Below are positions 1 through 64,000 of a stretch of DNA of 64,000 nt, one piece after another. Under the pieces are notes generated by a model, which saw only the letters and a list, made by a program, of their open reading frames with translations, ran no database searches and had not been told where the DNA came from. The stretch lies in assembly GCA_016194935.1 (NCBI GenBank), contig JACQAO010000022.1, forward strand, positions 1 to 64,000, in the 5' to 3' direction. This DNA is from Betaproteobacteria bacterium (lineage in GTDB: Bacteria > Pseudomonadota > Gammaproteobacteria > Burkholderiales > Rhodocyclaceae). How positions within the stretch are numbered: position 1 is the stretch's first letter; the number at the start of each line of letters is the position of its first letter. The position numbers were made by a program, and so were the translations under genes.

Positions 1-849
1 ATCGAGCGGCACGGCAAGAGCGCCGTCGAATGGGCAGTGCCGTCGCTGCTGCCGGACGCGCAACGGCATGGCCCGCGCGGCGTGCTGTTTCTCGACGAGA
101 TCACTTCGGCCCCGCCCGCCGTTTCCGCCGCCGCCTATCAGTTGATTCTCGACCGGCGTCTCGGCGAATACCTGGTGCCGGAAGGTTGGGCCATCTTCGC
201 CGCTGGCAACCGCCAGGGTGATCGCGGCGTCACCTATGCCATGCCGGCGCCGCTGGCGAACCGATTTTCGCATTACGAGATCGAAGCCAACCTCGACGAC
301 TGGGCCGTCTGGGCCTATGCCAACGGAATCGACGAGCGGTTGATCGGCTTCCTGCGCTTCAAGCCCGAACTGCTCTTCGACTTCGACCCGACCCGCGCGG
401 GCGCAGCTTTCCCCAGCCCGCGTTCGTGGGAATATGCACATCGCGCCTTGCAGAAATTCGGCGCGCGCCCCGACCTGTTGCCGGGGGCGCTGATGGCCTG
501 CGTCGGACAGGCCGCCGGCATCGAGTGCGGCGCGTATCTGGAGAGCCTGGCGCGGCTGCCTGATCTCGATGCAATCGTCGCCGGCAGAGAGGCGGAGGTG
601 CCGACGGAAATCGATTTGCAATACGCCGTTGCCGCAGCCCTCGCTGGTCGCGCCCTGCGGGTGCGCGGCACGCCGGATGCGGTGCAGGTGTGGGGCCGTA
701 TCCTCGATTACGCAGGCCGTCTGCCGTTGCGGGAAATGGGCGTCATGCTGGTGGCCGATTTGCACCGCGGTATAGGCCGCGAGCTGTTCGCCGTGCCGCA
801 GTTCGCCACCTGGGCCGGCAGTGTCGCCGATCTGATGCTGTATGAATAA
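1..849 (+). CDS. MoxR-family AAA+ ATPase, 5' end cut by window edge
   Basis: The frame is open from base 1, so the true start lies upstream. The visible 282 residues contain a Walker B block (LFLDEI), a sensor-1 segment (FAAGN) and an arginine-finger segment (LANRF), the core of MoxR/RavA-type AAA+ ATPases; the Walker A part must lie before the window. MoxR proteins act as chaperone-like ATPases that mature a partner carrying a von Willebrand factor A (VWA) domain. The partner here is the next gene, which starts inside this one (8-bp overlap at 842-849), so the two are translationally coupled. The family call is firm; the client complex is unknown. Confidence 0.9.
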   Translation: MERHGKSAVEWAVPSLLPDAQRHGPRGVLFLDEITSAPPAVSAAAYQLILDRRLGEYLVPEGWAIFAAGNRQGDRGVTYAMPAPLANRFSHYEIEANLDDWAVWAYANGIDERLIGFLRFKPELLFDFDPTRAGAAFPSPRSWEYAHRALQKFGARPDLLPGALMACVGQAAGIECGAYLESLARLPDLDAIVAGREAEVPTEIDLQYAVAAALAGRALRVRGTPDAVQVWGRILDYAGRLPLREMGVMLVADLHRGIGRELFAVPQFATWAGSVADLMLYE

Positions 850-2056
850 AGCCGCCGGAAAACTTGCCACGGCGCGCGCCCGGCTGATTCTCGATCAACC
901 TTTTCTCGGCGCTTTGGTGCTGCGCCTGCCGCTGGTCGAAGCCGATGCCGGCTGGTGCCGCACCAGCGCCACCGATGCGCGCGCGCTTTACTACAATCCG
1001 CGCTGGATTGAAGGACTCTCTTCCGCCCAGGTGCAGTTCGCATTGGCGCACGAGGCGCTGCATTGCGCGCTCGGCCATTTTGCCCGGCGCGGCTCGCGGG
1101 TCCGTCAGCGCTGGGATCTGGCGTGCGACTTTGCCATCAACCCGGTGCTGGCCGAGCAAGGTCTGAGGCCGCCGCCGGAAGCGCTGGTGCTTGATCTTTA
1201 TGCCGGTATGACGGCCGAAGAAATCTACCCCTGCATCGACGACAGCCTCGATCAGGAAACGCTCGATCAGCATTTGTATGACAGCGATGGCGGCGAGGGC
1301 GGCCAAGGTGGCCAAGGTGACCAAGGCAATGGCGAACAACCGCAGCAGACACCCGGCGTTGGCGCGACGCTTGATGGTGGCGAGGCCAAGGCCGCAATGG
1401 CGCCGCCTGCGCCGCTCGCTGCCGCCGAGCGCGAACAACTGGCGCAGCAATGGCAACGTCATCTGGCCGCTGCTGCGCAACGCGCGCAGGAAGCCGGCAA
1501 GCTCGGCGGCGGGCTGGCCCGCCTGATCGGACAGATGCTGCAACCGGTGCTGCCCTGGCGTTCCCTGCTGGCCCAGTATTTATCGCAGATGGCGCAGCAC
1601 GATTATTCCTACGCGCGGCCTTCGCGGCGCGAAGGTGAAATGATTTTCCCCAGCTTGAGGAGCAGCCAGGCCGAGCTGTGTGTTGCGCTGGATATTTCCG
1701 GCTCGGTCGGCGCCGCCGAGCTGGCGCAGTTCGTCAGCGAGGTCGATGCGATACGCGGCGCGCTGCCGGCGCGTGTCACCCTGTTCGCCTGCGACGCAGC
1801 ACTCGCGCCGGACGCGCCGTGGTTGTTCGAGCCGTGGCAAGCGTTGTCTCTGCCGCGCAGCTTGATCGGCGGCGGCGGCACGGCCTTCGCGCCGGTGTTC
1901 GAGTGGGTCGCGCGGGAAGGCCGTGCGCCCGATGCGCTGCTTTACTTCACCGATGCACTGGGAGAATTTCCCGCTGCGCCGCCCGACTACCCGGTGTTGT
2001 GGCTGGTCAAGGGCAAGGCGCCGGTGCCGTGGGGCCGCAGGATACAACTGAATTGA
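842..2056 (+). CDS. DUF2201-type putative metallopeptidase with VWA-like domain
   Basis: A 404-residue cytoplasmic protein. The N-terminal half carries HEALH at residues 70-74 followed by a conserved GH, a zinc-binding pattern typical of DUF2201. A low-complexity linker rich in Gly and Gln lies at about residues 150-170. The C-terminal half is a VWA-like domain with a MIDAS-type DISGS motif at about 284-288. Proteins of this layout are routinely encoded next to MoxR ATPases, as here, and the pair probably remodels or matures another protein. Whether the HEALH site is proteolytic is not known. ATG start overlapping the preceding gene; stop overlaps the next start. Confidence 0.85.
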   Translation: MNKAAGKLATARARLILDQPFLGALVLRLPLVEADAGWCRTSATDARALYYNPRWIEGLSSAQVQFALAHEALHCALGHFARRGSRVRQRWDLACDFAINPVLAEQGLRPPPEALVLDLYAGMTAEEIYPCIDDSLDQETLDQHLYDSDGGEGGQGGQGDQGNGEQPQQTPGVGATLDGGEAKAAMAPPAPLAAAEREQLAQQWQRHLAAAAQRAQEAGKLGGGLARLIGQMLQPVLPWRSLLAQYLSQMAQHDYSYARPSRREGEMIFPSLRSSQAELCVALDISGSVGAAELAQFVSEVDAIRGALPARVTLFACDAALAPDAPWLFEPWQALSLPRSLIGGGGTAFAPVFEWVAREGRAPDALLYFTDALGEFPAAPPDYPVLWLVKGKAPVPWGRRIQLN

Positions 2057-3117
2057 AGGCTGCGAACTTGTCCGCTGGCCTGACTACCGAACTCGCCCCT
2101 GAAGACGCCTTGCGCCTGCATGTGTTGCTGGCGGGCGGCGTGCAGGCGATCCGCCTGGATGAGTCGGCGCCGGCGCTGCATGCCTTGACCGAGCGCGGCG
2201 AGGCGAAGATTTCCCTGCATCCGAACTGCCGCGCGGAGCAATACCTGATGCGGGTGCGCGAGTTGCTGGGCGGCCATGCGCTCGGCTCTCCCGGCGGCTA
2301 TCCGGTGCACCTGCGGCGCTGGACGCGCATGGGACAAGCCAGCCCAAAAAGTCTTGAGGCCATGTTGTTGCTGGGCGAAGCAGAGGCGGTGGTCGCCGTC
2401 GCGCATACGCAAGGGCTCACGGACGAACTGGCGCGGCGTGTCTGGTGGATACAACCGAGCTTCGAAGTGGCCCGCGCCATGCTCGCCCACCCGGGCGTGG
2501 CGCGCGGAACCATGGCCAGGACCCTGGCCGATTACCTGATCGAGCATCTGCCTTTTGTGGAGGATCCGCTCGTCGCATTGAACGGCGTGCGCGCGGTGTT
2601 GGCGGCCGGGCAACCCGATGCGGCAGGGCGTCAGGCGTTGTGGCAAAAAGCCAAGCGGCGGCCGCATTATTTCGTCGGATTTCTTGAGTCCCTGCCGGAC
2701 GCACTGCCCGGAGACCTTCCGGCACGTCCCTGCGACGCAGCGCTGACGGCCCTGGCTGAAGCCGGCAACCTCTGGGCCAGACAGTTGCGGCGGGCGTATT
2801 CCGCCAGCGGCCAGAGTTTTCTTAAAGCGGCGGAATTGGCCCTGGAAAAACCGGCGGTGCCGGATGCCGTGTATGCGTTGCTGGACGCCATCGGCGCCTG
2901 GTGCGCGCCGCTGAACGTGGCGGAGGGCCGTGCGCAACTTGTCACCACCTTGCCCGAACAGGCGCCTGCCGTGGGGGCGCTGGCGGTGCTGGCGGCCACA
3001 CGCGCCAGCGATGCAGAACCCATTCTCACCCGCAGCAGCGCAGTGGGGCCGCATATGCGCAAGAAACTCGAACCGTTGATTGCACCGCTGCTGAACCAGC
3101 TCAGAGCTCTACAATAA
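2053..3117 (+). CDS. DsrS-like cytoplasmic protein
   Basis: A soluble 354-residue protein without signal peptide or recognisable catalytic motif. From memory it resembles proteins annotated 'sulfur reduction protein DsrS', which lie in or near dissimilatory sulfite reductase clusters of sulfur oxidisers; this name needs a search. I chose TTG at 2053 because it overlaps the previous stop (TTGA) and has an AGGA about 10 bases upstream. An in-frame GTG at 2029 is an alternative, and everything further upstream is shadow of the VWA gene. The MoxR-VWA-DsrS linkage suggests one functional unit. The stop codon lies inside the first unit of the downstream repeat array. Confidence 0.6.
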   Translation: MKAANLSAGLTTELAPEDALRLHVLLAGGVQAIRLDESAPALHALTERGEAKISLHPNCRAEQYLMRVRELLGGHALGSPGGYPVHLRRWTRMGQASPKSLEAMLLLGEAEAVVAVAHTQGLTDELARRVWWIQPSFEVARAMLAHPGVARGTMARTLADYLIEHLPFVEDPLVALNGVRAVLAAGQPDAAGRQALWQKAKRRPHYFVGFLESLPDALPGDLPARPCDAALTALAEAGNLWARQLRRAYSASGQSFLKAAELALEKPAVPDAVYALLDAIGAWCAPLNVAEGRAQLVTTLPEQAPAVGALAVLAATRASDAEPILTRSSAVGPHMRKKLEPLIAPLLNQLRALQ

Positions 3118-3184
3118 ATACCCAATGGGCATAAATGCTCCAGCGAGCATAAATACCCTAAAGGGCACAAGTACCCGATGGGAG
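3114..3184 (+). repeat. Array A: four 17/18-nt palindromic tandem units
   Basis: Four head-to-tail units: 3114-3130 (loop AAT), 3131-3148 (loop CAGC), 3149-3166 (loop TAAA) and 3167-3184 (loop GAT). The typical unit is ATAAATACCC-loop-GGGC; CCC pairs with GGG around a 3- or 4-nt loop. In the second unit both arms change together (GCTC/GAGC), so pairing is kept. The array starts at the stop codon of the preceding gene. There are no spacers, so this is not CRISPR, and the mixed 17/18-nt period excludes a repeated peptide. Confidence 0.9.
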
Positions 3185-3223
3185 CGCTGAGCAAGTCCTT
3201 CGGTCGTCGAACTACGTGCGGAA

Positions 3224-3511
3224 TCAACCCATCCTTTTTGGCCATTTCCGGGCGGTATGAAATACGCGCAAGATTTCAACAGCACTACCACGAATCCGAT
3301 AAGGGAGGATATAGGGGAACTGAGTGACTATCAGCTCGCGCGTCCCGGTAATACGACCGGGACGCCCCATGTTAGGGTGATCCGCGAGCATTTCCGCACT
3401 TGCGAGCAGATGGCGCGCAAATTCCGACGCCATCCGGGGACTATCCTTGGCGATGTACGTAGCTTCCTGGTCAAGATTTTCCAACGCTCGGCGTAGCCAG
3501 TTAACCTGCAT
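3224..3511 (-). CDS. ParE/RelE-superfamily toxin
   Basis: A 95-residue protein with the ParE plan: an N-terminal helix pair (WLRRALENLDQEATYI), the central 'HPNMGRPGRITGTREL' segment and a C-terminal 'FPYILPYRI...EILRVFHTARKWP' strand region. ParE toxins usually poison DNA gyrase and other members of the superfamily cleave mRNA; which applies here cannot be told. The antitoxin gene lies immediately upstream and overlaps by 11 bp. The pair runs against the surrounding operon and is bracketed by two repeat arrays, which points to recent insertion. Confidence 0.88.
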   Translation of the reverse strand: MQVNWLRRALENLDQEATYIAKDSPRMASEFARHLLASAEMLADHPNMGRPGRITGTRELIVTQFPYILPYRIRGSAVEILRVFHTARKWPKRMG

Positions 3512-3737
3512 ATTTCTTCACGATGGCGGCTACTTCTTCGGTCGACGCGAAGTCTCCAGCATCGGCTTCCTTGATCGCCTGCTGAATTTCCCCGACCTGC
3601 CATGCTTCCAGGTCAAGGTACTGCCGAATGGCTTCTCCAGCCAAGTAGGATTTGGTGCGGTGCGTGGCATCAGCCAGCCGATCCAACTGATCTTTTATTT
3701 CTGCGGGAACGCGCAAAGTTAAGGTTGCTGTGCTCAT
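3501..3737 (-). CDS. Ribbon-helix-helix antitoxin (ParD/CopG type)
   Basis: A 78-residue protein starting at the internal ATG (MSTATLTLRVPAEI); the N-terminal beta strand TLTLRV followed by two helices is a ribbon-helix-helix DNA-binding fold. The C-terminal tail (about residues 45-78) would wrap the toxin. It precedes and overlaps the ParE-like gene, the normal antitoxin-first order, and should autorepress the pair. An in-frame codon 30 bases upstream could extend it, but that extension is not conserved-looking. Confidence 0.85.
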   Translation of the reverse strand: MSTATLTLRVPAEIKDQLDRLADATHRTKSYLAGEAIRQYLDLEAWQVGEIQQAIKEADAGDFASTEEVAAIVKKYAG

Positions 3738-3970
3738 GGCGAATACCTTGTAGTAGTATGTACACATTGAATGGTAGCTTACTTCTTCTGCGCCTCTGGC
3801 GCAAACCGGCCTTCAGACTGCATGCGTGGCTGCGGATGTGCGGGTCTTGTGCGAGGACTGCCTGAAATGCGCGAGTGTTCCACGCTGGGTGCTGGTGGAT
3901 TCGCCGAAGAAGAGCGCAAAATGGAATACAAAATCCCCGATGGAACTGCACCAGCAGCACAGCCGACCCT
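3738..3970. other. Intervening sequence with no confident gene
   Basis: This stretch separates the antitoxin start from repeat array B and should hold the toxin-antitoxin promoter near 3738-3775 (minus strand). A small dyad TGCGCC-TCT-GGCGCA lies at 3789-3803. A plus-strand frame (3826-4026) reads through to array B and ends inside it; it has no convincing start signal or recognised homology and may be a gene fragment or chance. Confidence 0.4.
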
Positions 3971-4092
3971 ATGAATGCCCTAAAGGGTACAAGTACCCTA
4001 TGGGCATAAATACCCGCCGGGCATGAATACTCCAGCGAGTATAAATACCCTAAAGGGCACAAGTACCCAATGGGCATAAATACCCGCCGGGC
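3971..4092 (+). repeat. Array B: seven 17/18-nt palindromic tandem units
   Basis: Units at 3971-3988 (loop TAAA), 3989-4005 (TAT), 4006-4022 (GCC), 4023-4040 (CAGC), 4041-4058 (TAAA), 4059-4075 (AAT) and 4076-4092 (GCC). They have the same orientation and consensus as array A. The CAGC-loop unit again has altered but complementary arms, here ACTC/GAGT. Positions 4041-4068 match 3149-3176 of array A base for base. The last unit ends directly before the ATG of the next gene at 4093. Confidence 0.9.
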
Positions 4093-4335
4093 ATGAAAGG
4101 CGGCATCACCCTCGACGACGAGACGCAACTGGTGCGCGAGCATTTTGCCGTGGTGCAGGCACGCAAGCCAGGGCGTCAGCGTTTTGCCGAAGACTGCGTT
4201 GAGGTGGTCGCCTCCGAAGCCCTGGCGCGCGAACGCGCCAGGCCGGCGGCAGGCCTGCATGCCGCGCGAGTGGCGGGGCCGTCGCGTTCTTCCGAAGGCG
4301 TAAGGTTGTATTATCTGGTGTACTGGCTGGAGTGA
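4093..4335 (+). CDS. Small conserved-looking hypothetical protein
   Basis: An 80-residue soluble protein with no motif I can name; it has no transmembrane segment or cysteine cluster. The ATG follows immediately after the last unit of repeat array B, and no purine-rich ribosome-binding site is visible in the repeat-derived leader, so translation may have been weakened by the insertion. The next gene starts 3 bp after its stop, so it belongs to the downstream operon. It is probably a real gene of the MoxR/DsrS-like cluster. Confidence 0.6.
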   Translation: MKGGITLDDETQLVREHFAVVQARKPGRQRFAEDCVEVVASEALARERARPAAGLHAARVAGPSRSSEGVRLYYLVYWLE

Positions 4336-4338
4336 ATA

Positions 4339-4716
4339 ATGGATGCGAAGAAACAGATAGCTTTCCCGGCGATCCCCATCGTGACGCAGCAGGCTGCGCC
4401 CGAATCGAGTTGCAGCGGCGCCGAGCCGTTTGTGCTGATGGTGCTGGGCGACAGCATGCTGCCGGAGTTCGAGCAAGGCGACGTGGTCGTCATCGAGCCG
4501 GAAGGGCTGGCGGGCGACGGCGCGTTTGTCCTCGCTTTTCACAACGACGAATGGATCTTCCGTCAACTCGTCAGGAATAACGAGTGCTGGTTGCTGCGGC
4601 CACTCAATCCGAGCTATGCGGAGCTGCCGATTGCTGACCTGACGCCGGTGCGCGGCGTCATCATCCAGAAAAGCAAGCCGGGTCGGCGGCGGGCCATGAA
4701 GCGTTACGTCGAATAA
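4339..4716 (+). CDS. S24 (LexA/UmuD-like) fold protein, catalytic Lys replaced
   Basis: A 125-residue protein consisting almost wholly of a LexA-like S24 domain. The serine motif is present (LGDSMLPEFEQGD, Ser39), and the fold continues through DGAFVLAF. At the place where LexA/UmuD have the catalytic lysine (…VKRL) this protein reads EWIFRQL, with Arg75 in the Lys position, so normal self-cleavage looks impaired. There is no DNA-binding domain in the 30-residue N terminus. It lies 3 bp after the previous gene in the cluster. A structural or sensory role is more likely than a repressor or mutagenesis protein. Confidence 0.75.
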   Translation: MDAKKQIAFPAIPIVTQQAAPESSCSGAEPFVLMVLGDSMLPEFEQGDVVVIEPEGLAGDGAFVLAFHNDEWIFRQLVRNNECWLLRPLNPSYAELPIADLTPVRGVIIQKSKPGRRRAMKRYVE

Positions 4717-4734
4717 TTTTTATTGGGAGCCGAT

Positions 4735-4962
4735 ATGCCGTACTACATTTATAAAATCCATTCTCCCATCCGCCACCTGGAAAAAGTGGCGCAACACGCC
4801 GCCTTCAAGGATGCTTCAGGCGAGGCCAAGACGCTGCGCACCTCGCCCGATCTGCCGGCGGGATGCACGGTCAAAGTGATCTTCGCCGAGAACGAGTTGC
4901 AGGCCGAGGACTTGCTGTCGCAAGTGCGTGAACCGGAGCCGCTGATCGGCGACGATTATTAG
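4735..4962 (+). CDS. Hypothetical protein, 75 residues
   Basis: Starts at ATG 4735 preceded by GGGAG five bases upstream, a good ribosome-binding site; a TTG at 4723 is less likely because this site would fall inside the gene. It is a small, Tyr-rich N-terminal, acidic C-terminal soluble protein (MPYYIYKIHSP…). I do not recognise its function. Position between the S24-like and the next hypothetical gene marks it as part of the same operon. Confidence 0.65.
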   Translation: MPYYIYKIHSPIRHLEKVAQHAAFKDASGEAKTLRTSPDLPAGCTVKVIFAENELQAEDLLSQVREPEPLIGDDY

Positions 4963-4972
4963 TTAACTGCGT

Positions 4973-5422
4973 ATGGACGAAACCGCTTTTCGGGCTGCAC
5001 GCGGCGAAATCAACCGCCTGCCCTGCATTTTCGAGAAACCCTTGCTGGCGCGTGATGCGGTGTGCAGTCTGGCGCTCAACCAGGCGATTGCCGAGCGCGT
5101 AACGGTGGCCTGTTCCTCGCCGGTCGCACGCGCCCATTGCGCCGCGCTGCTGGGCCTGCTGCGCGAAAATGCCGGTTTTGCCCTCAAACTGCGCGCTCAC
5201 CCATTGGCATTATTGCCTCATGCCCAGGCCATGAAAATCCAGTCCGGCGGCTTGCGCGGCTTGATGCAGGCGCTCGACCCCGATGCGCCTTCCGCCGATG
5301 TGCAGCGCCTGGTGCGTACCGCCATCGAGCGTCCGGGCGGCCTGGAAGGGCTGCCCTGGCCAACTATCGTGCGCGCCATCGGCCAATGGCAGGGCCGTCG
5401 TCGTGGTACTGTCAAGCCATGA
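4973..5422 (+). CDS. Hypothetical protein, 149 residues
   Basis: A mainly helical, soluble protein of 149 residues with no motif that I can assign. It begins 10 bp after the previous gene and its stop overlaps the start of the next (ATGA at 5419-5422), which indicates translational coupling. Codon use matches its neighbours. Function unknown; the context is the MoxR/DsrS-like cluster. Confidence 0.7.
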   Translation: MDETAFRAARGEINRLPCIFEKPLLARDAVCSLALNQAIAERVTVACSSPVARAHCAALLGLLRENAGFALKLRAHPLALLPHAQAMKIQSGGLRGLMQALDPDAPSADVQRLVRTAIERPGGLEGLPWPTIVRAIGQWQGRRRGTVKP

Positions 5423-6492
5423 ACCCTGAATCCAGACTCCAGCCCGACGATCTGCTGCTCGGCGCGGTGCAGCGCAACTGCCATATCACCGACGCCCGTC
5501 ATGCGCGCGGCATGACGCTGTGCAATTACCTGCTGGAGATGCGCGAATTCTATCGCTGGGAGTGCGACCTGCCGCTTGCCGAACCGCCGCCGCGCGCCGC
5601 AGTGGGCCGCTGGCTGGCGGCGCGCGAAGCCTTGTGGAACGATCTCGACGACAGCGGCGCTGACTATGGGCCGCTGCCGGTCGGCGCGGAGTTGTTCGAC
5701 CCGTTTGCCACCGACGCCATCAATCGCTCGCTGTTCGCGCAGGGCATGGTGTATGGGGCCGGCATCGGACGCTTTCACAAGCCGCATTTTTTCGTCGGCG
5801 AACTGCTGCGCCGCGAACGGCGCGGCGGAGTGGACATTCTCGTTTCGGGGCGCGAATATGTGCGCGACCTGAATGCCGCGCCCGCCGCCTTGCAGCGTGG
5901 CACCGTCTATCTGCGGCAGGAAGCTTTGCGCCGCTGGCTGTGGGAGAAAGTTGAGAGCTGGAATCTGCGACCGCGCCCCGGCGCGATCCAGGCAACACTC
6001 GACAGCTACGGCTACGCAGCCGATCCGCACCAGGCCATCGAACGCATGACTGTTGCAGAAAGCGAGACACTGATCCTGCATGAGCTCGGCGAACACGCCG
6101 CCGGATTGTTGCTCGGTCCGGACTGGGAGGAAATGCTGAGCGGTTTTTCCCACCGCCGCGCCGAAATACTGGCGCGGGCCATCCGCGACAACCTCGCCGA
6201 TTGTTTGTCCACCCTGCCGGCGCTGCTGGAACGTGACGCGCAGGCTTCGCTGCACTTCTGGTTCGCCAATTTCGAGGGCATGCGGCAGGCGCTGTTCCCG
6301 CGCCTGACCGCCGCCTATGCCGTGTGGAACAGCAGCGGCGACAGCGCTCCCCTGCGCGCGGCGCTCACTGCCGGGCGCAGCCATTGGCAAGCGCTGGCTG
6401 CGTGTCTGCTCGACGCCTATCGGCAGCGCGGCGCTGCCGCAGAAAGCGAGATCGAAACGCTGGCGGAAGGATTGGAGACGCTGGCGCTTTGA
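5419..6492 (+). CDS. Sfum_1244-like conserved protein
   Basis: A 357-residue soluble protein starting at ATG 5419 (ATGA overlap). The N terminus (LLGAVQRNCHITDARHA…LCNYLLEMREFYRWE) is, as I recall, typical of the 'Sfum_1244 family' of uncharacterised proteins; that assignment is from memory. A HELGEH segment sits near the middle (about residue 220) and could bind metal, but the family has no established activity. It is the last gene of the cluster that begins with the MoxR ATPase; 153 bp without a gene follow. Confidence 0.6.
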   Translation: MNPESRLQPDDLLLGAVQRNCHITDARHARGMTLCNYLLEMREFYRWECDLPLAEPPPRAAVGRWLAAREALWNDLDDSGADYGPLPVGAELFDPFATDAINRSLFAQGMVYGAGIGRFHKPHFFVGELLRRERRGGVDILVSGREYVRDLNAAPAALQRGTVYLRQEALRRWLWEKVESWNLRPRPGAIQATLDSYGYAADPHQAIERMTVAESETLILHELGEHAAGLLLGPDWEEMLSGFSHRRAEILARAIRDNLADCLSTLPALLERDAQASLHFWFANFEGMRQALFPRLTAAYAVWNSSGDSAPLRAALTAGRSHWQALAACLLDAYRQRGAAAESEIETLAEGLETLAL

Positions 6493-6645
6493 TTCGCTGC
6501 TATTCGATGTGCCGGAGAAATTTTTCTTGTGCAGATCGGCAATGCCGCAAGTACTCAAAAAATGCGGCAGCCATACTGGAGTTGGTTGGTATGACTGTTG
6601 CTTTTACATCCTTAACTTTGAAAACCAAGTCAGGATGGCGCGCAA

Positions 6646-7437
6646 ATGAATATTTCTTCAGCGGTTGGACTCAGCTATACGGCAAAAACTGCCACAGTTG
6701 CCGGTACTCTTTACTCGTCCGTTGCCTCCGGCATGTCGACCACCATACCGGTGGCACAGACAAGCGTCAGCCCGGATACCGTAGTGAGTTTTTCCAGCCA
6801 GGCCCTAGATCTGATGCGCCTGCGTCAGGTGTCCGATAAAACCGTTCAGCAGTTCAAGGACATTCTTGCAAAGGCAAACGCAACAAATGCAGCAAATGCA
6901 CAGGCGGACCCCAAGGCGTTTTTGTATAGCCTGTCATCATCGGAAATGGAAGTGCTGAGGCAGGTGCACAGTCTGGCCAACTCGATTGATATTTCCACCT
7001 TGACGAATGAGGGGGCCGGCAACCTGCTGATTCAGCCCGGTTCCGCCAAGGATATGGACAACAACGGGCTTACGACCATTGGTGCGGCCAATACCATCGT
7101 GTTCCCGCCCCAGAATGCACCGGAATCCTTCAAGACCGCCTGGGCTTCTGCTACCGCGGGCATGTCGGGGCGGGACATCCCGGTTCTTGGGGCCATGGTA
7201 TTAGCCGTGGGGCTGGCTAATCTTCACTACGACACAAGCACCGGCAAGGTGAAAGCCCTTGAGCCTAGTGATCCGGGTTGGCGCAATCCCTATGCCGACC
7301 CCAGCTATGACTACAAAGGCGCAGTGAGCAACATTCTTGGCGGCCTGAAGTACGAGCTTGAGCACAACATGATTTCGTACCAACAGTATCAGCAAAACAT
7401 GAGCTTCTATACCCGCCTGTCGAATGCCATGGGCTGA
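6646..7437 (+). CDS. Hypothetical protein, Ser/Thr/Ala-rich N terminus
   Basis: A 263-residue protein starting MNISSAVGLSY. The first 60 residues are rich in Ser, Thr and Ala without a hydrophobic signal peptide. The middle contains DMDNNGLTT, an EF-hand-loop-like run that could be fortuitous, and the C terminus is helical (NILGGLKYELEHNMIS). Its composition, poorer in Arg and with more AT-rich codons than its neighbours, hints at an acquired gene. Function unknown. It stands alone between the MoxR cluster and the convergent stressosome operon. Confidence 0.65.
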   Translation: MNISSAVGLSYTAKTATVAGTLYSSVASGMSTTIPVAQTSVSPDTVVSFSSQALDLMRLRQVSDKTVQQFKDILAKANATNAANAQADPKAFLYSLSSSEMEVLRQVHSLANSIDISTLTNEGAGNLLIQPGSAKDMDNNGLTTIGAANTIVFPPQNAPESFKTAWASATAGMSGRDIPVLGAMVLAVGLANLHYDTSTGKVKALEPSDPGWRNPYADPSYDYKGAVSNILGGLKYELEHNMISYQQYQQNMSFYTRLSNAMG

Positions 7438-7534
7438 ATTCGCTCTTGACTGGGAAGTACCGGCACCCAGGGCATGCGCGCCGACGATAATGCCTGCGGA
7501 TTTCTTGCAGCCATAGGTGTGAACCGAGCTTGAA

Positions 7535-7894
7535 TTAACCGGGGTAACCTTCACCACACAGCGACACGTCATGCGCGCTGTGGAAGCAGGGGGGATCCTT
7601 GACGAAGCGGGACAGGGCGAAGGCGGCGGTCGGCTGCATGTGGATGCAGACCATCTGTACGTTGACGGTTTGGCAGGCGCGCGCCAAGGCATTCAGCCAG
7701 CCGAAATACACCGGATCGATGACCGGTAACTCCGCCAGATCGTAGTACAGGCGTTGGGATTTAGTACCTTGCAGGCGACGGATGATGCCCTCGATCAGTT
7801 CGCTGCGCTTGCTGATATCCAGGCTGCGCGTCGGCTCCAGCAGGAAATCTCCGCTGCCGATGGCGGTCAGGTGTACGCCAGGGACAGACATCAC
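7535..7894 (-). CDS. RsbS-like STAS protein with Pro at the phosphosite
   Basis: A 119-residue single STAS domain, the scaffold partner of RsbR in stressosomes. The ATG overlaps the rsbR-like stop (ATGA), so it is the last gene of the operon. In Bacillus RsbS the phosphoacceptor is the serine in the ID-S segment (Ser59); here the corresponding VID-P segment has Pro61, so the switch residue phosphorylated by RsbT is missing. Either this protein binds RsbT constitutively or output runs through RsbR alone. The STAS assignment is good; the RsbS role is inferred from operon partners. Confidence 0.75.
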   Translation of the reverse strand: MMSVPGVHLTAIGSGDFLLEPTRSLDISKRSELIEGIIRRLQGTKSQRLYYDLAELPVIDPVYFGWLNALARACQTVNVQMVCIHMQPTAAFALSRFVKDPPCFHSAHDVSLCGEGYPG

Positions 7895-8751
7895 TTGGTG
7901 CTGGTGACCTGGATGCCTAAACGGCGGAACGCTTCTTTCAGGCCGTCTGACAGGCTGGCGCGGGTGGTTACGTTGCCGAGGTCGATATTCAAACTGGTTA
8001 ACGCACGGGCGATTTCCGGGCGGATGCCGGTGAGGATCGCGTCCGCCCCCATCAGTTGTATCGCGCGCACCATCTGGATCAGGTGGTGCGACACTTCCGA
8101 GTCGATCGAGCGCACGCCGGTCACATCCATCACCACTGCACGGGCGCGCTCGGCAGCAATGCGGTTCAGCAGCGCTTCCATCACGATCATGGTGCGGCTG
8201 GAATCCAGCGTGCCGATAATCGGCAGCGTCAGCACGCCGTCCCAGATTTCGGTAATCGGCGTGGAGGTTTCGCGCAACTCTTCCTGCTGCGCGTTGATGG
8301 TGCCTTCTTTTTCTTCCAGATAGGCCTGAAACACGGACAAGGTCAGTTCGTTGAACACCGCTGAGAGCAACAGCAGGATCGCGCGCATTCCATCAATCTT
8401 CATGTGCTTGTCTTCTTTCAGCGATTCGATCAGGCAACGCTGGAGGAACTGGATATAGCGCAGAAAATCTTCCATGCGTCCGCCGCGCGCCAGGATCTGC
8501 TTGGACATATTGCTGAAAAAAGCGCGCAGCGCAAGGAACGCAGGTTGATGATGATCCAGCGGATTGGAGCTTTCCAGCAGGACCAGCATCAGCTCAAGAA
8601 ACTCCAGGCTGAAATCGGTAATTTCATCCGTGCTCATCAGGTTGCTGGTGCCGAATACGGTCTGCCCCTGAGTTTCGATGGCCCCCGAGATGTGGCCGAT
8701 TTGCAGCTTGAGTTGCTCGATCAGTAATTTGTTGGCTTGTATGGCGGCCAT
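7891..8751 (-). CDS. RsbR-type stressosome co-antagonist
   Basis: A 286-residue protein with a variable helical sensor half (1-155) and a C-terminal STAS domain. Residues around TLDSSRT (Ser184) and RSIDSEVSHHLI (Ser218) align by eye with the two phosphothreonines of Bacillus RsbRA (Thr171, Thr205), so both acceptors are kept as serine. No heme- or flavin-binding motif is evident in the sensor half. It lies downstream of the RsbT-RsbX fusion and overlaps the RsbS-like gene by 4 bp. Likely role: forms the stressosome shell and senses an unknown signal. Confidence 0.85.
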   Translation of the reverse strand: MAAIQANKLLIEQLKLQIGHISGAIETQGQTVFGTSNLMSTDEITDFSLEFLELMLVLLESSNPLDHHQPAFLALRAFFSNMSKQILARGGRMEDFLRYIQFLQRCLIESLKEDKHMKIDGMRAILLLLSAVFNELTLSVFQAYLEEKEGTINAQQEELRETSTPITEIWDGVLTLPIIGTLDSSRTMIVMEALLNRIAAERARAVVMDVTGVRSIDSEVSHHLIQMVRAIQLMGADAILTGIRPEIARALTSLNIDLGNVTTRASLSDGLKEAFRRLGIQVTSTK

Positions 8752-8802
8752 TTTTCGCTCCTCTTTCGATTTCTGCGTTCTCGCGGTGCTGCTATGTGTC
8801 GC

Positions 8803-9870
8803 CTATTCGATGTTCACAATACACAATGACTGATCATCGGACGCACGCCCCATGATATTCCCCAGCAAATAGGCAATCACCTGGGGATGCTGATTGAACA
8901 GGCCCGGAAACGATTCATACTTCCAGTTTCTGCGGATGCCGTCGCTGGCTGTCATGACGGTACAACGCTTTTCAAAAGTCAATGTGGCGCTTTGCGGGGT
9001 CTGGTGCTCTTTGCCCAGTACGCCGGGCGCAAAAGTCATGTTTTGCAATTCCTCGGCGGTGTAAAAATGCGTGCTCATATCACCCACACCCGTCAGCTCC
9101 ACTGATTTGCCTGCGATATTTACTGCGCAACTGATCGCTACAGCCCCGCGTGTCGACACCAACTGGCGATCTGCCTGCATCAATACCGCAGCCGGAGTAT
9201 CGCCGCGTATCAGACAGCCTGCCAGATTTTCCACCGATTCGTGCGCGCCCCGGCCATGCCCCAAACCATCCAGATGCAACCAGCGCAGTCGGCCATTGTC
9301 CTGCGACATGTAAACTCTGTCGCCATTATAGCGATCTTCAGCCAGCGCCCGGAAAAACAAGCCCAGCCTGATTTTTTTCCCGAATACGCCGGGAATTTCA
9401 GCGTCTTTTTTAACCCCGCTGCGGCCGCTCAAGCAAAAGCGCACCCAGAACAAACTGCCGTGCCACTTGCTTTTACTGTCTTCTCTGGGCTGCACCGAAT
9501 ACACCGCCGATTCATCCGATAAGCGCCGGATACTGCCCAGTCCCTTGCCCAGGGTGTTGGCCGTGGAAAATCCGTCTTGCTGCGCCAGCACCAGATTGGG
9601 TATGCCCGGCCCGAAATCCAGCGCCACCAGATCCAGCGCCGGCCCTGCCTGTTGCCAGATTTGCAGCAAGCCCTTGCCTTGCGCATGCTTGACCTGGTTG
9701 CTCACCAGTTCCGCCGCCACCAGCGCCATATTCTGCCGGCGCCCATCGGAAAAGCCCATGCGTCGCGCTGTGGATAGCAAGCGCGAGCGGAATAAAATTC
9801 CGTCGCTTTCGTTGGCAACCGGGTTGTTATACAACAGCCTGCACGCTTCAAAGCTGTTGAGGCTTACCAC
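8803..9870 (-). CDS. RsbT kinase - RsbX phosphatase fusion
   Basis: A 355-residue fusion. Residues 15-145 are a GHKL anti-sigma-type kinase with E54LVSN58, DFGPG (85-89) and GKGLG (109-113). Residues 165-355 are a PP2C/SpoIIE phosphatase with the metal ligands D201GLGHG, SDG around Asp310 and SDD around Asp345. In Bacillus, RsbT phosphorylates RsbR/RsbS and RsbX reverses this; here both activities sit in one chain. It overlaps the diguanylate cyclase gene by 7 bp and is followed after 51 bp by the rsbR-like gene. The domain calls are strong. Confidence 0.88.
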   Translation of the reverse strand: MVSLNSFEACRLLYNNPVANESDGILFRSRLLSTARRMGFSDGRRQNMALVAAELVSNQVKHAQGKGLLQIWQQAGPALDLVALDFGPGIPNLVLAQQDGFSTANTLGKGLGSIRRLSDESAVYSVQPREDSKSKWHGSLFWVRFCLSGRSGVKKDAEIPGVFGKKIRLGLFFRALAEDRYNGDRVYMSQDNGRLRWLHLDGLGHGRGAHESVENLAGCLIRGDTPAAVLMQADRQLVSTRGAVAISCAVNIAGKSVELTGVGDMSTHFYTAEELQNMTFAPGVLGKEHQTPQSATLTFEKRCTVMTASDGIRRNWKYESFPGLFNQHPQVIAYLLGNIMGRASDDQSLCIVNIE

Positions 9871-10856
9871 GCTGTAGTTCCGGGCAGCAAGTACTGGTAG
9901 GACACTTTGCCATCAGCATCGCAGGTGGAAACCACCACCCTGCCACGCCCGGCGCGTTTCGCCTGGTACAAGGCATCGTCGGCGCGATGAATGAATTTTT
10001 CCAGGCCGCCGTCACACGGCTTGTCGGCGGATATTGTGGCGATGCCGATGCTCACCTTGTTGGTCATGCTGGCCAGCACCTGCAAGGCGTGTTTGCAGGC
10101 AATGTTGGTATCGGCAAAAATCAGCGTAGCGAATTCGTCGCCACCGAAACGGAACGCCAGGTCGACATCCTGGCGAATCGCCTCAAGCATCGCCTGGGCC
10201 ATTTTATTCAGGTAAGCATCGCCGAACTGGTGGCCTGATTCATCGTTGATCTGCTTGAAATAATCCAGATCGAACAGAATCAGCGACAGGATTTCATGGG
10301 GCTGGCGCAAGGTGCGGTGAAAAGCCTGGGCCAGCCGCTCGTCGTAGGCGCGACGGTTGAGCAGGCCCGTCAGCGCATCGGTTTCCGCCTTGCGCACGCT
10401 TTCCCTGAGTTCTTCCTGGCGCCTGGCAAGCGTCTGCTGCATGTCCTCCAGCTCGTGCTCTGTGCGCTCGCGGGTTTCATTGAGGAAGCGGGTCATCTCC
10501 TCGTTGCGGCGCAGCAGAAGGGCAGGGTCTTCCGACTCGGTCGACTGCCGCAAGTGACGCAGCAGTTTCTCCACCTCATCCACCGCGGGGGGAAGCTCCA
10601 GCTCAACCAGCAACATCTGCCCGTCATCCCCCCAATTGACGCAGAGCTGCTTGTCGATCAACACCAGTTGCGCCGGCAAGGGGTAGCCGGTGCCGGCCCC
10701 GGCCAGACGCAGTTTGTCGAGGACATCAAGCATTCCCAGTGTCGCGGAGAAAGCATTACCCCGCAGTGTTTTCACCGCAGACAGCGCAAACCCGATAAAA
10801 TTTTGCAGATCAGGTTCGATCGCCAGATTTTGTTTGAGTAATTCGACGGAAGGCAA
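9864..10856 (-). CDS. GGDEF diguanylate cyclase, first gene of stressosome operon
   Basis: A 330-residue soluble protein: a unique N-terminal region (1-110), a coiled coil (about 112-155) and a GGDEF domain with an intact GGDEF motif at 238-242, so it should make c-di-GMP. The product-inhibition I-site (RxxD nine residues before the motif) reads QDVD and appears lost. It is encoded upstream of, and overlapping, the RsbT-RsbX fusion, which makes it the probable output of the stressosome, as proposed for other proteobacterial stressosomes. No membrane segment is seen. Confidence 0.88.
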   Translation of the reverse strand: MPSVELLKQNLAIEPDLQNFIGFALSAVKTLRGNAFSATLGMLDVLDKLRLAGAGTGYPLPAQLVLIDKQLCVNWGDDGQMLLVELELPPAVDEVEKLLRHLRQSTESEDPALLLRRNEEMTRFLNETRERTEHELEDMQQTLARRQEELRESVRKAETDALTGLLNRRAYDERLAQAFHRTLRQPHEILSLILFDLDYFKQINDESGHQFGDAYLNKMAQAMLEAIRQDVDLAFRFGGDEFATLIFADTNIACKHALQVLASMTNKVSIGIATISADKPCDGGLEKFIHRADDALYQAKRAGRGRVVVSTCDADGKVSYQYLLPGTTAW

Positions 10857-11018
10857 GGAAGTACGGCCTTTTGCGCTTGACGGTATGGATAGGTTATAGC
10901 CAGACCAGCCAATTGTGCAATCAAAATTACAAATGCAAAACTGAATAAATTAACTGTTCCGGCCGCAGCCCGATGGTATAAGTCTTGCAGCGGGCCGGCC
11001 CGCTTGACAGGAGTAGCC

Positions 11019-12524
11019 ATGAACCAGCAGCGCCAGCACAACGCAAACCGTGACCAGGACTTCGGCGACGTCGACCGCGCCGGCGTGCTCGTTGCATTGT
11101 CCCGCATCCTGCCGACGGCGGCGCTGCTGTCAACCGCCGAAGACCTCAAGCCCTATGAGTGCGACGGGCTTTCCGCCTACCGTGAGTTGCCGCTGGCAGT
11201 GGTCTTGCCGGAGGACGAGGCGCAGGTCGTCGCCGTGCTCAAGGCCTGCCACGCGCGCGGCGTGCCGGTGGTGGCGCGCGGCGCCGGTACCGGCTTGTCG
11301 GGCGGGGCTTTGCCGCATAAGCACGGCGTGGTGCTGTCGCTGGCCAAGTTGAAAAAAATTCTCCATCTCGATCCGGTTGCGCGCGTTGCGGTGGTGCAGC
11401 CGGGAGTGAGGAATCTTGCCATCTCCGAGGCGGCTGCGCCTTGCGGCCTGTATTACGCGCCCGATCCCAGTTCGCAGATCGCTTGCAGCATCGGCGGCAA
11501 TATCGCCGAGAATTCCGGCGGCGTGCATTGCCTCAAGTACGGCCTGACCGTGCATAACGTGCTGCGGGTGCGTGCTGTCACCATCGAAGGCGAAGTCATC
11601 GAGTTCGGCAATCACGCGCTGGATGCGCCGGGGCTTGATATGCTGGCGCTGTTGATCGGCTCGGAGGGCATGCTGGCGGTGGTCACCGAAGTCACGGTGA
11701 AGCTCACCCCCAAGCCGTTGCTGGCCCAGGTGATCATGGCCTCTTTTGACGACGTGGAAAAAGCCGGCGATGCGGTGGCCGCCATCATCGCCGCCGGCAT
11801 CATCCCGGCGGGTCTGGAGATGATGGACAAGGCCGCCACCGCCGCCGTCGAACCTTATGTCAAAGCTGGCTACGACCTGAACGCCGAGGCCATTCTGCTG
11901 TGCGAATCCGACGGCACGCCGGAGGAGGTGAGCGAAGAAATCGCGGCGATGCGCAGCGTGCTGGAACACAGCGGCGCCACCGACATTCGCGTCTCGCTGT
12001 CGGAAGCGGAGCGGCTGCGCTACTGGTCCGGGCGCAAGGCGGCCTTCCCCGCGATGGGGCGCATCTCGCCCGATTACTACTGCATGGACGGCACCATTCC
12101 GCGCAAACGCGTCGCCGAGATGCTCAAGGCGATTGCGGCGATGGAAAAGAAATACGGTCTGCGCTGCGCCAATGTATTCCATGCCGGCGACGGCAACCTG
12201 CATCCGTTGATTCTTTACGACGCCAACGTGCCGGACGAGCTGGCGCGCACCGAGGCTTTCGGCGCGGAAATCCTGGCGCTGTCGGTGGCCCTGGGCGGCG
12301 CCATCACCGGCGAGCATGGCGTCGGTGTCGAAAAAATCGGCGCGATGTGCGTGCAGTTCGACAGCGCCGCGCTAAGCGTTTTTCACGCCATCAAACATAG
12401 CTTCGATGCGCAAGGCCTGCTGAATCCCGGCAAGGCGGTGCCGACGCTGCATCGCTGCGCCGAATTTGGCCGCATGCATGTGCATGGCGGCGGGTTGAAA
12501 TTCCCGGAACTGGAGCGGTTCTGA
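11019..12524 (+). CDS. glcD: Glycolate oxidase subunit GlcD (FAD-binding)
   Basis: A 501-residue FAD-linked oxidase: N-terminal PCMH-type FAD-binding domain (RGAGTGLSGGA, SIGGNIAENSGG, GSEGMLAVVTE) and C-terminal domain with the substrate/metal segment FHAGDGNLHP and GEHGVG. It oxidises glycolate (or D-lactate) and passes electrons to GlcE/GlcF. ATG 11019 is chosen because AGGAG lies five bases upstream; a TTG at 11004 would swallow that site. The stop overlaps the glcE start by 1 bp. Confidence 0.93.
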   Translation: MNQQRQHNANRDQDFGDVDRAGVLVALSRILPTAALLSTAEDLKPYECDGLSAYRELPLAVVLPEDEAQVVAVLKACHARGVPVVARGAGTGLSGGALPHKHGVVLSLAKLKKILHLDPVARVAVVQPGVRNLAISEAAAPCGLYYAPDPSSQIACSIGGNIAENSGGVHCLKYGLTVHNVLRVRAVTIEGEVIEFGNHALDAPGLDMLALLIGSEGMLAVVTEVTVKLTPKPLLAQVIMASFDDVEKAGDAVAAIIAAGIIPAGLEMMDKAATAAVEPYVKAGYDLNAEAILLCESDGTPEEVSEEIAAMRSVLEHSGATDIRVSLSEAERLRYWSGRKAAFPAMGRISPDYYCMDGTIPRKRVAEMLKAIAAMEKKYGLRCANVFHAGDGNLHPLILYDANVPDELARTEAFGAEILALSVALGGAITGEHGVGVEKIGAMCVQFDSAALSVFHAIKHSFDAQGLLNPGKAVPTLHRCAEFGRMHVHGGGLKFPELERF

Positions 12525-13603
12525 TGATGCAAAGTTTTGTTGAGCAGATACACGCCGCGACCAGCGAACGGCCACTGCGCCTGCGCGGTGGGGGCGGCAA
12601 GGATTTTTACGGCAATCACGTTAACACAGGGCACGGGGAAATTCTCGACACCCGTGAATATTCCGGCATCGTCGCTTACGAGCCGACAGAGCTGGTGATC
12701 ACTGCCCGCTGCGGTACGCCGTTGACCGAGATCGAGGCAGCGTTGGCCGGGCAGGACCAGATGCTGGCGTTCGAGCCGCCGCATTTCAGCGCCGCCGCAA
12801 CCATCGGCGGCTGCGTGGCGTCAGGTTTATCGGGGCCGCGCCGGGCGGCGGTCGGGGCGGTGCGCGATTTTGTACTGGGTGTGAAAATGCTCGACGGCGC
12901 CGGCACGTCGCTGACTTTCGGCGGGCAGGTGATGAAAAACGTTGCCGGTTACGATGTGGCGCGCCTGATGACAGGATCCCTCGGCACGCTCGGTTTGCTG
13001 CTGGAAGTTTCGCTCAAGGTATTGCCGCTGCCGGTCGCCGAAGCCACCTTGCGGCTGGAAGCGCCGCAGGACAAGGCGCTCGAACTGATGAACCGCTGGG
13101 CCGGTCAGCCCTTACCGGTTTCCGCCACTTGCTGGCAGGATGACCTGCTGACGCTGAGACTCTCCGGTGCGCGCAGCGCGGTCGTAGCGGCGCAGCAGCG
13201 AATCGGCGGTGAACTGGTGAACGACGCAAATTTCTGGCGCGATCTGCGCGAACAGAAAAGCGACTTCTTCACCAACGATCTTTCTCATCTTTCTCATCTT
13301 TCTCTATGGCGGCTGTCGTTGCCCTCGGTGGCGCCGCCGCTGAATCTGCCCGGTGCGCAACTGATCGAATGGGGCGGCAGCCTGCGCTGGCTCAGGTCGG
13401 GCGCCGACGCGGCAGGCATACGCACTGCGGCGGCACAGGCCGGCGGTCATGCCACGCTGTTCCGCGGCAGCGCGGAACAGAAAAGCGCTGCTGGTGTTTT
13501 TCAGCCCCTGCCGGCTGCGCTGTTGACGTTGCATCGCAAGCTCAAGCAGAGCTTCGATCCCAAAGGCATATTCAATCCCGGTCGGATGTACCGGGAGATG
13601 TGA
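12524..13603 (+). CDS. glcE: Glycolate oxidase subunit GlcE
   Basis: A 359-residue second FAD-binding subunit (RLRGGGGKDFYG near the N terminus, SGLSGPRRAAVGAVRDF in the middle) as expected for GlcE, encoded between glcD and glcF. The start at 12524 overlaps the glcD stop (TGATG). A 9-bp in-frame tandem repeat at about 13278-13303 encodes SHLSHLSL and is a possible slippage site that would change length without shifting frame. glcF begins 1 bp after the stop. Confidence 0.92.
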   Translation: MMQSFVEQIHAATSERPLRLRGGGGKDFYGNHVNTGHGEILDTREYSGIVAYEPTELVITARCGTPLTEIEAALAGQDQMLAFEPPHFSAAATIGGCVASGLSGPRRAAVGAVRDFVLGVKMLDGAGTSLTFGGQVMKNVAGYDVARLMTGSLGTLGLLLEVSLKVLPLPVAEATLRLEAPQDKALELMNRWAGQPLPVSATCWQDDLLTLRLSGARSAVVAAQQRIGGELVNDANFWRDLREQKSDFFTNDLSHLSHLSLWRLSLPSVAPPLNLPGAQLIEWGGSLRWLRSGADAAGIRTAAAQAGGHATLFRGSAEQKSAAGVFQPLPAALLTLHRKLKQSFDPKGIFNPGRMYREM

Positions 13604-13604
13604 C

Positions 13605-14870
13605 ATGGAAACCCATCTCGCCGATTTCATCCGCAACACCCAGGCCGGCCGCGAGGCCGACGAAATCCTGCGCAAGTGCGTGCATTGCGGGTTCTGCACC
13701 GCCACCTGCCCCACCTATCAATTGTTCGGTGACGAACTCGACGGGCCGCGCGGACGCATTTATCTCATTAAGGAAATGCTGGAAGGTGCGGAAGCTACGG
13801 CAAAAACCCAACTGCATCTGGATCGTTGCCTGAGCTGCCGCTCCTGCGAAACCACCTGTCCATCCGGCGTGCATTACGCGCGGCTGCTCGACATTGGCCG
13901 CAATGTGCTGGAGCAACGCGTCCCCCGTGGCGCTGTCGAATCGCTGTTGCGCGGTGCGCTCAGGCAGTTGCTGCCCAGGCGCTGGTTGTTCGGGCCAGCC
14001 TACCGTCTCGGCCAGTTATTCCGCCCGTTGCTGCCGGAGATTCTCAAAGCCAAGTTGCTCCCTTATCGTGCGCCGGGGCCGCGACCGCAGACGCGAACGC
14101 GAACGCAACATGCGCGTAGCGTAATCGCCCTGGCCGGTTGCGTGCAGCCGGCGATGGCGCCGGGCATCAATGCAGCCACGGCGCGCGTGCTGGATCGTCT
14201 CGGCATCCGCATGATCGAGGTTGCGCGGGCCGGCTGTTGCGGCGCGCTGCCCTTGCATCTGGGTGCCGAAGAAGCGGCGCGCACAGATGCCCGCCGCAAT
14301 ATCGACGCCTGGTGGCCGCTGCTGGAAGCCGGTGCGGAAAGCATTCTATTTACCGCTTCCGGCTGCGGTACGCAACTGCGCGACTATGCTCATCTGTTGC
14401 AGGGCGACCCGGCCTACGCCGTCAAAGCGGCGCGCGTATCGCTGTTGTCGAAGGATGTCAGCGAAGTGATTGCCGCCGAGCAGGAACACTTGCTGACCTT
14501 ACTGGACGGCACACCAACTACCACGGCGCGTAAACTGGCGTTCCATTCCCCTTGCTCCTTGCAGCACGGACTACAGATACGCGGCACGGTCGAGACATTG
14601 CTGGGCGCCGCCGGTTTTGTCCTGACGCCGGTGGCGGACAGTCACCTGTGCTGCGGCTCGGCGGGCGCCTACTCGGTGTTGCAACCGAAGATCGGCAAGC
14701 AACTGCGCGACAACAAGCTGGCGGCCTTGTGCGCCGATCAACCCGGCGCGATTGCCACCGCCAACATCGGCTGCCTGGCGCATCTGCAATCCGGCAGCGC
14801 CTTGCCGGTGCGCCACTGGATCGAATATCTCGACGCGCGCCTCGCCGTTCCGGTGGCCGCATCAGAATAG
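13605..14870 (+). CDS. glcF: Glycolate oxidase iron-sulfur subunit GlcF
   Basis: A 421-residue protein with two ferredoxin-type 4Fe-4S sites (C25xxC28xxC31xxxC35 and C75xxC78xxC81xxxC85), followed by two CCG domains (AGCCGALPLH and HLCCGSAGAYSV). It transfers electrons from GlcD/GlcE to the quinone pool. A short Arg/Thr-rich insertion (about residues 163-172) separates the halves. The downstream acyl-CoA synthetase starts one base after its stop, so it is co-transcribed. Confidence 0.93.
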   Translation: METHLADFIRNTQAGREADEILRKCVHCGFCTATCPTYQLFGDELDGPRGRIYLIKEMLEGAEATAKTQLHLDRCLSCRSCETTCPSGVHYARLLDIGRNVLEQRVPRGAVESLLRGALRQLLPRRWLFGPAYRLGQLFRPLLPEILKAKLLPYRAPGPRPQTRTRTQHARSVIALAGCVQPAMAPGINAATARVLDRLGIRMIEVARAGCCGALPLHLGAEEAARTDARRNIDAWWPLLEAGAESILFTASGCGTQLRDYAHLLQGDPAYAVKAARVSLLSKDVSEVIAAEQEHLLTLLDGTPTTTARKLAFHSPCSLQHGLQIRGTVETLLGAAGFVLTPVADSHLCCGSAGAYSVLQPKIGKQLRDNKLAALCADQPGAIATANIGCLAHLQSGSALPVRHWIEYLDARLAVPVAASE

Positions 14871-14871
14871 T

Positions 14872-16551
14872 ATGCAACTCGACAGCACTGCCAAGAATTA
14901 CGCCCAGCTCCATGACAGCTTCCGCTGGCAGGTTCCCGCGCGGTACAACATCGCTCACCAATGCTGCGGTCGCTGGGCTGGCGAGCGTTCGCGCTTCGCC
15001 CTCTACTACGAGGATGAAAGCGGTTTTACCCAAGCCTGGAGTTTCTGGGATATTCAGCGCGAAGCCAACCGCTTGTCGAATGCCCTCGGTGTGCTTGGCA
15101 CGCTGCGCGGCGAGCGCATTGCGATCATCCTGCCGCAGCGGCCCGAGACCGGCATCGCGCATATGGCCTGCTACCAGATGGGCGCGGTGGCGTTGCCTTT
15201 GTCGCATCTGTTCGGCCCCGACGCGCTGGAATACCGGCTGAACCACGCCGAGGCGCGCATCGCCATTGTCGATAGCGACTCGCTGCCCAAGCTGTGGGCG
15301 GTGCGTGAGCGACTGCCGCACTTGAAGCATATCATCGGCGTGGGCCGGGACGCGCTGGAAAGCGGCGTGCATGAATGGCGCCGGCTGCTCGAATATGCCT
15401 CGACCCGTTACACGCCGGTGGACACTGCGGCGGACGATCCGGCGATGATCATCTATACCAGTGGCACCACCGGCAATCCCAAGGGCGCATTACTGGCGCA
15501 GCGCAGCTTGCTCGGCAATCTGCCCGGCTTCGTTTGCTCGCACGATTTTTTTCCGCAACCGGGCGACATGTTCTGGTCGCCGGCGGACTGGGCCTGGACC
15601 GGCGGCTTGTTCGATGCCTTGCTGCCGACCTGGAATTTCGGCCAGCCGATACTTGGCTACAGGGGCCGCTTCGATCCGGAGAAGGCATTTTGGTTGATGA
15701 CGAAATACGGCGTGCGCAATACCTTCATCTTCCCCACAGCGCTGAAGATGATGATGAAGGCAGTGCCGCAACCCAGGCAGGCGTATGACCTGAACCTGCG
15801 CACCATCATGAGCGGCGGCGAATCAGTGGGCGCCACGATGATGCGCTGGGCGCAGGAGGAACTCGGCGTGAACATCAACGAGATTTTCGGCCAGACCGAA
15901 ATCAATTACGTTGTCGGCGGCTGCGCCGCAGTCTACCCATCCCCGCCCGGCGCCATGGGACGCCCCTACCCAGGGCATCGGGTGGCGGTGCTGGACGATG
16001 CCGGGCAACCCTTGCCAACCGGCGAAGTGGGCGAGGTATGCGTGCAGCGCAGCTGCAATGGCGAGGCGGATCCGGTGTTTCTGCTGGAATACTGGAAGAA
16101 TCCGGAGGCCACGCGCGAAAAATATTTCGGCGCCGGCGCGGAAGCCTGGGGCCGCACCGGCGACCTGGCAAAGTTCGACGAGGAGGGCAACCTCTGGTAT
16201 CAGGGCCGCGCCGACGACATGTTCAAGAGCGCCGGCTACCGCATCGGGCCGGGCGAGATCGAGAACTGCCTGCTCAAGCATCCCGCCGTCGCCAACGCTG
16301 CGGTGATCGGTGCGCCGGACGCCACGCGCGGCACTATCGTCAAGGCCTTCATCGTGCTGCAACCAGGCAGCGCGCCGTCGGCTGAGCTGGAGGCCGAGTT
16401 GCAACAGCATGTGCGTCTCACCTTGGCCCCATATGAATATCCGAAACTCATCGAGTTCATCGATGCCTTGCCGATGACCACCACCGGCAAGGTTCAGCGG
16501 CGAGTGCTAAGATTGCGGGAAGAAGAACAAATGAGGAGCAGCCATGGATGA
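14872..16551 (+). CDS. Acetyl-CoA synthetase-like acyl-CoA synthetase
   Basis: A 559-residue AMP-forming ligase of the ANL superfamily: A3 motif YTSGTTGNPKG, a FGQTE segment for adenine binding, GRTGDL and the hinge/A8 region GRADDMFKSAGYRIGPGE, and the C-terminal catalytic lysine in TTGKVQRR. It activates a short- or medium-chain carboxylate. The start at 14872 lies one base after glcF, so it is part of the glycolate oxidase transcript. The link to glycolate metabolism is not obvious; it may activate an acid made from the same substrate stream. Confidence 0.85.
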   Translation: MQLDSTAKNYAQLHDSFRWQVPARYNIAHQCCGRWAGERSRFALYYEDESGFTQAWSFWDIQREANRLSNALGVLGTLRGERIAIILPQRPETGIAHMACYQMGAVALPLSHLFGPDALEYRLNHAEARIAIVDSDSLPKLWAVRERLPHLKHIIGVGRDALESGVHEWRRLLEYASTRYTPVDTAADDPAMIIYTSGTTGNPKGALLAQRSLLGNLPGFVCSHDFFPQPGDMFWSPADWAWTGGLFDALLPTWNFGQPILGYRGRFDPEKAFWLMTKYGVRNTFIFPTALKMMMKAVPQPRQAYDLNLRTIMSGGESVGATMMRWAQEELGVNINEIFGQTEINYVVGGCAAVYPSPPGAMGRPYPGHRVAVLDDAGQPLPTGEVGEVCVQRSCNGEADPVFLLEYWKNPEATREKYFGAGAEAWGRTGDLAKFDEEGNLWYQGRADDMFKSAGYRIGPGEIENCLLKHPAVANAAVIGAPDATRGTIVKAFIVLQPGSAPSAELEAELQQHVRLTLAPYEYPKLIEFIDALPMTTTGKVQRRVLRLREEEQMRSSHG

Positions 16552-16795
16552 AACTGCGGCCAGTCAAGCGGAACGGCGCGCCAATAATCGTTTGCGCGAC
16601 ATTTTCGACGAAGGGTTCGCTTTGCTGGGGCCGTTTTTTGAGGGAAACAATGCGCCGGGCGACCAGTCGATTGACGACCTGGCTTTTCTCGTCATGAGCG
16701 AAAATTTTCCGGATCTGACCCAGGACGAAATCTATATTTTTGTCATGGCGGCGAAGCGGATTTATGCTGATCAACACCCCACCGGCAAGGCTTAG
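16544..16795 (+). CDS. Small hypothetical protein coupled to acyl-CoA synthetase
   Basis: An 83-residue acidic, helical protein; the start overlaps the synthetase stop by 8 bp (16544-16551) and an AGGAG stands upstream, so it is translated with the operon. No motif is recognised. It is the last gene before the palindromic element that separates this operon from the convergent corA gene. Confidence 0.7.
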   Translation: MDETAASQAERRANNRLRDIFDEGFALLGPFFEGNNAPGDQSIDDLAFLVMSENFPDLTQDEIYIFVMAAKRIYADQHPTGKA

Positions 16796-16825
16796 ACCCT
16801 GGTCAAGCACGCCCCGAGACAGACC

Positions 16826-16928
16826 ATTCCATTTCCAGATCGTTTGTGACGCGAAGGCGAGCCGCAGACAGTGCACGCTGCACGGCAAGGCGAAGTCGAC
16901 AAAGTCACGGATGATCTGGAAATGGAAT
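16826..16928. repeat. 103-bp imperfect palindrome between convergent genes
   Basis: Left arm 16826-16850 and right arm 16904-16928. The outer 16 bases (16826-16841 against 16913-16928) are perfectly complementary and most of the rest also pairs. The centre holds a smaller dyad with GTGCA/TGCAC arms (about 16871-16883), giving a branched or long-stem structure. The right arm includes the last base of the corA stop codon. It could be a bidirectional terminator or a dispersed mobile palindrome (MITE/REP-like); it lacks the T-tract of a simple terminator. Confidence 0.7.
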
Positions 16929-18013
16929 TAGCCCAGCCAGCGCCGCCGCCAGAACACCACGCCGAGAGTGACGGCGATGCCGGCTATCAGTCCCAGTGCG
17001 ATATAGAAGCCAAAGGGATTTTCCAGCAAAGGCATGACCCGGAAGTTCATGCCGAAAATTCCAGAAATCATGGTCGCCGGCATGAAGATCAGGGCGATCA
17101 CCGTCAGCGCGCGTACTTCCTGGTTCACCCGGTGGCTGAGACTCGACAGGTAGATGTCGAGCATGCCGGCGAGCAGGTCGCGGATGGCTTCCAGCGATTC
17201 GATCACATGCACCGTGTGGTCATACACGTCGCGCAGATAGGGCAGGGTTTCGGGCCGGAAGAAATCACCTTCGCCGCGCGCCAGCGTCGCAACGACTTCG
17301 CGCAGCGGCCACACGGCGCGGCGCAGCGTCAGCGTCTCGCGTTTCAACTGGTGCAGGGTGTGCAACACCCCGGGTGTGGCGCGATGCATCAATTCATCTT
17401 CAAGTAACTCGGTACGTTCGCCGATCTGCTCCAGCACCAGAAAATAGCGGTCGACCAGGGCATCCAGCAGGGCGTAGGCCAGGTAGTCGGCGGCAAGCCG
17501 GCGAATCTGCCCGCGCGCCTGGCGCAACCGCTCACGCACCGGGTCGAAGGAGCCGGTCGGGCGCTCCTGGAAGGTCAGCACGAACTCCTTGCCGAGCACG
17601 ATGCTCACCTGATCCGAGGAAACGCGCATGCTGTCGCGGTCGTAATCGAAGAAGCGCACCACCAGGTAGAGAGTGTCGCCGTAATCGTCCACCTTGGGCC
17701 GCTGGTCGGTGTTGAGAATGTCTTCGAGCACCAGTGGATGCAACTGGAAGCGGCGGCCCAGCGCGCGCATCGACTCGGCGTCGGGCAGGCCGTAAATGTT
17801 GAACCACAGCGTCGGCAGGCGCGCTGGATAGTCGAGCGCTTCGGCGATGCTGTCGAAGCTTCGTTCGACGATTTCTTCAGCGCCATACTCGATCAGGGTA
17901 ATGCTCAAGCGCTCGGTCTTGGCTTCGCCGACCGCTACCAGCGCTCCCGGTGGCAGGCCGGTTTTATGCGAGCGCAGCGCCCGGTTTTTCCTGACCTGTG
18001 CTTTGCCAGACAT
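16928..18013 (-). CDS. corA: CorA-family magnesium/cobalt transporter
   Basis: A 361-residue protein with a large cytoplasmic N-terminal domain (conserved HPLVLEDILN and DQVSIVLG segments), a long helix, and two C-terminal membrane segments. The signature GMN motif is at residues 321-323, between them. CorA pentamers import Mg2+ (also Co2+/Ni2+) down the membrane potential. It is monocistronic, convergent with the glc operon and divergent from the HD-GYP gene across 160 bp. Confidence 0.93.
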   Translation of the reverse strand: MSGKAQVRKNRALRSHKTGLPPGALVAVGEAKTERLSITLIEYGAEEIVERSFDSIAEALDYPARLPTLWFNIYGLPDAESMRALGRRFQLHPLVLEDILNTDQRPKVDDYGDTLYLVVRFFDYDRDSMRVSSDQVSIVLGKEFVLTFQERPTGSFDPVRERLRQARGQIRRLAADYLAYALLDALVDRYFLVLEQIGERTELLEDELMHRATPGVLHTLHQLKRETLTLRRAVWPLREVVATLARGEGDFFRPETLPYLRDVYDHTVHVIESLEAIRDLLAGMLDIYLSSLSHRVNQEVRALTVIALIFMPATMISGIFGMNFRVMPLLENPFGFYIALGLIAGIAVTLGVVFWRRRWLG

Positions 18014-18173
18014 GAATTTTCTCCGTTGCCGGTGGTAAGCTTAGCCCTGCGGACCGGCACGGTCGGATTATGCCAAATCGGATAACCTGCCGTGCGGCTT
18101 ATTTTCCGGGCGTGCTTGCCATGCACGGGGATAGCGCGAATAATCCGGCGCAGGGTATCCCTGACAAAATCAC

Positions 18174-19466
18174 ATGAGCGAAGACCCACCGAGTTATCTG
18201 CTGCCCGAGCAACTGCGCGTTGGTGTTTACGTGATGCTTGACCTGCCTTGGTTCAAGCATAATTTTGCGGTCAGCGATTTCAGGATACGCACGCCGGAAC
18301 AGTTGCGCGAGGTGCTTGATCTGCGCTTGCCCCGCTACCGCTACGACCCTCGGCGCAGCGACACGTCAGGGGACGGGACGCCTGCCGCAGAAACCGATGG
18401 TTCGACGCGCGCCAGTCAGGCCGGGATGACGGATGATCCGGCGCAAGCCGCCAAGCGCAAGCGAATAGAGATACTGGCGCAGCGCGCACGGCAAATCGCC
18501 CATGTGGAAAAGGCCTTCGTCAAAGCAGCCACGGTGATGAAGAATCTCCACCGGAATCTGCAAGCGCGCCCGAAAGAAACCCTGGAGGAGGTGGACGGCC
18601 TGATCGGCGAGATGGTCACGGTGTTCCTCAACAGCACGGATGTAACGCTGCATGTGATGGGGGATAAGGTCGGCGGCGATGAAGTCTATTACCACAGCCT
18701 GAACGTGACGATACTCACCATGATGCTCGCCAAGGAGCTGGGATTTACCACCAGGGCGGCGCGCCAGATGGGCGTCGGGGCGATGCTGCATGATATTGGC
18801 CTGTCCGGGATTCCCAGCCAGGTGCTGATGAAAAGCCAGGACGAATATTCCAGCGCCGAGCGCCAGTTGCGCGCCATGCATGTCAACTACGGGGTGGAAG
18901 TCGGGCGGCGTCTCGGACTGTCGCCGGAGGCCCTGGCGATCATCGAGCAGCATCACGAAATGTGCGATGGCAGCGGCTACCCGAATGCCCTCAAGGAGGC
19001 GCAGATGACGCCCGAGGCGCGGCTGGTGTCGCTGGTCAATTGTTACGACAACCTGTGCAATCCGGTGGACTCCGCCAAGGCGCTGACGCCGCATGAGGCC
19101 CTGTCCTCCATTTTTTCGCAACGCCGCAGCAATTTTGAAGGGCGCGCATTGCAACTGATGATCCGCAGCTTGGGGGTCTACCCGCCGGGTTCCATCGTGC
19201 AATTGTCGAACAAGGCGCTAGCGTCGGTTTTTTCCATCAATCCGAAGAACCCGCTGCGGCCCTGGGTGCTGGTGTATGACGCCGAGGTGCCGAAAGAGGA
19301 GGCGATCATGCTGGATCTTGAGCAGGAGCCCGAGATCACCATCGTCAAATCCATGCGTCCGGACGTGTTGCCACCCAAAGTGATGGCCTACCTCAATCCG
19401 CGCAAACGGATTACTTATTTTTTCGATGGCGGCGCTGATGCCGCAGCTCGACCGAAGGGCGCTTGA
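18174..19466 (+). CDS. HD-GYP phosphodiesterase with DUF3391 N-terminal domain
   Basis: A 430-residue soluble protein. The N terminus (LRVGVYVMLDLPWFKH…) is a DUF3391 domain. The catalytic half has H206D in MLHDIG, HHE and DGSGYP in place of GYP-family motifs, so it should hydrolyse c-di-GMP. Stop and the GTG start of the hybrid kinase abut directly (TGAGTG at 19464-19469), so the two are translationally coupled and probably form one signalling pathway. Together with the cyclase at 9864-10856 and the EAL protein at 41432-42616 it forms a c-di-GMP network. Confidence 0.9.
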   Translation: MSEDPPSYLLPEQLRVGVYVMLDLPWFKHNFAVSDFRIRTPEQLREVLDLRLPRYRYDPRRSDTSGDGTPAAETDGSTRASQAGMTDDPAQAAKRKRIEILAQRARQIAHVEKAFVKAATVMKNLHRNLQARPKETLEEVDGLIGEMVTVFLNSTDVTLHVMGDKVGGDEVYYHSLNVTILTMMLAKELGFTTRAARQMGVGAMLHDIGLSGIPSQVLMKSQDEYSSAERQLRAMHVNYGVEVGRRLGLSPEALAIIEQHHEMCDGSGYPNALKEAQMTPEARLVSLVNCYDNLCNPVDSAKALTPHEALSSIFSQRRSNFEGRALQLMIRSLGVYPPGSIVQLSNKALASVFSINPKNPLRPWVLVYDAEVPKEEAIMLDLEQEPEITIVKSMRPDVLPPKVMAYLNPRKRITYFFDGGADAAARPKGA

Positions 19467-22199
19467 GTGAATACCGACACATTACTGCTTGAAGCCTCCG
19501 GCGAAATTCTGATGCTGGTTGATGCACGGACGCTGAAAATTTTCGCCGTCAACCGCGTCGCGCGGGAAAAACTGGGCTATGCGGAGGACGCTCTGGTCGG
19601 CCTGCCGGTCGGCGAGATCGAATGCGCTCTCTCGGATATTTTCTTCTGGGACGATGTGCGCGCCAATCGCGGCAGCACTGAGGTCGAAGGCGCTTATCGC
19701 TGCGCCGACGGGACGGTGCTGAACGTCACCAAAACCGCACGCCTGGCGGGGGAGGATGCCGCGCTGTTTGCCGTGCGGGCGATTCCGGCCGGGTATCAAC
19801 AGCGTATCGCGGATCAACTGGAGAAGATGAGCTCGCATATGAGCGCGACGCTTGAAGCCACCGCCGACGGGATTCTGCTGATTGATCGTGATGGCGCGAT
19901 CCTCAACATGAATCGGCGCTTTTCGGAGATGTGGAAGTTCCCCAATGATTTGCTGATGAATCGTGACGACGCTGGCATCCTGACCCATATGGCGCGGCAG
20001 GTCGGCATGCCGCGATCAGACGCGCATAGCCAGCCGATACCCGGCGGAGACACTGAAGGCGATACTTTTGATACGCTCCACTTAAAGGATGGTCGTGTCT
20101 TCGAGCGCGCCTCGCATTCGGCGCGCGATGGGGAGCGGATCATCGGCCGGGTGTTTTCCTATCGTGATGTGACCGAGCGCTATCGCACGCAGCAGGAACT
20201 GATCGTCGCCCGCGACGAGGCCAAGCGCGCCAACCAGGCCAAGAGCCAGTTTCTCGCCAGCATGTCGCACGAAATCCGCACGCCCATGAACGGCGTCATC
20301 GGCATGACCCAATTGCTGCTCGGCACGCCCTTGAACGAGGAGCAGCAGGAATTCGCGCTGATCGTCAAGAACAGCGGAGAAGCGCTGCTCACCATCATCA
20401 ATGACATCCTGGATTTTTCCAAGATCGAAGCCGGCAAGCTCAATCTGGAAAGCATCGACTTCGACCTGACCAGCATGCTGGAGCAGACCGTCGACATGCT
20501 GGCGATCCGCGCCCATGTCAAAGACCTGGAACTGATCCTCGCGCTGGAACCTGGGCTGCCGCGCTGGCTGCGCGGCGACCCTGGGCGGCTGCGGCAGATA
20601 CTGATCAACCTGGCCGGCAACGCCATCAAGTTTACCTCGGTCGGCGAAGTGGTCATCGAGGTCGGCGCGCAAGTGGTGGCTGAGCGCCATGTGATGTTGC
20701 GGTTTGCGATCCGCGATAGCGGCATCGGGATTCCCGCCGACAAGCTTGACGCCTTGTTCACTCCATTTACCCAGGTCGACGATTCGGTGACGCGCAAGTT
20801 CGGCGGCACCGGCCTGGGCCTGTCGATTTCCAAGCAATTGGCCGAGCTGATGGGCGGCGGCATCGGCGTCGCCAGCGAGGAAGGCGCGGGCTCCACTTTC
20901 TGGTTCACCGTTCCCTTTGAGCGGCAAGTCGCACGTGAGCGGGACCCGGCGCAGTTGCCTGAAGCCGATCTGGCGGGTTGCCGGGTTCTGGTGGTCGACG
21001 ACAATGCCACTAACCGGCGCCTGCTGAGTGCATGGCTGAAATTATGGGGCTGCCTGCCCGAGGAAGCCGCCGGAGGGGGCGCCGCCCTGGAGCAAATGCA
21101 GCAGGCGGTGGCGCAACAAAGACCGTTCGAGATTGTCATCATCGACATGTACATGCCGGAAATGGATGGCGTGACCCTCTCCGGTCTGATCCACAGCGAT
21201 CCGCAGTTGGCCGGGGCGCGTCGGGTGATGCTGACATCCGCTGCGCTACGCGGGGACGGCGAGCGTTTCCGCGAGGCCGGCTTCGATGCCTACCTGACCA
21301 AGCCGATCAAGGAAGATCACTTCCGCCGCTGTCTGGCGGCGTTGCGCGGCGCCGGCACGACCAGCGCCCCCCTGCCGATGCTGACCCGCCATACGCTGGA
21401 AGAATCGATCCGGCGCGAGGCGCGAATTCTGCTGGTCGAAGACAACCCGACCAACCAGAAAGTCGCCTGCGCCATGTTGCGCAAGCATGGTTATCATGTG
21501 GAAGTCGCGGGGAATGGGCAGGAAGCGCTGGCCGTCCTGTGCAACACCGTCTACCACCTGGTGCTGATGGATTGTGAGATGCCGGTCATGGACGGGTTCG
21601 AAGCGACCCGCCGGATACGCGCCGGCAATCCGCCGGTGCTCGACCAACGCATTCCCGTCGTGGCCATGACGGCAAACGCCATGCAGGGCGACCGGGAGCG
21701 CTGTCTGGCGGCGGGCATGGATGATTATTTATCCAAGCCGGTCAGCATTACCCAGTTGATTTCCACCGTCGAGCGCATCCTCGGGCCGACTACCAATGCC
21801 GTGGTGCGCATCGACGGCGCCGTTCCGCCCGCAGCGACCAGTGCTCCGGTGTTCGACGCCAAAGGCATGCTGGCGGACCTGGCGGGGGATCGGGATATTG
21901 CCAGGATCATGCTGAAAGAACTGCTCAAGGATACCCCCGTGCGTACCGACGATCTGACGCAGGCGATGGCCGCCGGCGATGTACAGCGGGCCTGCCGCGA
22001 GGCGCATACGCTCAAGGGTTTGGCGGCGGGCGGCGGGGCGCGCCCTCTGCGCGATATCGCACGAAAAGTGGAAGCTTGTTGCCACGAGGGGCGCCTGGAT
22101 GAGGCGGCCCAGCATCTGCCGGCGCTGCGCGCCAGACTCAAGGAAGTGCTGTCCGAATGGCGCGCCTTTATTGCCGACGGGAACGACCTGGCGCGATAA
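19467..22199 (+). CDS. Hybrid sensor histidine kinase (PAS-PAS-HisKA-HATPase-REC-REC-Hpt)
   Basis: A 910-residue soluble kinase. Two PAS-like domains (about 5-110 and 118-240) precede HisKA with His268 in MSHEIRTPMNG, a HATPase_c domain (GTGLGLSI), receiver 1 (Asp560 in IIDMYMP), receiver 2 (Asp702 in LMDCEMP) and a C-terminal Hpt domain (His847 in AHTLKG). The whole phosphorelay is in one chain, so the final acceptor must be a separate protein. GTG start directly follows the HD-GYP stop. No transmembrane segment, so it senses a cytoplasmic signal. Confidence 0.92.
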   Translation: MNTDTLLLEASGEILMLVDARTLKIFAVNRVAREKLGYAEDALVGLPVGEIECALSDIFFWDDVRANRGSTEVEGAYRCADGTVLNVTKTARLAGEDAALFAVRAIPAGYQQRIADQLEKMSSHMSATLEATADGILLIDRDGAILNMNRRFSEMWKFPNDLLMNRDDAGILTHMARQVGMPRSDAHSQPIPGGDTEGDTFDTLHLKDGRVFERASHSARDGERIIGRVFSYRDVTERYRTQQELIVARDEAKRANQAKSQFLASMSHEIRTPMNGVIGMTQLLLGTPLNEEQQEFALIVKNSGEALLTIINDILDFSKIEAGKLNLESIDFDLTSMLEQTVDMLAIRAHVKDLELILALEPGLPRWLRGDPGRLRQILINLAGNAIKFTSVGEVVIEVGAQVVAERHVMLRFAIRDSGIGIPADKLDALFTPFTQVDDSVTRKFGGTGLGLSISKQLAELMGGGIGVASEEGAGSTFWFTVPFERQVARERDPAQLPEADLAGCRVLVVDDNATNRRLLSAWLKLWGCLPEEAAGGGAALEQMQQAVAQQRPFEIVIIDMYMPEMDGVTLSGLIHSDPQLAGARRVMLTSAALRGDGERFREAGFDAYLTKPIKEDHFRRCLAALRGAGTTSAPLPMLTRHTLEESIRREARILLVEDNPTNQKVACAMLRKHGYHVEVAGNGQEALAVLCNTVYHLVLMDCEMPVMDGFEATRRIRAGNPPVLDQRIPVVAMTANAMQGDRERCLAAGMDDYLSKPVSITQLISTVERILGPTTNAVVRIDGAVPPAATSAPVFDAKGMLADLAGDRDIARIMLKELLKDTPVRTDDLTQAMAAGDVQRACREAHTLKGLAAGGGARPLRDIARKVEACCHEGRLDEAAQHLPALRARLKEVLSEWRAFIADGNDLAR

Positions 22200-22232
22200 T
22201 GGTCTCATGTAAAAGCAACCTGAGAACCACTC

Positions 22233-22478
22233 ATGGATGAATTGAAGACACTCGAATCTCTTGGCTTTACCCTGCCCAGCCCGGCCTACATTGCCGGCGC
22301 CATCATCTTCAGCATCATCGGTTACGCGGCATACCGGTATGGAAAAAAAGCCGGCATGGCCGCCGTCAAATGGATCGGGGTCGCTTTGATGCTGTACCCC
22401 TATGCAATATCCGAGACCTGGCAGTTGTATGTCGTGGGCGGCGCATTGTGTGCAGGCTTGTACATCTACCGCAAGTAG
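22233..22478 (+). CDS. Small two-helix membrane protein
   Basis: An 81-residue protein with hydrophobic stretches at about residues 17-36 and 45-75 separated by a basic loop (RYGKKAGMAAVK). I do not recognise a function. It starts 33 bp after the kinase and may be co-transcribed or independent. The convergent gmd gene ends 57 bp downstream. Confidence 0.7.
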   Translation: MDELKTLESLGFTLPSPAYIAGAIIFSIIGYAAYRYGKKAGMAAVKWIGVALMLYPYAISETWQLYVVGGALCAGLYIYRK

Positions 22479-22534
22479 CTGCGTATCCTTGCTGCTGGGG
22501 CGGCGCTACGGCACGGCACTACGGCACTATGGCA

Positions 22535-23467
22535 CTACTCGTGAAAATCCATAGTCTTGAAGCCGTGCTTCTTGATGAGTTCGTCGCGTTCGGCGGAACT
22601 TAGGTCTGCCCGCACCATTTCAGCGACGAGCTGTTTGAAAGTAATCTTCGGCGTCCAGCCGAGTTTTTCTCTGGCCTTGCTGGCGTCGCCCAGCAAGGTC
22701 TCGACTTCGGTCGGGCGGAAGTAGCGGGGGTCGATGGCGATGATGCATTTTCCCTGAGCATCGTAGCCTTTTTCCCCGGCGCCTTCACCTTCCCAGCGTA
22801 TCGTCATGCCGAGTTCCCCGGCTACAGCGACCACAAAATCCCGCACGCTGTATTGCACGCCGGTGGCGATCACGAAATCCTCGGCTTGCTGTTGTTGCAG
22901 CATCAGCCACTGCATTTCCACATAGTCCCTGGCGTGATAGGCCTCGCGGTAGTTGACGGTGATCCAGTAGGCATACAGCTTGGCGACGGCGTAGGGGCTG
23001 CGTGGGTAGAAAGGCGTGGTTTCCTTCTGCGGCGTTTCCCGCACCAGGCCATACAGCTCGGAGGTGCTGGCCTGGTAGAAGCGGGATTTTTTTTCCAGGC
23101 CGAGAATACGGATGGCTTCCAGCACGCGCAGCGCTCCCAGCGCGTCCGAGTTGGCGGTGTATTCGGGCGCCTCGAAACTCACCGCCACATGGCTCTGCGC
23201 GGCCAGGTTGTAGATTTCATCCGGCTGAACCTGCTGGATGATGCGTACCAGGCTGCTGGAATCCGTCATGTCGCCGTGATGCAGGATGAACTTGCGGTTG
23301 GTCTCGTGCGGGTCCTGGTACAGATGGTCGATACGGTCGGTGTTGAACAACGAACTGCGGCGCTTGATGCCATGCACCACATAATTCTTGCTGAGCAGGA
23401 ATTCGGCAAGGTAAGCGCCATCCTGGCCGGTGACGCCGGTAATCAAGGCAATTTTTTGCTGAGTCAT
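22535..23467 (-). CDS. gmd: GDP-mannose 4,6-dehydratase with internal deletion
   Basis: A 310-residue Gmd; the usual length is about 345-375. The NADP-binding [10 protein letters not shown], the STSELYG serine/threonine site and Y159AVAK163 are intact. However, NYREAY (ending at Tyr177) runs straight into [11 protein letters not shown]. In other Gmd proteins these are separated by about 53 residues containing the ACNGILFNHESP and RDWG segments. The missing block helps form the GDP-sugar pocket and the tetramer contacts, so activity is doubtful. The frame is kept. Last gene of manC-fcl-gmd. Either a real in-frame deletion or an assembly error. Confidence 0.85.
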
Positions 23468-23483
23468 GAGTTGGGCTTCCTGA

Positions 23484-24461
23484 TTATTTCATTGATTGGG
23501 ACAGAGTTTGCAGATAGTCGGCATAGGCCAGGGCGATGCCTTCAGGCAGCGCAGTCCGCGCTTTCCAGCCCAACTGCGTCATGCGCGAAACATCGAGCAG
23601 TTTGCGTGGAGTGCCGTCAGGTTTGCCGGCGTCGAAGCGTAACTGCCCGCTAAACCCGACCGTGCGGGCGACGGTCTCAGCCAACTCGCGGATGCTGAGA
23701 TCTTCGCCGCAGCCGATGTTGATCAGCGGCGGCTGTTGTTCCGAGAACAGTTCGCCGTAGCGGTCTTCGGGCAGTTGCATCAGGTGTACGCAGGCATCGG
23801 CCAGGTCGTCGCTGTGGAGAAACTCCCGACGCGGCTTGCCGCTGCCCCATACCACCACTTCCCGCGCGCCGCTCTGCCTGGCTTCATGCATCTTGCGGAT
23901 CAGCGCGGGCAGCACATGGGAATTGGCGAGATCATAGTTGTCGCCCGGGCCGTAGAGATTGGTGGGCATCGCCGTCAGATAGCGCGTCCCGTATTGCCGG
24001 TTGTAACTCCAGCACATTTCGATGCCGGCGATCTTGGCCACGGCATACGGGCGGTTGCTGGCTTCCAGCGGCCCCGTCAGTAAATATTCTTCCTTGATCG
24101 GCTGCGGGCAATCGCGCGGATAGATGCAACTGGAGCCGAGGAACAGCAGACGCCGGACGCCCGCGCGCCAACTGGCGTGAATGACATTGGTCTGGATCGC
24201 CAGGTTGCTGAGGATGAATTCCGCCGGATAGATGTTGTTGGCGTTGATGCCGCCGACTTTGGCGGCGGCCAGAAAAACGTAGTCGGGTTTCTCGGCGGCG
24301 AAAAATTTTTCCACTGCGGCCTGGTCGGTCAGGTCGAGTTCGGCATGGCTGCGCAGCAACAGATTGGCGTAGCCGCGTTTGCTTATTGTTAGCGCACGAA
24401 CCAGGGCGGCACCCACCAGGCCGCGATGTCCTGCGACGTAGATTTTTGCCTGGGGATTCAT
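23484..24461 (-). CDS. fcl: GDP-L-fucose synthase
   Basis: A 325-residue SDR epimerase/reductase: [10 protein letters not shown] for NADP, GSSCIYP and the YAVAK catalytic pair, and the C-terminal GTPRKLLD segment of WcaG/Fcl. It converts GDP-4-keto-6-deoxymannose to GDP-L-fucose, the step after Gmd. Start at 24461 overlaps the manC stop by 4 bp; the open frame further upstream is shadow of manC. gmd follows after 16 bp. Confidence 0.93.
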
Positions 24462-25915
24462 GGTGTGTCCTGCCGCCCGTAGTGGTCCTCGAAGCGCACG
24501 ATATCGTCCTCGCCCAGATAAGCGCCCGACTGGACTTCGATGATTTCCAGCGGGATGTCGCCGGGATTGGCGAGGCGATGGGTTTCCCCGAGCGGAATGT
24601 AAGTGCTCTGGTTCCGGGTGAGCCGCAGCGTTTTGTCGCCGCAAACAACCTCGGCGGTTCCCGAGACCACTACCCAGTGCTCGGCGCGGTGATGATGTTT
24701 TTGCAGGGAGAGGCTGGCCCCAGGCCGAACCATGATGCGCTTGACCTTGAAGTGGTGACCCTCGTCGATGCTGTCGTACCAGCCCCAGGGACGATGCACC
24801 TTGCGATGCAACTGATGTTCCTCGCGCTGCCGGGTGTCCAGTTCTGCGACGATCTGTTTCACCTCCTGGCTGCGCGAGCGCTCAATCACCAGCACCGCGT
24901 CCGGCGTTTCCACCACAATCACATTGTCCATGCCGACTACGCTCACCAGGCGGCTGGTGGCGTGCACCAGACTGTTGCGGCTGCCGGCCAGCATGACATC
25001 GCCGACGCTGACATTACCCGCAGCGTCCTTGTCCGACACCTGCCACACGGCGTCCCAGGCGCCGAGGTCGTTCCAGCCGGCATCCAGCGGCAGCATGCGC
25101 AGGCTGATGCCGCTGCCGGGGCATTTTTCCATCACCGCGTAATCCACCGAATCCGCAGGGATCGCATTGAATTCGGCTTTGCCCGGGCGCAGCAGTTTGT
25201 CATCCAGGGTTTTGACATCCCAGGCGGTACTGGCGGCATGTGCGATGTCGGGCCGAAAGTATCCCAGCGCCACCATCCACGCTGAAGCCCGCAATACGAA
25301 AATCCCGCTGTTCCAGTAATAACCGCCCTCGGCAAGATAGTGCTGCGCTGTTTCCAGATCCGGTTTCTCGACAAACTGCACTACCCGGAGTGCGGATTTG
25401 TCGTCGGCGTTTTTCTGTGCGCGAATATAGCCATAGCCGGTCTCGGGCCGATCCGGGCGAATGCCGAGTATCACGATGGCGCCTTCCGCAGCCTCGCGGA
25501 TCGCTGCTTGCAGCGCGAGGGTGAAGGCAGGCGCATCACGGATGGTTGGATCGGCGGGAGACACCACCAGTATCGGATCGGCGCCGCTGTCGAGTGCCGC
25601 CAGCGCCGCCAGAGTCAGGGCCGGCGCGGTGTTGCGGCCGGACGGCTCCAGCAGCACGGCAGCCGGGGTGATGCCGCATTCGCGCAGTTGTTCCAGCATG
25701 AGAAAGCGATGCGCTTCGTTGCCGACAATGAGCGGGGCGCGCGCTACGATATCCTCTGCTGCGAGTTGAGCCAGGCGCTGTGCTGCTTGCTGGAACAGGC
25801 TTTCGTTGCCGCTCAAGGCAAGAAACTGCTTGGGAAACCCGGCCCGCGACAACGGCCACAGTCTGGCGCCCGCGCCACCGCAGAGGATTACGGGTTGAAT
25901 CTGGAGGGGGCTCAT
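24458..25915 (-). CDS. manC: Mannose-1-phosphate guanylyltransferase / mannose-6-phosphate isomerase
   Basis: A 485-residue bifunctional ManC/AlgA: N-terminal nucleotidyltransferase with [13 protein letters not shown] and FVEKP, and C-terminal cupin isomerase ([27 protein letters not shown]). It makes GDP-mannose for the fcl/gmd pair. ATG 25915 is used because similarity to the family begins there; the frame extends 20 codons upstream. First gene of the operon, divergent from the lipase gene. Confidence 0.93.
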
Positions 25916-26118
25916 CGGAGGCTGGATCACGGATGATGATAAGCAAGGGACGAATTTTAAGCTAATTTCAGCCATTTCCGACGCCTGACCCGCCTATTCT
26001 CAAGGCGCGCCACCTGCGATTAACTCGTACTCGTGTACCCACCGTCTCCCCTGCTATAAAAAAATCCGTAACATGCGGAATGTTTGTTGCAGACCACTCA
26101 CCCCCAGGAGAAGCTGAC

Positions 26119-27546
26119 ATGCCCGCCAGACAAGTCTTGATTGTTCACGGATGGAGCGATACCTCCGCTGCGTTTCACGCGCTGGCAAAATTCCTGGGCG
26201 GGCATGGGTACGCAGCGAAGGAAATCTGGCTCGGCGACTATATTTCCATGGATGACGATGTACGGGTTGCGGATGTTGGCAAACGCATGGGAGAGGTGAT
26301 CGACGCACTGATGGCCAGCGGCGCGTTGAATGCCAGCTTCGACATGATTGTCCATAGCACTGGCGGCCTGGTGGCGCGGGAATGGCTGACCACCCGCTAC
26401 CGCGGAGTTGCCGAAACTTGCCCGATGCGGCGGCTGGTGATGCTGGCGCCGGCAAATTTCGGCTCCAGGCTCGCTGCGTTGGGCAAGAGTTTTCTGGGTC
26501 GTGTCGTCAGAGGTTACGATCACTGGTTTCACACGGGTACGGCAATGCTCAACGATCTCGAGCTTGCATCCGCTTACCAGTGCGAACTTGCGCAACGGGA
26601 CATTCTTGTAGTGCCTGGAGAAGAGGTAGTCTCGCGCTATTACGGCGCTGACCGGGTGTGGCCCTTCGTGATCACCGGCAGCCATCCCTATGCGGGCTTG
26701 TTCCGGCAGATTTCCAATGAAGACGGCGGCGACGGCACTGTCCGCGTATGCGCCGCCAATCTGAATGCGCGCGGTGTCACCATCGATTTCAGCCAGCCGA
26801 ACAAGGAAATGGTTTTCAGCCCCTGGGCTTCCCGGCTCGAATGCGAGATTCCGTTGGCGGTGCTGCCGACGCGGACTCACGCATCAATTATCGACCCGGA
26901 GCGTGCCGATACGGATGAGTCGATAGAAGAAACCGCTGCGGAGCAAGCGCAGCTTGGAGCGATGATTCTGGAGGCACTGGGTTGCCAGGATTTTTCCGCC
27001 TATCGGGCGATCCGGGCGAAATGGGAGGCGGTCACGGAGCAGACTGCGGATCGTCGCAATCATCCCGGCACGGATTCTGCGGAGTTTTTCCATCAGTACC
27101 TGCAAGCCAATTTTTATGTGACCGACGATCAGGGTCGTCCGGTGAGCGATTATTTCCTCGAGTTCTTTTCCGACACCACCGAGGGTTATACGGATGCCAA
27201 TGTCTATCTGCACGCAAAAGTGATTGAGAGCGTAGCGGTGAACTCGCAAGATGCGGCTGCGCGCAACATCTACTTCGACCGCACGGATTTGATGGAAGGC
27301 TATTACCGGAAGCTTCCACCCGGCGCCGATCCTGTGCTTAACCTGTCGATCTCCGCCGCCGCGCCGGGGGCCAACGTCAGGTATTTCAACCGGGAAAGCG
27401 AGGGCGCCAAAGGGCAGGCGCCGCTGCACGTCGAGAACGATCCGGGCAAACGCTGGCTGAAGCGCAATGCAACGCATTTTGTCCGGATCGTCATTCCGAG
27501 AATCCCGGACGAGAATGTATTTCGGCTGACGCGCTTCATTTCGTAA
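26119..27546 (+). CDS. Lipase/esterase-like alpha/beta hydrolase
   Basis: A 475-residue protein starting at ATG 26119 behind AGGAG. The first half is an alpha/beta hydrolase: oxyanion-hole VHGWSD, nucleophile in IVHSTGGLVAR (a relaxed GxSxG), a likely acid in EDGGDGTVRV and a histidine in PTRTHASI. The C-terminal 170 residues (YVTDDQGRPVSDYFLEFF…) form a beta-rich extra domain. No signal peptide is seen, so it appears cytoplasmic. It probably hydrolyses lipid esters; the substrate is unknown. Monocistronic and convergent with the NnrS-like gene. Confidence 0.75.
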   Translation: MPARQVLIVHGWSDTSAAFHALAKFLGGHGYAAKEIWLGDYISMDDDVRVADVGKRMGEVIDALMASGALNASFDMIVHSTGGLVAREWLTTRYRGVAETCPMRRLVMLAPANFGSRLAALGKSFLGRVVRGYDHWFHTGTAMLNDLELASAYQCELAQRDILVVPGEEVVSRYYGADRVWPFVITGSHPYAGLFRQISNEDGGDGTVRVCAANLNARGVTIDFSQPNKEMVFSPWASRLECEIPLAVLPTRTHASIIDPERADTDESIEETAAEQAQLGAMILEALGCQDFSAYRAIRAKWEAVTEQTADRRNHPGTDSAEFFHQYLQANFYVTDDQGRPVSDYFLEFFSDTTEGYTDANVYLHAKVIESVAVNSQDAAARNIYFDRTDLMEGYYRKLPPGADPVLNLSISAAAPGANVRYFNRESEGAKGQAPLHVENDPGKRWLKRNATHFVRIVIPRIPDENVFRLTRFIS

Positions 27547-27562
27547 CCCGGAGTTGCAACCG

Positions 27563-28720
27563 TCAATCCCGTAGCGCATCCGGCAATGCCCGGATCGCGG
27601 TCCGCGCCAACAACGCCACGCCGACCACGGCGAACCACAATCCCGGTAGCCAACCGAAGCTGATGGCCAGGCCGCCGCAGACCATCAGCAGCGCGCGTAA
27701 CCCCGCCAGCCGACCAAGCCGGGCGCGCAGGCGGGTGTGCCATTCCAGTTGTGGTCCAGGACGCAGCCATACCGGCAGGAGTTGCGTCGCCGCGCCGCTG
27801 ACCAGCGGCAGCAGAAAGGCGACCACGAAACCGGCGACGGCGTCGCGTCCGGCGAGAAAGCCCAGCGTGTGGCCGATGCCGGCGAACAGCAGGCCGACCA
27901 GCCCGAAGCAGGCCAGCGCCAGCGAAGCCGCAGCGCCATGCAGGCGACCGATGGGTTCGCTGTAGGCGGCGGCCCAGCGCGTACTCATGCGCAGTGGTGC
28001 AATCATATACAGTGCCGCGCCAAGCAAAGAGAGCAGTTTTTCCCAGCGCACCGGGATGTACGTCGCCGTTAACGCTGCGCCGAGCGCGATCAGCAACACC
28101 CCGCCGCAGGCGAACCACAGGTCGCTGGAGAGGCGCCCGGCTGCAGTTGGATCGGCGCGACCGGCGGCGGTGGGCAGCAGCACTTGCAGTGTGCCGATGG
28201 CGGTGAGGCCGACGAAGCCGAGCAGGTTGAGGTGCAGGTGGAACAGCCGCAGCGCCATCCGCTGCGTCGGCCAGAGATCCATCGCTGGTACCGCCAGCAA
28301 GGCGATGATGAGAAAGCCTGTGGCGGCGAGATACCAGGCAAGCCCAGGGTGGGCCGGGCCGAGCGCATGTTTGGCGCGCCACGCCATCCAACTGGTCATG
28401 GCAATGGCGGCGGTCAGGCCGAAACCGGCGGCGATCTGGCTGGCAGTTGCCAACGGCATAACACCGCTCAAGCCGGCAATCAGGCTGACGCCGGCAAGCC
28501 AGGCCAGCGGTGGAATAAATGCCAGCAGACGGGGAGGATTGCGGCTGTGAGTAAGCACCGGCGCGAAGTAGCCCATCGCCGCCAGGATCAGCGGCAGGAT
28601 GCCGAGCGCGAAAGCGACGTGGGCGATCACCGCAGGATTGCTGACTTGCAGCAGCCACAGCGCCACCGCCAGCGCTTGCATGGCGATGGCATTGATGGCA
28701 AATAACGGTAGCGCCCGCAT
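27563..28720 (-). CDS. NnrS-like multi-pass membrane protein
   Basis: A 385-residue protein that is hydrophobic along its length, with about 12 predicted membrane segments. HLHLNLLGFVGLTAIGTLQVLLP is typical of NnrS and of proteins distantly related to heme-copper oxidase subunit I. NnrS-type proteins relate to nitric-oxide stress and denitrification. It follows the DUF2249 gene by 7 bp, and an FNR-like box lies upstream of that gene, consistent with expression under low oxygen. The exact family remains to be tested. Confidence 0.65.
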   Translation of the reverse strand: MRALPLFAINAIAMQALAVALWLLQVSNPAVIAHVAFALGILPLILAAMGYFAPVLTHSRNPPRLLAFIPPLAWLAGVSLIAGLSGVMPLATASQIAAGFGLTAAIAMTSWMAWRAKHALGPAHPGLAWYLAATGFLIIALLAVPAMDLWPTQRMALRLFHLHLNLLGFVGLTAIGTLQVLLPTAAGRADPTAAGRLSSDLWFACGGVLLIALGAALTATYIPVRWEKLLSLLGAALYMIAPLRMSTRWAAAYSEPIGRLHGAAASLALACFGLVGLLFAGIGHTLGFLAGRDAVAGFVVAFLLPLVSGAATQLLPVWLRPGPQLEWHTRLRARLGRLAGLRALLMVCGGLAISFGWLPGLWFAVVGVALLARTAIRALPDALRD

Positions 28721-28727
28721 CGGCGCC

Positions 28728-29005
28728 TTACGCTTGCTTGACGAAGTCGATCACGATCTGGCCTGGCTCGCGGGTGCGGTAGGCGATGTCCACAGCGGCG
28801 CCATAACGCTGCTTGAGTTGATCGTGCAGCACCCTCTGGGACACAAGCGGCAGCGGATCGTGGTCATTGACGAAACGCAAGGTTTCGCCGGTGCGCGGCG
28901 CATCGAGCGCGCCGAAGATGCGGCATGACGGAAACGCTTGGCGATGCCGCGGGCGTCGAAGGGATAAATCGCCTCGGGCGACAGATGTAGATGGGGCTGG
29001 CTCAT
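28728..29005 (-). pseudogene. DUF2249 protein gene with single-base frameshift
   Basis: Starting at ATG 29005 the frame reads MSQPHLHLSPEAIYPFDARGIAKRFRHAA and then loses the family pattern. One inserted base near 28918-28922 restores IFGALDAPRTGETLRFVNDHDP and continues through YRTREPGQIVIDFVKQA to a stop at 28728-28730, a complete 92-residue DUF2249 protein. So either one base was deleted (disabling the gene) or the assembly dropped a base. DUF2249 proteins are small soluble proteins frequently found near NnrS-type and nitrogen-oxide genes. It heads the transcript of the membrane protein downstream. Confidence 0.85.
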
Positions 29006-29060
29006 GGTGGTAGCTCCTGTATGGAGAAACGCATTATGGTTTTTCGACCGGCCCTAAAAC

Positions 29061-29074
29061 TTGATCCAAATCAT
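29061..29074. promoter_or_regulatory. Probable FNR/ANR box
   Basis: TTGATCCAAATCAT matches TTGAT-N4-ATCAA at 9 of 10 positions. Its centre is about 62 bases upstream of the DUF2249 start codon (minus strand), a position that suits class II activation. It implies oxygen-responsive control of the DUF2249/NnrS-like pair. Confidence 0.6.
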
Positions 29075-29179
29075 CTTAAATCAAAAACTTAATTCCATAC
29101 TGGAAAAACTGGTTTTAACCGCTGTCCGCAAACAATACGCCCGTGTTGACAGCAAAAATTTTTTGGCCGACACTGGCAG

Positions 29180-29195
29180 TTAGTTGGTCAACTAA
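29180..29195. promoter_or_regulatory. TetR operator 1 (autoregulatory)
   Basis: TTAGTTG-GT-CAACTAA is a perfect dyad with 7-bp arms, ending 14 bases before the ATG of the TetR gene. The core TAGTTR-N2-YAACTA recurs at 29824-29837 upstream of the next operon, so this is probably the regulator's own binding site. Confidence 0.7.
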
Positions 29196-29209
29196 ATATA
29201 TCCGGACTC

Positions 29210-29773
29210 ATGAAAACCCCAAAAATTGACAAGCGTACCCGCCTGCTCGAGGCCGCCAACAAGCTGGTGCATCGGCAGGGCTTCAATCAGACCACGCTGG
29301 CGGACATCGCCCGGGAATCCAAGGTGCCGTTGGGCAATGTGTATTACTACTTCAAAACCAAGGACGACATCGGCCACGCCATGGTTGAGCACCACACGGT
29401 AAGTATCCATGACCAGCTCAGCGAGTGGGATAAACTGCCTGACCCGCGCAAGCGCCTATTAGCCAGCATCAGCGCAGTAGCCGGTAACCGTGAAGTTCTT
29501 GCGCAAAGCGGCTGCCCTATCGGCAGTCTATGCCAGGAATTAAACAAGGGAGACGGGCCACTGGCAGATAAAACCACAGGCATGTTCTCGGCTTTGCTCA
29601 AGTGGCAGGAGACGCAATTTCGTCTCCTGGGGATGGGGAAAGAGTCAGCCGGTCACGCACTACATCTTGTCTCCGCGTTGCAGGGAGCAAGCTTACTGAC
29701 GAATGTTTTCAGCGACCCTGCGCTGATGTTGAAAGAAGCCACGCGGCTGAAGCAATGGGTTAATGCGCTGTGA
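29210..29773 (+). CDS. TetR/AcrR-family transcriptional regulator
   Basis: A 187-residue protein: N-terminal helix-turn-helix (TLADIARESKVPLGNVYYYFKTKDDI, about residues 27-55) and a helical ligand-binding domain. CPIGSLCQEL in the ligand domain contains two cysteines seven residues apart. It probably represses itself and the SDR/RND operon that starts 94 bp downstream, because matching operators precede both. Its ligand may be the substrate of the exporter. Confidence 0.88.
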   Translation: MKTPKIDKRTRLLEAANKLVHRQGFNQTTLADIARESKVPLGNVYYYFKTKDDIGHAMVEHHTVSIHDQLSEWDKLPDPRKRLLASISAVAGNREVLAQSGCPIGSLCQELNKGDGPLADKTTGMFSALLKWQETQFRLLGMGKESAGHALHLVSALQGASLLTNVFSDPALMLKEATRLKQWVNAL

Positions 29774-29823
29774 TTAAGGTAAGGGTCGATTGACATGCTC
29801 ATATTTTCAACTCATAATTAAGC

Positions 29824-29837
29824 TAGTTAACTAACTA
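29824..29837. promoter_or_regulatory. TetR operator 2 (SDR/RND operon)
   Basis: TAGTTA-AC-TAACTA is a perfect dyad that fits the same TAGTTR-N2-YAACTA pattern as operator 1, located about 30 bases upstream of the SDR start. Between it and the SDR a six-codon frame (29851-29871) begins with ATG behind an AGGA and overlaps the SDR ATG (ATGA), so it may couple initiation. Confidence 0.65.
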
Positions 29838-29867
29838 TTTAGGAATTCACATGAGCATGGAACAAGT

Positions 29868-30896
29868 ATGAAAGGCGATCCGCAGTTGCGGGTTCTGGTC
29901 ACTGGCGCCAGCGGTTTTCTCGGCGGCAATATTCTGCGTGCCTTGCGGAATAACCCGGATACCCATCCGATTGCCGCCTGCCGCAACCCAAACAAAATCT
30001 GCCATTGGTTCAAGGGCGAAATCCGCATGGGCGATTTGACCGATGCAGGGTATCGGCGCGAACTCTCCAAGGACGTCGACGTGATCTGCCACGCCGGCGG
30101 CTGGGCCTCGATGTGGGGCCACAAGAAAATTGAACGCACGCATTTTTTTGAACCGGCCTGCGATTTGATCGATATGGCGATCCGCAATGGCGTGCGCCGC
30201 TTCATCCTTGCCAACACAGTGGCGATTGCCACCAAGGTGAACAACGGCCAAGCGATAGACGATTACGCGCGGAAACGGCACACCGGCTACTGGCCGCATC
30301 TCGACCGTCTCATCGATATCGACGATTACATGCGCGCCAACTGCAAGCGCGGCATGGGGATGGTAAATCTGCGGCTCGGCATGTTCATCGGCGCCGGTAA
30401 CCGCATGGGAATCGTGCCGGCGCTGACGCCGCGCCTGCGCACCTATCTCGTACCCTGGCTGGCTGGCGGACGCGCGCGTCAGCCGCTGGTGGCAGACAGT
30501 GACCTGGGCCAAGCCTTCGCGCGGGCATGCGTCGCGGAGGGTCTCGAAGACTACGAGTCGTTCAATATCTGCGGCACGGAGTTCCCGACGCTGCGTGAGG
30601 TGGTGAATTTCATTGCAGCAGAGACGGGTTTTCCCAAGCCGCTATACAGCGTCCCGTATCCGGTTGGTTACGCTTTCGGCTGGTTGATGGAAATGCTGTA
30701 TCCGCTGCTGCCCGGCCAACCGTTCCTTACTCGCTCGATCGTGCATCTATGCGAGGACTGGTATTGCCCGAACGATTACGCCACGCGCAGGCTCGGCTAC
30801 GTACCCGAGAAAAACTGGCGCACCACTATCCGCGAACATCTCGCCGACCTGAAGGCACAGGGTTATCCCTGGCCGCGCTTGTGCCAGACGGTCTAG
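29868..30896 (+). CDS. Extended SDR / NAD-dependent epimerase-like protein, atypical active site
   Basis: A 342-residue Rossmann protein with the NAD(P)-binding TGASGFLGG at residues 13-21 and the overall pattern of 3-beta-HSD/epimerase-type SDRs. The expected YxxxK catalytic pair is not evident: around residues 125-155 the sequence reads YARKRHTGYWPHLDR…DDY without a suitably placed Lys. It may use another mechanism or act as a binding protein. It is first in the operon with the RND exporter, so it may process the exported lipid-like compound. Start at 29868 overlaps the tiny leader frame. Confidence 0.75.
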   Translation: MKGDPQLRVLVTGASGFLGGNILRALRNNPDTHPIAACRNPNKICHWFKGEIRMGDLTDAGYRRELSKDVDVICHAGGWASMWGHKKIERTHFFEPACDLIDMAIRNGVRRFILANTVAIATKVNNGQAIDDYARKRHTGYWPHLDRLIDIDDYMRANCKRGMGMVNLRLGMFIGAGNRMGIVPALTPRLRTYLVPWLAGGRARQPLVADSDLGQAFARACVAEGLEDYESFNICGTEFPTLREVVNFIAAETGFPKPLYSVPYPVGYAFGWLMEMLYPLLPGQPFLTRSIVHLCEDWYCPNDYATRRLGYVPEKNWRTTIREHLADLKAQGYPWPRLCQTV

Positions 30897-30937
30897 GCAA
30901 ATCCTGAATAATCACCAAACCCGAATCGGAGATCAAC

Positions 30938-33355
30938 ATGTCGAATGCAGCAGTGGAAATCGAATCACATTTTTTTCGTCCCTATGCACAGTGGATCATT
31001 GCTCATCGCCTGTTCGTGGTCATTGCAATCCTCGGCATTACCGGGTTTTTGATGTCCCGCATGGGTAACCTGCAGATGGACACCAATCCGGATCTCTGGG
31101 CGCCGCAAAAGCATGTCTATGTCGAGACGACGAACCTGCTGGATAAAATTTTCGGCGGCAAGAACTATACCGTGATCGGCATCGTCCCCAGGCAAGGAGA
31201 CATCTACCAGCCGCAGGTGCTGGCGAAGATCAAACGCATCCAGGACGGAATCGAGCAGTTGCCGGAGGCGGTGCGGCACAACGTGCTGAGTTTCGCCGCG
31301 CGCAAGGTGAAGTCCATCAAGGGCGGCGCCGAGGGCATGGAGGTGCGCCCGATGATGGAGACGGTGCCGCAAACGCCGGCGGAGATGGAGAAACTCAAAG
31401 CCGCGGTGGCTTCGATGCCGATCTACAACAACGCCCTGGTGTCGCCGGATGGCAAGGCGGCGTCGGTGATCGCGGATTTCAGGCAGAGCGAAAAGACCCC
31501 GAACTATATCGCCCTGACCGAAGGACTGCGTAAAATCGTCGACCGCGAACGCGACGATACGGTGGATATCTACCTCGGCGGCCTGCCCATCGTCGGCGCC
31601 GCGGCGGACGCGCATTTCATGAAGATGCCGATGTTTTTCGGCGCCGCGCTGCTGGTCATCATGCTGATCCAGTACTGGTCGTTCCGCAGCCTCCAGGGGA
31701 TGCTGTTGCCGATACTGACGGGCATCCTGAGCGTGATTTGGAGCCTCGGTTCGATGGGTTTGCTGGGCGTGCACCTGGACCCGCTGAACACCACCACGCC
31801 TATCCTCATCCTGGCGGTCGCCGCCGGTCACGCGATCCAGATACTCAAACGTTATTACGAGGAATATGGCCGACTCCAGGCCAGCGGCATGAACGCGCGC
31901 GACGCCAACCGGATGGCAGTGGTGGAATCGATGGTGCGGGTCGGGCCGGTGATGATCGTGGCGGGTCTGATCGCGGTGATTACCTTCTTCTCGCTGGCGG
32001 GTACCGGTATTCCCATGGTGCAGCACTTCGGCGTATTCGCCGGCTGCGGCGTGCTGGCCACCATGGTGCTGGAGATGACCGTGATTCCGGTGGTGCGCTC
32101 GCTGCTGCGTCCGCCGAAAATACGCGAAGCTGAGCGCGAACGCGCGGCGGGCATCCTGGACAAGTTTCTGCTGGGGGTGGCCAACAACCTGGTCGGTGGG
32201 CGCGCGCCGTGGATCGTCGGCGGCGGACTGGCACTGCTGGCGCTGGTGGGAGCCGGCACGACATTTCTGCACGTCGACAACAACTTCAAGCTCTACCACA
32301 AGCCGATGAGCCAGTTGCGCGTCGATGACCGGGCGCTTAACAAACGGTTCGGCGGCACCAACTCCATCCAGTTCCTGATCCAAACGCCCGAACAGGACGG
32401 AATAAAAGACCCCAAAGTATTGCAGGGCATGGCGAAATTGCAGACGTTTCTCGAGAGTCAGGCGGATGTCGGCAAGACCCAATCGCTGGTGGACCTGATC
32501 AAACGCATGAATCAGGCGATGCATGCCGACGACAAGGCGTTCTATAGCGTCCCGGAAAGCCGCGAGCTGGTCGCGCAATACCTGTTTCTCTACTCGACTT
32601 CCGGCGACCCGCAGGATTTCGACAGTTTCGTGGACAACGATTACCAACGGGCAACAATTTGGGCCTATCTCAAGAACGACAGCACCGCCAGCGCCGACGC
32701 CCTTGCGCACCGAGCCCAGGCCGTCATCGACCAGAGCTTTCCGCCCGGAGTCACGGTGCAGATGGGCGGCAGCCTGCCGCAGGTGATTGCGCTGAACGAC
32801 GTCATCGTCCGGGACAAGTTCCGCAACATGGCGCAGATGGCCCTGGTGGTGTTCGTCCTCGGCGCTATTGTGTTTCGTTCGCTGGTGGGCGGGCTGTTCG
32901 TGGTCATCCCGCTGTTCGCGGTGATCATCGCCAACTTCGGCTTGATGGGCTGGCTGCATACCCCGCTCGACATCACCGCGATGACGACGGCGGCCATGGC
33001 CATCGGCATCGGGGCGGATTACGAGATCTACCTGCTGTTCCGCTTCCGCGAGGAACTCGCCCGCAGCGGCAGCGTCCTGAGCGCCACCCAGAACTCCTTG
33101 CTGACCTCCGGCAAGGCCATCCTGTTCGTGGCGCTGTCGATCATCGGCGGCTACGCGGTGCTGCAAGTATCGGATTTCGCGTTTTACAACCAGCTCTCCA
33201 ATATGGTAACGGCGACGATGGCGGTGAGCGCGCTGTTCGCCTTGTTTTTCCTGCGTGCCATTATGATGATGTTCAAGCCGCGCTTCATCTTCGGCGACCG
33301 GCCCGAGGCGTATTTCGCACCGGCGGCGGCGGTGGCGGCGGGAGCCGGAAAATGA
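30938..33355 (+). CDS. RND/MMPL-family exporter
   Basis: An 805-residue inner-membrane transporter with the two-fold RND layout: an N-terminal TM1, a periplasmic loop (about 40-215), a block of membrane segments (about 220-400), TM7, a second loop (about 435-620) and a second block (about 625-790). This hydrophobic-substrate MMPL type commonly exports lipids, hopanoids or steroids. The stop overlaps the next start (ATGA), and the downstream LolA-like and barrel proteins would carry substrate to the outer membrane. Confidence 0.88.
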   Translation: MSNAAVEIESHFFRPYAQWIIAHRLFVVIAILGITGFLMSRMGNLQMDTNPDLWAPQKHVYVETTNLLDKIFGGKNYTVIGIVPRQGDIYQPQVLAKIKRIQDGIEQLPEAVRHNVLSFAARKVKSIKGGAEGMEVRPMMETVPQTPAEMEKLKAAVASMPIYNNALVSPDGKAASVIADFRQSEKTPNYIALTEGLRKIVDRERDDTVDIYLGGLPIVGAAADAHFMKMPMFFGAALLVIMLIQYWSFRSLQGMLLPILTGILSVIWSLGSMGLLGVHLDPLNTTTPILILAVAAGHAIQILKRYYEEYGRLQASGMNARDANRMAVVESMVRVGPVMIVAGLIAVITFFSLAGTGIPMVQHFGVFAGCGVLATMVLEMTVIPVVRSLLRPPKIREAERERAAGILDKFLLGVANNLVGGRAPWIVGGGLALLALVGAGTTFLHVDNNFKLYHKPMSQLRVDDRALNKRFGGTNSIQFLIQTPEQDGIKDPKVLQGMAKLQTFLESQADVGKTQSLVDLIKRMNQAMHADDKAFYSVPESRELVAQYLFLYSTSGDPQDFDSFVDNDYQRATIWAYLKNDSTASADALAHRAQAVIDQSFPPGVTVQMGGSLPQVIALNDVIVRDKFRNMAQMALVVFVLGAIVFRSLVGGLFVVIPLFAVIIANFGLMGWLHTPLDITAMTTAAMAIGIGADYEIYLLFRFREELARSGSVLSATQNSLLTSGKAILFVALSIIGGYAVLQVSDFAFYNQLSNMVTATMAVSALFALFFLRAIMMMFKPRFIFGDRPEAYFAPAAAVAAGAGK

Positions 33356-34161
33356 GGCGCCCCGTTCTGGCGGCCGCCCTGCTGGGCGTGTCAACGCTGG
33401 TGGCGCTGGGGCCGCAGACCGCGCACAGCGCGGAATTGAGTGCGCACGACATCATGGAGAAGAACTTCTTTGTTTCCAAAATAAAGTCCATGAAAACCGA
33501 ATCCACCATGGTGTTGATCAACGACAAGGGCCAGCAGCGCGAGCGAAAAAATTCCACGTTGCTCAAACTCCAAGCCAACGGCATCGACTCCAAGCTGCTG
33601 GTCAAATTCAGCACCCCCGCCGACATCAAGGGAACCGGCTTCCTCCAGGTGGAGCACAGCGACGGCGATGATGACCTGTGGATCTACCTGCCGGCCCTGA
33701 AAAAGAGCCGGCGCCTGGTCGCCAACAACAAAAAGGACAGCTTCGTCGGCACGGATTTCTCCTATGGCGATATTTCCCTGCCCAAGGTGGATTTGTACCG
33801 GCATGCCTTGTTGCGCTCGGAAGCGGTCGATCAGCACGACAGCTACGTGATCGAGTCGGTGCCAATTAACGACACCGTCAAATCCAACAGCGGCTACAGC
33901 AAAAAAATCACCTGGGTAAGAAAAGATAGCCTGCTCGAAGCCAAGGTCGAATATTACGACCTCTCCGGGCGGCTGCTGAAAACCCAGTTGACCACCGACC
34001 ACAAGCTGGTCGAGCCGAATCCGCCACGCTGGTTTCCCCTGTATCGGGAAATGACCAACCACCAGACTGGACACAAAACCATTATCCGCTTCGACAAAAT
34101 AGAACCCGATGTGCCCGCGCCTGACGAACAGTTTACGACGCGCACTATCGAGCGTGAATGA
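33352..34161 (+). CDS. Periplasmic LolA-like outer-membrane lipoprotein-sorting protein
   Basis: A 269-residue protein with an N-terminal signal peptide (hydrophobic 5-20, ending near AHSA) and a LolA/LolB-like beta half-barrel sequence (LLVKFSTPADIKGTGFLQVEH, DDLWIYLPALKKSRRL). Such proteins accompany MMPL exporters and are thought to ferry hydrophobic molecules across the periplasm. Start at 33352 overlaps the exporter stop; the longer frame upstream is shadow of the exporter. Its stop overlaps the next start. Confidence 0.85.
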   Translation: MRRPVLAAALLGVSTLVALGPQTAHSAELSAHDIMEKNFFVSKIKSMKTESTMVLINDKGQQRERKNSTLLKLQANGIDSKLLVKFSTPADIKGTGFLQVEHSDGDDDLWIYLPALKKSRRLVANNKKDSFVGTDFSYGDISLPKVDLYRHALLRSEAVDQHDSYVIESVPINDTVKSNSGYSKKITWVRKDSLLEAKVEYYDLSGRLLKTQLTTDHKLVEPNPPRWFPLYREMTNHQTGHKTIIRFDKIEPDVPAPDEQFTTRTIERE

Positions 34162-35423
34162 GGTGCGCGATGATGCTGTTCCTCACCGCTCTGGCCGGGG
34201 TGGTGTCGGTCGCCCATGCCGACGACTTCAGTGCATTCCTGCTGGAACAACGCGTCTCCGGCGTACTGCGCGCCGACTATTTCCGTTCGTCGAGGATTCT
34301 TGACGGACGCGCCGATATGCTTGGCGCCACCGCCCAGATCAAGGCCCTGCCCAGTCTTGGTGAAAACATCGACGGCAAGCTCGAGTTGCGTATCGCCAAC
34401 CCGGCTATCGGCAAAGGCGCCGGGACCGGCAGCCGACTGCTCGAAGCCTATGCGACCGTCCATTTCGATAAAGCCGATTTGCGACTCGGCAAACAGATCG
34501 TCGCCTGGGGACGCGCCGATGGGATCAACCCCACCGACAACCTCACCCCCCGCGACCTGACCGTTGCGTTGCCCTTTGAAGAGGATCAACGCTTCGGCGC
34601 CACGGCGATCAAGTTCGACGCCTATCTGTCGCCAAACCATACGCTGACCGTCTTCATGACGCCTTTTTTCAAACCGGCCAAGATACCCCTGCCGACAGCC
34701 AGTCGCAGCATCCGGGAAATCACTCCGGCGCGCACCCTCGCCAACAGCGAGCTTGGCCTGAAACTCGACAAGGTCGGCGAAGGTTTTGACTGGTCGGCCA
34801 GTTATTTTCATGGGTTTAGTTTATTGCCGGACCTGCGCTTCCTCGGTGGCAATGCAGCGGGGCCGGTACTCGAGTCGTATTATGACCGCATCAACGTGCT
34901 GGGCGCGGACTTCGCGCGTAATTTTGGTCGCTACGGGTTGCGCGGGGAGCTGGCGTATGTCGACACCCGCGACAAGGCGGGAACCGATCCGGGCGTAAAA
35001 AACCCGTATCTGTTCTGGATCGTTGGCATTGATAGAACGTTTTTTGAAAATTTGAATGTGAATATACAGTTCTTTCAGCGCCGGGTACGGCGCCATCACG
35101 CGGCGGAAGAGATTGCCGAGCCCGTGCAGCGCGGCATCGCGCTGCAAAACGCAATTCTCGATGGTCAGCGGGACCGCATCAGCAACGGAATCAGTTTCCG
35201 CGTCGGCGATAAGTGGTTCAACGATACGCTGGAGGCGGAGATATTTGCCGTCGTCAATGCCACGCGCCATGACGGCTTCATTCGACCGCTATTGACTTAC
35301 GCCTTCAGCGATCACTGGAAAGGCACTGTGGGCGCCGAAATTTATCGCGGCGCGGCGGATACCCAGTTCGGCAGTCTCAAACCCAAGCGTGGCATGTTCG
35401 CCGAGTTGCGCTACGGGTTTTGA
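34158..35423 (+). CDS. DUF1302-like outer-membrane beta-barrel protein
   Basis: A 421-residue protein with a signal peptide (1-21, ending AHA) and alternating beta strands ending in the C-terminal phenylalanine (ELRYGF) expected of outer-membrane barrels. The segment LRLGKQIVAWGRADGINPTDNL is typical of DUF1302/alginate-export-type porins. It completes a TetR-controlled SDR-RND-LolA-barrel export unit. ATG start overlaps the previous stop (ATGA). Confidence 0.8.
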   Translation: MRCAMMLFLTALAGVVSVAHADDFSAFLLEQRVSGVLRADYFRSSRILDGRADMLGATAQIKALPSLGENIDGKLELRIANPAIGKGAGTGSRLLEAYATVHFDKADLRLGKQIVAWGRADGINPTDNLTPRDLTVALPFEEDQRFGATAIKFDAYLSPNHTLTVFMTPFFKPAKIPLPTASRSIREITPARTLANSELGLKLDKVGEGFDWSASYFHGFSLLPDLRFLGGNAAGPVLESYYDRINVLGADFARNFGRYGLRGELAYVDTRDKAGTDPGVKNPYLFWIVGIDRTFFENLNVNIQFFQRRVRRHHAAEEIAEPVQRGIALQNAILDGQRDRISNGISFRVGDKWFNDTLEAEIFAVVNATRHDGFIRPLLTYAFSDHWKGTVGAEIYRGAADTQFGSLKPKRGMFAELRYGF

Positions 35424-35434
35424 CGGATGATCGG

Positions 35435-35454
35435 AGCATGAATTTCTTCATGCT
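35435..35454. terminator. Hairpin between convergent operons
   Basis: AGCATGAA-TTTC-TTCATGCT has a perfect 8-bp stem and a 4-nt loop, midway between the barrel gene and the end of uvrA. No strong T-tract follows on either strand, so it may act as a bidirectional or weak terminator. Confidence 0.5.
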
Positions 35455-35471
35455 TATGCAGCGATCCAAGA

Positions 35472-38333
<2,862 letters not shown>

Positions 38334-38374
38334 AACTAAGAGCTTAGTTTCAACATTGCCGTGAATAATCACGG
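38334..38374. promoter_or_regulatory. Two dyads immediately upstream of uvrA
   Basis: AACTAAG-AG-CTTAGTT (38334-38349) abuts the uvrA start codon and CCGTGA-ATAA-TCACGG (38359-38374) lies ten bases further upstream. Both have perfect arms. The first would fold over the ribosome-binding region of uvrA mRNA; the second may terminate or regulate the vapC transcript that ends at 38386. Confidence 0.5.
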
Positions 38375-38385
38375 ACGCACCACAA

Positions 38386-38778
38386 TCATTCCTTCACCAG
38401 CAGTCCGGATAATTCCTGATAATCCGGGAATCGCCTGTCAACACTCACCAGTTGTGCTTGATGTTCAACGGTCGTGGCGATGATGATGCGATCAACCGGA
38501 TCCTTGTGATGTTTTGGCAGCGAGACTGCGCGCTCGGCGATTGCCCTTGATACTGGAATAATCGACATGCCATTTGCCTCGATCTGATCGAGCCAGCCAG
38601 AGACCGGCAGCCGAAGAACAATTCGCCCATGCTCCACAAGCCACGCCATTTCCCAGCATGTCATTGCCGAAACGGCCAATGATTCAGCCGTTTCGATGGC
38701 GTCTATCTGTCGTTGCCCAAGCTTGTTAGGTGTGCGATTGACCCACCAGAAAAGTGCGTGGGTGTCGAGGATCAGCAT
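38386..38778 (-). CDS. PIN-domain toxin (VapC-like)
   Basis: A 130-residue PIN-domain ribonuclease: LDTHALFWW at the N terminus with Asp5, a conserved central Glu in CWEMAWL, and the [12 protein letters not shown] acidic site. VapC-type toxins cleave RNA. It starts one base after the antitoxin gene, and uvrA lies 52 bp downstream on the same strand. Confidence 0.88.
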
Positions 38779-38779
38779 A

Positions 38780-39004
38780 TCAGGACAATGCTTCCCAGTC
38801 GCTTTCCGGCGGGCCGCTGAGGATGTTGCCTTTTTCTTCTCCCATGCTTGCCAGTGCTGGTGGCGGTGAGCGGCGTCCAGCCGGCTTCCTGGCTGACTCC
38901 CACAGGACGATGACGCGAGCGTGCTCGGCATGCGCAGGCAACGCCGCATCCTGTATGACAAGACGATGGTCGGCAATGGATGCCGTCGTTTCAAGAGCCA
39001 ACAT
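38780..39004 (-). CDS. Probable antitoxin of the PIN-domain toxin
   Basis: A 74-residue small protein encoded directly before the PIN toxin with a 1-bp gap, which is the standard antitoxin position. The N terminus (MLALETTASIADHRLVIQD) suggests a beta-strand DNA-binding start, and the C terminus (ILSGPPESDWEALS) is an acidic tail able to bind the toxin. The exact antitoxin family is not recognised. Confidence 0.7.
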   Translation of the reverse strand: MLALETTASIADHRLVIQDAALPAHAEHARVIVLWESARKPAGRRSPPPALASMGEEKGNILSGPPESDWEALS

Positions 39005-39142
39005 GAGCGCACCTCCTTTGAAACTGGCTTACAACAGGCGGCGATTGTACCGCATCCACCTGACTGAAAGGTGTGACAGGCAACCTGTTAATATACGCAA
39101 TCCGATCTGCTTTTGCCAAACCTGTTTCCGACACACACTTCC

Positions 39143-40297
39143 ATGCGCGCGCCCAACCCCGACAGAATGACCCCGGCGGAATTGCGCGCCGGCGCCTCGC
39201 TGGCGGCTATATTTGCGTTGCGCATGCTGGGCCTGTTCCTGATCCTGCCGGTTTTCGCCGTGTATGCCGGGATCGCCTCGGATCGCTATGGCCGCAAGCC
39301 GGTGATCGTCTTCGGCCTGCTGCTGTTTGCATTCGGCAGTCTGGTGGCCGCGCTGGCACCCGACATCTGGTGGATCATCGCCGGGCGCGTGCTGCAAGGC
39401 GCGGGGGCGATTTCGGCGGCGGTGACGGCGCTGGCCGCCGACCTCACCCGCGAACAGCACCGCACCAAAGTGATGGCGATGATCGGCGCTTCGATCGGCC
39501 TCACTTTCGCATTGTCTCTGGTGGCGGCGCCGTTGATGTATGCGGAGATCGGCATGGGCGGAATTTTCACCCTGACCGGCGGGCTGGCTCTGGGCGCCAT
39601 CGTGCTGTTGTACAAGGTGGCGCCGGCAGCGCCGGCTATGGTGGCGCGCGGAGTGGACGTGCCATTCTCCTCGGTGCTGCTGGACGGCCAGTTGGCGCGG
39701 ATGAATTTCGGCGTGCTGGCGCTGCACGCCATGCAGACAGCATTATGGGTGGTGGTGCCGGCAGCGCTGGTGCGTTCCGGCGGACTGCCGCTGGCCGAGC
39801 ACTGGAAAGTCTATCTGCCGGCGGTGCTGGCTTCGTTTGTGCTGATGCTGCCGGCCATCATTATCGCCGAGCGCTATAACAAAACCCGTTTGATATTCAG
39901 CGGCGCCATCCTGCTGTTGTTGCTGGTGCAAGCCGGTCTCTATGCTTACGGCACGGGTCTGTACCCTCCGGGGCACAAGTACCAGATTGGCGTGTGGCTG
40001 ACGCTGTTCTTCGTCGGCTTCAATATCCTGGAGGCAATGCAGCCCTCGCTGATTTCCCGCATCGCCCCGGCGGCGGCGAAAGGTGCGGCGCTGGGGATAT
40101 ACAATACCACCCAGTCGCTCGGTTTGTTTCTCGGCGGAATACTGGGCGGCTGGCTGGGGAAGAACTACGGAGAGCCGGCGGTGCACCTGTTTTGCGCCGC
40201 GCTGGCGTTGATCTGGTTGGCGCTGGCGGCAACCATCAAACCGGTGCAGCCGCGGTCAACCGCGACGACGGCTGACACGTTGGCAACACAATACTAA
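39143..40297 (+). CDS. YajR-like MFS transporter lacking transmembrane segment 2
   Basis: A 384-residue major facilitator with clear similarity to YajR-type proteins (MTPAELR…[17 protein letters not shown] at the start; the SDRYGRKP motif [27 protein letters not shown]). Between VFAVYA (residue about 42) and [10 protein letters not shown] the family normally has about 30-35 residues (loop plus TM2, ending IPFG). Here they are absent, with the frame kept. Loss of TM2 should break the 12-helix fold, so the protein is doubtful even though the rest is well preserved. Start could also be ATG 39167. Confidence 0.8.
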
Positions 40298-40307
40298 GGG
40301 AGATAAC

Positions 40308-40775
40308 ATGGCTTCGGTGAACAAAGTAATCCTGATCGGCAACCTGGGAAAAGATCCGGATGTCAGATACATGCCCAGTGGCGAGGCGGTGACCAACATC
40401 ACCCTGGCGACCACCGATACCTGGAAGGACAAGACCAGCGGCGACAAGAAAGAAGCCACCGAATGGCATCGCGTGGTGTTCTTCCGCAAGCTCGCCGAAA
40501 TCGCCGGCCAGTACCTGAAGAAAGGCTCGCAGGTGTATATCGAAGGTTCGCTGAAAACCCGCAAATGGACCGACAAGGAAGGCCATGAGCGCTACACCAC
40601 CGAAATCGTCGCTGACGAAATGCGCATGCTCGGCTCGCGTCAGGGCAGCGGGGACGCCGGCGATTCCGCGCCGCGCGAACGGCCAGAGCACTCAGCCGGT
40701 GTCGCCAAAGGGCCGGCGCAGCCTGCCGCTTCCGGCAGCGGCTTCAACGATTTCGAGGACGATATTCCGTTCTAA
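40308..40775 (+). CDS. ssb: Single-stranded DNA-binding protein
   Basis: A 155-residue SSB: OB fold ([35 protein letters not shown]), a Gly/Ser/Ala/Pro-rich linker and the acidic C-terminal tip DFEDDIPF that binds partner proteins. AGGGAG lies just upstream of ATG 40308. It protects single-stranded DNA in replication, repair and recombination. It follows the MFS gene by 10 bp, and uvrA lies 2 kb away. Confidence 0.96.
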
Positions 40776-40797
40776 CGGCTGCTGCGTAACCCCTGGA

Positions 40798-41082
40798 TCA
40801 GGCGGGATGAACTTCCCGCACGGCGTCTTCCAGCACGCTCGCCGGCACACCGCGTTTTCTCAGGACTTCGATGAGTCGTGCGGCGGGACCAAAGGCGAAC
40901 TGTGCTTCGTCACGCCGCAAGCCATCGCCGATGTAGGACTTGAGCAGTGCCTGATAGCCGGAGAAGCCTCGTTGCGGGGCAATCTCTTTCATGGACTCAA
41001 CCAGGTCGACGGGGATGCGCAGGGTGATGGACGTCATCGGGCGATCCTTGGTCAGACGAGTCTTGATACGTTCAGAGATCAT
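40798..41082 (-). CDS. BrnA-like antitoxin
   Basis: A 94-residue protein with TSITLRIPVDLVESMKEIA, a ribbon-helix-helix-type segment, preceded by a basic stretch. It is encoded directly downstream of the BrnT-type toxin and overlaps it, the usual toxin-first order of brnTA. ATG 41082 has AGGAG upstream; ATG 41100 is an alternative. It should neutralise the toxin and repress the pair. Confidence 0.78.
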   Translation of the reverse strand: MISERIKTRLTKDRPMTSITLRIPVDLVESMKEIAPQRGFSGYQALLKSYIGDGLRRDEAQFAFGPAARLIEVLRKRGVPASVLEDAVREVHPA

Positions 41083-41377
41083 AAATTTTTTGCTCCTCAT
41101 GCGTCGCCTTGCGGGCGGAAATGATGCGTATGACACCGTCTTCGATATCGACATGCACTACGAACAACAGACGGCTTTGCGCATCGTAACCAATCACTGC
41201 ATCGCGGGCTTCATCGTTGCGGCTGGCGTCGATTAGTCGGAAGAAAGGATCGAAGAACACCGCCGCCGCTTGCTCGAAGATGATGCCCTCGTGTTTGAAG
41301 GCATTGGCTGCCGCCTTCTTCGCATTCCAGACGAAGGTGGTTCCGTTGAGATCAAAGTGAATATCCACTTCGCTCAT
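41072..41377 (-). CDS. BrnT-family toxin
   Basis: A 101-residue protein with the BrnT signature: FVWNAKKAAANAFKHEGIIFEQAAAVFFDP, a central RLLFVVHVD strand and IRIISARKATHEEQKIYD at the C terminus. BrnT is a RelE-fold ribonuclease toxin. The antitoxin gene overlaps its 3' end by 11 bp. A short AT-rich stretch upstream (41378-41410) could hold the promoter. Confidence 0.9.
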   Translation of the reverse strand: MSEVDIHFDLNGTTFVWNAKKAAANAFKHEGIIFEQAAAVFFDPFFRLIDASRNDEARDAVIGYDAQSRLLFVVHVDIEDGVIRIISARKATHEEQKIYDL

Positions 41378-41431
41378 CTTAAAGTATGTATTGTCAATGT
41401 CAATACATTTTTTGATGCATGCCGCGACGTG

Positions 41432-42616
41432 CTAACGCCATTTCCAGCTCCGCACCCAGCCCGGCATCTGATCGCCGGGCATGGGGCGGGCAATGAAATA
41501 TCCTTGTATCAGGTCGCACCCCAGTTCCCCAGCGCAATCCCAGTCCTCCTGGGTTTCCACGCCTTCTGCAACGATCTTCATCCCCAGGTCCCGGCCCAGG
41601 TCGGCGCTTGATTTCACGATGGCGTAAGAGGCGGGTTTTTTTGCCGCGCCGTGAATAAAAGCCTGGTCGATCTTGAGCTCGCTGAAGGGCAGCATTTGCA
41701 GCTTTTCCATATTCGAGTAGGCGGTGCCGAAGTCATCAATCGACAGGCGGACACGTTTCAGGCACAGCCGCGCCAGTACATCGGAGGACACCAGAATATC
41801 CTGTGACACCTGGCTTTCAGTGATTTCCAGCACCAGGCGATCCAGCGGCACGCCAATGGACTGCGCTTCGGCCACCAGCCGTTCCGGAAAATCAAGGCGC
41901 GTCAGGGAGTGCATCGAGAGGTTGACCGAGATCGTCAGGTCCAGTCCCGCCGCGTTCCATAACTGCCATTGCCGCAGTGACAGTGTGATCATGCGTTCGG
42001 TTAGCGGAGCGATCAGCGCGTTTTGCTCGGCTACGGAGATAAAGGCGGCAGGGCTGAGAATACCTTTGGCGGGGTGGCGCCAGCGCGCCAATGCTTCCAC
42101 ACCGATTACCCTGCGCGACAAGGTGTCCACCTGTGGTTGAAAGTAAGGCGTCAAGGCGTCGTTCTCCAGACCATCGCGGAGTTCTGCTGCGCTTAGAGTT
42201 ACATGCGGGCGATGATGGAGCGCCGAAGCGTCTTTTGCCATGTTTTGCAGCATGCGCGACAACGCCTGCCGGTCGATCGGCTTGCCCAATGCGCCGAGCA
42301 GACGCAAATGATGCGCGCGCCCGATTTCAGCGACTGTCTGCAACAGGCGGGAGTCTTCGCCGCTGAACACAATCACCCCTCCGCAAAATCCCTGTTGCCC
42401 AAGATAACGGACGACCTCGACACCGTCCATCTCGGGCATGTTCAGGTCGCACAGCACCACCGACCGGGGGTTGTCCATATCCAGGGTGGGTAACGCCATG
42501 GCGGCGGACGTATCGCAGGTAATGTCCGTCACGCCAAAGCTCTTGAGCATGACGTGCACCACATCAAGGATGAAGTCGTCGTCATCCAGAACCAGTACGG
42601 ATAGTTTTTCCATCAC
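41432..42616 (-). CDS. Response regulator with EAL phosphodiesterase output (REC-EAL)
   Basis: A 394-residue protein: receiver domain with acidic DDDD near residue 11 and phosphoacceptor Asp57 (VLCDLNMPEMDG), then an EAL domain with VEALARW, NLS, SIDDFGTAYS and AEGVET intact, so it should degrade c-di-GMP when phosphorylated. The architecture is that of VieA-type regulators without the DNA-binding tail. No kinase is adjacent, so it may take phosphate from the orphan hybrid kinase at 19467-22199 (inference). Confidence 0.9.
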   Translation of the reverse strand: MMEKLSVLVLDDDDFILDVVHVMLKSFGVTDITCDTSAAMALPTLDMDNPRSVVLCDLNMPEMDGVEVVRYLGQQGFCGGVIVFSGEDSRLLQTVAEIGRAHHLRLLGALGKPIDRQALSRMLQNMAKDASALHHRPHVTLSAAELRDGLENDALTPYFQPQVDTLSRRVIGVEALARWRHPAKGILSPAAFISVAEQNALIAPLTERMITLSLRQWQLWNAAGLDLTISVNLSMHSLTRLDFPERLVAEAQSIGVPLDRLVLEITESQVSQDILVSSDVLARLCLKRVRLSIDDFGTAYSNMEKLQMLPFSELKIDQAFIHGAAKKPASYAIVKSSADLGRDLGMKIVAEGVETQEDWDCAGELGCDLIQGYFIARPMPGDQMPGWVRSWKWR

Positions 42617-42763
42617 GGGTCACGCGGCTTGTTGTCCATGCCAGGCGATTCTAACCAATACCCGGCAACAGGTGTATTTGCTTGCAGCGGGCAGTCCGTT
42701 TCAAGTCGCATGAGAAGCTGGTATGTTATCTGGCAAGACGCGTGTGAGAGGGGTACTGGAATC

Positions 42764-44599
42764 ATGAAAAATTTCGTAAATTTGGTGTCTGGCCTGCGGG
42801 TGAGGTGCAGGCTGTGTTTGCCTGCAATCCTTACCGCTACCCTGCTGGCTGCCGGTTGCGCGAGCACTCCGAAATTCGATTACCAAATACCGTTACAGCC
42901 ACCGTTACAGCCTGAAGGCGCTTCGGGTTACACAGAAAAACCCGGCTGGGCGACACGCAAATTTGCCGTAGCCGCCGCCAATCCGCTGGCCACCGATGCA
43001 GGCTATCAGGTGCTCAAGGCCGGCGGCACGGCAATCGACGCCGCCATTGCTGTGCAGATGGTGCTGGGCCTGGTCGAGCCACAGTCCAGCGGCCTCGGCG
43101 GCGGCGCTTTTCTGCTGTACTGGGACGGTCGGCAGGTCGAGGCTTACGATGGGCGCGAAACCGCTCCGGCAGGGGCCGATGCGAACCTGTTCCTGGCGCC
43201 GGACGGCAGGCCATTGTCATTTTATGCCGCAGTCGTGGGTGGTCGCGCGGTCGGTACGCCCGGCGTTCTCAAGATGCTGGAACTGGCGCACCGGCAACAT
43301 GGCAAGCTGCCCTGGGCCCGGTTGTTTGCGCCCGCCATCGCCCTGGCCGAGCAGGGATTCAGGGTCAGCCCGCGGCTTCATGAACTGCTGCTGAGCGAAA
43401 AATATTTGCGCCAGGATCCGGTTGCGGCACGCTACTTTTACGCCGCCGACGGCCAGCCCTGGCCGGTCGGCCATGTCCTGAAGAACCCCCAACTCGCCAC
43501 AGTGCTCAGGCGAATCGCGGCGGAAGGCGCTGTCGCCTTGATGACGGGCGAGGTAGCGCGGGACATCGTCGCCAAGGTGCGCAACCACACATCCAATCCC
43601 GGAAAATTGAGCGAGCAGGATCTTGCCGGCTACCAGCCGAAATTGCGCGAAGCGTTGTGCACCGACTGGAGGGCCTATCGTATCTGCGGATTTCCGCCGC
43701 CGTCATCCGGAGCGATTACCATCGCGCAAATTCTCGGCATGCTCGAACACTTGCCGCGTCACGACGCTGGCGCTGACAAGCCTCTGGAGAACGGCCTGCC
43801 CGGCGCAAAGTTGCTGCATGAATATACCGAGGCGTCGCGCCTGGCCTATGCCGACCGCGCCCAATATCTGGCCGACCCGGATTTTGTAGCGCCGCCCGGC
43901 GGCAACTGGATGAGCCTGCTGGATGACAACTATCTCGCCCGGCGCGCTGCGCTGATCGGCGAGCGCTCGATGCAGTCAGCCCAGCCGGGTAGACCCGGCG
44001 TCATCAAGACGGCCTGGGCGTCTCAGCCGGACCAGGTCGAGCATGGCACTTCGCAAATTTCCATCATCGATGCCGAAGGCAACGCGCTGGCCATGACCAC
44101 CACCATCGAGGATGCGTTCGGCGCGCGCCAGATGGTGGATGGTTTCCTGCTCAACAATCAGCTCACCGATTTTTCCTTTGCACCGGCGGATGCAAATGGC
44201 AAGCCGATTGCCAACCGCGTCGAGGCAGGCAAACGGCCCCGTTCCAGCATGAGTCCAACCCTGGTATTCGACCGCGCCAGCGGCCAGTTACTGATGAGCG
44301 CCGGCTCGCCGGGCGGCGCGCTGATCATCCATTTCGTTGCCAAAACCCTGCTTGGTACGCTGGCCTGGGGACTGAATGCACAGGAGGCGATCAATCTGCC
44401 GAACTTCGGCTCGGTGAATGGCCCCACTTTGCTGGAAGAAAAACGCTTTCCCGCAGCGACCATCGAAGCGCTCCGCGCGCGTGGTCACGAGGTGCGTGAA
44501 ATACCCATGGTGAGCGGGCTGCAGGTGATACAGCGCACCCGGCAAGGCTACTTCGGCGGCGCCGACCCGCGCCGCGAAGGCGTGGTGATGGGGGAGTGA
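42764..44599 (+). CDS. Gamma-glutamyltransferase-family lipoprotein
   Basis: A 611-residue proenzyme of the Ntn-hydrolase GGT family with a lipoprotein signal (hydrophobic 18-32, lipobox LAAGC). The self-processing/nucleophile Thr is in HGTSQIS (Thr429), and GSPGG and the C-terminal NLPNFGS pattern are present. It hydrolyses or transfers the gamma-glutamyl group of glutathione-like compounds in the periplasm. ATG 42764 is chosen because the signal peptide begins there. Monocistronic; divergent from the REC-EAL gene. Confidence 0.9.
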   Translation: MKNFVNLVSGLRVRCRLCLPAILTATLLAAGCASTPKFDYQIPLQPPLQPEGASGYTEKPGWATRKFAVAAANPLATDAGYQVLKAGGTAIDAAIAVQMVLGLVEPQSSGLGGGAFLLYWDGRQVEAYDGRETAPAGADANLFLAPDGRPLSFYAAVVGGRAVGTPGVLKMLELAHRQHGKLPWARLFAPAIALAEQGFRVSPRLHELLLSEKYLRQDPVAARYFYAADGQPWPVGHVLKNPQLATVLRRIAAEGAVALMTGEVARDIVAKVRNHTSNPGKLSEQDLAGYQPKLREALCTDWRAYRICGFPPPSSGAITIAQILGMLEHLPRHDAGADKPLENGLPGAKLLHEYTEASRLAYADRAQYLADPDFVAPPGGNWMSLLDDNYLARRAALIGERSMQSAQPGRPGVIKTAWASQPDQVEHGTSQISIIDAEGNALAMTTTIEDAFGARQMVDGFLLNNQLTDFSFAPADANGKPIANRVEAGKRPRSSMSPTLVFDRASGQLLMSAGSPGGALIIHFVAKTLLGTLAWGLNAQEAINLPNFGSVNGPTLLEEKRFPAATIEALRARGHEVREIPMVSGLQVIQRTRQGYFGGADPRREGVVMGE

Positions 44600-44621
44600 G
44601 GCGGCACCTTGTATTGCCGCC
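44600..44621. terminator. Hairpin after the gamma-glutamyltransferase gene
   Basis: GGCGGCA-CCTTGTAT-TGCCGCC forms a perfect 7-bp GC-rich stem beginning one base after the stop codon, between two convergent genes. No T-run follows, so it is a candidate bidirectional terminator. Confidence 0.5.
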
Positions 44622-44644
44622 AGTCGGAGCGTGAGACGATTCCT

Positions 44645-45241
44645 TCAAGCCAGATGAAACGCGATCTTGATTCCCGAGATCAGCATTTCCACCGCGATGG
44701 CGGTGAGTATCAGGCCCATCAGCCGTTCCAGCGCGGCGATTCCGGCTTTACCGAAAAGTTTTGACAACCACCACGACGCCAGCATGATGCAGGCGTTGAT
44801 GATCGTCGTGATGACGATGACGCCGACCCACATTGCAGTATCGTCAGTTTGCCGTGAAGCCAGCATCACTGTGGTCAGGGCGGAAGGCCCGGCCAGCATG
44901 GGGATCGCCAGCGGCACGATGAACGGTTCCTCGCTGCGTTCGTTCTCGTGCGACGCGCCATGATCCGGCGGGAAAGCCATGCGCAGGGCAATCAGAAACA
45001 GGATGACGCCGCCGGCGATGGCCAGCGACGGCTCGCTCAAGTGCATCGCCGTCAGCAACCTGGCGCCGATGAAGAGGAAGCCGATCAGCAATAGCCCGGC
45101 GATCAGGCATTCGCGCAGAATCACATGGCGGCGGCGCGACTCCGGCACATGCCGCAGCAGGGACAGCACCACAGGGATATTGCCGAGAGGATCGAGCACC
45201 AGAAACAGCAGCATGAAGGCGGAGATGAAATCGTGTTTCAT
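44645..45241 (-). CDS. MarC-family integral membrane protein
   Basis: A 198-residue protein with six hydrophobic segments and the family features FLVLDPLGNIP near the N terminus and PLAIPMLAGPSALTTVML in the middle. The MarC family function is unsettled. A cytoplasmic loop after TM3 is charged (HGASHENERSEE). ATG 45241 starts 4 bp after the rfaE2 stop on the same strand, so it is co-transcribed. Confidence 0.88.
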   Translation of the reverse strand: MKHDFISAFMLLFLVLDPLGNIPVVLSLLRHVPESRRRHVILRECLIAGLLLIGFLFIGARLLTAMHLSEPSLAIAGGVILFLIALRMAFPPDHGASHENERSEEPFIVPLAIPMLAGPSALTTVMLASRQTDDTAMWVGVIVITTIINACIMLASWWLSKLFGKAGIAALERLMGLILTAIAVEMLISGIKIAFHLA

Positions 45242-45245
45242 GAGG

Positions 45246-45734
45246 CTAAAGCAACCTGATCTTTTCCAGCAGGGCGGTGGTCGAGCGCTGATGGACGAAG
45301 GGAATGGAGACCACCTGGCCGCCGCGCGCCAGCACTTCCGCAGCGCCGACGATCTTGTTAGCAGCCCAGTCGCCGCCTTTGACCAGGACATCCGGCTGGC
45401 AATCGAGGATGCGCCGCAGCGGCGTGTCCTCATCGAACCAGGTCACCAGCGACACGCATTCGAGAGCGGCCAGCAACGCCATGCGATCTTCCAGCGGATT
45501 CACCGGACGGGCGTCGCCTTTGCCGAGCATTTTTACCGAGGCGTCAGAATTCACCGCCACCAGCAGGCAGGCGCCCAGCGCGCGGGCCTGGGCCAGATAG
45601 GTGACATGGCCGCGATGCAGAATGTCGAAACAACCATTGGTAAACACCAGCGGTTGCGGCAGTGCTGCGGCGCGCGCCGCAACCTCGCCGGGCCGGCACA
45701 GCTTGGCCTCGAAGGCGGGCGTGGCGAAGCGCAC
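45246..45734 (-). CDS. rfaE2: D-glycero-beta-D-manno-heptose 1-phosphate adenylyltransferase
   Basis: A 162-residue stand-alone nucleotidyltransferase equal to the C-terminal domain of HldE: FTNGCFDILHRGHVTYL (HxGH motif), VKGGDWAANKIVGA and STTALLEKIR. It makes ADP-heptose for LPS core. GTG 45734 with an AGGGCGAG upstream is the best start. It follows the BON-protein gene by 11 bp, and the gmhA-like gene lies just before that, so two heptose-pathway steps may be co-expressed. Confidence 0.88.
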   Translation of the reverse strand: MRFATPAFEAKLCRPGEVAARAAALPQPLVFTNGCFDILHRGHVTYLAQARALGACLLVAVNSDASVKMLGKGDARPVNPLEDRMALLAALECVSLVTWFDEDTPLRRILDCQPDVLVKGGDWAANKIVGAAEVLARGGQVVSIPFVHQRSTTALLEKIRLL

Positions 45735-45745
45735 TATGGCTCGCC

Positions 45746-47046
<1,301 letters not shown>

Positions 47047-47094
47047 TCAAATCACCTTCGATTCTAACATGGCGTTATTCGCGGCCTCCGTACG

Positions 47095-47490
47095 TCACAG
47101 CACCACATACACTTCCACCAGCACCCGCTGCCACGGATTGCGGTGCTGGCGTAGCCGACCGATGCGCGCTTCGACCCGGCCACCCTGATCCATCTCGGCT
47201 GCCACTGCGCCGTTCTCGGCGCGCGGCAGATAGCCGAGCGGCTGGCCGCGCCAGTCGACGCGCACGGCATGCGGATCGTGCGGATTGCCAGGTTCGCGTT
47301 GTAGAGTCAGTTTGTCGCCGACTTTCAACGTCTCCCAGACAGCGGCGCCGGTGTGATACTGGAAACCGGCCAGCGGTGAACTTTGCACCAGGATGCGGAT
47401 GCTCTGGGCAGTTGCCGGGAGGGCAAGGCAGGCCAGCAGCAGGAACAGCCACGGGAACCGTGGCGGACGACTAATTCGCCTCGAAGGCAT
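47095..47490 (-). CDS. Exported HIRAN-domain protein
   Basis: A 131-residue protein with an N-terminal signal or anchor (FPWLFLLLACLALPATA, residues 12-28) followed by a HIRAN-type domain: SPLAGFQYHTG…GDKLTLQREPGNPHDPHAVRV…LGYLPRAENG. HIRAN domains normally bind DNA ends or stalled forks in helicases, so an exported stand-alone copy is unexpected. ATG 47490 lies inside the yraN 3' end (20-bp overlap). Confidence 0.8.
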   Translation of the reverse strand: MPSRRISRPPRFPWLFLLLACLALPATAQSIRILVQSSPLAGFQYHTGAAVWETLKVGDKLTLQREPGNPHDPHAVRVDWRGQPLGYLPRAENGAVAAEMDQGGRVEARIGRLRQHRNPWQRVLVEVYVVL

Positions 47491-47845
47491 TCTGAACCCA
47501 TTCAATGCTGGCTTCATCCAGGCCATCCAGCAGCACAGCGTCGAAGCGGCATGGCTGCTCGCGTTTACCGGCCAGGTAAAGTCGTGCAGCAAGAATCAGG
47601 CGGCGTTGCTTGGCGCTGGTGATGCTGGCGCCGGCGCCGCCGAAACCGCCGTGTCGGCGCAAGCGCACTTCGACGAAGACGAGGCTATCGCGGTCTACGC
47701 AAATCAAGTCAATCTCGCCGCCGCGCACCCGCCAGTTGCGTTCCAGCACGCGCAAGCCTTGGCGCGTGAGAAAGATCGCGGCGAGCGATTCCGCGCTGAC
47801 GCCTGCGGCAAGCTTATCGTCCCGGTTCGGCAGTTTTACTTGCAT
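47471..47845 (-). CDS. yraN: YraN/UPF0102-family protein
   Basis: A 124-residue endonuclease-fold protein: AESLAAIFLTRQGLRVLERNWRVRGGEIDLICVDRDSLVFVEVRLR holds the PD-(D/E)xK-like core (GEIDLI and VFVEV). The lysine usually following VEV is Arg here (VEVRLR). The function is unknown. Start at ATG 47845. It is divergent from rsmI, a conserved neighbourhood. Confidence 0.9.
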   Translation of the reverse strand: MQVKLPNRDDKLAAGVSAESLAAIFLTRQGLRVLERNWRVRGGEIDLICVDRDSLVFVEVRLRRHGGFGGAGASITSAKQRRLILAARLYLAGKREQPCRFDAVLLDGLDEASIEWVQNAFEAN

Positions 47846-47907
47846 GACGAAGCGGCGAGCCGGACAATGCACAGTCGATAGCGGTGACGGGACACAAGGT
47901 GCAGGAC

Positions 47908-48768
47908 ATGGACGGGCAGACCATTAATAAGACGCCAGCATTATATGTGGTGGCTACGCCGCTGGGGAATCTCGCCGACATCAGCTTGCGCGCCCTCGAA
48001 CTGTTGCGCGCCGTCGATGCCATTGCCTGCGAGGATACCCGCCACACCCGCCGCCTGCTGGATCATTACGAGATTCGTGCACCATTGTTTGCGCTGCATG
48101 AGCATAACGAGGCGGGCGCGGCGCACAAGCTGATCGGTTTGCTGGCCGCCGGCAAGCGTGTGGCGCTGGTCTCCGATGCCGGCACCCCTGGTGTTTCCGA
48201 CCCCGGCGCACGCGCAGTCGCCGCAGTGCGTGCAGCGGGCTACCCGGTGATTCCGCTGCCCGGCGCGAATGCCGCAATTGCTGCGCTGTCGGCGGCGGGA
48301 TTGACCGATCCGCAGTTTTTGTTCGTGGGTTTTCTGCCGGCCAAGACCGCAGCGCGGCGTGAAAAAATCGAGTCGCTCAAGTCCACCCCGGCGGTGCTGG
48401 TGTTCTACGAAGCGCCGCATCGCATCGTCGACACTATCGCCGATCTGGCCGAATTGCTGGAGCCGCAGCGCACGCTGGTGGTGGCGCGGGAACTGACCAA
48501 GCTGTTCGAGCAGATCGCCAACATGCCGCTGGTCGAAGCGCCGGCCTGGCTGGCCGCCGACCCGAACCGGCAGCGCGGCGAGTTCGTCCTGCTGGTTTCC
48601 GCCGCGCCGCCGGCAGAGGGCCTGCCTGCCGATGTCTTGCGCGTCCTCAAGTTATTGCTGGCCGAGCTGCCATTGAAGCAGGCGGTCAAACTCGCGGCGG
48701 AGATTAGCGGCACGCCGAAGAATGCGCTATACGATCAGGCACTGGCGTGGAAGGAGGGGAAGTTATAA
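47908..48768 (+). CDS. rsmI: 16S rRNA (cytidine1402-2'-O)-methyltransferase
   Basis: A 286-residue tetrapyrrole-methylase-fold enzyme: ALYVVATPLGNLADISLRAL, EDTRHTRRLL, VSDAGTPGVSDPG and FYEAPHR. It methylates the 2'-O of C1402 in 16S rRNA. Start ATG 47908 gives the same length as E. coli RsmI; an in-frame GTG at 47884 is possible. It is divergent from yraN across a short region. pyrC starts 9 bp after its stop. Confidence 0.94.
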   Translation: MDGQTINKTPALYVVATPLGNLADISLRALELLRAVDAIACEDTRHTRRLLDHYEIRAPLFALHEHNEAGAAHKLIGLLAAGKRVALVSDAGTPGVSDPGARAVAAVRAAGYPVIPLPGANAAIAALSAAGLTDPQFLFVGFLPAKTAARREKIESLKSTPAVLVFYEAPHRIVDTIADLAELLEPQRTLVVARELTKLFEQIANMPLVEAPAWLAADPNRQRGEFVLLVSAAPPAEGLPADVLRVLKLLLAELPLKQAVKLAAEISGTPKNALYDQALAWKEGKL

Positions 48769-48777
48769 TCCCGCATT

Positions 48778-49839
48778 ATGCAAACTCTGACCAAGACGCT
48801 GACCAAGACTCTGACCTTCGCGCGTCCCGACGACTGGCATCTGCATCTGCGCGATGGCGCGGCTTTGGCGGCAGTGTTGCCGGACACGGCGCGGCGTTTT
48901 GGTCGCGCGATCATCATGCCCAACCTGAAACCGCCGGTGACCACGGTGCCGCAGGCGGCTGCGTATCGCGCGCGGATACTTGCCGCGCTGCCCGCCGGTC
49001 TGCGCTTCGAGCCGCTGATGACGCTGTATCTCACCGACGACACTGTACCGGCGGAAATCGACGCCGCGCACGCCAGCGATTTTGTGCATGCGGTGAAACT
49101 CTACCCGGCGGGGGCCACCACCAATTCCGCTGCCGGTGTCACCGATCTCGCCAAATGCCGCGCTGTTCTGGCGCGCATGGAAGCGCTGGGACTGCCGCTG
49201 CTGATACATGGCGAGGCGACTGATGCGACGGTCGACGTGTTCGACCGCGAAGCAGTGTTCATCGAGCGCACGCTGACGCCCTTGCTCAAGGATTTTCCGG
49301 CCCTGCGGCTGGTCTTCGAACACATCACCACCCGCGAGGCGGTGCAGTTCGTGCTGGCGGCTGGCGCCAATGTCGCAGCTACCATCACCGCTCACCATCT
49401 GCTGCTCAATCGCAATGATTTGTTCACCGGTGGCATCCGTCCGCATCATTACTGCCTGCCGGTGCTGAAGCGTGAGGCGCATCGGCTGGCCTTGGTCGAT
49501 GCGGCCATTTCCGGCAACCCGAAATTTTTTCTCGGCACCGATTCCGCGCCGCACGCCAGAAGCGCCAAGGAGCATGCTTGCGGCTGTGCCGGCTGCTATA
49601 CGGCGCATGCCGGCATCGAATTGTATGCCGAGGCCTTCGAGACAGCCGGTGCGCTGGAGCGACTGGAAGCTTTCGCCAGTTTTTACGGCGCCGATTTCTA
49701 CCGCCTGCCGCGCAACACCGAACAGATCACCCTGCGCAAGGAAAGCTGGTTAGTTCCAAGCATCCTGCCGTATCTCGAAGACGATGTGCTGGCGCCGCTG
49801 CGCGCCGGCGAAACGATTGCATGGAGGATATTGTCATGA
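48778..49839 (+). CDS. pyrC: Dihydroorotase (class II)
   Basis: A 353-residue zinc enzyme: [10 protein letters not shown] (21-27 core HLHLRDG), the carbamylated Lys in [14 protein letters not shown], histidine ligands in HGE and HHLL, and GTDSAPH. It closes carbamoyl-aspartate to dihydroorotate in pyrimidine synthesis. The first residues repeat ([11 protein letters not shown]) because of a 12-bp tandem repeat at about 48782-48812. The stop overlaps the lipoprotein start by 4 bp. Confidence 0.95.
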
Positions 49840-50288
49840 AATTGGCGAAAAATATTTTGTCCGCTGTTGGGTTGGCTGCACTGCTGACACAGCTCCCCGC
49901 TTGCGGCAGCAGCGACGCGGCATCCTATGTGATCAGCACGCCTTCCCACAGCTTGTCCCTGTTGCGCGAGAAACAATTTGTCTGGGACAGCGCATGGGAT
50001 GTGTCACTGGTAACCTCGAATAATCCCGAATGCATGCGCCGCCACAAGCTCCAGCCGGCGCCGGACGGCGAGTTCAAGGCTGAACTGTACCGTTCGCTGG
50101 AAGGCAACTACATCCTCAAGCAGGGCAACAACTGGTATGTCACCGAGACCCGGAAATGCCGCTTGCAGCAGTTCAAGGAGCCTCCGCGCGAACCGGGCAA
50201 TCTGCTGGGCAGTTTCGAGATCAAGGACGACATGCTGCAATTTGTTCCCGCCGCCAATCCCCCGGCGACCACAGCGCCAGCCGGTTAA
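49836..50288 (+). CDS. Small lipoprotein of unknown function
   Basis: A 150-residue protein with a lipoprotein signal peptide ending LPACGS (Cys23) and a beta-rich, basic mature domain. ATG overlaps the pyrC stop (ATGA). The domain family is not recognised. It precedes the DUF3025 gene by 3 bp, so all three may be one transcript. Confidence 0.75.
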
Positions 50289-50291
50289 CCA

Positions 50292-51119
50292 GTGCTGAAG
50301 ATGTTCGCCGCGCAGCCTTTGTATGCGCCGTTACTGGCGAGTCTGGCGGATTCACTGGAAGATGCCGGCGCGCCTCCGCACCATCAATTGCTGAATGATC
50401 TGGCCGCAGCACGCGGCATTCGCAGCGGCGGCGGCGCGCCCATCCGTTTTGTGGTTCCCGGCAACAGTGGCATGCCCTACGAAGAGCGCACCTATTGGCT
50501 GGGTGAAGTGGCAACGCGGCCGGGCAACTGGCACGATGCTTTCAACGCGCTGATCTGGCTGACCTACCCGTTGACCAAGGCGGCGCTGAATAACCGCCAT
50601 CATTGCGCCCTGAGTCGCGCCCTGAGCGAGCAGCGTAGCGACGGAAACACAGGGCGCGGCCCGCTCCGCGATGCGCTGACCCAGTTTGACGAATGCGGCG
50701 TGGCGGTGGTGTCCACGCGCCTGGATTGGTGGGACGACATACGCGCGCATCGCTGGCAAAAGGTGTTCTGGACGCAGCGCGCCGAGGTGCAGCGCGACCT
50801 GAAAGTTTTCGTCTTCGGCCACGCCAGCCTCGACCTGCTGCGCACGCCGCATATCGGCCTGTGCGGCAAGGCGCTGTTTGTGCACATCGACGAAACATGG
50901 CTGACACAACCGGCGGCGGCGCAACTGGCCGATGTCGACCGGCGCATGGCGCAGCGTTTCTCCGGTGACCTGTGCGCTTACAGTCGTCCGCGCGACTTTC
51001 ATCCCCTGCCTTTGCTGGGCATCCCCGGCGTCACGCCGGACAATGCGTTCCCGGCGTATTACGAAGACACGCGGCAGTTCAGACCTTTGCGGTGCGTCAC
51101 TGCGGAGCCGGTTTCCTGA
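50292..51119 (+). CDS. DUF3025-family protein
   Basis: A 275-residue soluble protein with a GTG start. WHDAFNALIWLTYPLTKAALNNRHH and FGHASLDLL…HIGLCGKAL are typical of DUF3025, a family without known function that is widespread in beta- and gammaproteobacteria. It is the last gene of the pyrC run and converges on the dsrE-like gene. Confidence 0.85.
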   Translation: MLKMFAAQPLYAPLLASLADSLEDAGAPPHHQLLNDLAAARGIRSGGGAPIRFVVPGNSGMPYEERTYWLGEVATRPGNWHDAFNALIWLTYPLTKAALNNRHHCALSRALSEQRSDGNTGRGPLRDALTQFDECGVAVVSTRLDWWDDIRAHRWQKVFWTQRAEVQRDLKVFVFGHASLDLLRTPHIGLCGKALFVHIDETWLTQPAAAQLADVDRRMAQRFSGDLCAYSRPRDFHPLPLLGIPGVTPDNAFPAYYEDTRQFRPLRCVTAEPVS

Positions 51120-51150
51120 GTCTTGTGCATAGAATATTGAACATTTAAAA

Positions 51151-51609
51151 CTAGGGGCGAACATAGGCGTAGCCTTCCGCCTGCCTGCGCATGATCTCGG
51201 GGACGCCGGACTTTACGTAGTCTATGCGCGGCAGCATGTCCTCCTGCTTGAGTTGGGTTTTCTGCATGGTGTTTTCACAGGCGACAACGCGAACTCCGTT
51301 TTCCATGGCTTCCGCCACCCGCCCTCCAACCAGCGAATCCAGCTTGAGCATGGGCAGGCCGGGGCCATACGCGACGATCTCGATATCGACCTTGTCCTTG
51401 CCTAGATCCTCCTGGACATTCTCCGCGTTGTTCAAGGCGAGCGCCCATTTTTTTGGATCGTTGTCGCTTACTTGAATCACCAGTTTTTGCTTCCCCGCCG
51501 CAGCGCTGACGCCACGGCCTGCTTGCAGGGTGTCCGCGCCTGCGGGTGCGGAAAGGGTAATGCCGGCGCAGGTCAGCGCCAGCAGAGCGTAAAATTGCGT
51601 GGTTTTCAT
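51151..51609 (-). CDS. Exported DsrE-family protein A
   Basis: A 152-residue protein with a signal peptide (1-25, ending GADT) and a DsrE/TusD-like alpha/beta domain: KLVIQVSDNDPKKWALALNNAENV…VDIEIVAYGPGL and RVVACENTM with Cys111, the position of the sulfur-carrying cysteine in DsrE/TusD. It is divergent from the two-component system across 193 bp. The start at 51609 is chosen because the signal peptide begins there. A periplasmic role in sulfur or redox chemistry is plausible but not shown. Confidence 0.85.
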   Translation of the reverse strand: MKTTQFYALLALTCAGITLSAPAGADTLQAGRGVSAAAGKQKLVIQVSDNDPKKWALALNNAENVQEDLGKDKVDIEIVAYGPGLPMLKLDSLVGGRVAEAMENGVRVVACENTMQKTQLKQEDMLPRIDYVKSGVPEIMRRQAEGYAYVRP

Positions 51610-51802
51610 TATGCCTCCTTGGGATGTTGGCTGACCGGTACGGCCCTCGGCCATATTCCGGATTATCCGACCATTCAACTATCCCGCTACAACCGCGCCA
51701 AGAGAAGGTTGCTTATCGCAGCAATTTAGTTAAATCCTGGCAGTCGTGACTGTGCATTTGCACAGTTTCAGTCTGCACATACCAGTGTATGCTTGAGACG
51801 CC

Positions 51803-53152
51803 ATGCCGCGACTCCCGTTTATTTACCAACTCTCCCTCGCGCCTGCCGCGATCATCGCCTTACTCACGGGCTTGATTGTTTTTACCCTGCTTCAATTAGC
51901 CCATATCCGCCATGAGAACGAAGTCGTCCAGCAGTGGATCAGAATCACCGATCGTCTGCATATCGCCATCGCTGCCGGATACCGGCTACAGGACGCTGAT
52001 GAGCGCTCTGTTGATGGCATATCTCGACCCGCCAAAGAAGAACAGGCAGTGATTTTTTCCGAAAATCTGCTCTACCCCGAAGTCATTTACAAGACGCCGC
52101 CCGAACTGCAAACGCGCATTCGCCAAAGCGTCAGCGAGATTGGCGCCAGCCCGAGTGCCGCGTCTGCCCAGGCGGCATTGCGTGCGCTGATGCCTGGCCT
52201 CGAAGCGCTGGACAATGCATTCTGGGAGCAAAAACGCGCTGCCTATGCCAACTACTATACGAAACTGAATAGCGTCATCGCCCGTCTGGCTGAAGTCTCG
52301 CTGTACGCGCTGCTTGCCTGCATTGCGCTGGCAATCGTCCTGTCCGCCGCCACGTTGCGTTCGGTGCGACGGCGTCTTGGCGCGCTCGCCGAGTATGCCC
52401 GGGATGTTTGCAACGGCAAACTTGTTCCCATTACTTCGCCCCCGGTGGTACGCGACGAACTCGACGCGCTAACCGCCGGCCTCGCCGCCATGACGCAACG
52501 TCTGATCCATGTGGTTGCGGCGGAAAATCTTCTGCAAGGCGCGGAACAGGAGCGCAAGCGCATCGCATTGGATCTTCACGACCAGGTGCTTGCCGATTTA
52601 ACCGCCTTATCCAGAAACCTTGAAGCCGCCGAGAGCACGGACACTCTCCAGCGGACTGAGCGATACGCGCGCTTACACTCGGATTTAACCCTGCTGGCCA
52701 CCGACATTCGCCGGGTCATCGACGATTTGCATCCGCAAACCCTGGACATTCTCGGCCTGGAAGCCGCTACCCGCTCCTTCATCCAGCGTCAGGCCGGCGA
52801 CTCCCGGCAGTGGGCCGTCCGGCTGGACAGCGATGCGGAGCGCGCCCTGAGCGAATTTCAGCGGGTCAATCTATTCCGCATTCTGTGCGAAGCCATTACC
52901 AACGTGTTGCGCCATTCCGATGCCTCGGCGTGCGTGATCGCGTTGCGCACCCTGGATGATCGGCTGGTGCTGACAGTAGAAGACAATGGCGCGGGCATCC
53001 CTGACGCGAATCCAGGCAGGGGAGACGGCCACGGTCTGTCGAATATCCGCGAACGAGCGCTGTCCATGGGAGGCGTCTTCACCTTCGGCTTGTCCTCACA
53101 GGGCCGGGGAGCGCGGCTGGAACTCAGCCTGCCGCTTGCTTCGGCGCGTTAG
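51803..53152 (+). CDS. Membrane sensor histidine kinase (HisKA_3, NarX/DegS type)
   Basis: A 449-residue kinase: TM1 (about 8-32), a periplasmic helical sensor (33-160), TM2 (about 168-190), a HAMP-like linker, then HisKA_3 with His259 in IALDLHDQVLADL and a HATPase with NVLRHSD, DNGAGI and GHGLSNIRERA. It phosphorylates the LuxR-type regulator encoded 12 bp downstream. The signal is unknown; the exported DsrE proteins on both sides suggest something periplasmic, possibly a sulfur compound. Confidence 0.9.
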   Translation: MPRLPFIYQLSLAPAAIIALLTGLIVFTLLQLAHIRHENEVVQQWIRITDRLHIAIAAGYRLQDADERSVDGISRPAKEEQAVIFSENLLYPEVIYKTPPELQTRIRQSVSEIGASPSAASAQAALRALMPGLEALDNAFWEQKRAAYANYYTKLNSVIARLAEVSLYALLACIALAIVLSAATLRSVRRRLGALAEYARDVCNGKLVPITSPPVVRDELDALTAGLAAMTQRLIHVVAAENLLQGAEQERKRIALDLHDQVLADLTALSRNLEAAESTDTLQRTERYARLHSDLTLLATDIRRVIDDLHPQTLDILGLEAATRSFIQRQAGDSRQWAVRLDSDAERALSEFQRVNLFRILCEAITNVLRHSDASACVIALRTLDDRLVLTVEDNGAGIPDANPGRGDGHGLSNIRERALSMGGVFTFGLSSQGRGARLELSLPLASAR

Positions 53153-53164
53153 CAGAGAATCGGC

Positions 53165-53890
53165 ATGAATCGAAAACAGACCCTGATTATCGCGGACGAC
53201 AATCCGCGCGAACGAAATTTTCTGGGCGAAATTTTTGCCGCGCAAACGCCCGTACAAGCTGAGGACGGCGCCGAGGCTCTGGCGTTGTGCGATGGCGTCG
53301 AACAGCCCTGGCTGATTACCGATATCCAGATGCCCAAAATGAACGGTATCGAGTTGGCTCATTTGCTATGGGCGCGGCAGCCGGATGCCCGCATCGTGTT
53401 CTGGACCCAATACGATGATGAAATGTATGTGCGCGCCCTGGCCGGAATTATTCCCCCGGAAACCGTTTACGGCTATGTCCTGAAAAACAACCCGACGACG
53501 GTGCTGGAAAAAGCGGCTGCGGCGGTTTTCGCCGATTGCCAATGCTGGATAGATCCGCAAGTCCGTCCGGTGCAGGCGCGCACGCATCGGCACAACGCGT
53601 CGATTAGCGACGCGGAATTCGAGGTGCTGATCGATATTGCCCTGGGTCTCACCGACAACGCCATTGCCCGGCGCCGCTACCTTTCCCGGCGCGGCGTCCA
53701 GAATCGGCTGCAATCTCTTTACGCCAAGCTGGGTACCAGCCTGGGCGAACCGGCAGGCGGCGGAGATACGATCAACCCGCGTGCGCGCGCCGTCGCTCTT
53801 GCCTTGCTGCGAGGTCTGATCAATGCCTTTGAACTGGATAAAGAAGAAGAAAAGTTGCGTGCCTGGCTGGATTCTCCGCGCGGCCGTTAA
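53165..53890 (+). CDS. LuxR/NarL-type response regulator
   Basis: A 241-residue protein: receiver domain with DD (11-12) and phosphoacceptor Asp53 (LITDIQMPKMNG), and a C-terminal helix-turn-helix (FEVLIDIALGLTDNAIARRRYLSRRGVQNRLQSLYAKLG). A 40-residue basic/acidic tail follows the helix-turn-helix and is longer than usual. It is the partner of the upstream kinase, and the likely target is the dsrE-like gene 53 bp downstream and/or the one at 51151-51609. Confidence 0.9.
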   Translation: MNRKQTLIIADDNPRERNFLGEIFAAQTPVQAEDGAEALALCDGVEQPWLITDIQMPKMNGIELAHLLWARQPDARIVFWTQYDDEMYVRALAGIIPPETVYGYVLKNNPTTVLEKAAAAVFADCQCWIDPQVRPVQARTHRHNASISDAEFEVLIDIALGLTDNAIARRRYLSRRGVQNRLQSLYAKLGTSLGEPAGGGDTINPRARAVALALLRGLINAFELDKEEEKLRAWLDSPRGR

Positions 53891-53943
53891 CCGTCAAATC
53901 GTCAAACCAGGAAATCGGTAATCCGCTATCGGGAGACTGACAC

Positions 53944-54438
53944 ATGAAAAAAATCTTTATGCTGGTCGCAGCGCTAACAATTGCCGGTAGCGCGGCAGCG
54001 AATGAAGCGGCAGCGCCCTACGGCAGCGCCAGGCTGAATACTGCGCAACGTCCGGTATTGAATACCGTGTTCGATGTCAGCTACGACGATCCGCAAAAAC
54101 TTGCGATCCTCTACGATTTCATCGTGCATACAAAAGCCGTCACCCGCGGGAAAATCGTCGTAGTCAGCCACGGCCCGGAACTCAAGGCGTTTGCCAAGGA
54201 AAATTACGCGCGCTATCGGGTCATCGTGGACAAGTTCGCCACCCTGACCAGCCAGGGCGTTGCTTTCCATATGTGCGGCAATGCCCTGAAAGTGGCAGGC
54301 TATGCTCCGCAAGACATGCATGGCTTTATTACAGTGGTGCCGTCCGGTTTTGCAGACATTGCGTATTACGAGTACAAGGGCTACCAGTACATCAACCCCA
54401 CGCCGCTATCCACCAAGGATATCCGCCAGGCTGAGTAA
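53944..54438 (+). CDS. Exported DsrE-family protein B
   Basis: A 164-residue protein with a signal peptide (1-19, ending SAAAN) and a DsrE-type domain: VFDVSYDDPQKLAILYDFIVHTKAV…IVVVSHGPELKAF and VAFHMCGNALKV with Cys111, then the PSGFADIAYYEYKGYQYI tail typical of exported DsrE proteins. It follows the response regulator by 53 bp in the same direction and is probably in its regulon. Confidence 0.87.
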   Translation: MKKIFMLVAALTIAGSAAANEAAAPYGSARLNTAQRPVLNTVFDVSYDDPQKLAILYDFIVHTKAVTRGKIVVVSHGPELKAFAKENYARYRVIVDKFATLTSQGVAFHMCGNALKVAGYAPQDMHGFITVVPSGFADIAYYEYKGYQYINPTPLSTKDIRQAE

Positions 54439-54462
54439 GCGGCATTGATGAATAGCCAGCCG

Positions 54463-57104
<2,642 letters not shown>

Positions 57105-57179
57105 TAGAAAGCCCATCCACTCTGACCCCGAACGCTCCTCTTTCTTGGCTTTAATCGAGTCGTCGCATATGGCTTTACA

Positions 57180-57198
57180 TGCCCCATTATATAGGGCA
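57180..57198. promoter_or_regulatory. Dyad upstream of tumE, probable operator
   Basis: TGCCC and GGGCA arms (57180-57184 and 57194-57198) flank an AT-rich centre (CATTATATA) that can also serve as a -10 region. It ends three bases before the first tumE start codon. The winged-helix antitoxin TumA would be the natural repressor. Confidence 0.5.
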
Positions 57199-57200
57199 TC

Positions 57201-57494
57201 ATGCACCCCATGAAGGCAACGCCCATTCAGCGACTGAAGCAAGCGTATGCAGGCGGAATGGTGGAGATCAATATCTGGCGCGTATCCGATCCGGTGCGGC
57301 CTTGTGTCCATGGCTACAAGTACCGGCTGGTCTATGTGGTGGGTGGTGCGCGTGTACTCGGCTACGATAATGAGCGCGGCAAGGGCGATCATCGTCACGC
57401 GGGCGATGCGGAGCTTCCGTACGTATTCATCGATGTGACCACGCTGCTTGCTGATTTCTGGCGCGACGTGGCGGAAACAGGAGGCGAAAAATGA
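57201..57494 (+). CDS. TumE-type toxin (DUF6516)
   Basis: A 97-residue protein with INIWRVSDPVRPCVHGYKYRLVYVVGGARVLGYDNERGKGDHRH and a C-terminal DVTTLLADFWRDV, which fit TumE proteins of the TumE-TumA toxin-antitoxin type. ATG 57201 or 57210 could be the start. The stop overlaps the antitoxin ATG by 4 bp, so the two are coupled. Confidence 0.85.
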   Translation: MHPMKATPIQRLKQAYAGGMVEINIWRVSDPVRPCVHGYKYRLVYVVGGARVLGYDNERGKGDHRHAGDAELPYVFIDVTTLLADFWRDVAETGGEK

Positions 57495-57856
57495 GACTGG
57501 AAATTCGAGTGGGGGAGTCCGTTGAGTTCATGATGGCCCGCTCCCTCGAGCATGCTCGCCAGGTCGACGCGGGCGAGGACGTCGATCCGCTCTGTGGTGT
57601 CGGCTTCGAGACCATGACGCAATTCGGCGCGGTATTCACCCCGAAACGCTGGGAGTTGGTCGAGTTCCTGAAAACTGCAGGCCCCATGACTATCTACGCG
57701 CTCGCCAAACGGCTTTCGCGCCACTATCGCAACGTGCACAAGGATGTGACGGCGCTGATCGAATGGATGGTGATCGAGAAGGACGAATCGGGTAAGGTCT
57801 TCGTGCCTTGGGACGAAATCGACGTGCGCTGGCCGCTGGTCAAGCAGGCGGCATAA
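57491..57856 (+). CDS. TumA-type antitoxin / winged-helix regulator
   Basis: A 121-residue protein: an N-terminal toxin-binding part (about 1-45) and a winged helix-turn-helix (KRWELVEFLKTAGPMTIYALAKRLSRHYRNVHKDVTALIEWMVIEKDE). It should neutralise TumE and repress the pair by binding the dyad at 57180-57198. Toxin-first gene order. Followed by 230 bp before rnpB. Confidence 0.85.
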   Translation: MRLEIRVGESVEFMMARSLEHARQVDAGEDVDPLCGVGFETMTQFGAVFTPKRWELVEFLKTAGPMTIYALAKRLSRHYRNVHKDVTALIEWMVIEKDESGKVFVPWDEIDVRWPLVKQAA

Positions 57857-57956
57857 GATTAAAGGCTCCTAATCTTCACGGCGAGTACGCGACTGTTATC
57901 TCCGCTAAGGAAGCGTCGAATGTGGTCTCTCTCGCTAACCCATCATTCAATACGGA

Positions 57957-57979
57957 CTGGCGCGATAAAGCCGCGCCAG
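57957..57979. terminator. Hairpin downstream of the TumE/TumA pair
   Basis: CTGGCGCG-ATAAAGC-CGCGCCAG is a perfect 8-bp GC-rich stem about 100 bases after tumA. It lacks an immediate T-tract (TTTT appears only at 58001-58005), so a terminator role is possible but unproven. Confidence 0.4.
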
Positions 57980-58073
57980 CCGGTTAATTCATTCGATGGG
58001 GCTTTTCATGTTGATGTTGTACTGACGCATATTCTGCCGGACTCATTGCCGATATTCCCCGCCAGGTAACAGG

Positions 58074-58079
58074 TACAAT
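58074..58079 (+). promoter_or_regulatory. -10 element of rnpB
   Basis: TACAAT ends seven bases before the expected 5' end of RNase P RNA at 58087. A -35 element with normal spacing is not obvious; TTGCCG at 58046-58051 is spaced too far (22 bases). Confidence 0.45.
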
Positions 58080-58086
58080 CCATCCC

Positions 58087-58456
58087 GGAAGTCTGCCAGG
58101 CAGCCGCTGTGAGCGCAAGCTCATGGAGGAAAGTCCGGGCCCCGCAGAGCAGGATGCCGGCTAACGGCCGGGCGTTATAAGTTGCGGCGAAAGCTACAAC
58201 CCAAGGCGACGGAAAGTGCAACAGAAAGATACCGCCGATGGCCGCAAGGCACAGGCAAGGGTGAAATGGCGAGGTAAGAGCTCACCGCGGACGTGGCAAC
58301 ACGGACGGCACGGCAAACCCCATCCGGGGCAAGGCCAAATAGGGAAGCGATGGCGCTGCTCGCGCCGCTTCCGGGTAGGCTGCTAGAGCCCGCCGGTAAC
58401 GGCGGGCCCAGAGGAATGGCTGCCCACGACAGAACCCGGCTTATCGGCGGACTTCC
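58087..58456 (+). ncRNA. rnpB: RNase P RNA, bacterial type A
   Basis: About 370 nt. The ends pair (GGAAGTCTGCC at 58087 with GGCGGACTTCC at 58446-58456). Inside are the universal GAGGAAAGTCCGGGC segment (58123-58137), the GAAAGTGCAACAGAAA core (about 58212-58227), AGGTAAGAGCTCACC and the terminal ACAGAACCC near 58430. It is the catalytic RNA that trims tRNA 5' ends. Long open frames through this region on both strands are fortuitous. Confidence 0.95.
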
Positions 58457-58527
58457 ACCTCCCCCAGCCCCACAGGAACGACACAAGCTGGGCAACAATC
58501 GGCTGGAAACTCGTATGAAATCCAGGC

Positions 58528-59778
58528 TCACAGCCAGAGCGCGGAAAGTGGCGAAAGCCACAGTTTCTCGCCCATCGGCAAGACCTGTTCGCCGTCGTAA
58601 AGTACGATGCCGGCCACGAAGCGGCTGCCGGCCAGGCCAGCGAGTTTGCGCAATCCGCGCAGGTCGCCATCGCGCACCGTGGCGCCGGCTTTGATCTCGA
58701 TGCCGGCGATGTCACCGGCTGCGTTCTCGACGACGAGATCCACCTCGTATTGGTCGTGATCGCGGTAATAACTGATTCGCCAGGGTTCGTCCGACCAGGA
58801 AATCAGCTTGAGTAATTCACCGAAGACGAAACTTTCGAGCAGCCGCCCGAAGCGAGCACGATCACGCGCCAGTGTCTCCATGCTTACTCCGGATAACGCC
58901 GCCAGCAGTCCGGAATCGATGAACTGGAAACGCGCGGTCTTGACCAGACGGCTCATGTTGTTGCCCGACCAGACGGGGATCCGCCGCAGCAGATAGAGAT
59001 GCTCGAAGATAGTGAGATAGCGCGCGGCGGTTTTCTGGTCGAGACCAAGCTGTCCGCCGAGTTGGGCAAAGTTGCAGGCTTGGCCCGCCACCTGCGCCAG
59101 GGCGTTGAGCAGCCGGGAGAGCACGTCGAGCTTGTGAATGTCGGCGATATCGCGCACGTCGCGCTGAATCAGGGCATCGATGTACTGCCGCGCCCAGGCC
59201 GCGCGTCGGCGCGGCGTTTCCCGCGCGATGGCCTCGGGGTAGCCGCCGCCGAGCACAATACGCTCCAACTCGACACCCACTGCGGGCTGCACGGGTGCTG
59301 GCGGAACACCGGCGAAAACCGCTTCGAGCCAGCGACCGCGTTTGCCAGCGCCACCGCCGCGCACTTCGCACTGCGCCAGCGGCAGCAGGTGCAAGGTTTC
59401 CATGCGACCGGCCAGCGAATCGGCAACCGTCGGCAGCGCCATCAGGTTTGCCGAGCCGGTAAGCAGGAAGCGCCCCGGCCGTTGGTCTTCGTCCACCGAC
59501 TGCTTGATGGCCAGCAGCAGGCCGGGAGCGCGGTGCACCTCGTCAATGATGGCGCGATCAAGTCCGCGCACCAAGCCCAGCGGATCGCCACGCGCGACAT
59601 CAAGCACCGCCGGAGTATCGAGACTGAGATAGCGCATTCCCTCGGTCTCGAACTGCTTCGTCAGCGTAGTCTTGCCCGACTGACGCGGCCCGGCCAACAG
59701 TACGACGCGCGTGTCGGCGAGAGCCTCGGCCACGCGGGGGGCAATGAAACGGGGGAAGACTGCGGTGGAATTTTCCAT
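58528..59778 (-). CDS. AAA+ ATPase with C-terminal DUF4143 nuclease-like domain
   Basis: A 416-residue protein: P-loop GPRQSGKTT (30-38), Walker B AIIDEVHRAP, LLTGSANL, and a C-terminal DUF4143 part with VDLVVENAAGDIAGIEIKAG, a PD-(D/E)xK-like core. These are common accessory genes of unknown biological role. It is 72 bp from the 3' end of rnpB and oriented towards it. Confidence 0.88.
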   Translation of the reverse strand: MENSTAVFPRFIAPRVAEALADTRVVLLAGPRQSGKTTLTKQFETEGMRYLSLDTPAVLDVARGDPLGLVRGLDRAIIDEVHRAPGLLLAIKQSVDEDQRPGRFLLTGSANLMALPTVADSLAGRMETLHLLPLAQCEVRGGGAGKRGRWLEAVFAGVPPAPVQPAVGVELERIVLGGGYPEAIARETPRRRAAWARQYIDALIQRDVRDIADIHKLDVLSRLLNALAQVAGQACNFAQLGGQLGLDQKTAARYLTIFEHLYLLRRIPVWSGNNMSRLVKTARFQFIDSGLLAALSGVSMETLARDRARFGRLLESFVFGELLKLISWSDEPWRISYYRDHDQYEVDLVVENAAGDIAGIEIKAGATVRDGDLRGLRKLAGLAGSRFVAGIVLYDGEQVLPMGEKLWLSPLSALWL

Positions 59779-60022
59779 GAAAATATGGAATAGCTTATCT
59801 GAAAAAATGGATTTTACTTAGCGTAAATGTGGAATTTACCACAGATAGGCAAACGCAGCCCTCTTCCAGGTAAGGAGGTTGCGTAAGCACGTCAAACTCC
59901 TCACAACCCACTTTCGGTTTGAATTCTATCCATATTGTTTTTTAACGTGAAATACTTCACGGATTTCCGCAAAAAACACCTCTAAGTAGTTGTCGCCACT
60001 GGAAAATAATGCCCGTTTCCGC
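59779..60022. other. Intergenic region between the ATPase and the mraZ promoter
   Basis: AT-richer than the flanks, with no open frame of merit and no tRNA-like fold seen. It should contain the promoter of the divergent DUF4143 ATPase gene near 59780-59830 (AT-rich). I see no other element. Confidence 0.4.
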
Positions 60023-60050
60023 TTGACCCTCCTGAAAAACCACTTTATAG
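60023..60050 (+). promoter_or_regulatory. Promoter of the mraZ division cluster
   Basis: TTGACC (60023-60028) and TTATAG (60045-60050) with a 16-bp spacer form a good sigma-70 promoter that runs directly into the first TGGG of the MraZ operator. Confidence 0.65.
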
Positions 60051-60086
60051 TGGGAAGAAGTGGGGAAAAGTGGGGCCAAACTGGGT
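60050..60086 (+). promoter_or_regulatory. MraZ operator, four TGGG boxes
   Basis: TGGG occurs at 60051, 60061, 60071 and 60082, three of them at an exact 10-bp period, which is the direct-repeat site bound by MraZ rings. It overlaps the -10 edge and transcription start, so MraZ would repress its own cluster. Confidence 0.85.
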
Positions 60087-60115
60087 CTGGCCTCCCGCAC
60101 CGACAAGGGGGGAGC

Positions 60116-60562
60116 ATGTTTCAAGGAGCCGCAGCACTGAATCTTGATGCCAAGGGACGCATGGCGATCCCGGCCCGGCATCGTGATGCATTGCTGGCCC
60201 TGGCTGAAGGCCGTCTGGTGCTGACCGCCCATCCGCACCGTTGCTTGCTGCTGTATCCCGCCCCGGCGTGGGAGCCGATCCGCGCCAAGATTCTTGCCGC
60301 GCCCAGCCTGGAAACCCAATCCGCCATGTTGCGCCGCCTGCTGGTCGGCTTTGCCGTCGATTCCGAGATGGACGCTGCCGGTCGCGTGCTGGTGGCGCCG
60401 GAGCTGCGGCAATACGCATTGCTGGACAAGCAGGTGTGGCTGGTGGGGCAGGGCAGCCATTTCGAAATCTGGAGCGATGCCGGCTGGAAGCAGCAGCAGG
60501 AGACGATTTTCGCCCTGGGCGACAAGCTGCTGCCGCCTGGTCTGGAGAACCTGACGTTGTGA
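60116..60562 (+). CDS. mraZ: Transcriptional regulator MraZ
   Basis: A 148-residue protein with two AbrB-like MraZ domains: [24 protein letters not shown] and the second copy [22 protein letters not shown]. It represses the division/cell-wall cluster through the TGGG repeats upstream. ATG 60116 follows GGGGGGAG. Stop overlaps the rsmH GTG start (GTGA). Confidence 0.95.
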
Positions 60563-61494
60563 GCGCCGCTGCGCCGCTGGTGCACCTGAGTGTGCTGTTG
60601 CGGGCTGCGGTCGAGGGACTGGCGATACAAGCGGACGGCATTTATGTCGATGCCACTTTCGGTCGCGGCGGCCACAGCCGGGAGATTCTGGCGCGGCTTG
60701 GCCCGCAGGGCAGGTTGATCGCGCTGGACCGCGACCCGGCGGCAGTCACGGCGGGGCAGGCCATCGGGGATGCGCGCTTCAGTTTGGCGCACGCGGCGTT
60801 CAGTGAGGTGGGAGCAGTACTGGATGGGTTGGGCGCAGGGCAAGTGAATGGCGTGTTGCTGGACATCGGCATGTCGTCGCCGCAACTGGATGACGCCGGG
60901 CGCGGCTTCAGCTTTCGCTTCGATGCACCGCTGGACATGCGTATGGATACGAGCTGCGGACAAACCGCAGCCGAGTGGTTGGAGCAGGCTTCGCAACTGG
61001 AAATAGAGAGGGTGATAAAAAATTATGGGGAAGAACGGTTTGCTCATGCGATTGCAAAGGCGGTTGTTGCTGCTCGGGGCGAATGCCGTATTGCAACCAC
61101 TCGACAATTTGCCGCGCTCGTGGAAAAAGCCGTCCGCACGCGCGAGCCGGGCCAGCACCCGGCGACACGCAGCTTTCAGGCTTTACGGATTCACGTCAAT
61201 CAGGAACTTGAGGAGCTGTCGCTAGCGCTGCCGCAATGCGCGACGCGGCTGGCTCCAGGAGGCAGACTGGTGGTGATCAGCTTTCACTCGCTGGAAGACC
61301 GCATCGTCAAACGCTTTATGCGCGAGCAGTCACAACCGCCGCGCCTGCCGGAACGCCTGCCGGTGCGCGCGGCGGAGTTGGCGCCACCGATGCTGCGGCT
61401 GATCGGCAAGCCGGTGTTTCCTGACGAGGCGGAAGTTGCCGCCAACCCGCGCGCCAGAAGCGCCGTCATGCGGGTTGCGGAAAAAATTCGATGA
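60559..61494 (+). CDS. rsmH: 16S rRNA (cytosine1402-N4)-methyltransferase
   Basis: A 311-residue SAM-dependent methyltransferase: [48 protein letters not shown] and [16 protein letters not shown]. It N4-methylates C1402 of 16S rRNA, the same nucleotide that RsmI (47908-48768) methylates. GTG start overlapping mraZ; its stop overlaps the ftsL ATG. Confidence 0.95.
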
Positions 61495-61766
61495 TCCGCC
61501 TGAATCTTTTTCTGGTGCTGCTGGCAGTGGCCAGTGCGGTCGGGACGGTGACCTCCAACCACCGCGCGCGCAAGATGTTTGCCGAGATCGAGCATGAGCA
61601 GTCGCGCATGCGCGATCTCGAAGTCGAATGGGGGCAGTTGCAGTTGGAACAGAGCACGCTGGCCAGCCATGCCCGCGTCGAAAAAGTCGCCCGCGAAAAA
61701 CTGCATATGAAAGCGCCCGCTGCGGGCCAGGTGATGACCATTGAAATCGAACCCGCACAACATTGA
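61491..61766 (+). CDS. ftsL: Cell division protein FtsL
   Basis: A 91-residue bitopic protein: one membrane segment (about 4-20) and a periplasmic coiled coil with leucine spacing ([25 protein letters not shown]). Position between rsmH and ftsI confirms it. It joins FtsB/FtsQ in the divisome. ATGA overlap with rsmH. Confidence 0.92.
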
Positions 61767-61775
61767 GATGAACCG

Positions 61776-63500
61776 GTGAAGTTCTCCCACAGTCCCGTGC
61801 TTTCTCAAGCCTTGCCGGCCTGGCGCGCACGCCTGCTGCTGGCCGGGCTGCTGGGGGGGTTCGCTACGCTGGTCGGCTGGTCGCTGTATCTGCAAGGATT
61901 CAACAGCAGCTTTTTGCAGGAGAAAGGCGCTGCGCGTTATTCGCGGGTGATCGAGATGTCGGCCACGCGCGGACGGATACTGGATCGTCATGGCGATGTG
62001 CTGGCGGTATCGACGCCGGTCAAATCCATCTGGGCGATTCCGGAAGACGCCAAGCTGCAACCGGCGCAAGCCCGCGCCCTGGCGAAATTGCTGGAAATCG
62101 ACGTGCGCGAGCTGAACCACAAGCTGGCCACCGAACGCGAGTTCGTTTATCTCAAGCGGCAGATTCCGCCGGATGTCGCAGAGAAAGTTGCGGCGCTGGA
62201 CCTGCCCGGCATCCACGATCAACGCGAGTACCGCCGCTACTATCCGGCGGGCGATTTAACCGCGCATGTGCTGGGCTTTACCGGGGCCGAGGATGTCGGC
62301 CAGGAGGGCGTGGAACTGGCTTTTCAGCACATACTCGCGGGGAAGCCCGGCAGCCGCCGGGTGATCAAGGACAGGCGCGGCCAGATCGTCGAGGACGTGG
62401 AGAGCATCAAGTCGCCGCAGGACGGCAAGGATGTAGTGCTGGCGCTGGACAGCAAGATTCAGTATCTGGCTTACACCAGCCTGCGCCAGGCGATCACCGC
62501 CAACAAAGCCAAGGCCGGCGGCATTGTGGTGCTGGACGCCAAGACCGGCGAGGTGCTGGCGTTAGTGAACATGCCCACTTACAACCCTAATAATCGGGTT
62601 CGACTGGTTGGCGCTCAATTACGTAATCGCGCGCTGACCGACACTTACGAACCCGGCTCGACGATGAAGCCATTTACCGCCGCGCTGGCGCTGGAGAAAG
62701 GCAAATATCGTTTCGATACGCTGATCCAGACAGCGCCCGGCTATTTGACCATCGACGGCCGGACCATCCATGATGCGGAAAAGCACGGCTTGCTGACCGT
62801 CGCGCAAGTAATCCAGAAATCTTCCAACGTCGGCGCCGCGAAAATGGCGCTGAGCATGCCGCGCGAAGAAATGTGGAGCATGTTCGACAGCCTTGGCTTC
62901 GGTTCGCCGCTCAAACTTGGCTTTCCCGGCGAGGTCGGCGGCCGCTTGCGTCCGGCCAAGAGCTGGCGGCCCATCGAGCAGGCCACCATGGCGTATGGCC
63001 ACGGCATATCGGTGACGCTGATTCAACTGGCGCACGCCTACCTGGTGTTTGCCCGCGACGGCGATCTGGTGCCGCTGTCGCTGACAAAAATGGATACGCC
63101 GCCATTGACCGGCAAGCAAGTGTTCTCGGCGCAGACCGCGCATGAAGTACGGGCGATGCTGGAGCTGGCGGTGCTGCCGGGCGGCACCGCGCCGAAGGCC
63201 AGGGTCGCCGGTTATCGCGTCGCCGGCAAGACCGGCACGGCGCACAAAATCGAAGGCGGCCGCTACGCCAACAAATATGTCGCCTCGTTTGTCGGGTTTG
63301 CACCGGCTTCCGATCCGCGCCTGGTGATTGCAGTAATGATCGACGAGCCGTCCGCTGGCGTCTATTACGGCGGCGACGTGGCGGCGCCGGTGTTTTCGCA
63401 AGTGATGGCCGGCAGTCTGCGCGGCCTCGGCGTCGAGCCGGATGCGCAGCAACAGCAGCCGGGGGCTGGCGACGCCGAGGCGGCCAAGGAGAGCATGTGA
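61776..63500 (+). CDS. ftsI: Septal peptidoglycan transpeptidase FtsI (PBP3)
   Basis: A 574-residue class B penicillin-binding protein: N-terminal membrane anchor (about 18-38), PBP dimerisation domain with RGRILDR, and transpeptidase motifs S295TMK, SSN and KTGT. It cross-links septal peptidoglycan. GTG start 9 bp after ftsL. The stop overlaps the murE GTG start. Confidence 0.95.
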   Translation: MKFSHSPVLSQALPAWRARLLLAGLLGGFATLVGWSLYLQGFNSSFLQEKGAARYSRVIEMSATRGRILDRHGDVLAVSTPVKSIWAIPEDAKLQPAQARALAKLLEIDVRELNHKLATEREFVYLKRQIPPDVAEKVAALDLPGIHDQREYRRYYPAGDLTAHVLGFTGAEDVGQEGVELAFQHILAGKPGSRRVIKDRRGQIVEDVESIKSPQDGKDVVLALDSKIQYLAYTSLRQAITANKAKAGGIVVLDAKTGEVLALVNMPTYNPNNRVRLVGAQLRNRALTDTYEPGSTMKPFTAALALEKGKYRFDTLIQTAPGYLTIDGRTIHDAEKHGLLTVAQVIQKSSNVGAAKMALSMPREEMWSMFDSLGFGSPLKLGFPGEVGGRLRPAKSWRPIEQATMAYGHGISVTLIQLAHAYLVFARDGDLVPLSLTKMDTPPLTGKQVFSAQTAHEVRAMLELAVLPGGTAPKARVAGYRVAGKTGTAHKIEGGRYANKYVASFVGFAPASDPRLVIAVMIDEPSAGVYYGGDVAAPVFSQVMAGSLRGLGVEPDAQQQQPGAGDAEAAKESM

Positions 63501-64000
63501 GCGCGGCCATGCGGATACTCGATGAACTGCGCCGGATGGGCGTGACTCCGAGCGGTTTGTCCGCCGATTCGCGGCGGTTGCAGGCGGGCGAAATTTTCGT
63601 CGCCATGCCCGGCATCAACCGCGACGGACGCGACTATATCGAAGATGCGGTCGCGCGCGGCGCCGCCGCAGTGCTGTTGGAAGAGGAAGGGCGGAGTAAG
63701 TTTCCCGCAGTCAAGATACCCAGGCTGGCGGTCAGTCATCTCAACCGGCAGTCGGGCGAACTCGCCCATCTTGTCTATGGCCGGCCTTCGGAAAAACTCT
63801 GGATGATCGGCGTCACCGGCACCAACGGCAAGACTTCGGTGAGCCAGTGGATCGCCCAGGCGTTTGGTATTCTCGAACGCAAGTGCGCCGTCATCGGCAC
63901 GCTCGGCAACGGGTTTCCCGGAGCACTCATTGACAGCCCCAACACCACCCCGGATGTCATCAGCGTACACCGCGCTCTGGCTGGATTTGCCGCCGCGCAG
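63497..64000 (+). CDS. murE: UDP-MurNAc-tripeptide ligase MurE, 3' end cut by window edge
   Basis: 168 codons are visible from GTG 63497 (GTGA overlap with ftsI). The sequence shows the N-terminal substrate domain (LSADSRRLQAGEIFVAMPG) and the ATP-binding GVTGTNGKTS (about 107-116), then GTLGNGFPGAL and NTTPDV. MurE adds meso-diaminopimelate (in Gram-negatives) to the peptidoglycan precursor. The gene order matches the classical cluster; the rest lies outside the window. Confidence 0.93.
   Translation, partial: MSAAMRILDELRRMGVTPSGLSADSRRLQAGEIFVAMPGINRDGRDYIEDAVARGAAAVLLEEEGRSKFPAVKIPRLAVSHLNRQSGELAHLVYGRPSEKLWMIGVTGTNGKTSVSQWIAQAFGILERKCAVIGTLGNGFPGALIDSPNTTPDVISVHRALAGFAAAQ

What the first reader, a model, noticed from the sequence alone, without database searches (positions are those of the whole stretch)
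3114..4092. Two arrays of palindromic 17/18-nt units whose arms covary
Eleven head-to-tail units (four in array A, seven in array B) share the plan ATAAATACCC-loop-GGGC. Loop sequence and length vary (AAT, GAT, TAT and GCC of 3 nt; TAAA and CAGC of 4 nt), while the CCC/GGG arms stay complementary. Where an arm changes, its partner changes with it: GCTC/GAGC at 3137-3148 and ACTC/GAGT at 4029-4040. That pattern points to selection for a string of tiny hairpins in DNA or RNA rather than simple duplication. There are no spacers as in CRISPR, and the mixed period rules out a repeated peptide. I know of no named element with this plan.
Basis: seen in the sequence. Interest (0 to 1): 0.75.

Follow-up and report, generated by a model that had tools for sequence, protein, structure and literature searches.

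The report
Tiny hairpin repeats that copy around
The two repeat arrays belong to a scattered, apparently undescribed family of 17-27 base hairpin-forming DNA repeats that insert precisely, singly or in tandem, into bacterial genes and gene junctions; what moves them is not known.

Summary
In detail: 11 head-to-tail units (4 + 7), against 0.08 expected in shuffled sequence. It is not a local slippage product. The own genome, its genus and scattered genomes from several phyla carry the same unit, TRCCC-loop-GGGYA joined by a tetranucleotide YNAR. Reversed-pattern controls are near zero. Loop length is constant in 73 of 75 arrays.

Two features stand out. The outer bases of YNAR covary as T-A or C-G (79 of 85 distinct palindromes). 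The neighbouring pair is a conserved wobble. One strand reads GGGTA-YTNR-TGCCC, whose loops (TTTA, CTTG ...) resemble DNA type II tetraloops.

Relatives show exact insertions: 18 bp in an MFS gene inside this window (39962), 18 bp in an IS3 transposase, 36 bp in argH. The window arrays sit where three relatives have overlapping stop and start codons.

Best reading: a REP-like mobile repeat moved in trans as a single-stranded hairpin. No enzyme was found; Y1 transposases are absent from 7 of 16 carriers and unlinked at 30 loci checked.

The parts
3114..3183 (+). Array A: four units (3114, 3131, 3149, 3167), loops AAT, CAGC, TAAA, GAT
3971..4092 (+). Array B: seven units (3971, 3989, 4006, 4023, 4041, 4059, 4076), loops TAAA, TAT, GCC, CAGC, TAAA, AAT, GCC
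39962..39979 (+). Single 18-bp unit TACCC-TCCG-GGGCA-CAAG, in frame in an ORF that reads as an MFS transporter (39113-40297; name by eye)
   Evidence: exactly 18 bp absent from the orthologues in G001, G002 and G003
3115..3118 (+). First tetranucleotide TAAA; holds the stop codon TAA (3115-3117) of the upstream ORF
4093..4097 (+). End of array B: GGGC-A-TGAA; holds the ATG (4093-4095) of the downstream 80-aa ORF
   Evidence: in G011, G021 and G031 the homologous stop and start overlap as ATGA
3224..3511 (-). ParE/RelE-type toxin lying between the two arrays (passenger, not part of the repeat)
   Evidence: PF05016 E 1e-16; TIGR02385
3501..3767 (-). Ribbon-helix-helix antitoxin lying between the two arrays (passenger)
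   Evidence: PF01402 E 7e-7

Best explanation
The arrays are copies of a minimal mobile palindromic repeat. The unit is a 13-24 nt stem-loop (TRCCC-loop-GGGYA) plus a tetranucleotide YNAR. It inserts as one unit or as n head-to-tail units, mostly at R|TR-like sites, without a clear target duplication. Shown: the dispersed family, loop lengths that are mostly constant within a genome, exact 18- and 36-bp insertions against empty orthologous sites, and covariation of the tetranucleotide's outer bases. Inferred: the recognised form is the single strand GGGTA-YTNR-TGCCC, a hairpin with a DNA type II-like tetraloop and a conserved G.T wobble that makes it strand-specific. Also inferred: an enzyme acting in trans on single-stranded DNA, working like the IS200/IS605 and REP systems but not identified, moves it; arrays then grow and homogenise by unequal exchange or slippage. 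At the window locus the repeat entered a junction of overlapping stop and start codons, leaving each gene a codon, and a toxin-antitoxin module now splits the array.
For: Specificity: 221 unit matches in 16 carrier genomes against 5 for the reversed pattern; 59 against 0 in the 4 genomes of the genus; 13 matches in 3 of 377 genomes of the class, 10 of them in G000 itself, against 0. Exact insertions: MFS 18 bp, empty in 3 of 3 orthologues; IS3 transposase 18 bp, empty in the 1 homologue compared; argH exactly 36 bp against G001 and G003, no unit in 7 of 7 others; prlC insert in 2 of 8 genomes, in frame; prfB array in 2 of 7; argS array in 1 of 7 readable. Window junction: no array, and overlapping ATGA, in 3 of the 4 relatives in which the upstream gene was found; the fourth has another neighbour. 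Covariation: 43 T-A and 36 C-G against 6 other combinations (Fisher p about 1e-19 on 82, ignoring relatedness); in palindromes with the wobble, loop bases 1 and 4 pair in 219 of 222. Conserved wobble in 75 of 85. DNA folding of the wobble strand is stronger: array B z -4.78 against -2.72, array A -2.51 against -1.46, L087 -3.52 against -1.41. TTTA type II tetraloops have a pair between loop bases 1 and 4 (PMC8037738, passages).
Against: No enzyme was found. Y1 transposases are missing from 7 of 16 carriers, and 0 of the 30 Y1 loci fetched (of 34 matches) carries a unit within up to about 1.5 kb. No Pfam family matches more than 3 of 124 ORFs beside arrays, and none of those shown is a mobile-element family. 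No replication-strand bias of the expected kind: the wobble strand is the G-rich one in 29 of 74 named loci (binomial p 0.08, t-test p 0.04, opposite to expectation) and 9 of 18 others. Targets are not uniform (A|GG in argH and in REP-like sites). Empty sites come from other species, not the same strain; four further comparisons were uninformative. The T at loop position 2 is partly built into the search patterns. Three of 11 assemblies with more than one array show more than one loop length.
Confidence: 0.55

Rival explanations
1. No dedicated enzyme: replication template switching. A nascent strand ending in TACC- or ATGA-like microhomology anneals to an array elsewhere, copies one or more units and returns. 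Intrastrand quasi-palindrome correction keeps the arms complementary.
For: Several targets share 3-6 nt with the unit: GGTATAAT at prfB and argS in several relatives, ATGAA at the window, TATCC in the MFS gene. Needs no transposase, and none was found.
Against: The same core sequence and wobble recur in records of several phyla, which chance copying within a genome does not explain. Some exact insertions have only 1-2 nt of shared sequence (IS3, argH).
Confidence: 0.25
2. The arrays are functional sites kept by selection at each locus: binding sites for a dimeric protein, or RNA hairpins controlling the neighbouring genes.
For: 14-bp palindrome GGGYAYNARTRCCC with spacing constant in 73 of 75 arrays. 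Arrays abut the prfB and argS -10 boxes. Some loci are held by more than one species: prfB in G000 and G003; similar neighbours recur around arrays of different assemblies.
Against: Units also lie in frame inside prlC, argH, MFS and nasA-like genes and break an IS3 gene. Orthologous sites are mostly empty. No shared neighbouring function. Covariation within the palindrome points to pairing, not independent half-sites.
Confidence: 0.1
3. A REP family of the GTAG type, moved by a RAYT (TnpA-REP) transposase.
For: Similar size, hairpin, variable loops, intragenic copies. Thauera GTAG-1 REPs have 5-bp stems and form arrays (PMC3733652, passages). Nine of 16 carriers have some Y1 gene.
Against: No GTAG/GGAG tag; head-to-tail order; no unit beside any of 30 Y1 loci fetched; 7 of 16 carriers show no Y1 match. 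The Thauera consensus is in a figure that is not held, so it was not compared.
Confidence: 0.07
4. Local slippage product without wider meaning.
For: Higher-order duplication inside arrays A and B.
Against: About 18 loci in the same genome and many units elsewhere.
Confidence: 0.02

Closest known systems
CGTC-tagged REPs (PMC3733652, passages)
   Same: Short dispersed palindromes in several phyla, intragenic copies, no associated transposase gene listed
   Different: Tag CGTC, 8-9 bp stems, 4-5 nt loops, head-to-head dimers with head-to-tail negligible. Here: no such tag, 5-bp stem with a wobble, loops 3-14 nt, head-to-tail. Four arrays lie inside elements that resemble CGTC REPs (L084, L085, L088, L122; resemblance by eye)
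GTAG REPs with RAYT (TnpA-REP), including Thauera GTAG-1 (PMC3733652, PMC8266576, passages)
   Same: Single-strand hairpin with strand asymmetry or conserved mismatch, clusters, intragenic copies that encode peptides; the Thauera family has 5-bp stems and arrays beside genes
   Different: No GTAG/GGAG tag, no linked Y1 gene, direct tandem order without flanking DNA. The Thauera consensus could not be seen, so a relation to it is untested
IS200/IS605 single-strand transposition (recalled; passages in PMC8266576)
   Same: Works like: hairpin recognition and insertion beside a short target without duplication would fit
   Different: No transposase in the element; element of 17-27 bp
Mycobacterial MIRUs (recalled, Supply 1997; searches gave no passage that I read)
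   Same: Tandem repeats inserted at overlapping stop/start codons of operons
   Different: MIRUs are longer (recalled, about 46-101 bp), not hairpin arrays, one genus
Rickettsia palindromic elements (search listing; passages in PMC3733652)
   Same: Palindromes inserted in genes
   Different: RPE-1 described there as longer; RPE-4 and RPE-6 are CGTC REPs

Membership tests
GTAG REP / RAYT system | Terminal tetranucleotide GTAG (or GGAG) beside the stem | tested here: not met
   Junction tetranucleotide on the wobble strand is YTNR: TTTA 85, CTTG 68, TTCA 19 of 222
GTAG REP / RAYT system | A Y1 (RAYT) gene flanked by the repeats | tested here: not met
   0 of 30 Y1 loci fetched (34 matches) from 16 carriers; 7 of 16 carriers have no Y1 match; some genomes are incomplete
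GTAG REP / RAYT system | Sequence relation to the 5-bp-stem Thauera GTAG-1 family | not tested
   Its consensus is in a figure not held
CGTC REP | CGTC tag, 8-9 bp stem, 4-5 nt loop, head-to-head dimers | tested here: not met
   Unit form and order
IS200/IS605 | Single-strand hairpin recognition by TnpA, insertion 3' of a fixed tetranucleotide, no TSD | tested here: inconclusive
   Hairpin covariation and exact insertions fit; no linked TnpA; expected strand bias not seen
CRISPR array | Repeats separated by unique spacers, cas genes | tested here: not met
   Within an array the inter-palindrome loops are the same or similar; cas genes were not searched for
Known structured RNA (Rfam 15) | Match at the family gathering score | tested here: not met
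   Best over array B: LOOT 19 bits against 46.4, mir-786 19.1 against 93
MIRU-like insertion | Insertion at overlapping stop/start codons keeping both | tested here: inconclusive
   Clear at the window against G011, G021 and G031 and plausible at L284 and L285 by eye; a crude count of stops at or in arrays is 22 of 64 against 21% at random positions
Single-stranded mobile hairpin | Cleavage and joining of the hairpin strand by an enzyme | not testable with these tools
   needs biochemistry

The most novel reading that the evidence does not exclude
A third large class of REP-like elements, neither GTAG nor CGTC. The smallest precisely mobile unit is 17-18 bp. It is built on a YTNR DNA tetraloop hairpin with a conserved wobble, has loop lengths characteristic of most genomes, is spread over several phyla, and is moved by an unidentified single-strand DNA enzyme.
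Probability: 0.42. Interest if true: 0.82.

Novelty: new variant of a known kind. Interest (0 to 1): 0.68.

Why it matters
If right, bacteria carry a family of mobile DNA so small (17-27 bp) that one copy can drop into a working protein in frame, or between overlapping stop and start codons, without breaking either gene. The family has a testable structural rule, the YTNR tetraloop with covarying ends plus a conserved wobble. It also poses a clear question: which enzyme, if any, moves it. The same rule could be used to find the family in other genomes, and it may underlie unexplained repeat peptides such as (APEGIY)n.

Tried and rejected
Rfam: only matches far below the gathering score. Plasmid collection, blastn with 161 bases of array B: no match; BLAST is weak for such repeats. 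Viral contigs: 5 hits, which on reading are one repetitive sequence in four contigs and one degenerate pair, so no array of this kind. Y1 transposase linkage: none at the 30 loci fetched of 34 matches. All-against-all ORF comparison around 80 array loci and the first 9 kb of the window: recurrent clusters were ordinary neighbours, no mobile gene that I recognised among the 40 clusters printed. Pfam scan of ORFs next to arrays: 124 of the 146 listed were given; I left out 22 by hand (frames made of the array itself, and loci that looked like chance); 234 families, the first 25 shown. GC-skew test of strand: not the expected direction. Stop-codon enrichment: weak, so I do not claim it as a general rule. 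A 4-bp target duplication was considered: argH and the window could be read so, prfB and argS not (by eye).

Comparisons that gave nothing: of six orthologue alignments, nasA, yfcE, surA-pdxA and S4 were uninformative (too diverged, or the alignment stopped before the insertion). In one search I read two of four junctions (L212, L213) at the wrong end; one search read them on the right strand, and both support the claim.

Caveats on counts. One search found 96 stretches, of which 80 became loci; later counts on named genomes use those 80. Five (L096, L103, L132, L151, L152) may be chance or coding repeats and were not removed. The search patterns fixed Y, A and R in the centre of at least two palindromes per locus, so only the pairing between Y and R, not the identity of those classes, was free to vary. 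One search took only palindromes with the T.G wobble. In one search the argS locus of G073 could not be read. The list was cut, but its totals are complete. Most gene names (MFS, nasA, IS3, prfB, argS, S4, helicase) are read by eye; prlC, argH and the toxin-antitoxin pair were scanned. Phyla are taken from record titles, and many are metagenome assemblies.

Not in print, as far as searched: the six 14-mers have no full-text hit, nor has the phrase set; one search listed REP, REPIN and unrelated papers (listing only). Subscription papers and preprints are not in that library.
Full report
WHAT IS THERE. Sixty dinucleotide shuffles of the window gave 0.08 units on average and none with two in tandem. 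Loop order is AAT, CAGC, TAAA, GAT in A and TAAA, TAT, GCC, CAGC, TAAA, AAT, GCC in B. Both therefore share a higher-order block (CAGC, TAAA, NAT, GCC) of about 70 nt, and probably come from one array. Between them lie a ParE/RelE-type toxin and a ribbon-helix-helix antitoxin on the - strand. A twelfth, single unit lies at 39962 in an MFS-like gene.

NOT LOCAL. The own genome G000 (3.43 Mb, 103 contigs, 90% complete) carries units at about 18 loci by my count. They lie in prlC (twice), argH, the MFS-like gene, nasA-like and helicase-like genes, an IS3 transposase, several gene starts and stops, and the prfB and argS promoters. In the genus, the pattern GGGYAYNARTRCCC-N{2,20}-GGGYA gives 13, 16, 14 and 16 matches in G000, G002, G003 and G001, and none for the reversed pattern. 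The relatives mostly use a 27-bp unit (13-nt loop, roughly YAGAANCAACTGC), while G000 mostly uses 18 bp. In 297 genomes of the family a strict short-loop pattern hits 4 genomes, with 1 control match in another genome. In 377 genomes of the class there are 13 matches in 3 genomes, 10 of them in G000, and no control match. The scan of one genome per species gives 96 stretches, 80 of them held, mostly titled Gamma- or Betaproteobacteria, but also Desulfobulbaceae, Lachnospiraceae, Chloroflexi and others. In 16 carrier genomes the single-unit pattern gives 221 matches against 5 for the reversed pattern. Several loci with the same loop length occur in one Lachnospiraceae assembly (G361) and one Desulfurivibrio assembly (G360), which argues against contamination there. 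Contig lengths suggest that G001 is Sterolibacterium sp. STA_77 and G003 the LacPavin assembly; this is an inference.

ANATOMY. The general form is [TRCCC-loop-GGGYA-YNAR]n, head-to-tail in the arrays printed (by eye). In the 80 loci, 75 arrays in 55 assemblies were parsed. Loop length (3-14 nt) is constant in 73 of 75 arrays. Of 11 assemblies with more than one array, 8 have a single loop length; examples are MGXK01 (five loci, 3 nt) and WFXD01 (five loci, 7 nt); DBNZ01, JAITKU01 and DGVV01 differ. In 85 distinct (assembly, palindrome) pairs the bases on either side of the centre are T-A 43, C-G 36, other combinations 6 (Fisher p about 1e-19 on the 82 that fit the 2x2 table, a value that ignores relatedness). 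In the window itself the same pair is T-A or C-G in 9 of 9 palindromes (read from its list). The next pair outwards is a conserved non-Watson-Crick pair, C.A on one strand and T.G on the other, in 75 of 85 (orientation was chosen by this feature, but Watson-Crick pairs, 10 of 85, would have counted against it). In palindromes with T.G the centre reads YTNR: TTTA 85, CTTG 68, TTCA 19, others 50, of 222; first and fourth bases pair in 219 of 222. In the DNA minidumbbell solved by NMR, TTTA forms a type II tetraloop with a pair between loop bases 1 and 4, base 2 in the minor groove and base 3 stacked (PMC8037738, passages). Folding with DNA parameters favours this strand in array B (z -4.78 against -2.72), array A (-2.51 against -1.46) and L087 (-3.52 against -1.41). 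The 14-mers alone are barely stable, and the 27-bp array L111 is weak (z -1.34 against +1.01).

INSERTION. Comparison with relatives gives exact events. (1) MFS-like gene in the window: 18 bp in frame, absent from G001, G002 and G003. (2) IS3 transposase at C65: 18 bp, bringing a stop codon, absent from the G003 homologue. (3) argH: exactly 36 bp (2 x 18) in frame against G001 and G003; the other five genomes have no unit there but differ more. (4) prlC: in-frame insert (APEGIY)n in G000 and a shorter one at the same place in G002, empty in 6 of 8 genomes. (5) prfB: arrays in G000 and G003 directly at the -10 box, none in 5 of 7; argS: G000 only, again at the -10 box, none in the 6 others readable; several relatives have GGTATAAT there. 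(6) The window junction: the upstream gene was found in 5 of 61 genomes including G000. In G011, G021 and G031 it overlaps the next gene by ATGA, without any array; G104 has another neighbour. G000 has ...CAATAAATACCC [array A, toxin-antitoxin, array B] GGGCATGAAAGG, so both genes keep a codon. Other single units lie at TGA|..|ATG or at start codons (L284, L285, L278, by eye). No clear target duplication is seen. Many sites read R|TR, but argH and the REP-like sites read A|GG. A crude count of long-ORF stop codons at or in arrays is 22 of 64 against 21% at random positions in the same loci, so I claim examples, not a rule.

MECHANISM. A sequence that recurs in records of several phyla, has loop lengths typical of most genomes, keeps pairing and a strand-specific wobble, and inserts as exact unit multiples is best explained as a mobile repeat recognised as a single-strand hairpin by something acting in trans. 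This works like the IS200/IS605 and REP systems. The enzyme is not found: PF01797 has no match in 7 of 16 carriers, including G000, and none of the 30 Y1 loci fetched (of 34 matches) has a unit nearby; neighbouring ORFs show no recurrent mobile gene. The expected strand bias relative to GC skew is absent (29 of 74, t-test p 0.04 the other way; 9 of 18). Enzyme-free template switching with quasi-palindrome correction remains a serious rival, because several targets share 3-6 nt with the unit.

COMPARISON. PMC3733652 (passages) sorts most REPs into GTAG and CGTC classes, with head-to-tail dimers absent, under-represented or negligible, with intragenic copies, and with CGTC REPs lacking an associated transposase. 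The present repeats carry neither tag and run head-to-tail. Four arrays sit inside elements that resemble CGTC REPs. The same paper reports GTAG-1 REPs of Thauera with 5-bp stems, clusters and arrays beside genes; its consensus figure is not held, so a relation is open. The closest analogy for the window site, MIRUs at overlapping stop/start codons, is recalled and was not read here. The searched library holds none of the six 14-mers.

VERDICT.

Noticed in passing
   Followed up: yes
window 3190-3965: ParE/RelE toxin and RHH antitoxin module lying between the two arrays, absent from the G011, G021 and G031 junctions; arrays may act as landing sites
   Followed up: partly
L287-L295, L305, L307 (G003): The 27-bp unit is embedded in a longer, similar dispersed repeat (GAAGCGCCCCG ... 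GAGCGCAGCGAGCA ...), so it may be hitchhiking in a larger element
   Followed up: no
L297-L303 (G357): Unit inside another dispersed element (CAGTTGAGCCTAC ... TAATGCACTCAATCTACAGG)
   Followed up: no
L080, L086, L099, L149: Similar neighbours (ssb, uvrA, nucleotide-sugar dehydratase by eye) around arrays of different assemblies, suggesting an old shared site
   Followed up: no
L115, L140, L145, L158: Proteobacterial assemblies, two of them titled Thiobacillus, with arrays in the same flagellar-gene region
   Followed up: no
L017 1430-1500: Just beside the argS array, a run of other small hairpins (TCTTCGGGTGG, TTCTTCGGGTAGC)
   Followed up: no
G000:C69:77227 and G000:C86:19896: Two more TACCCTCTGGGG matches in the own genome, probably further units
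   Followed up: no
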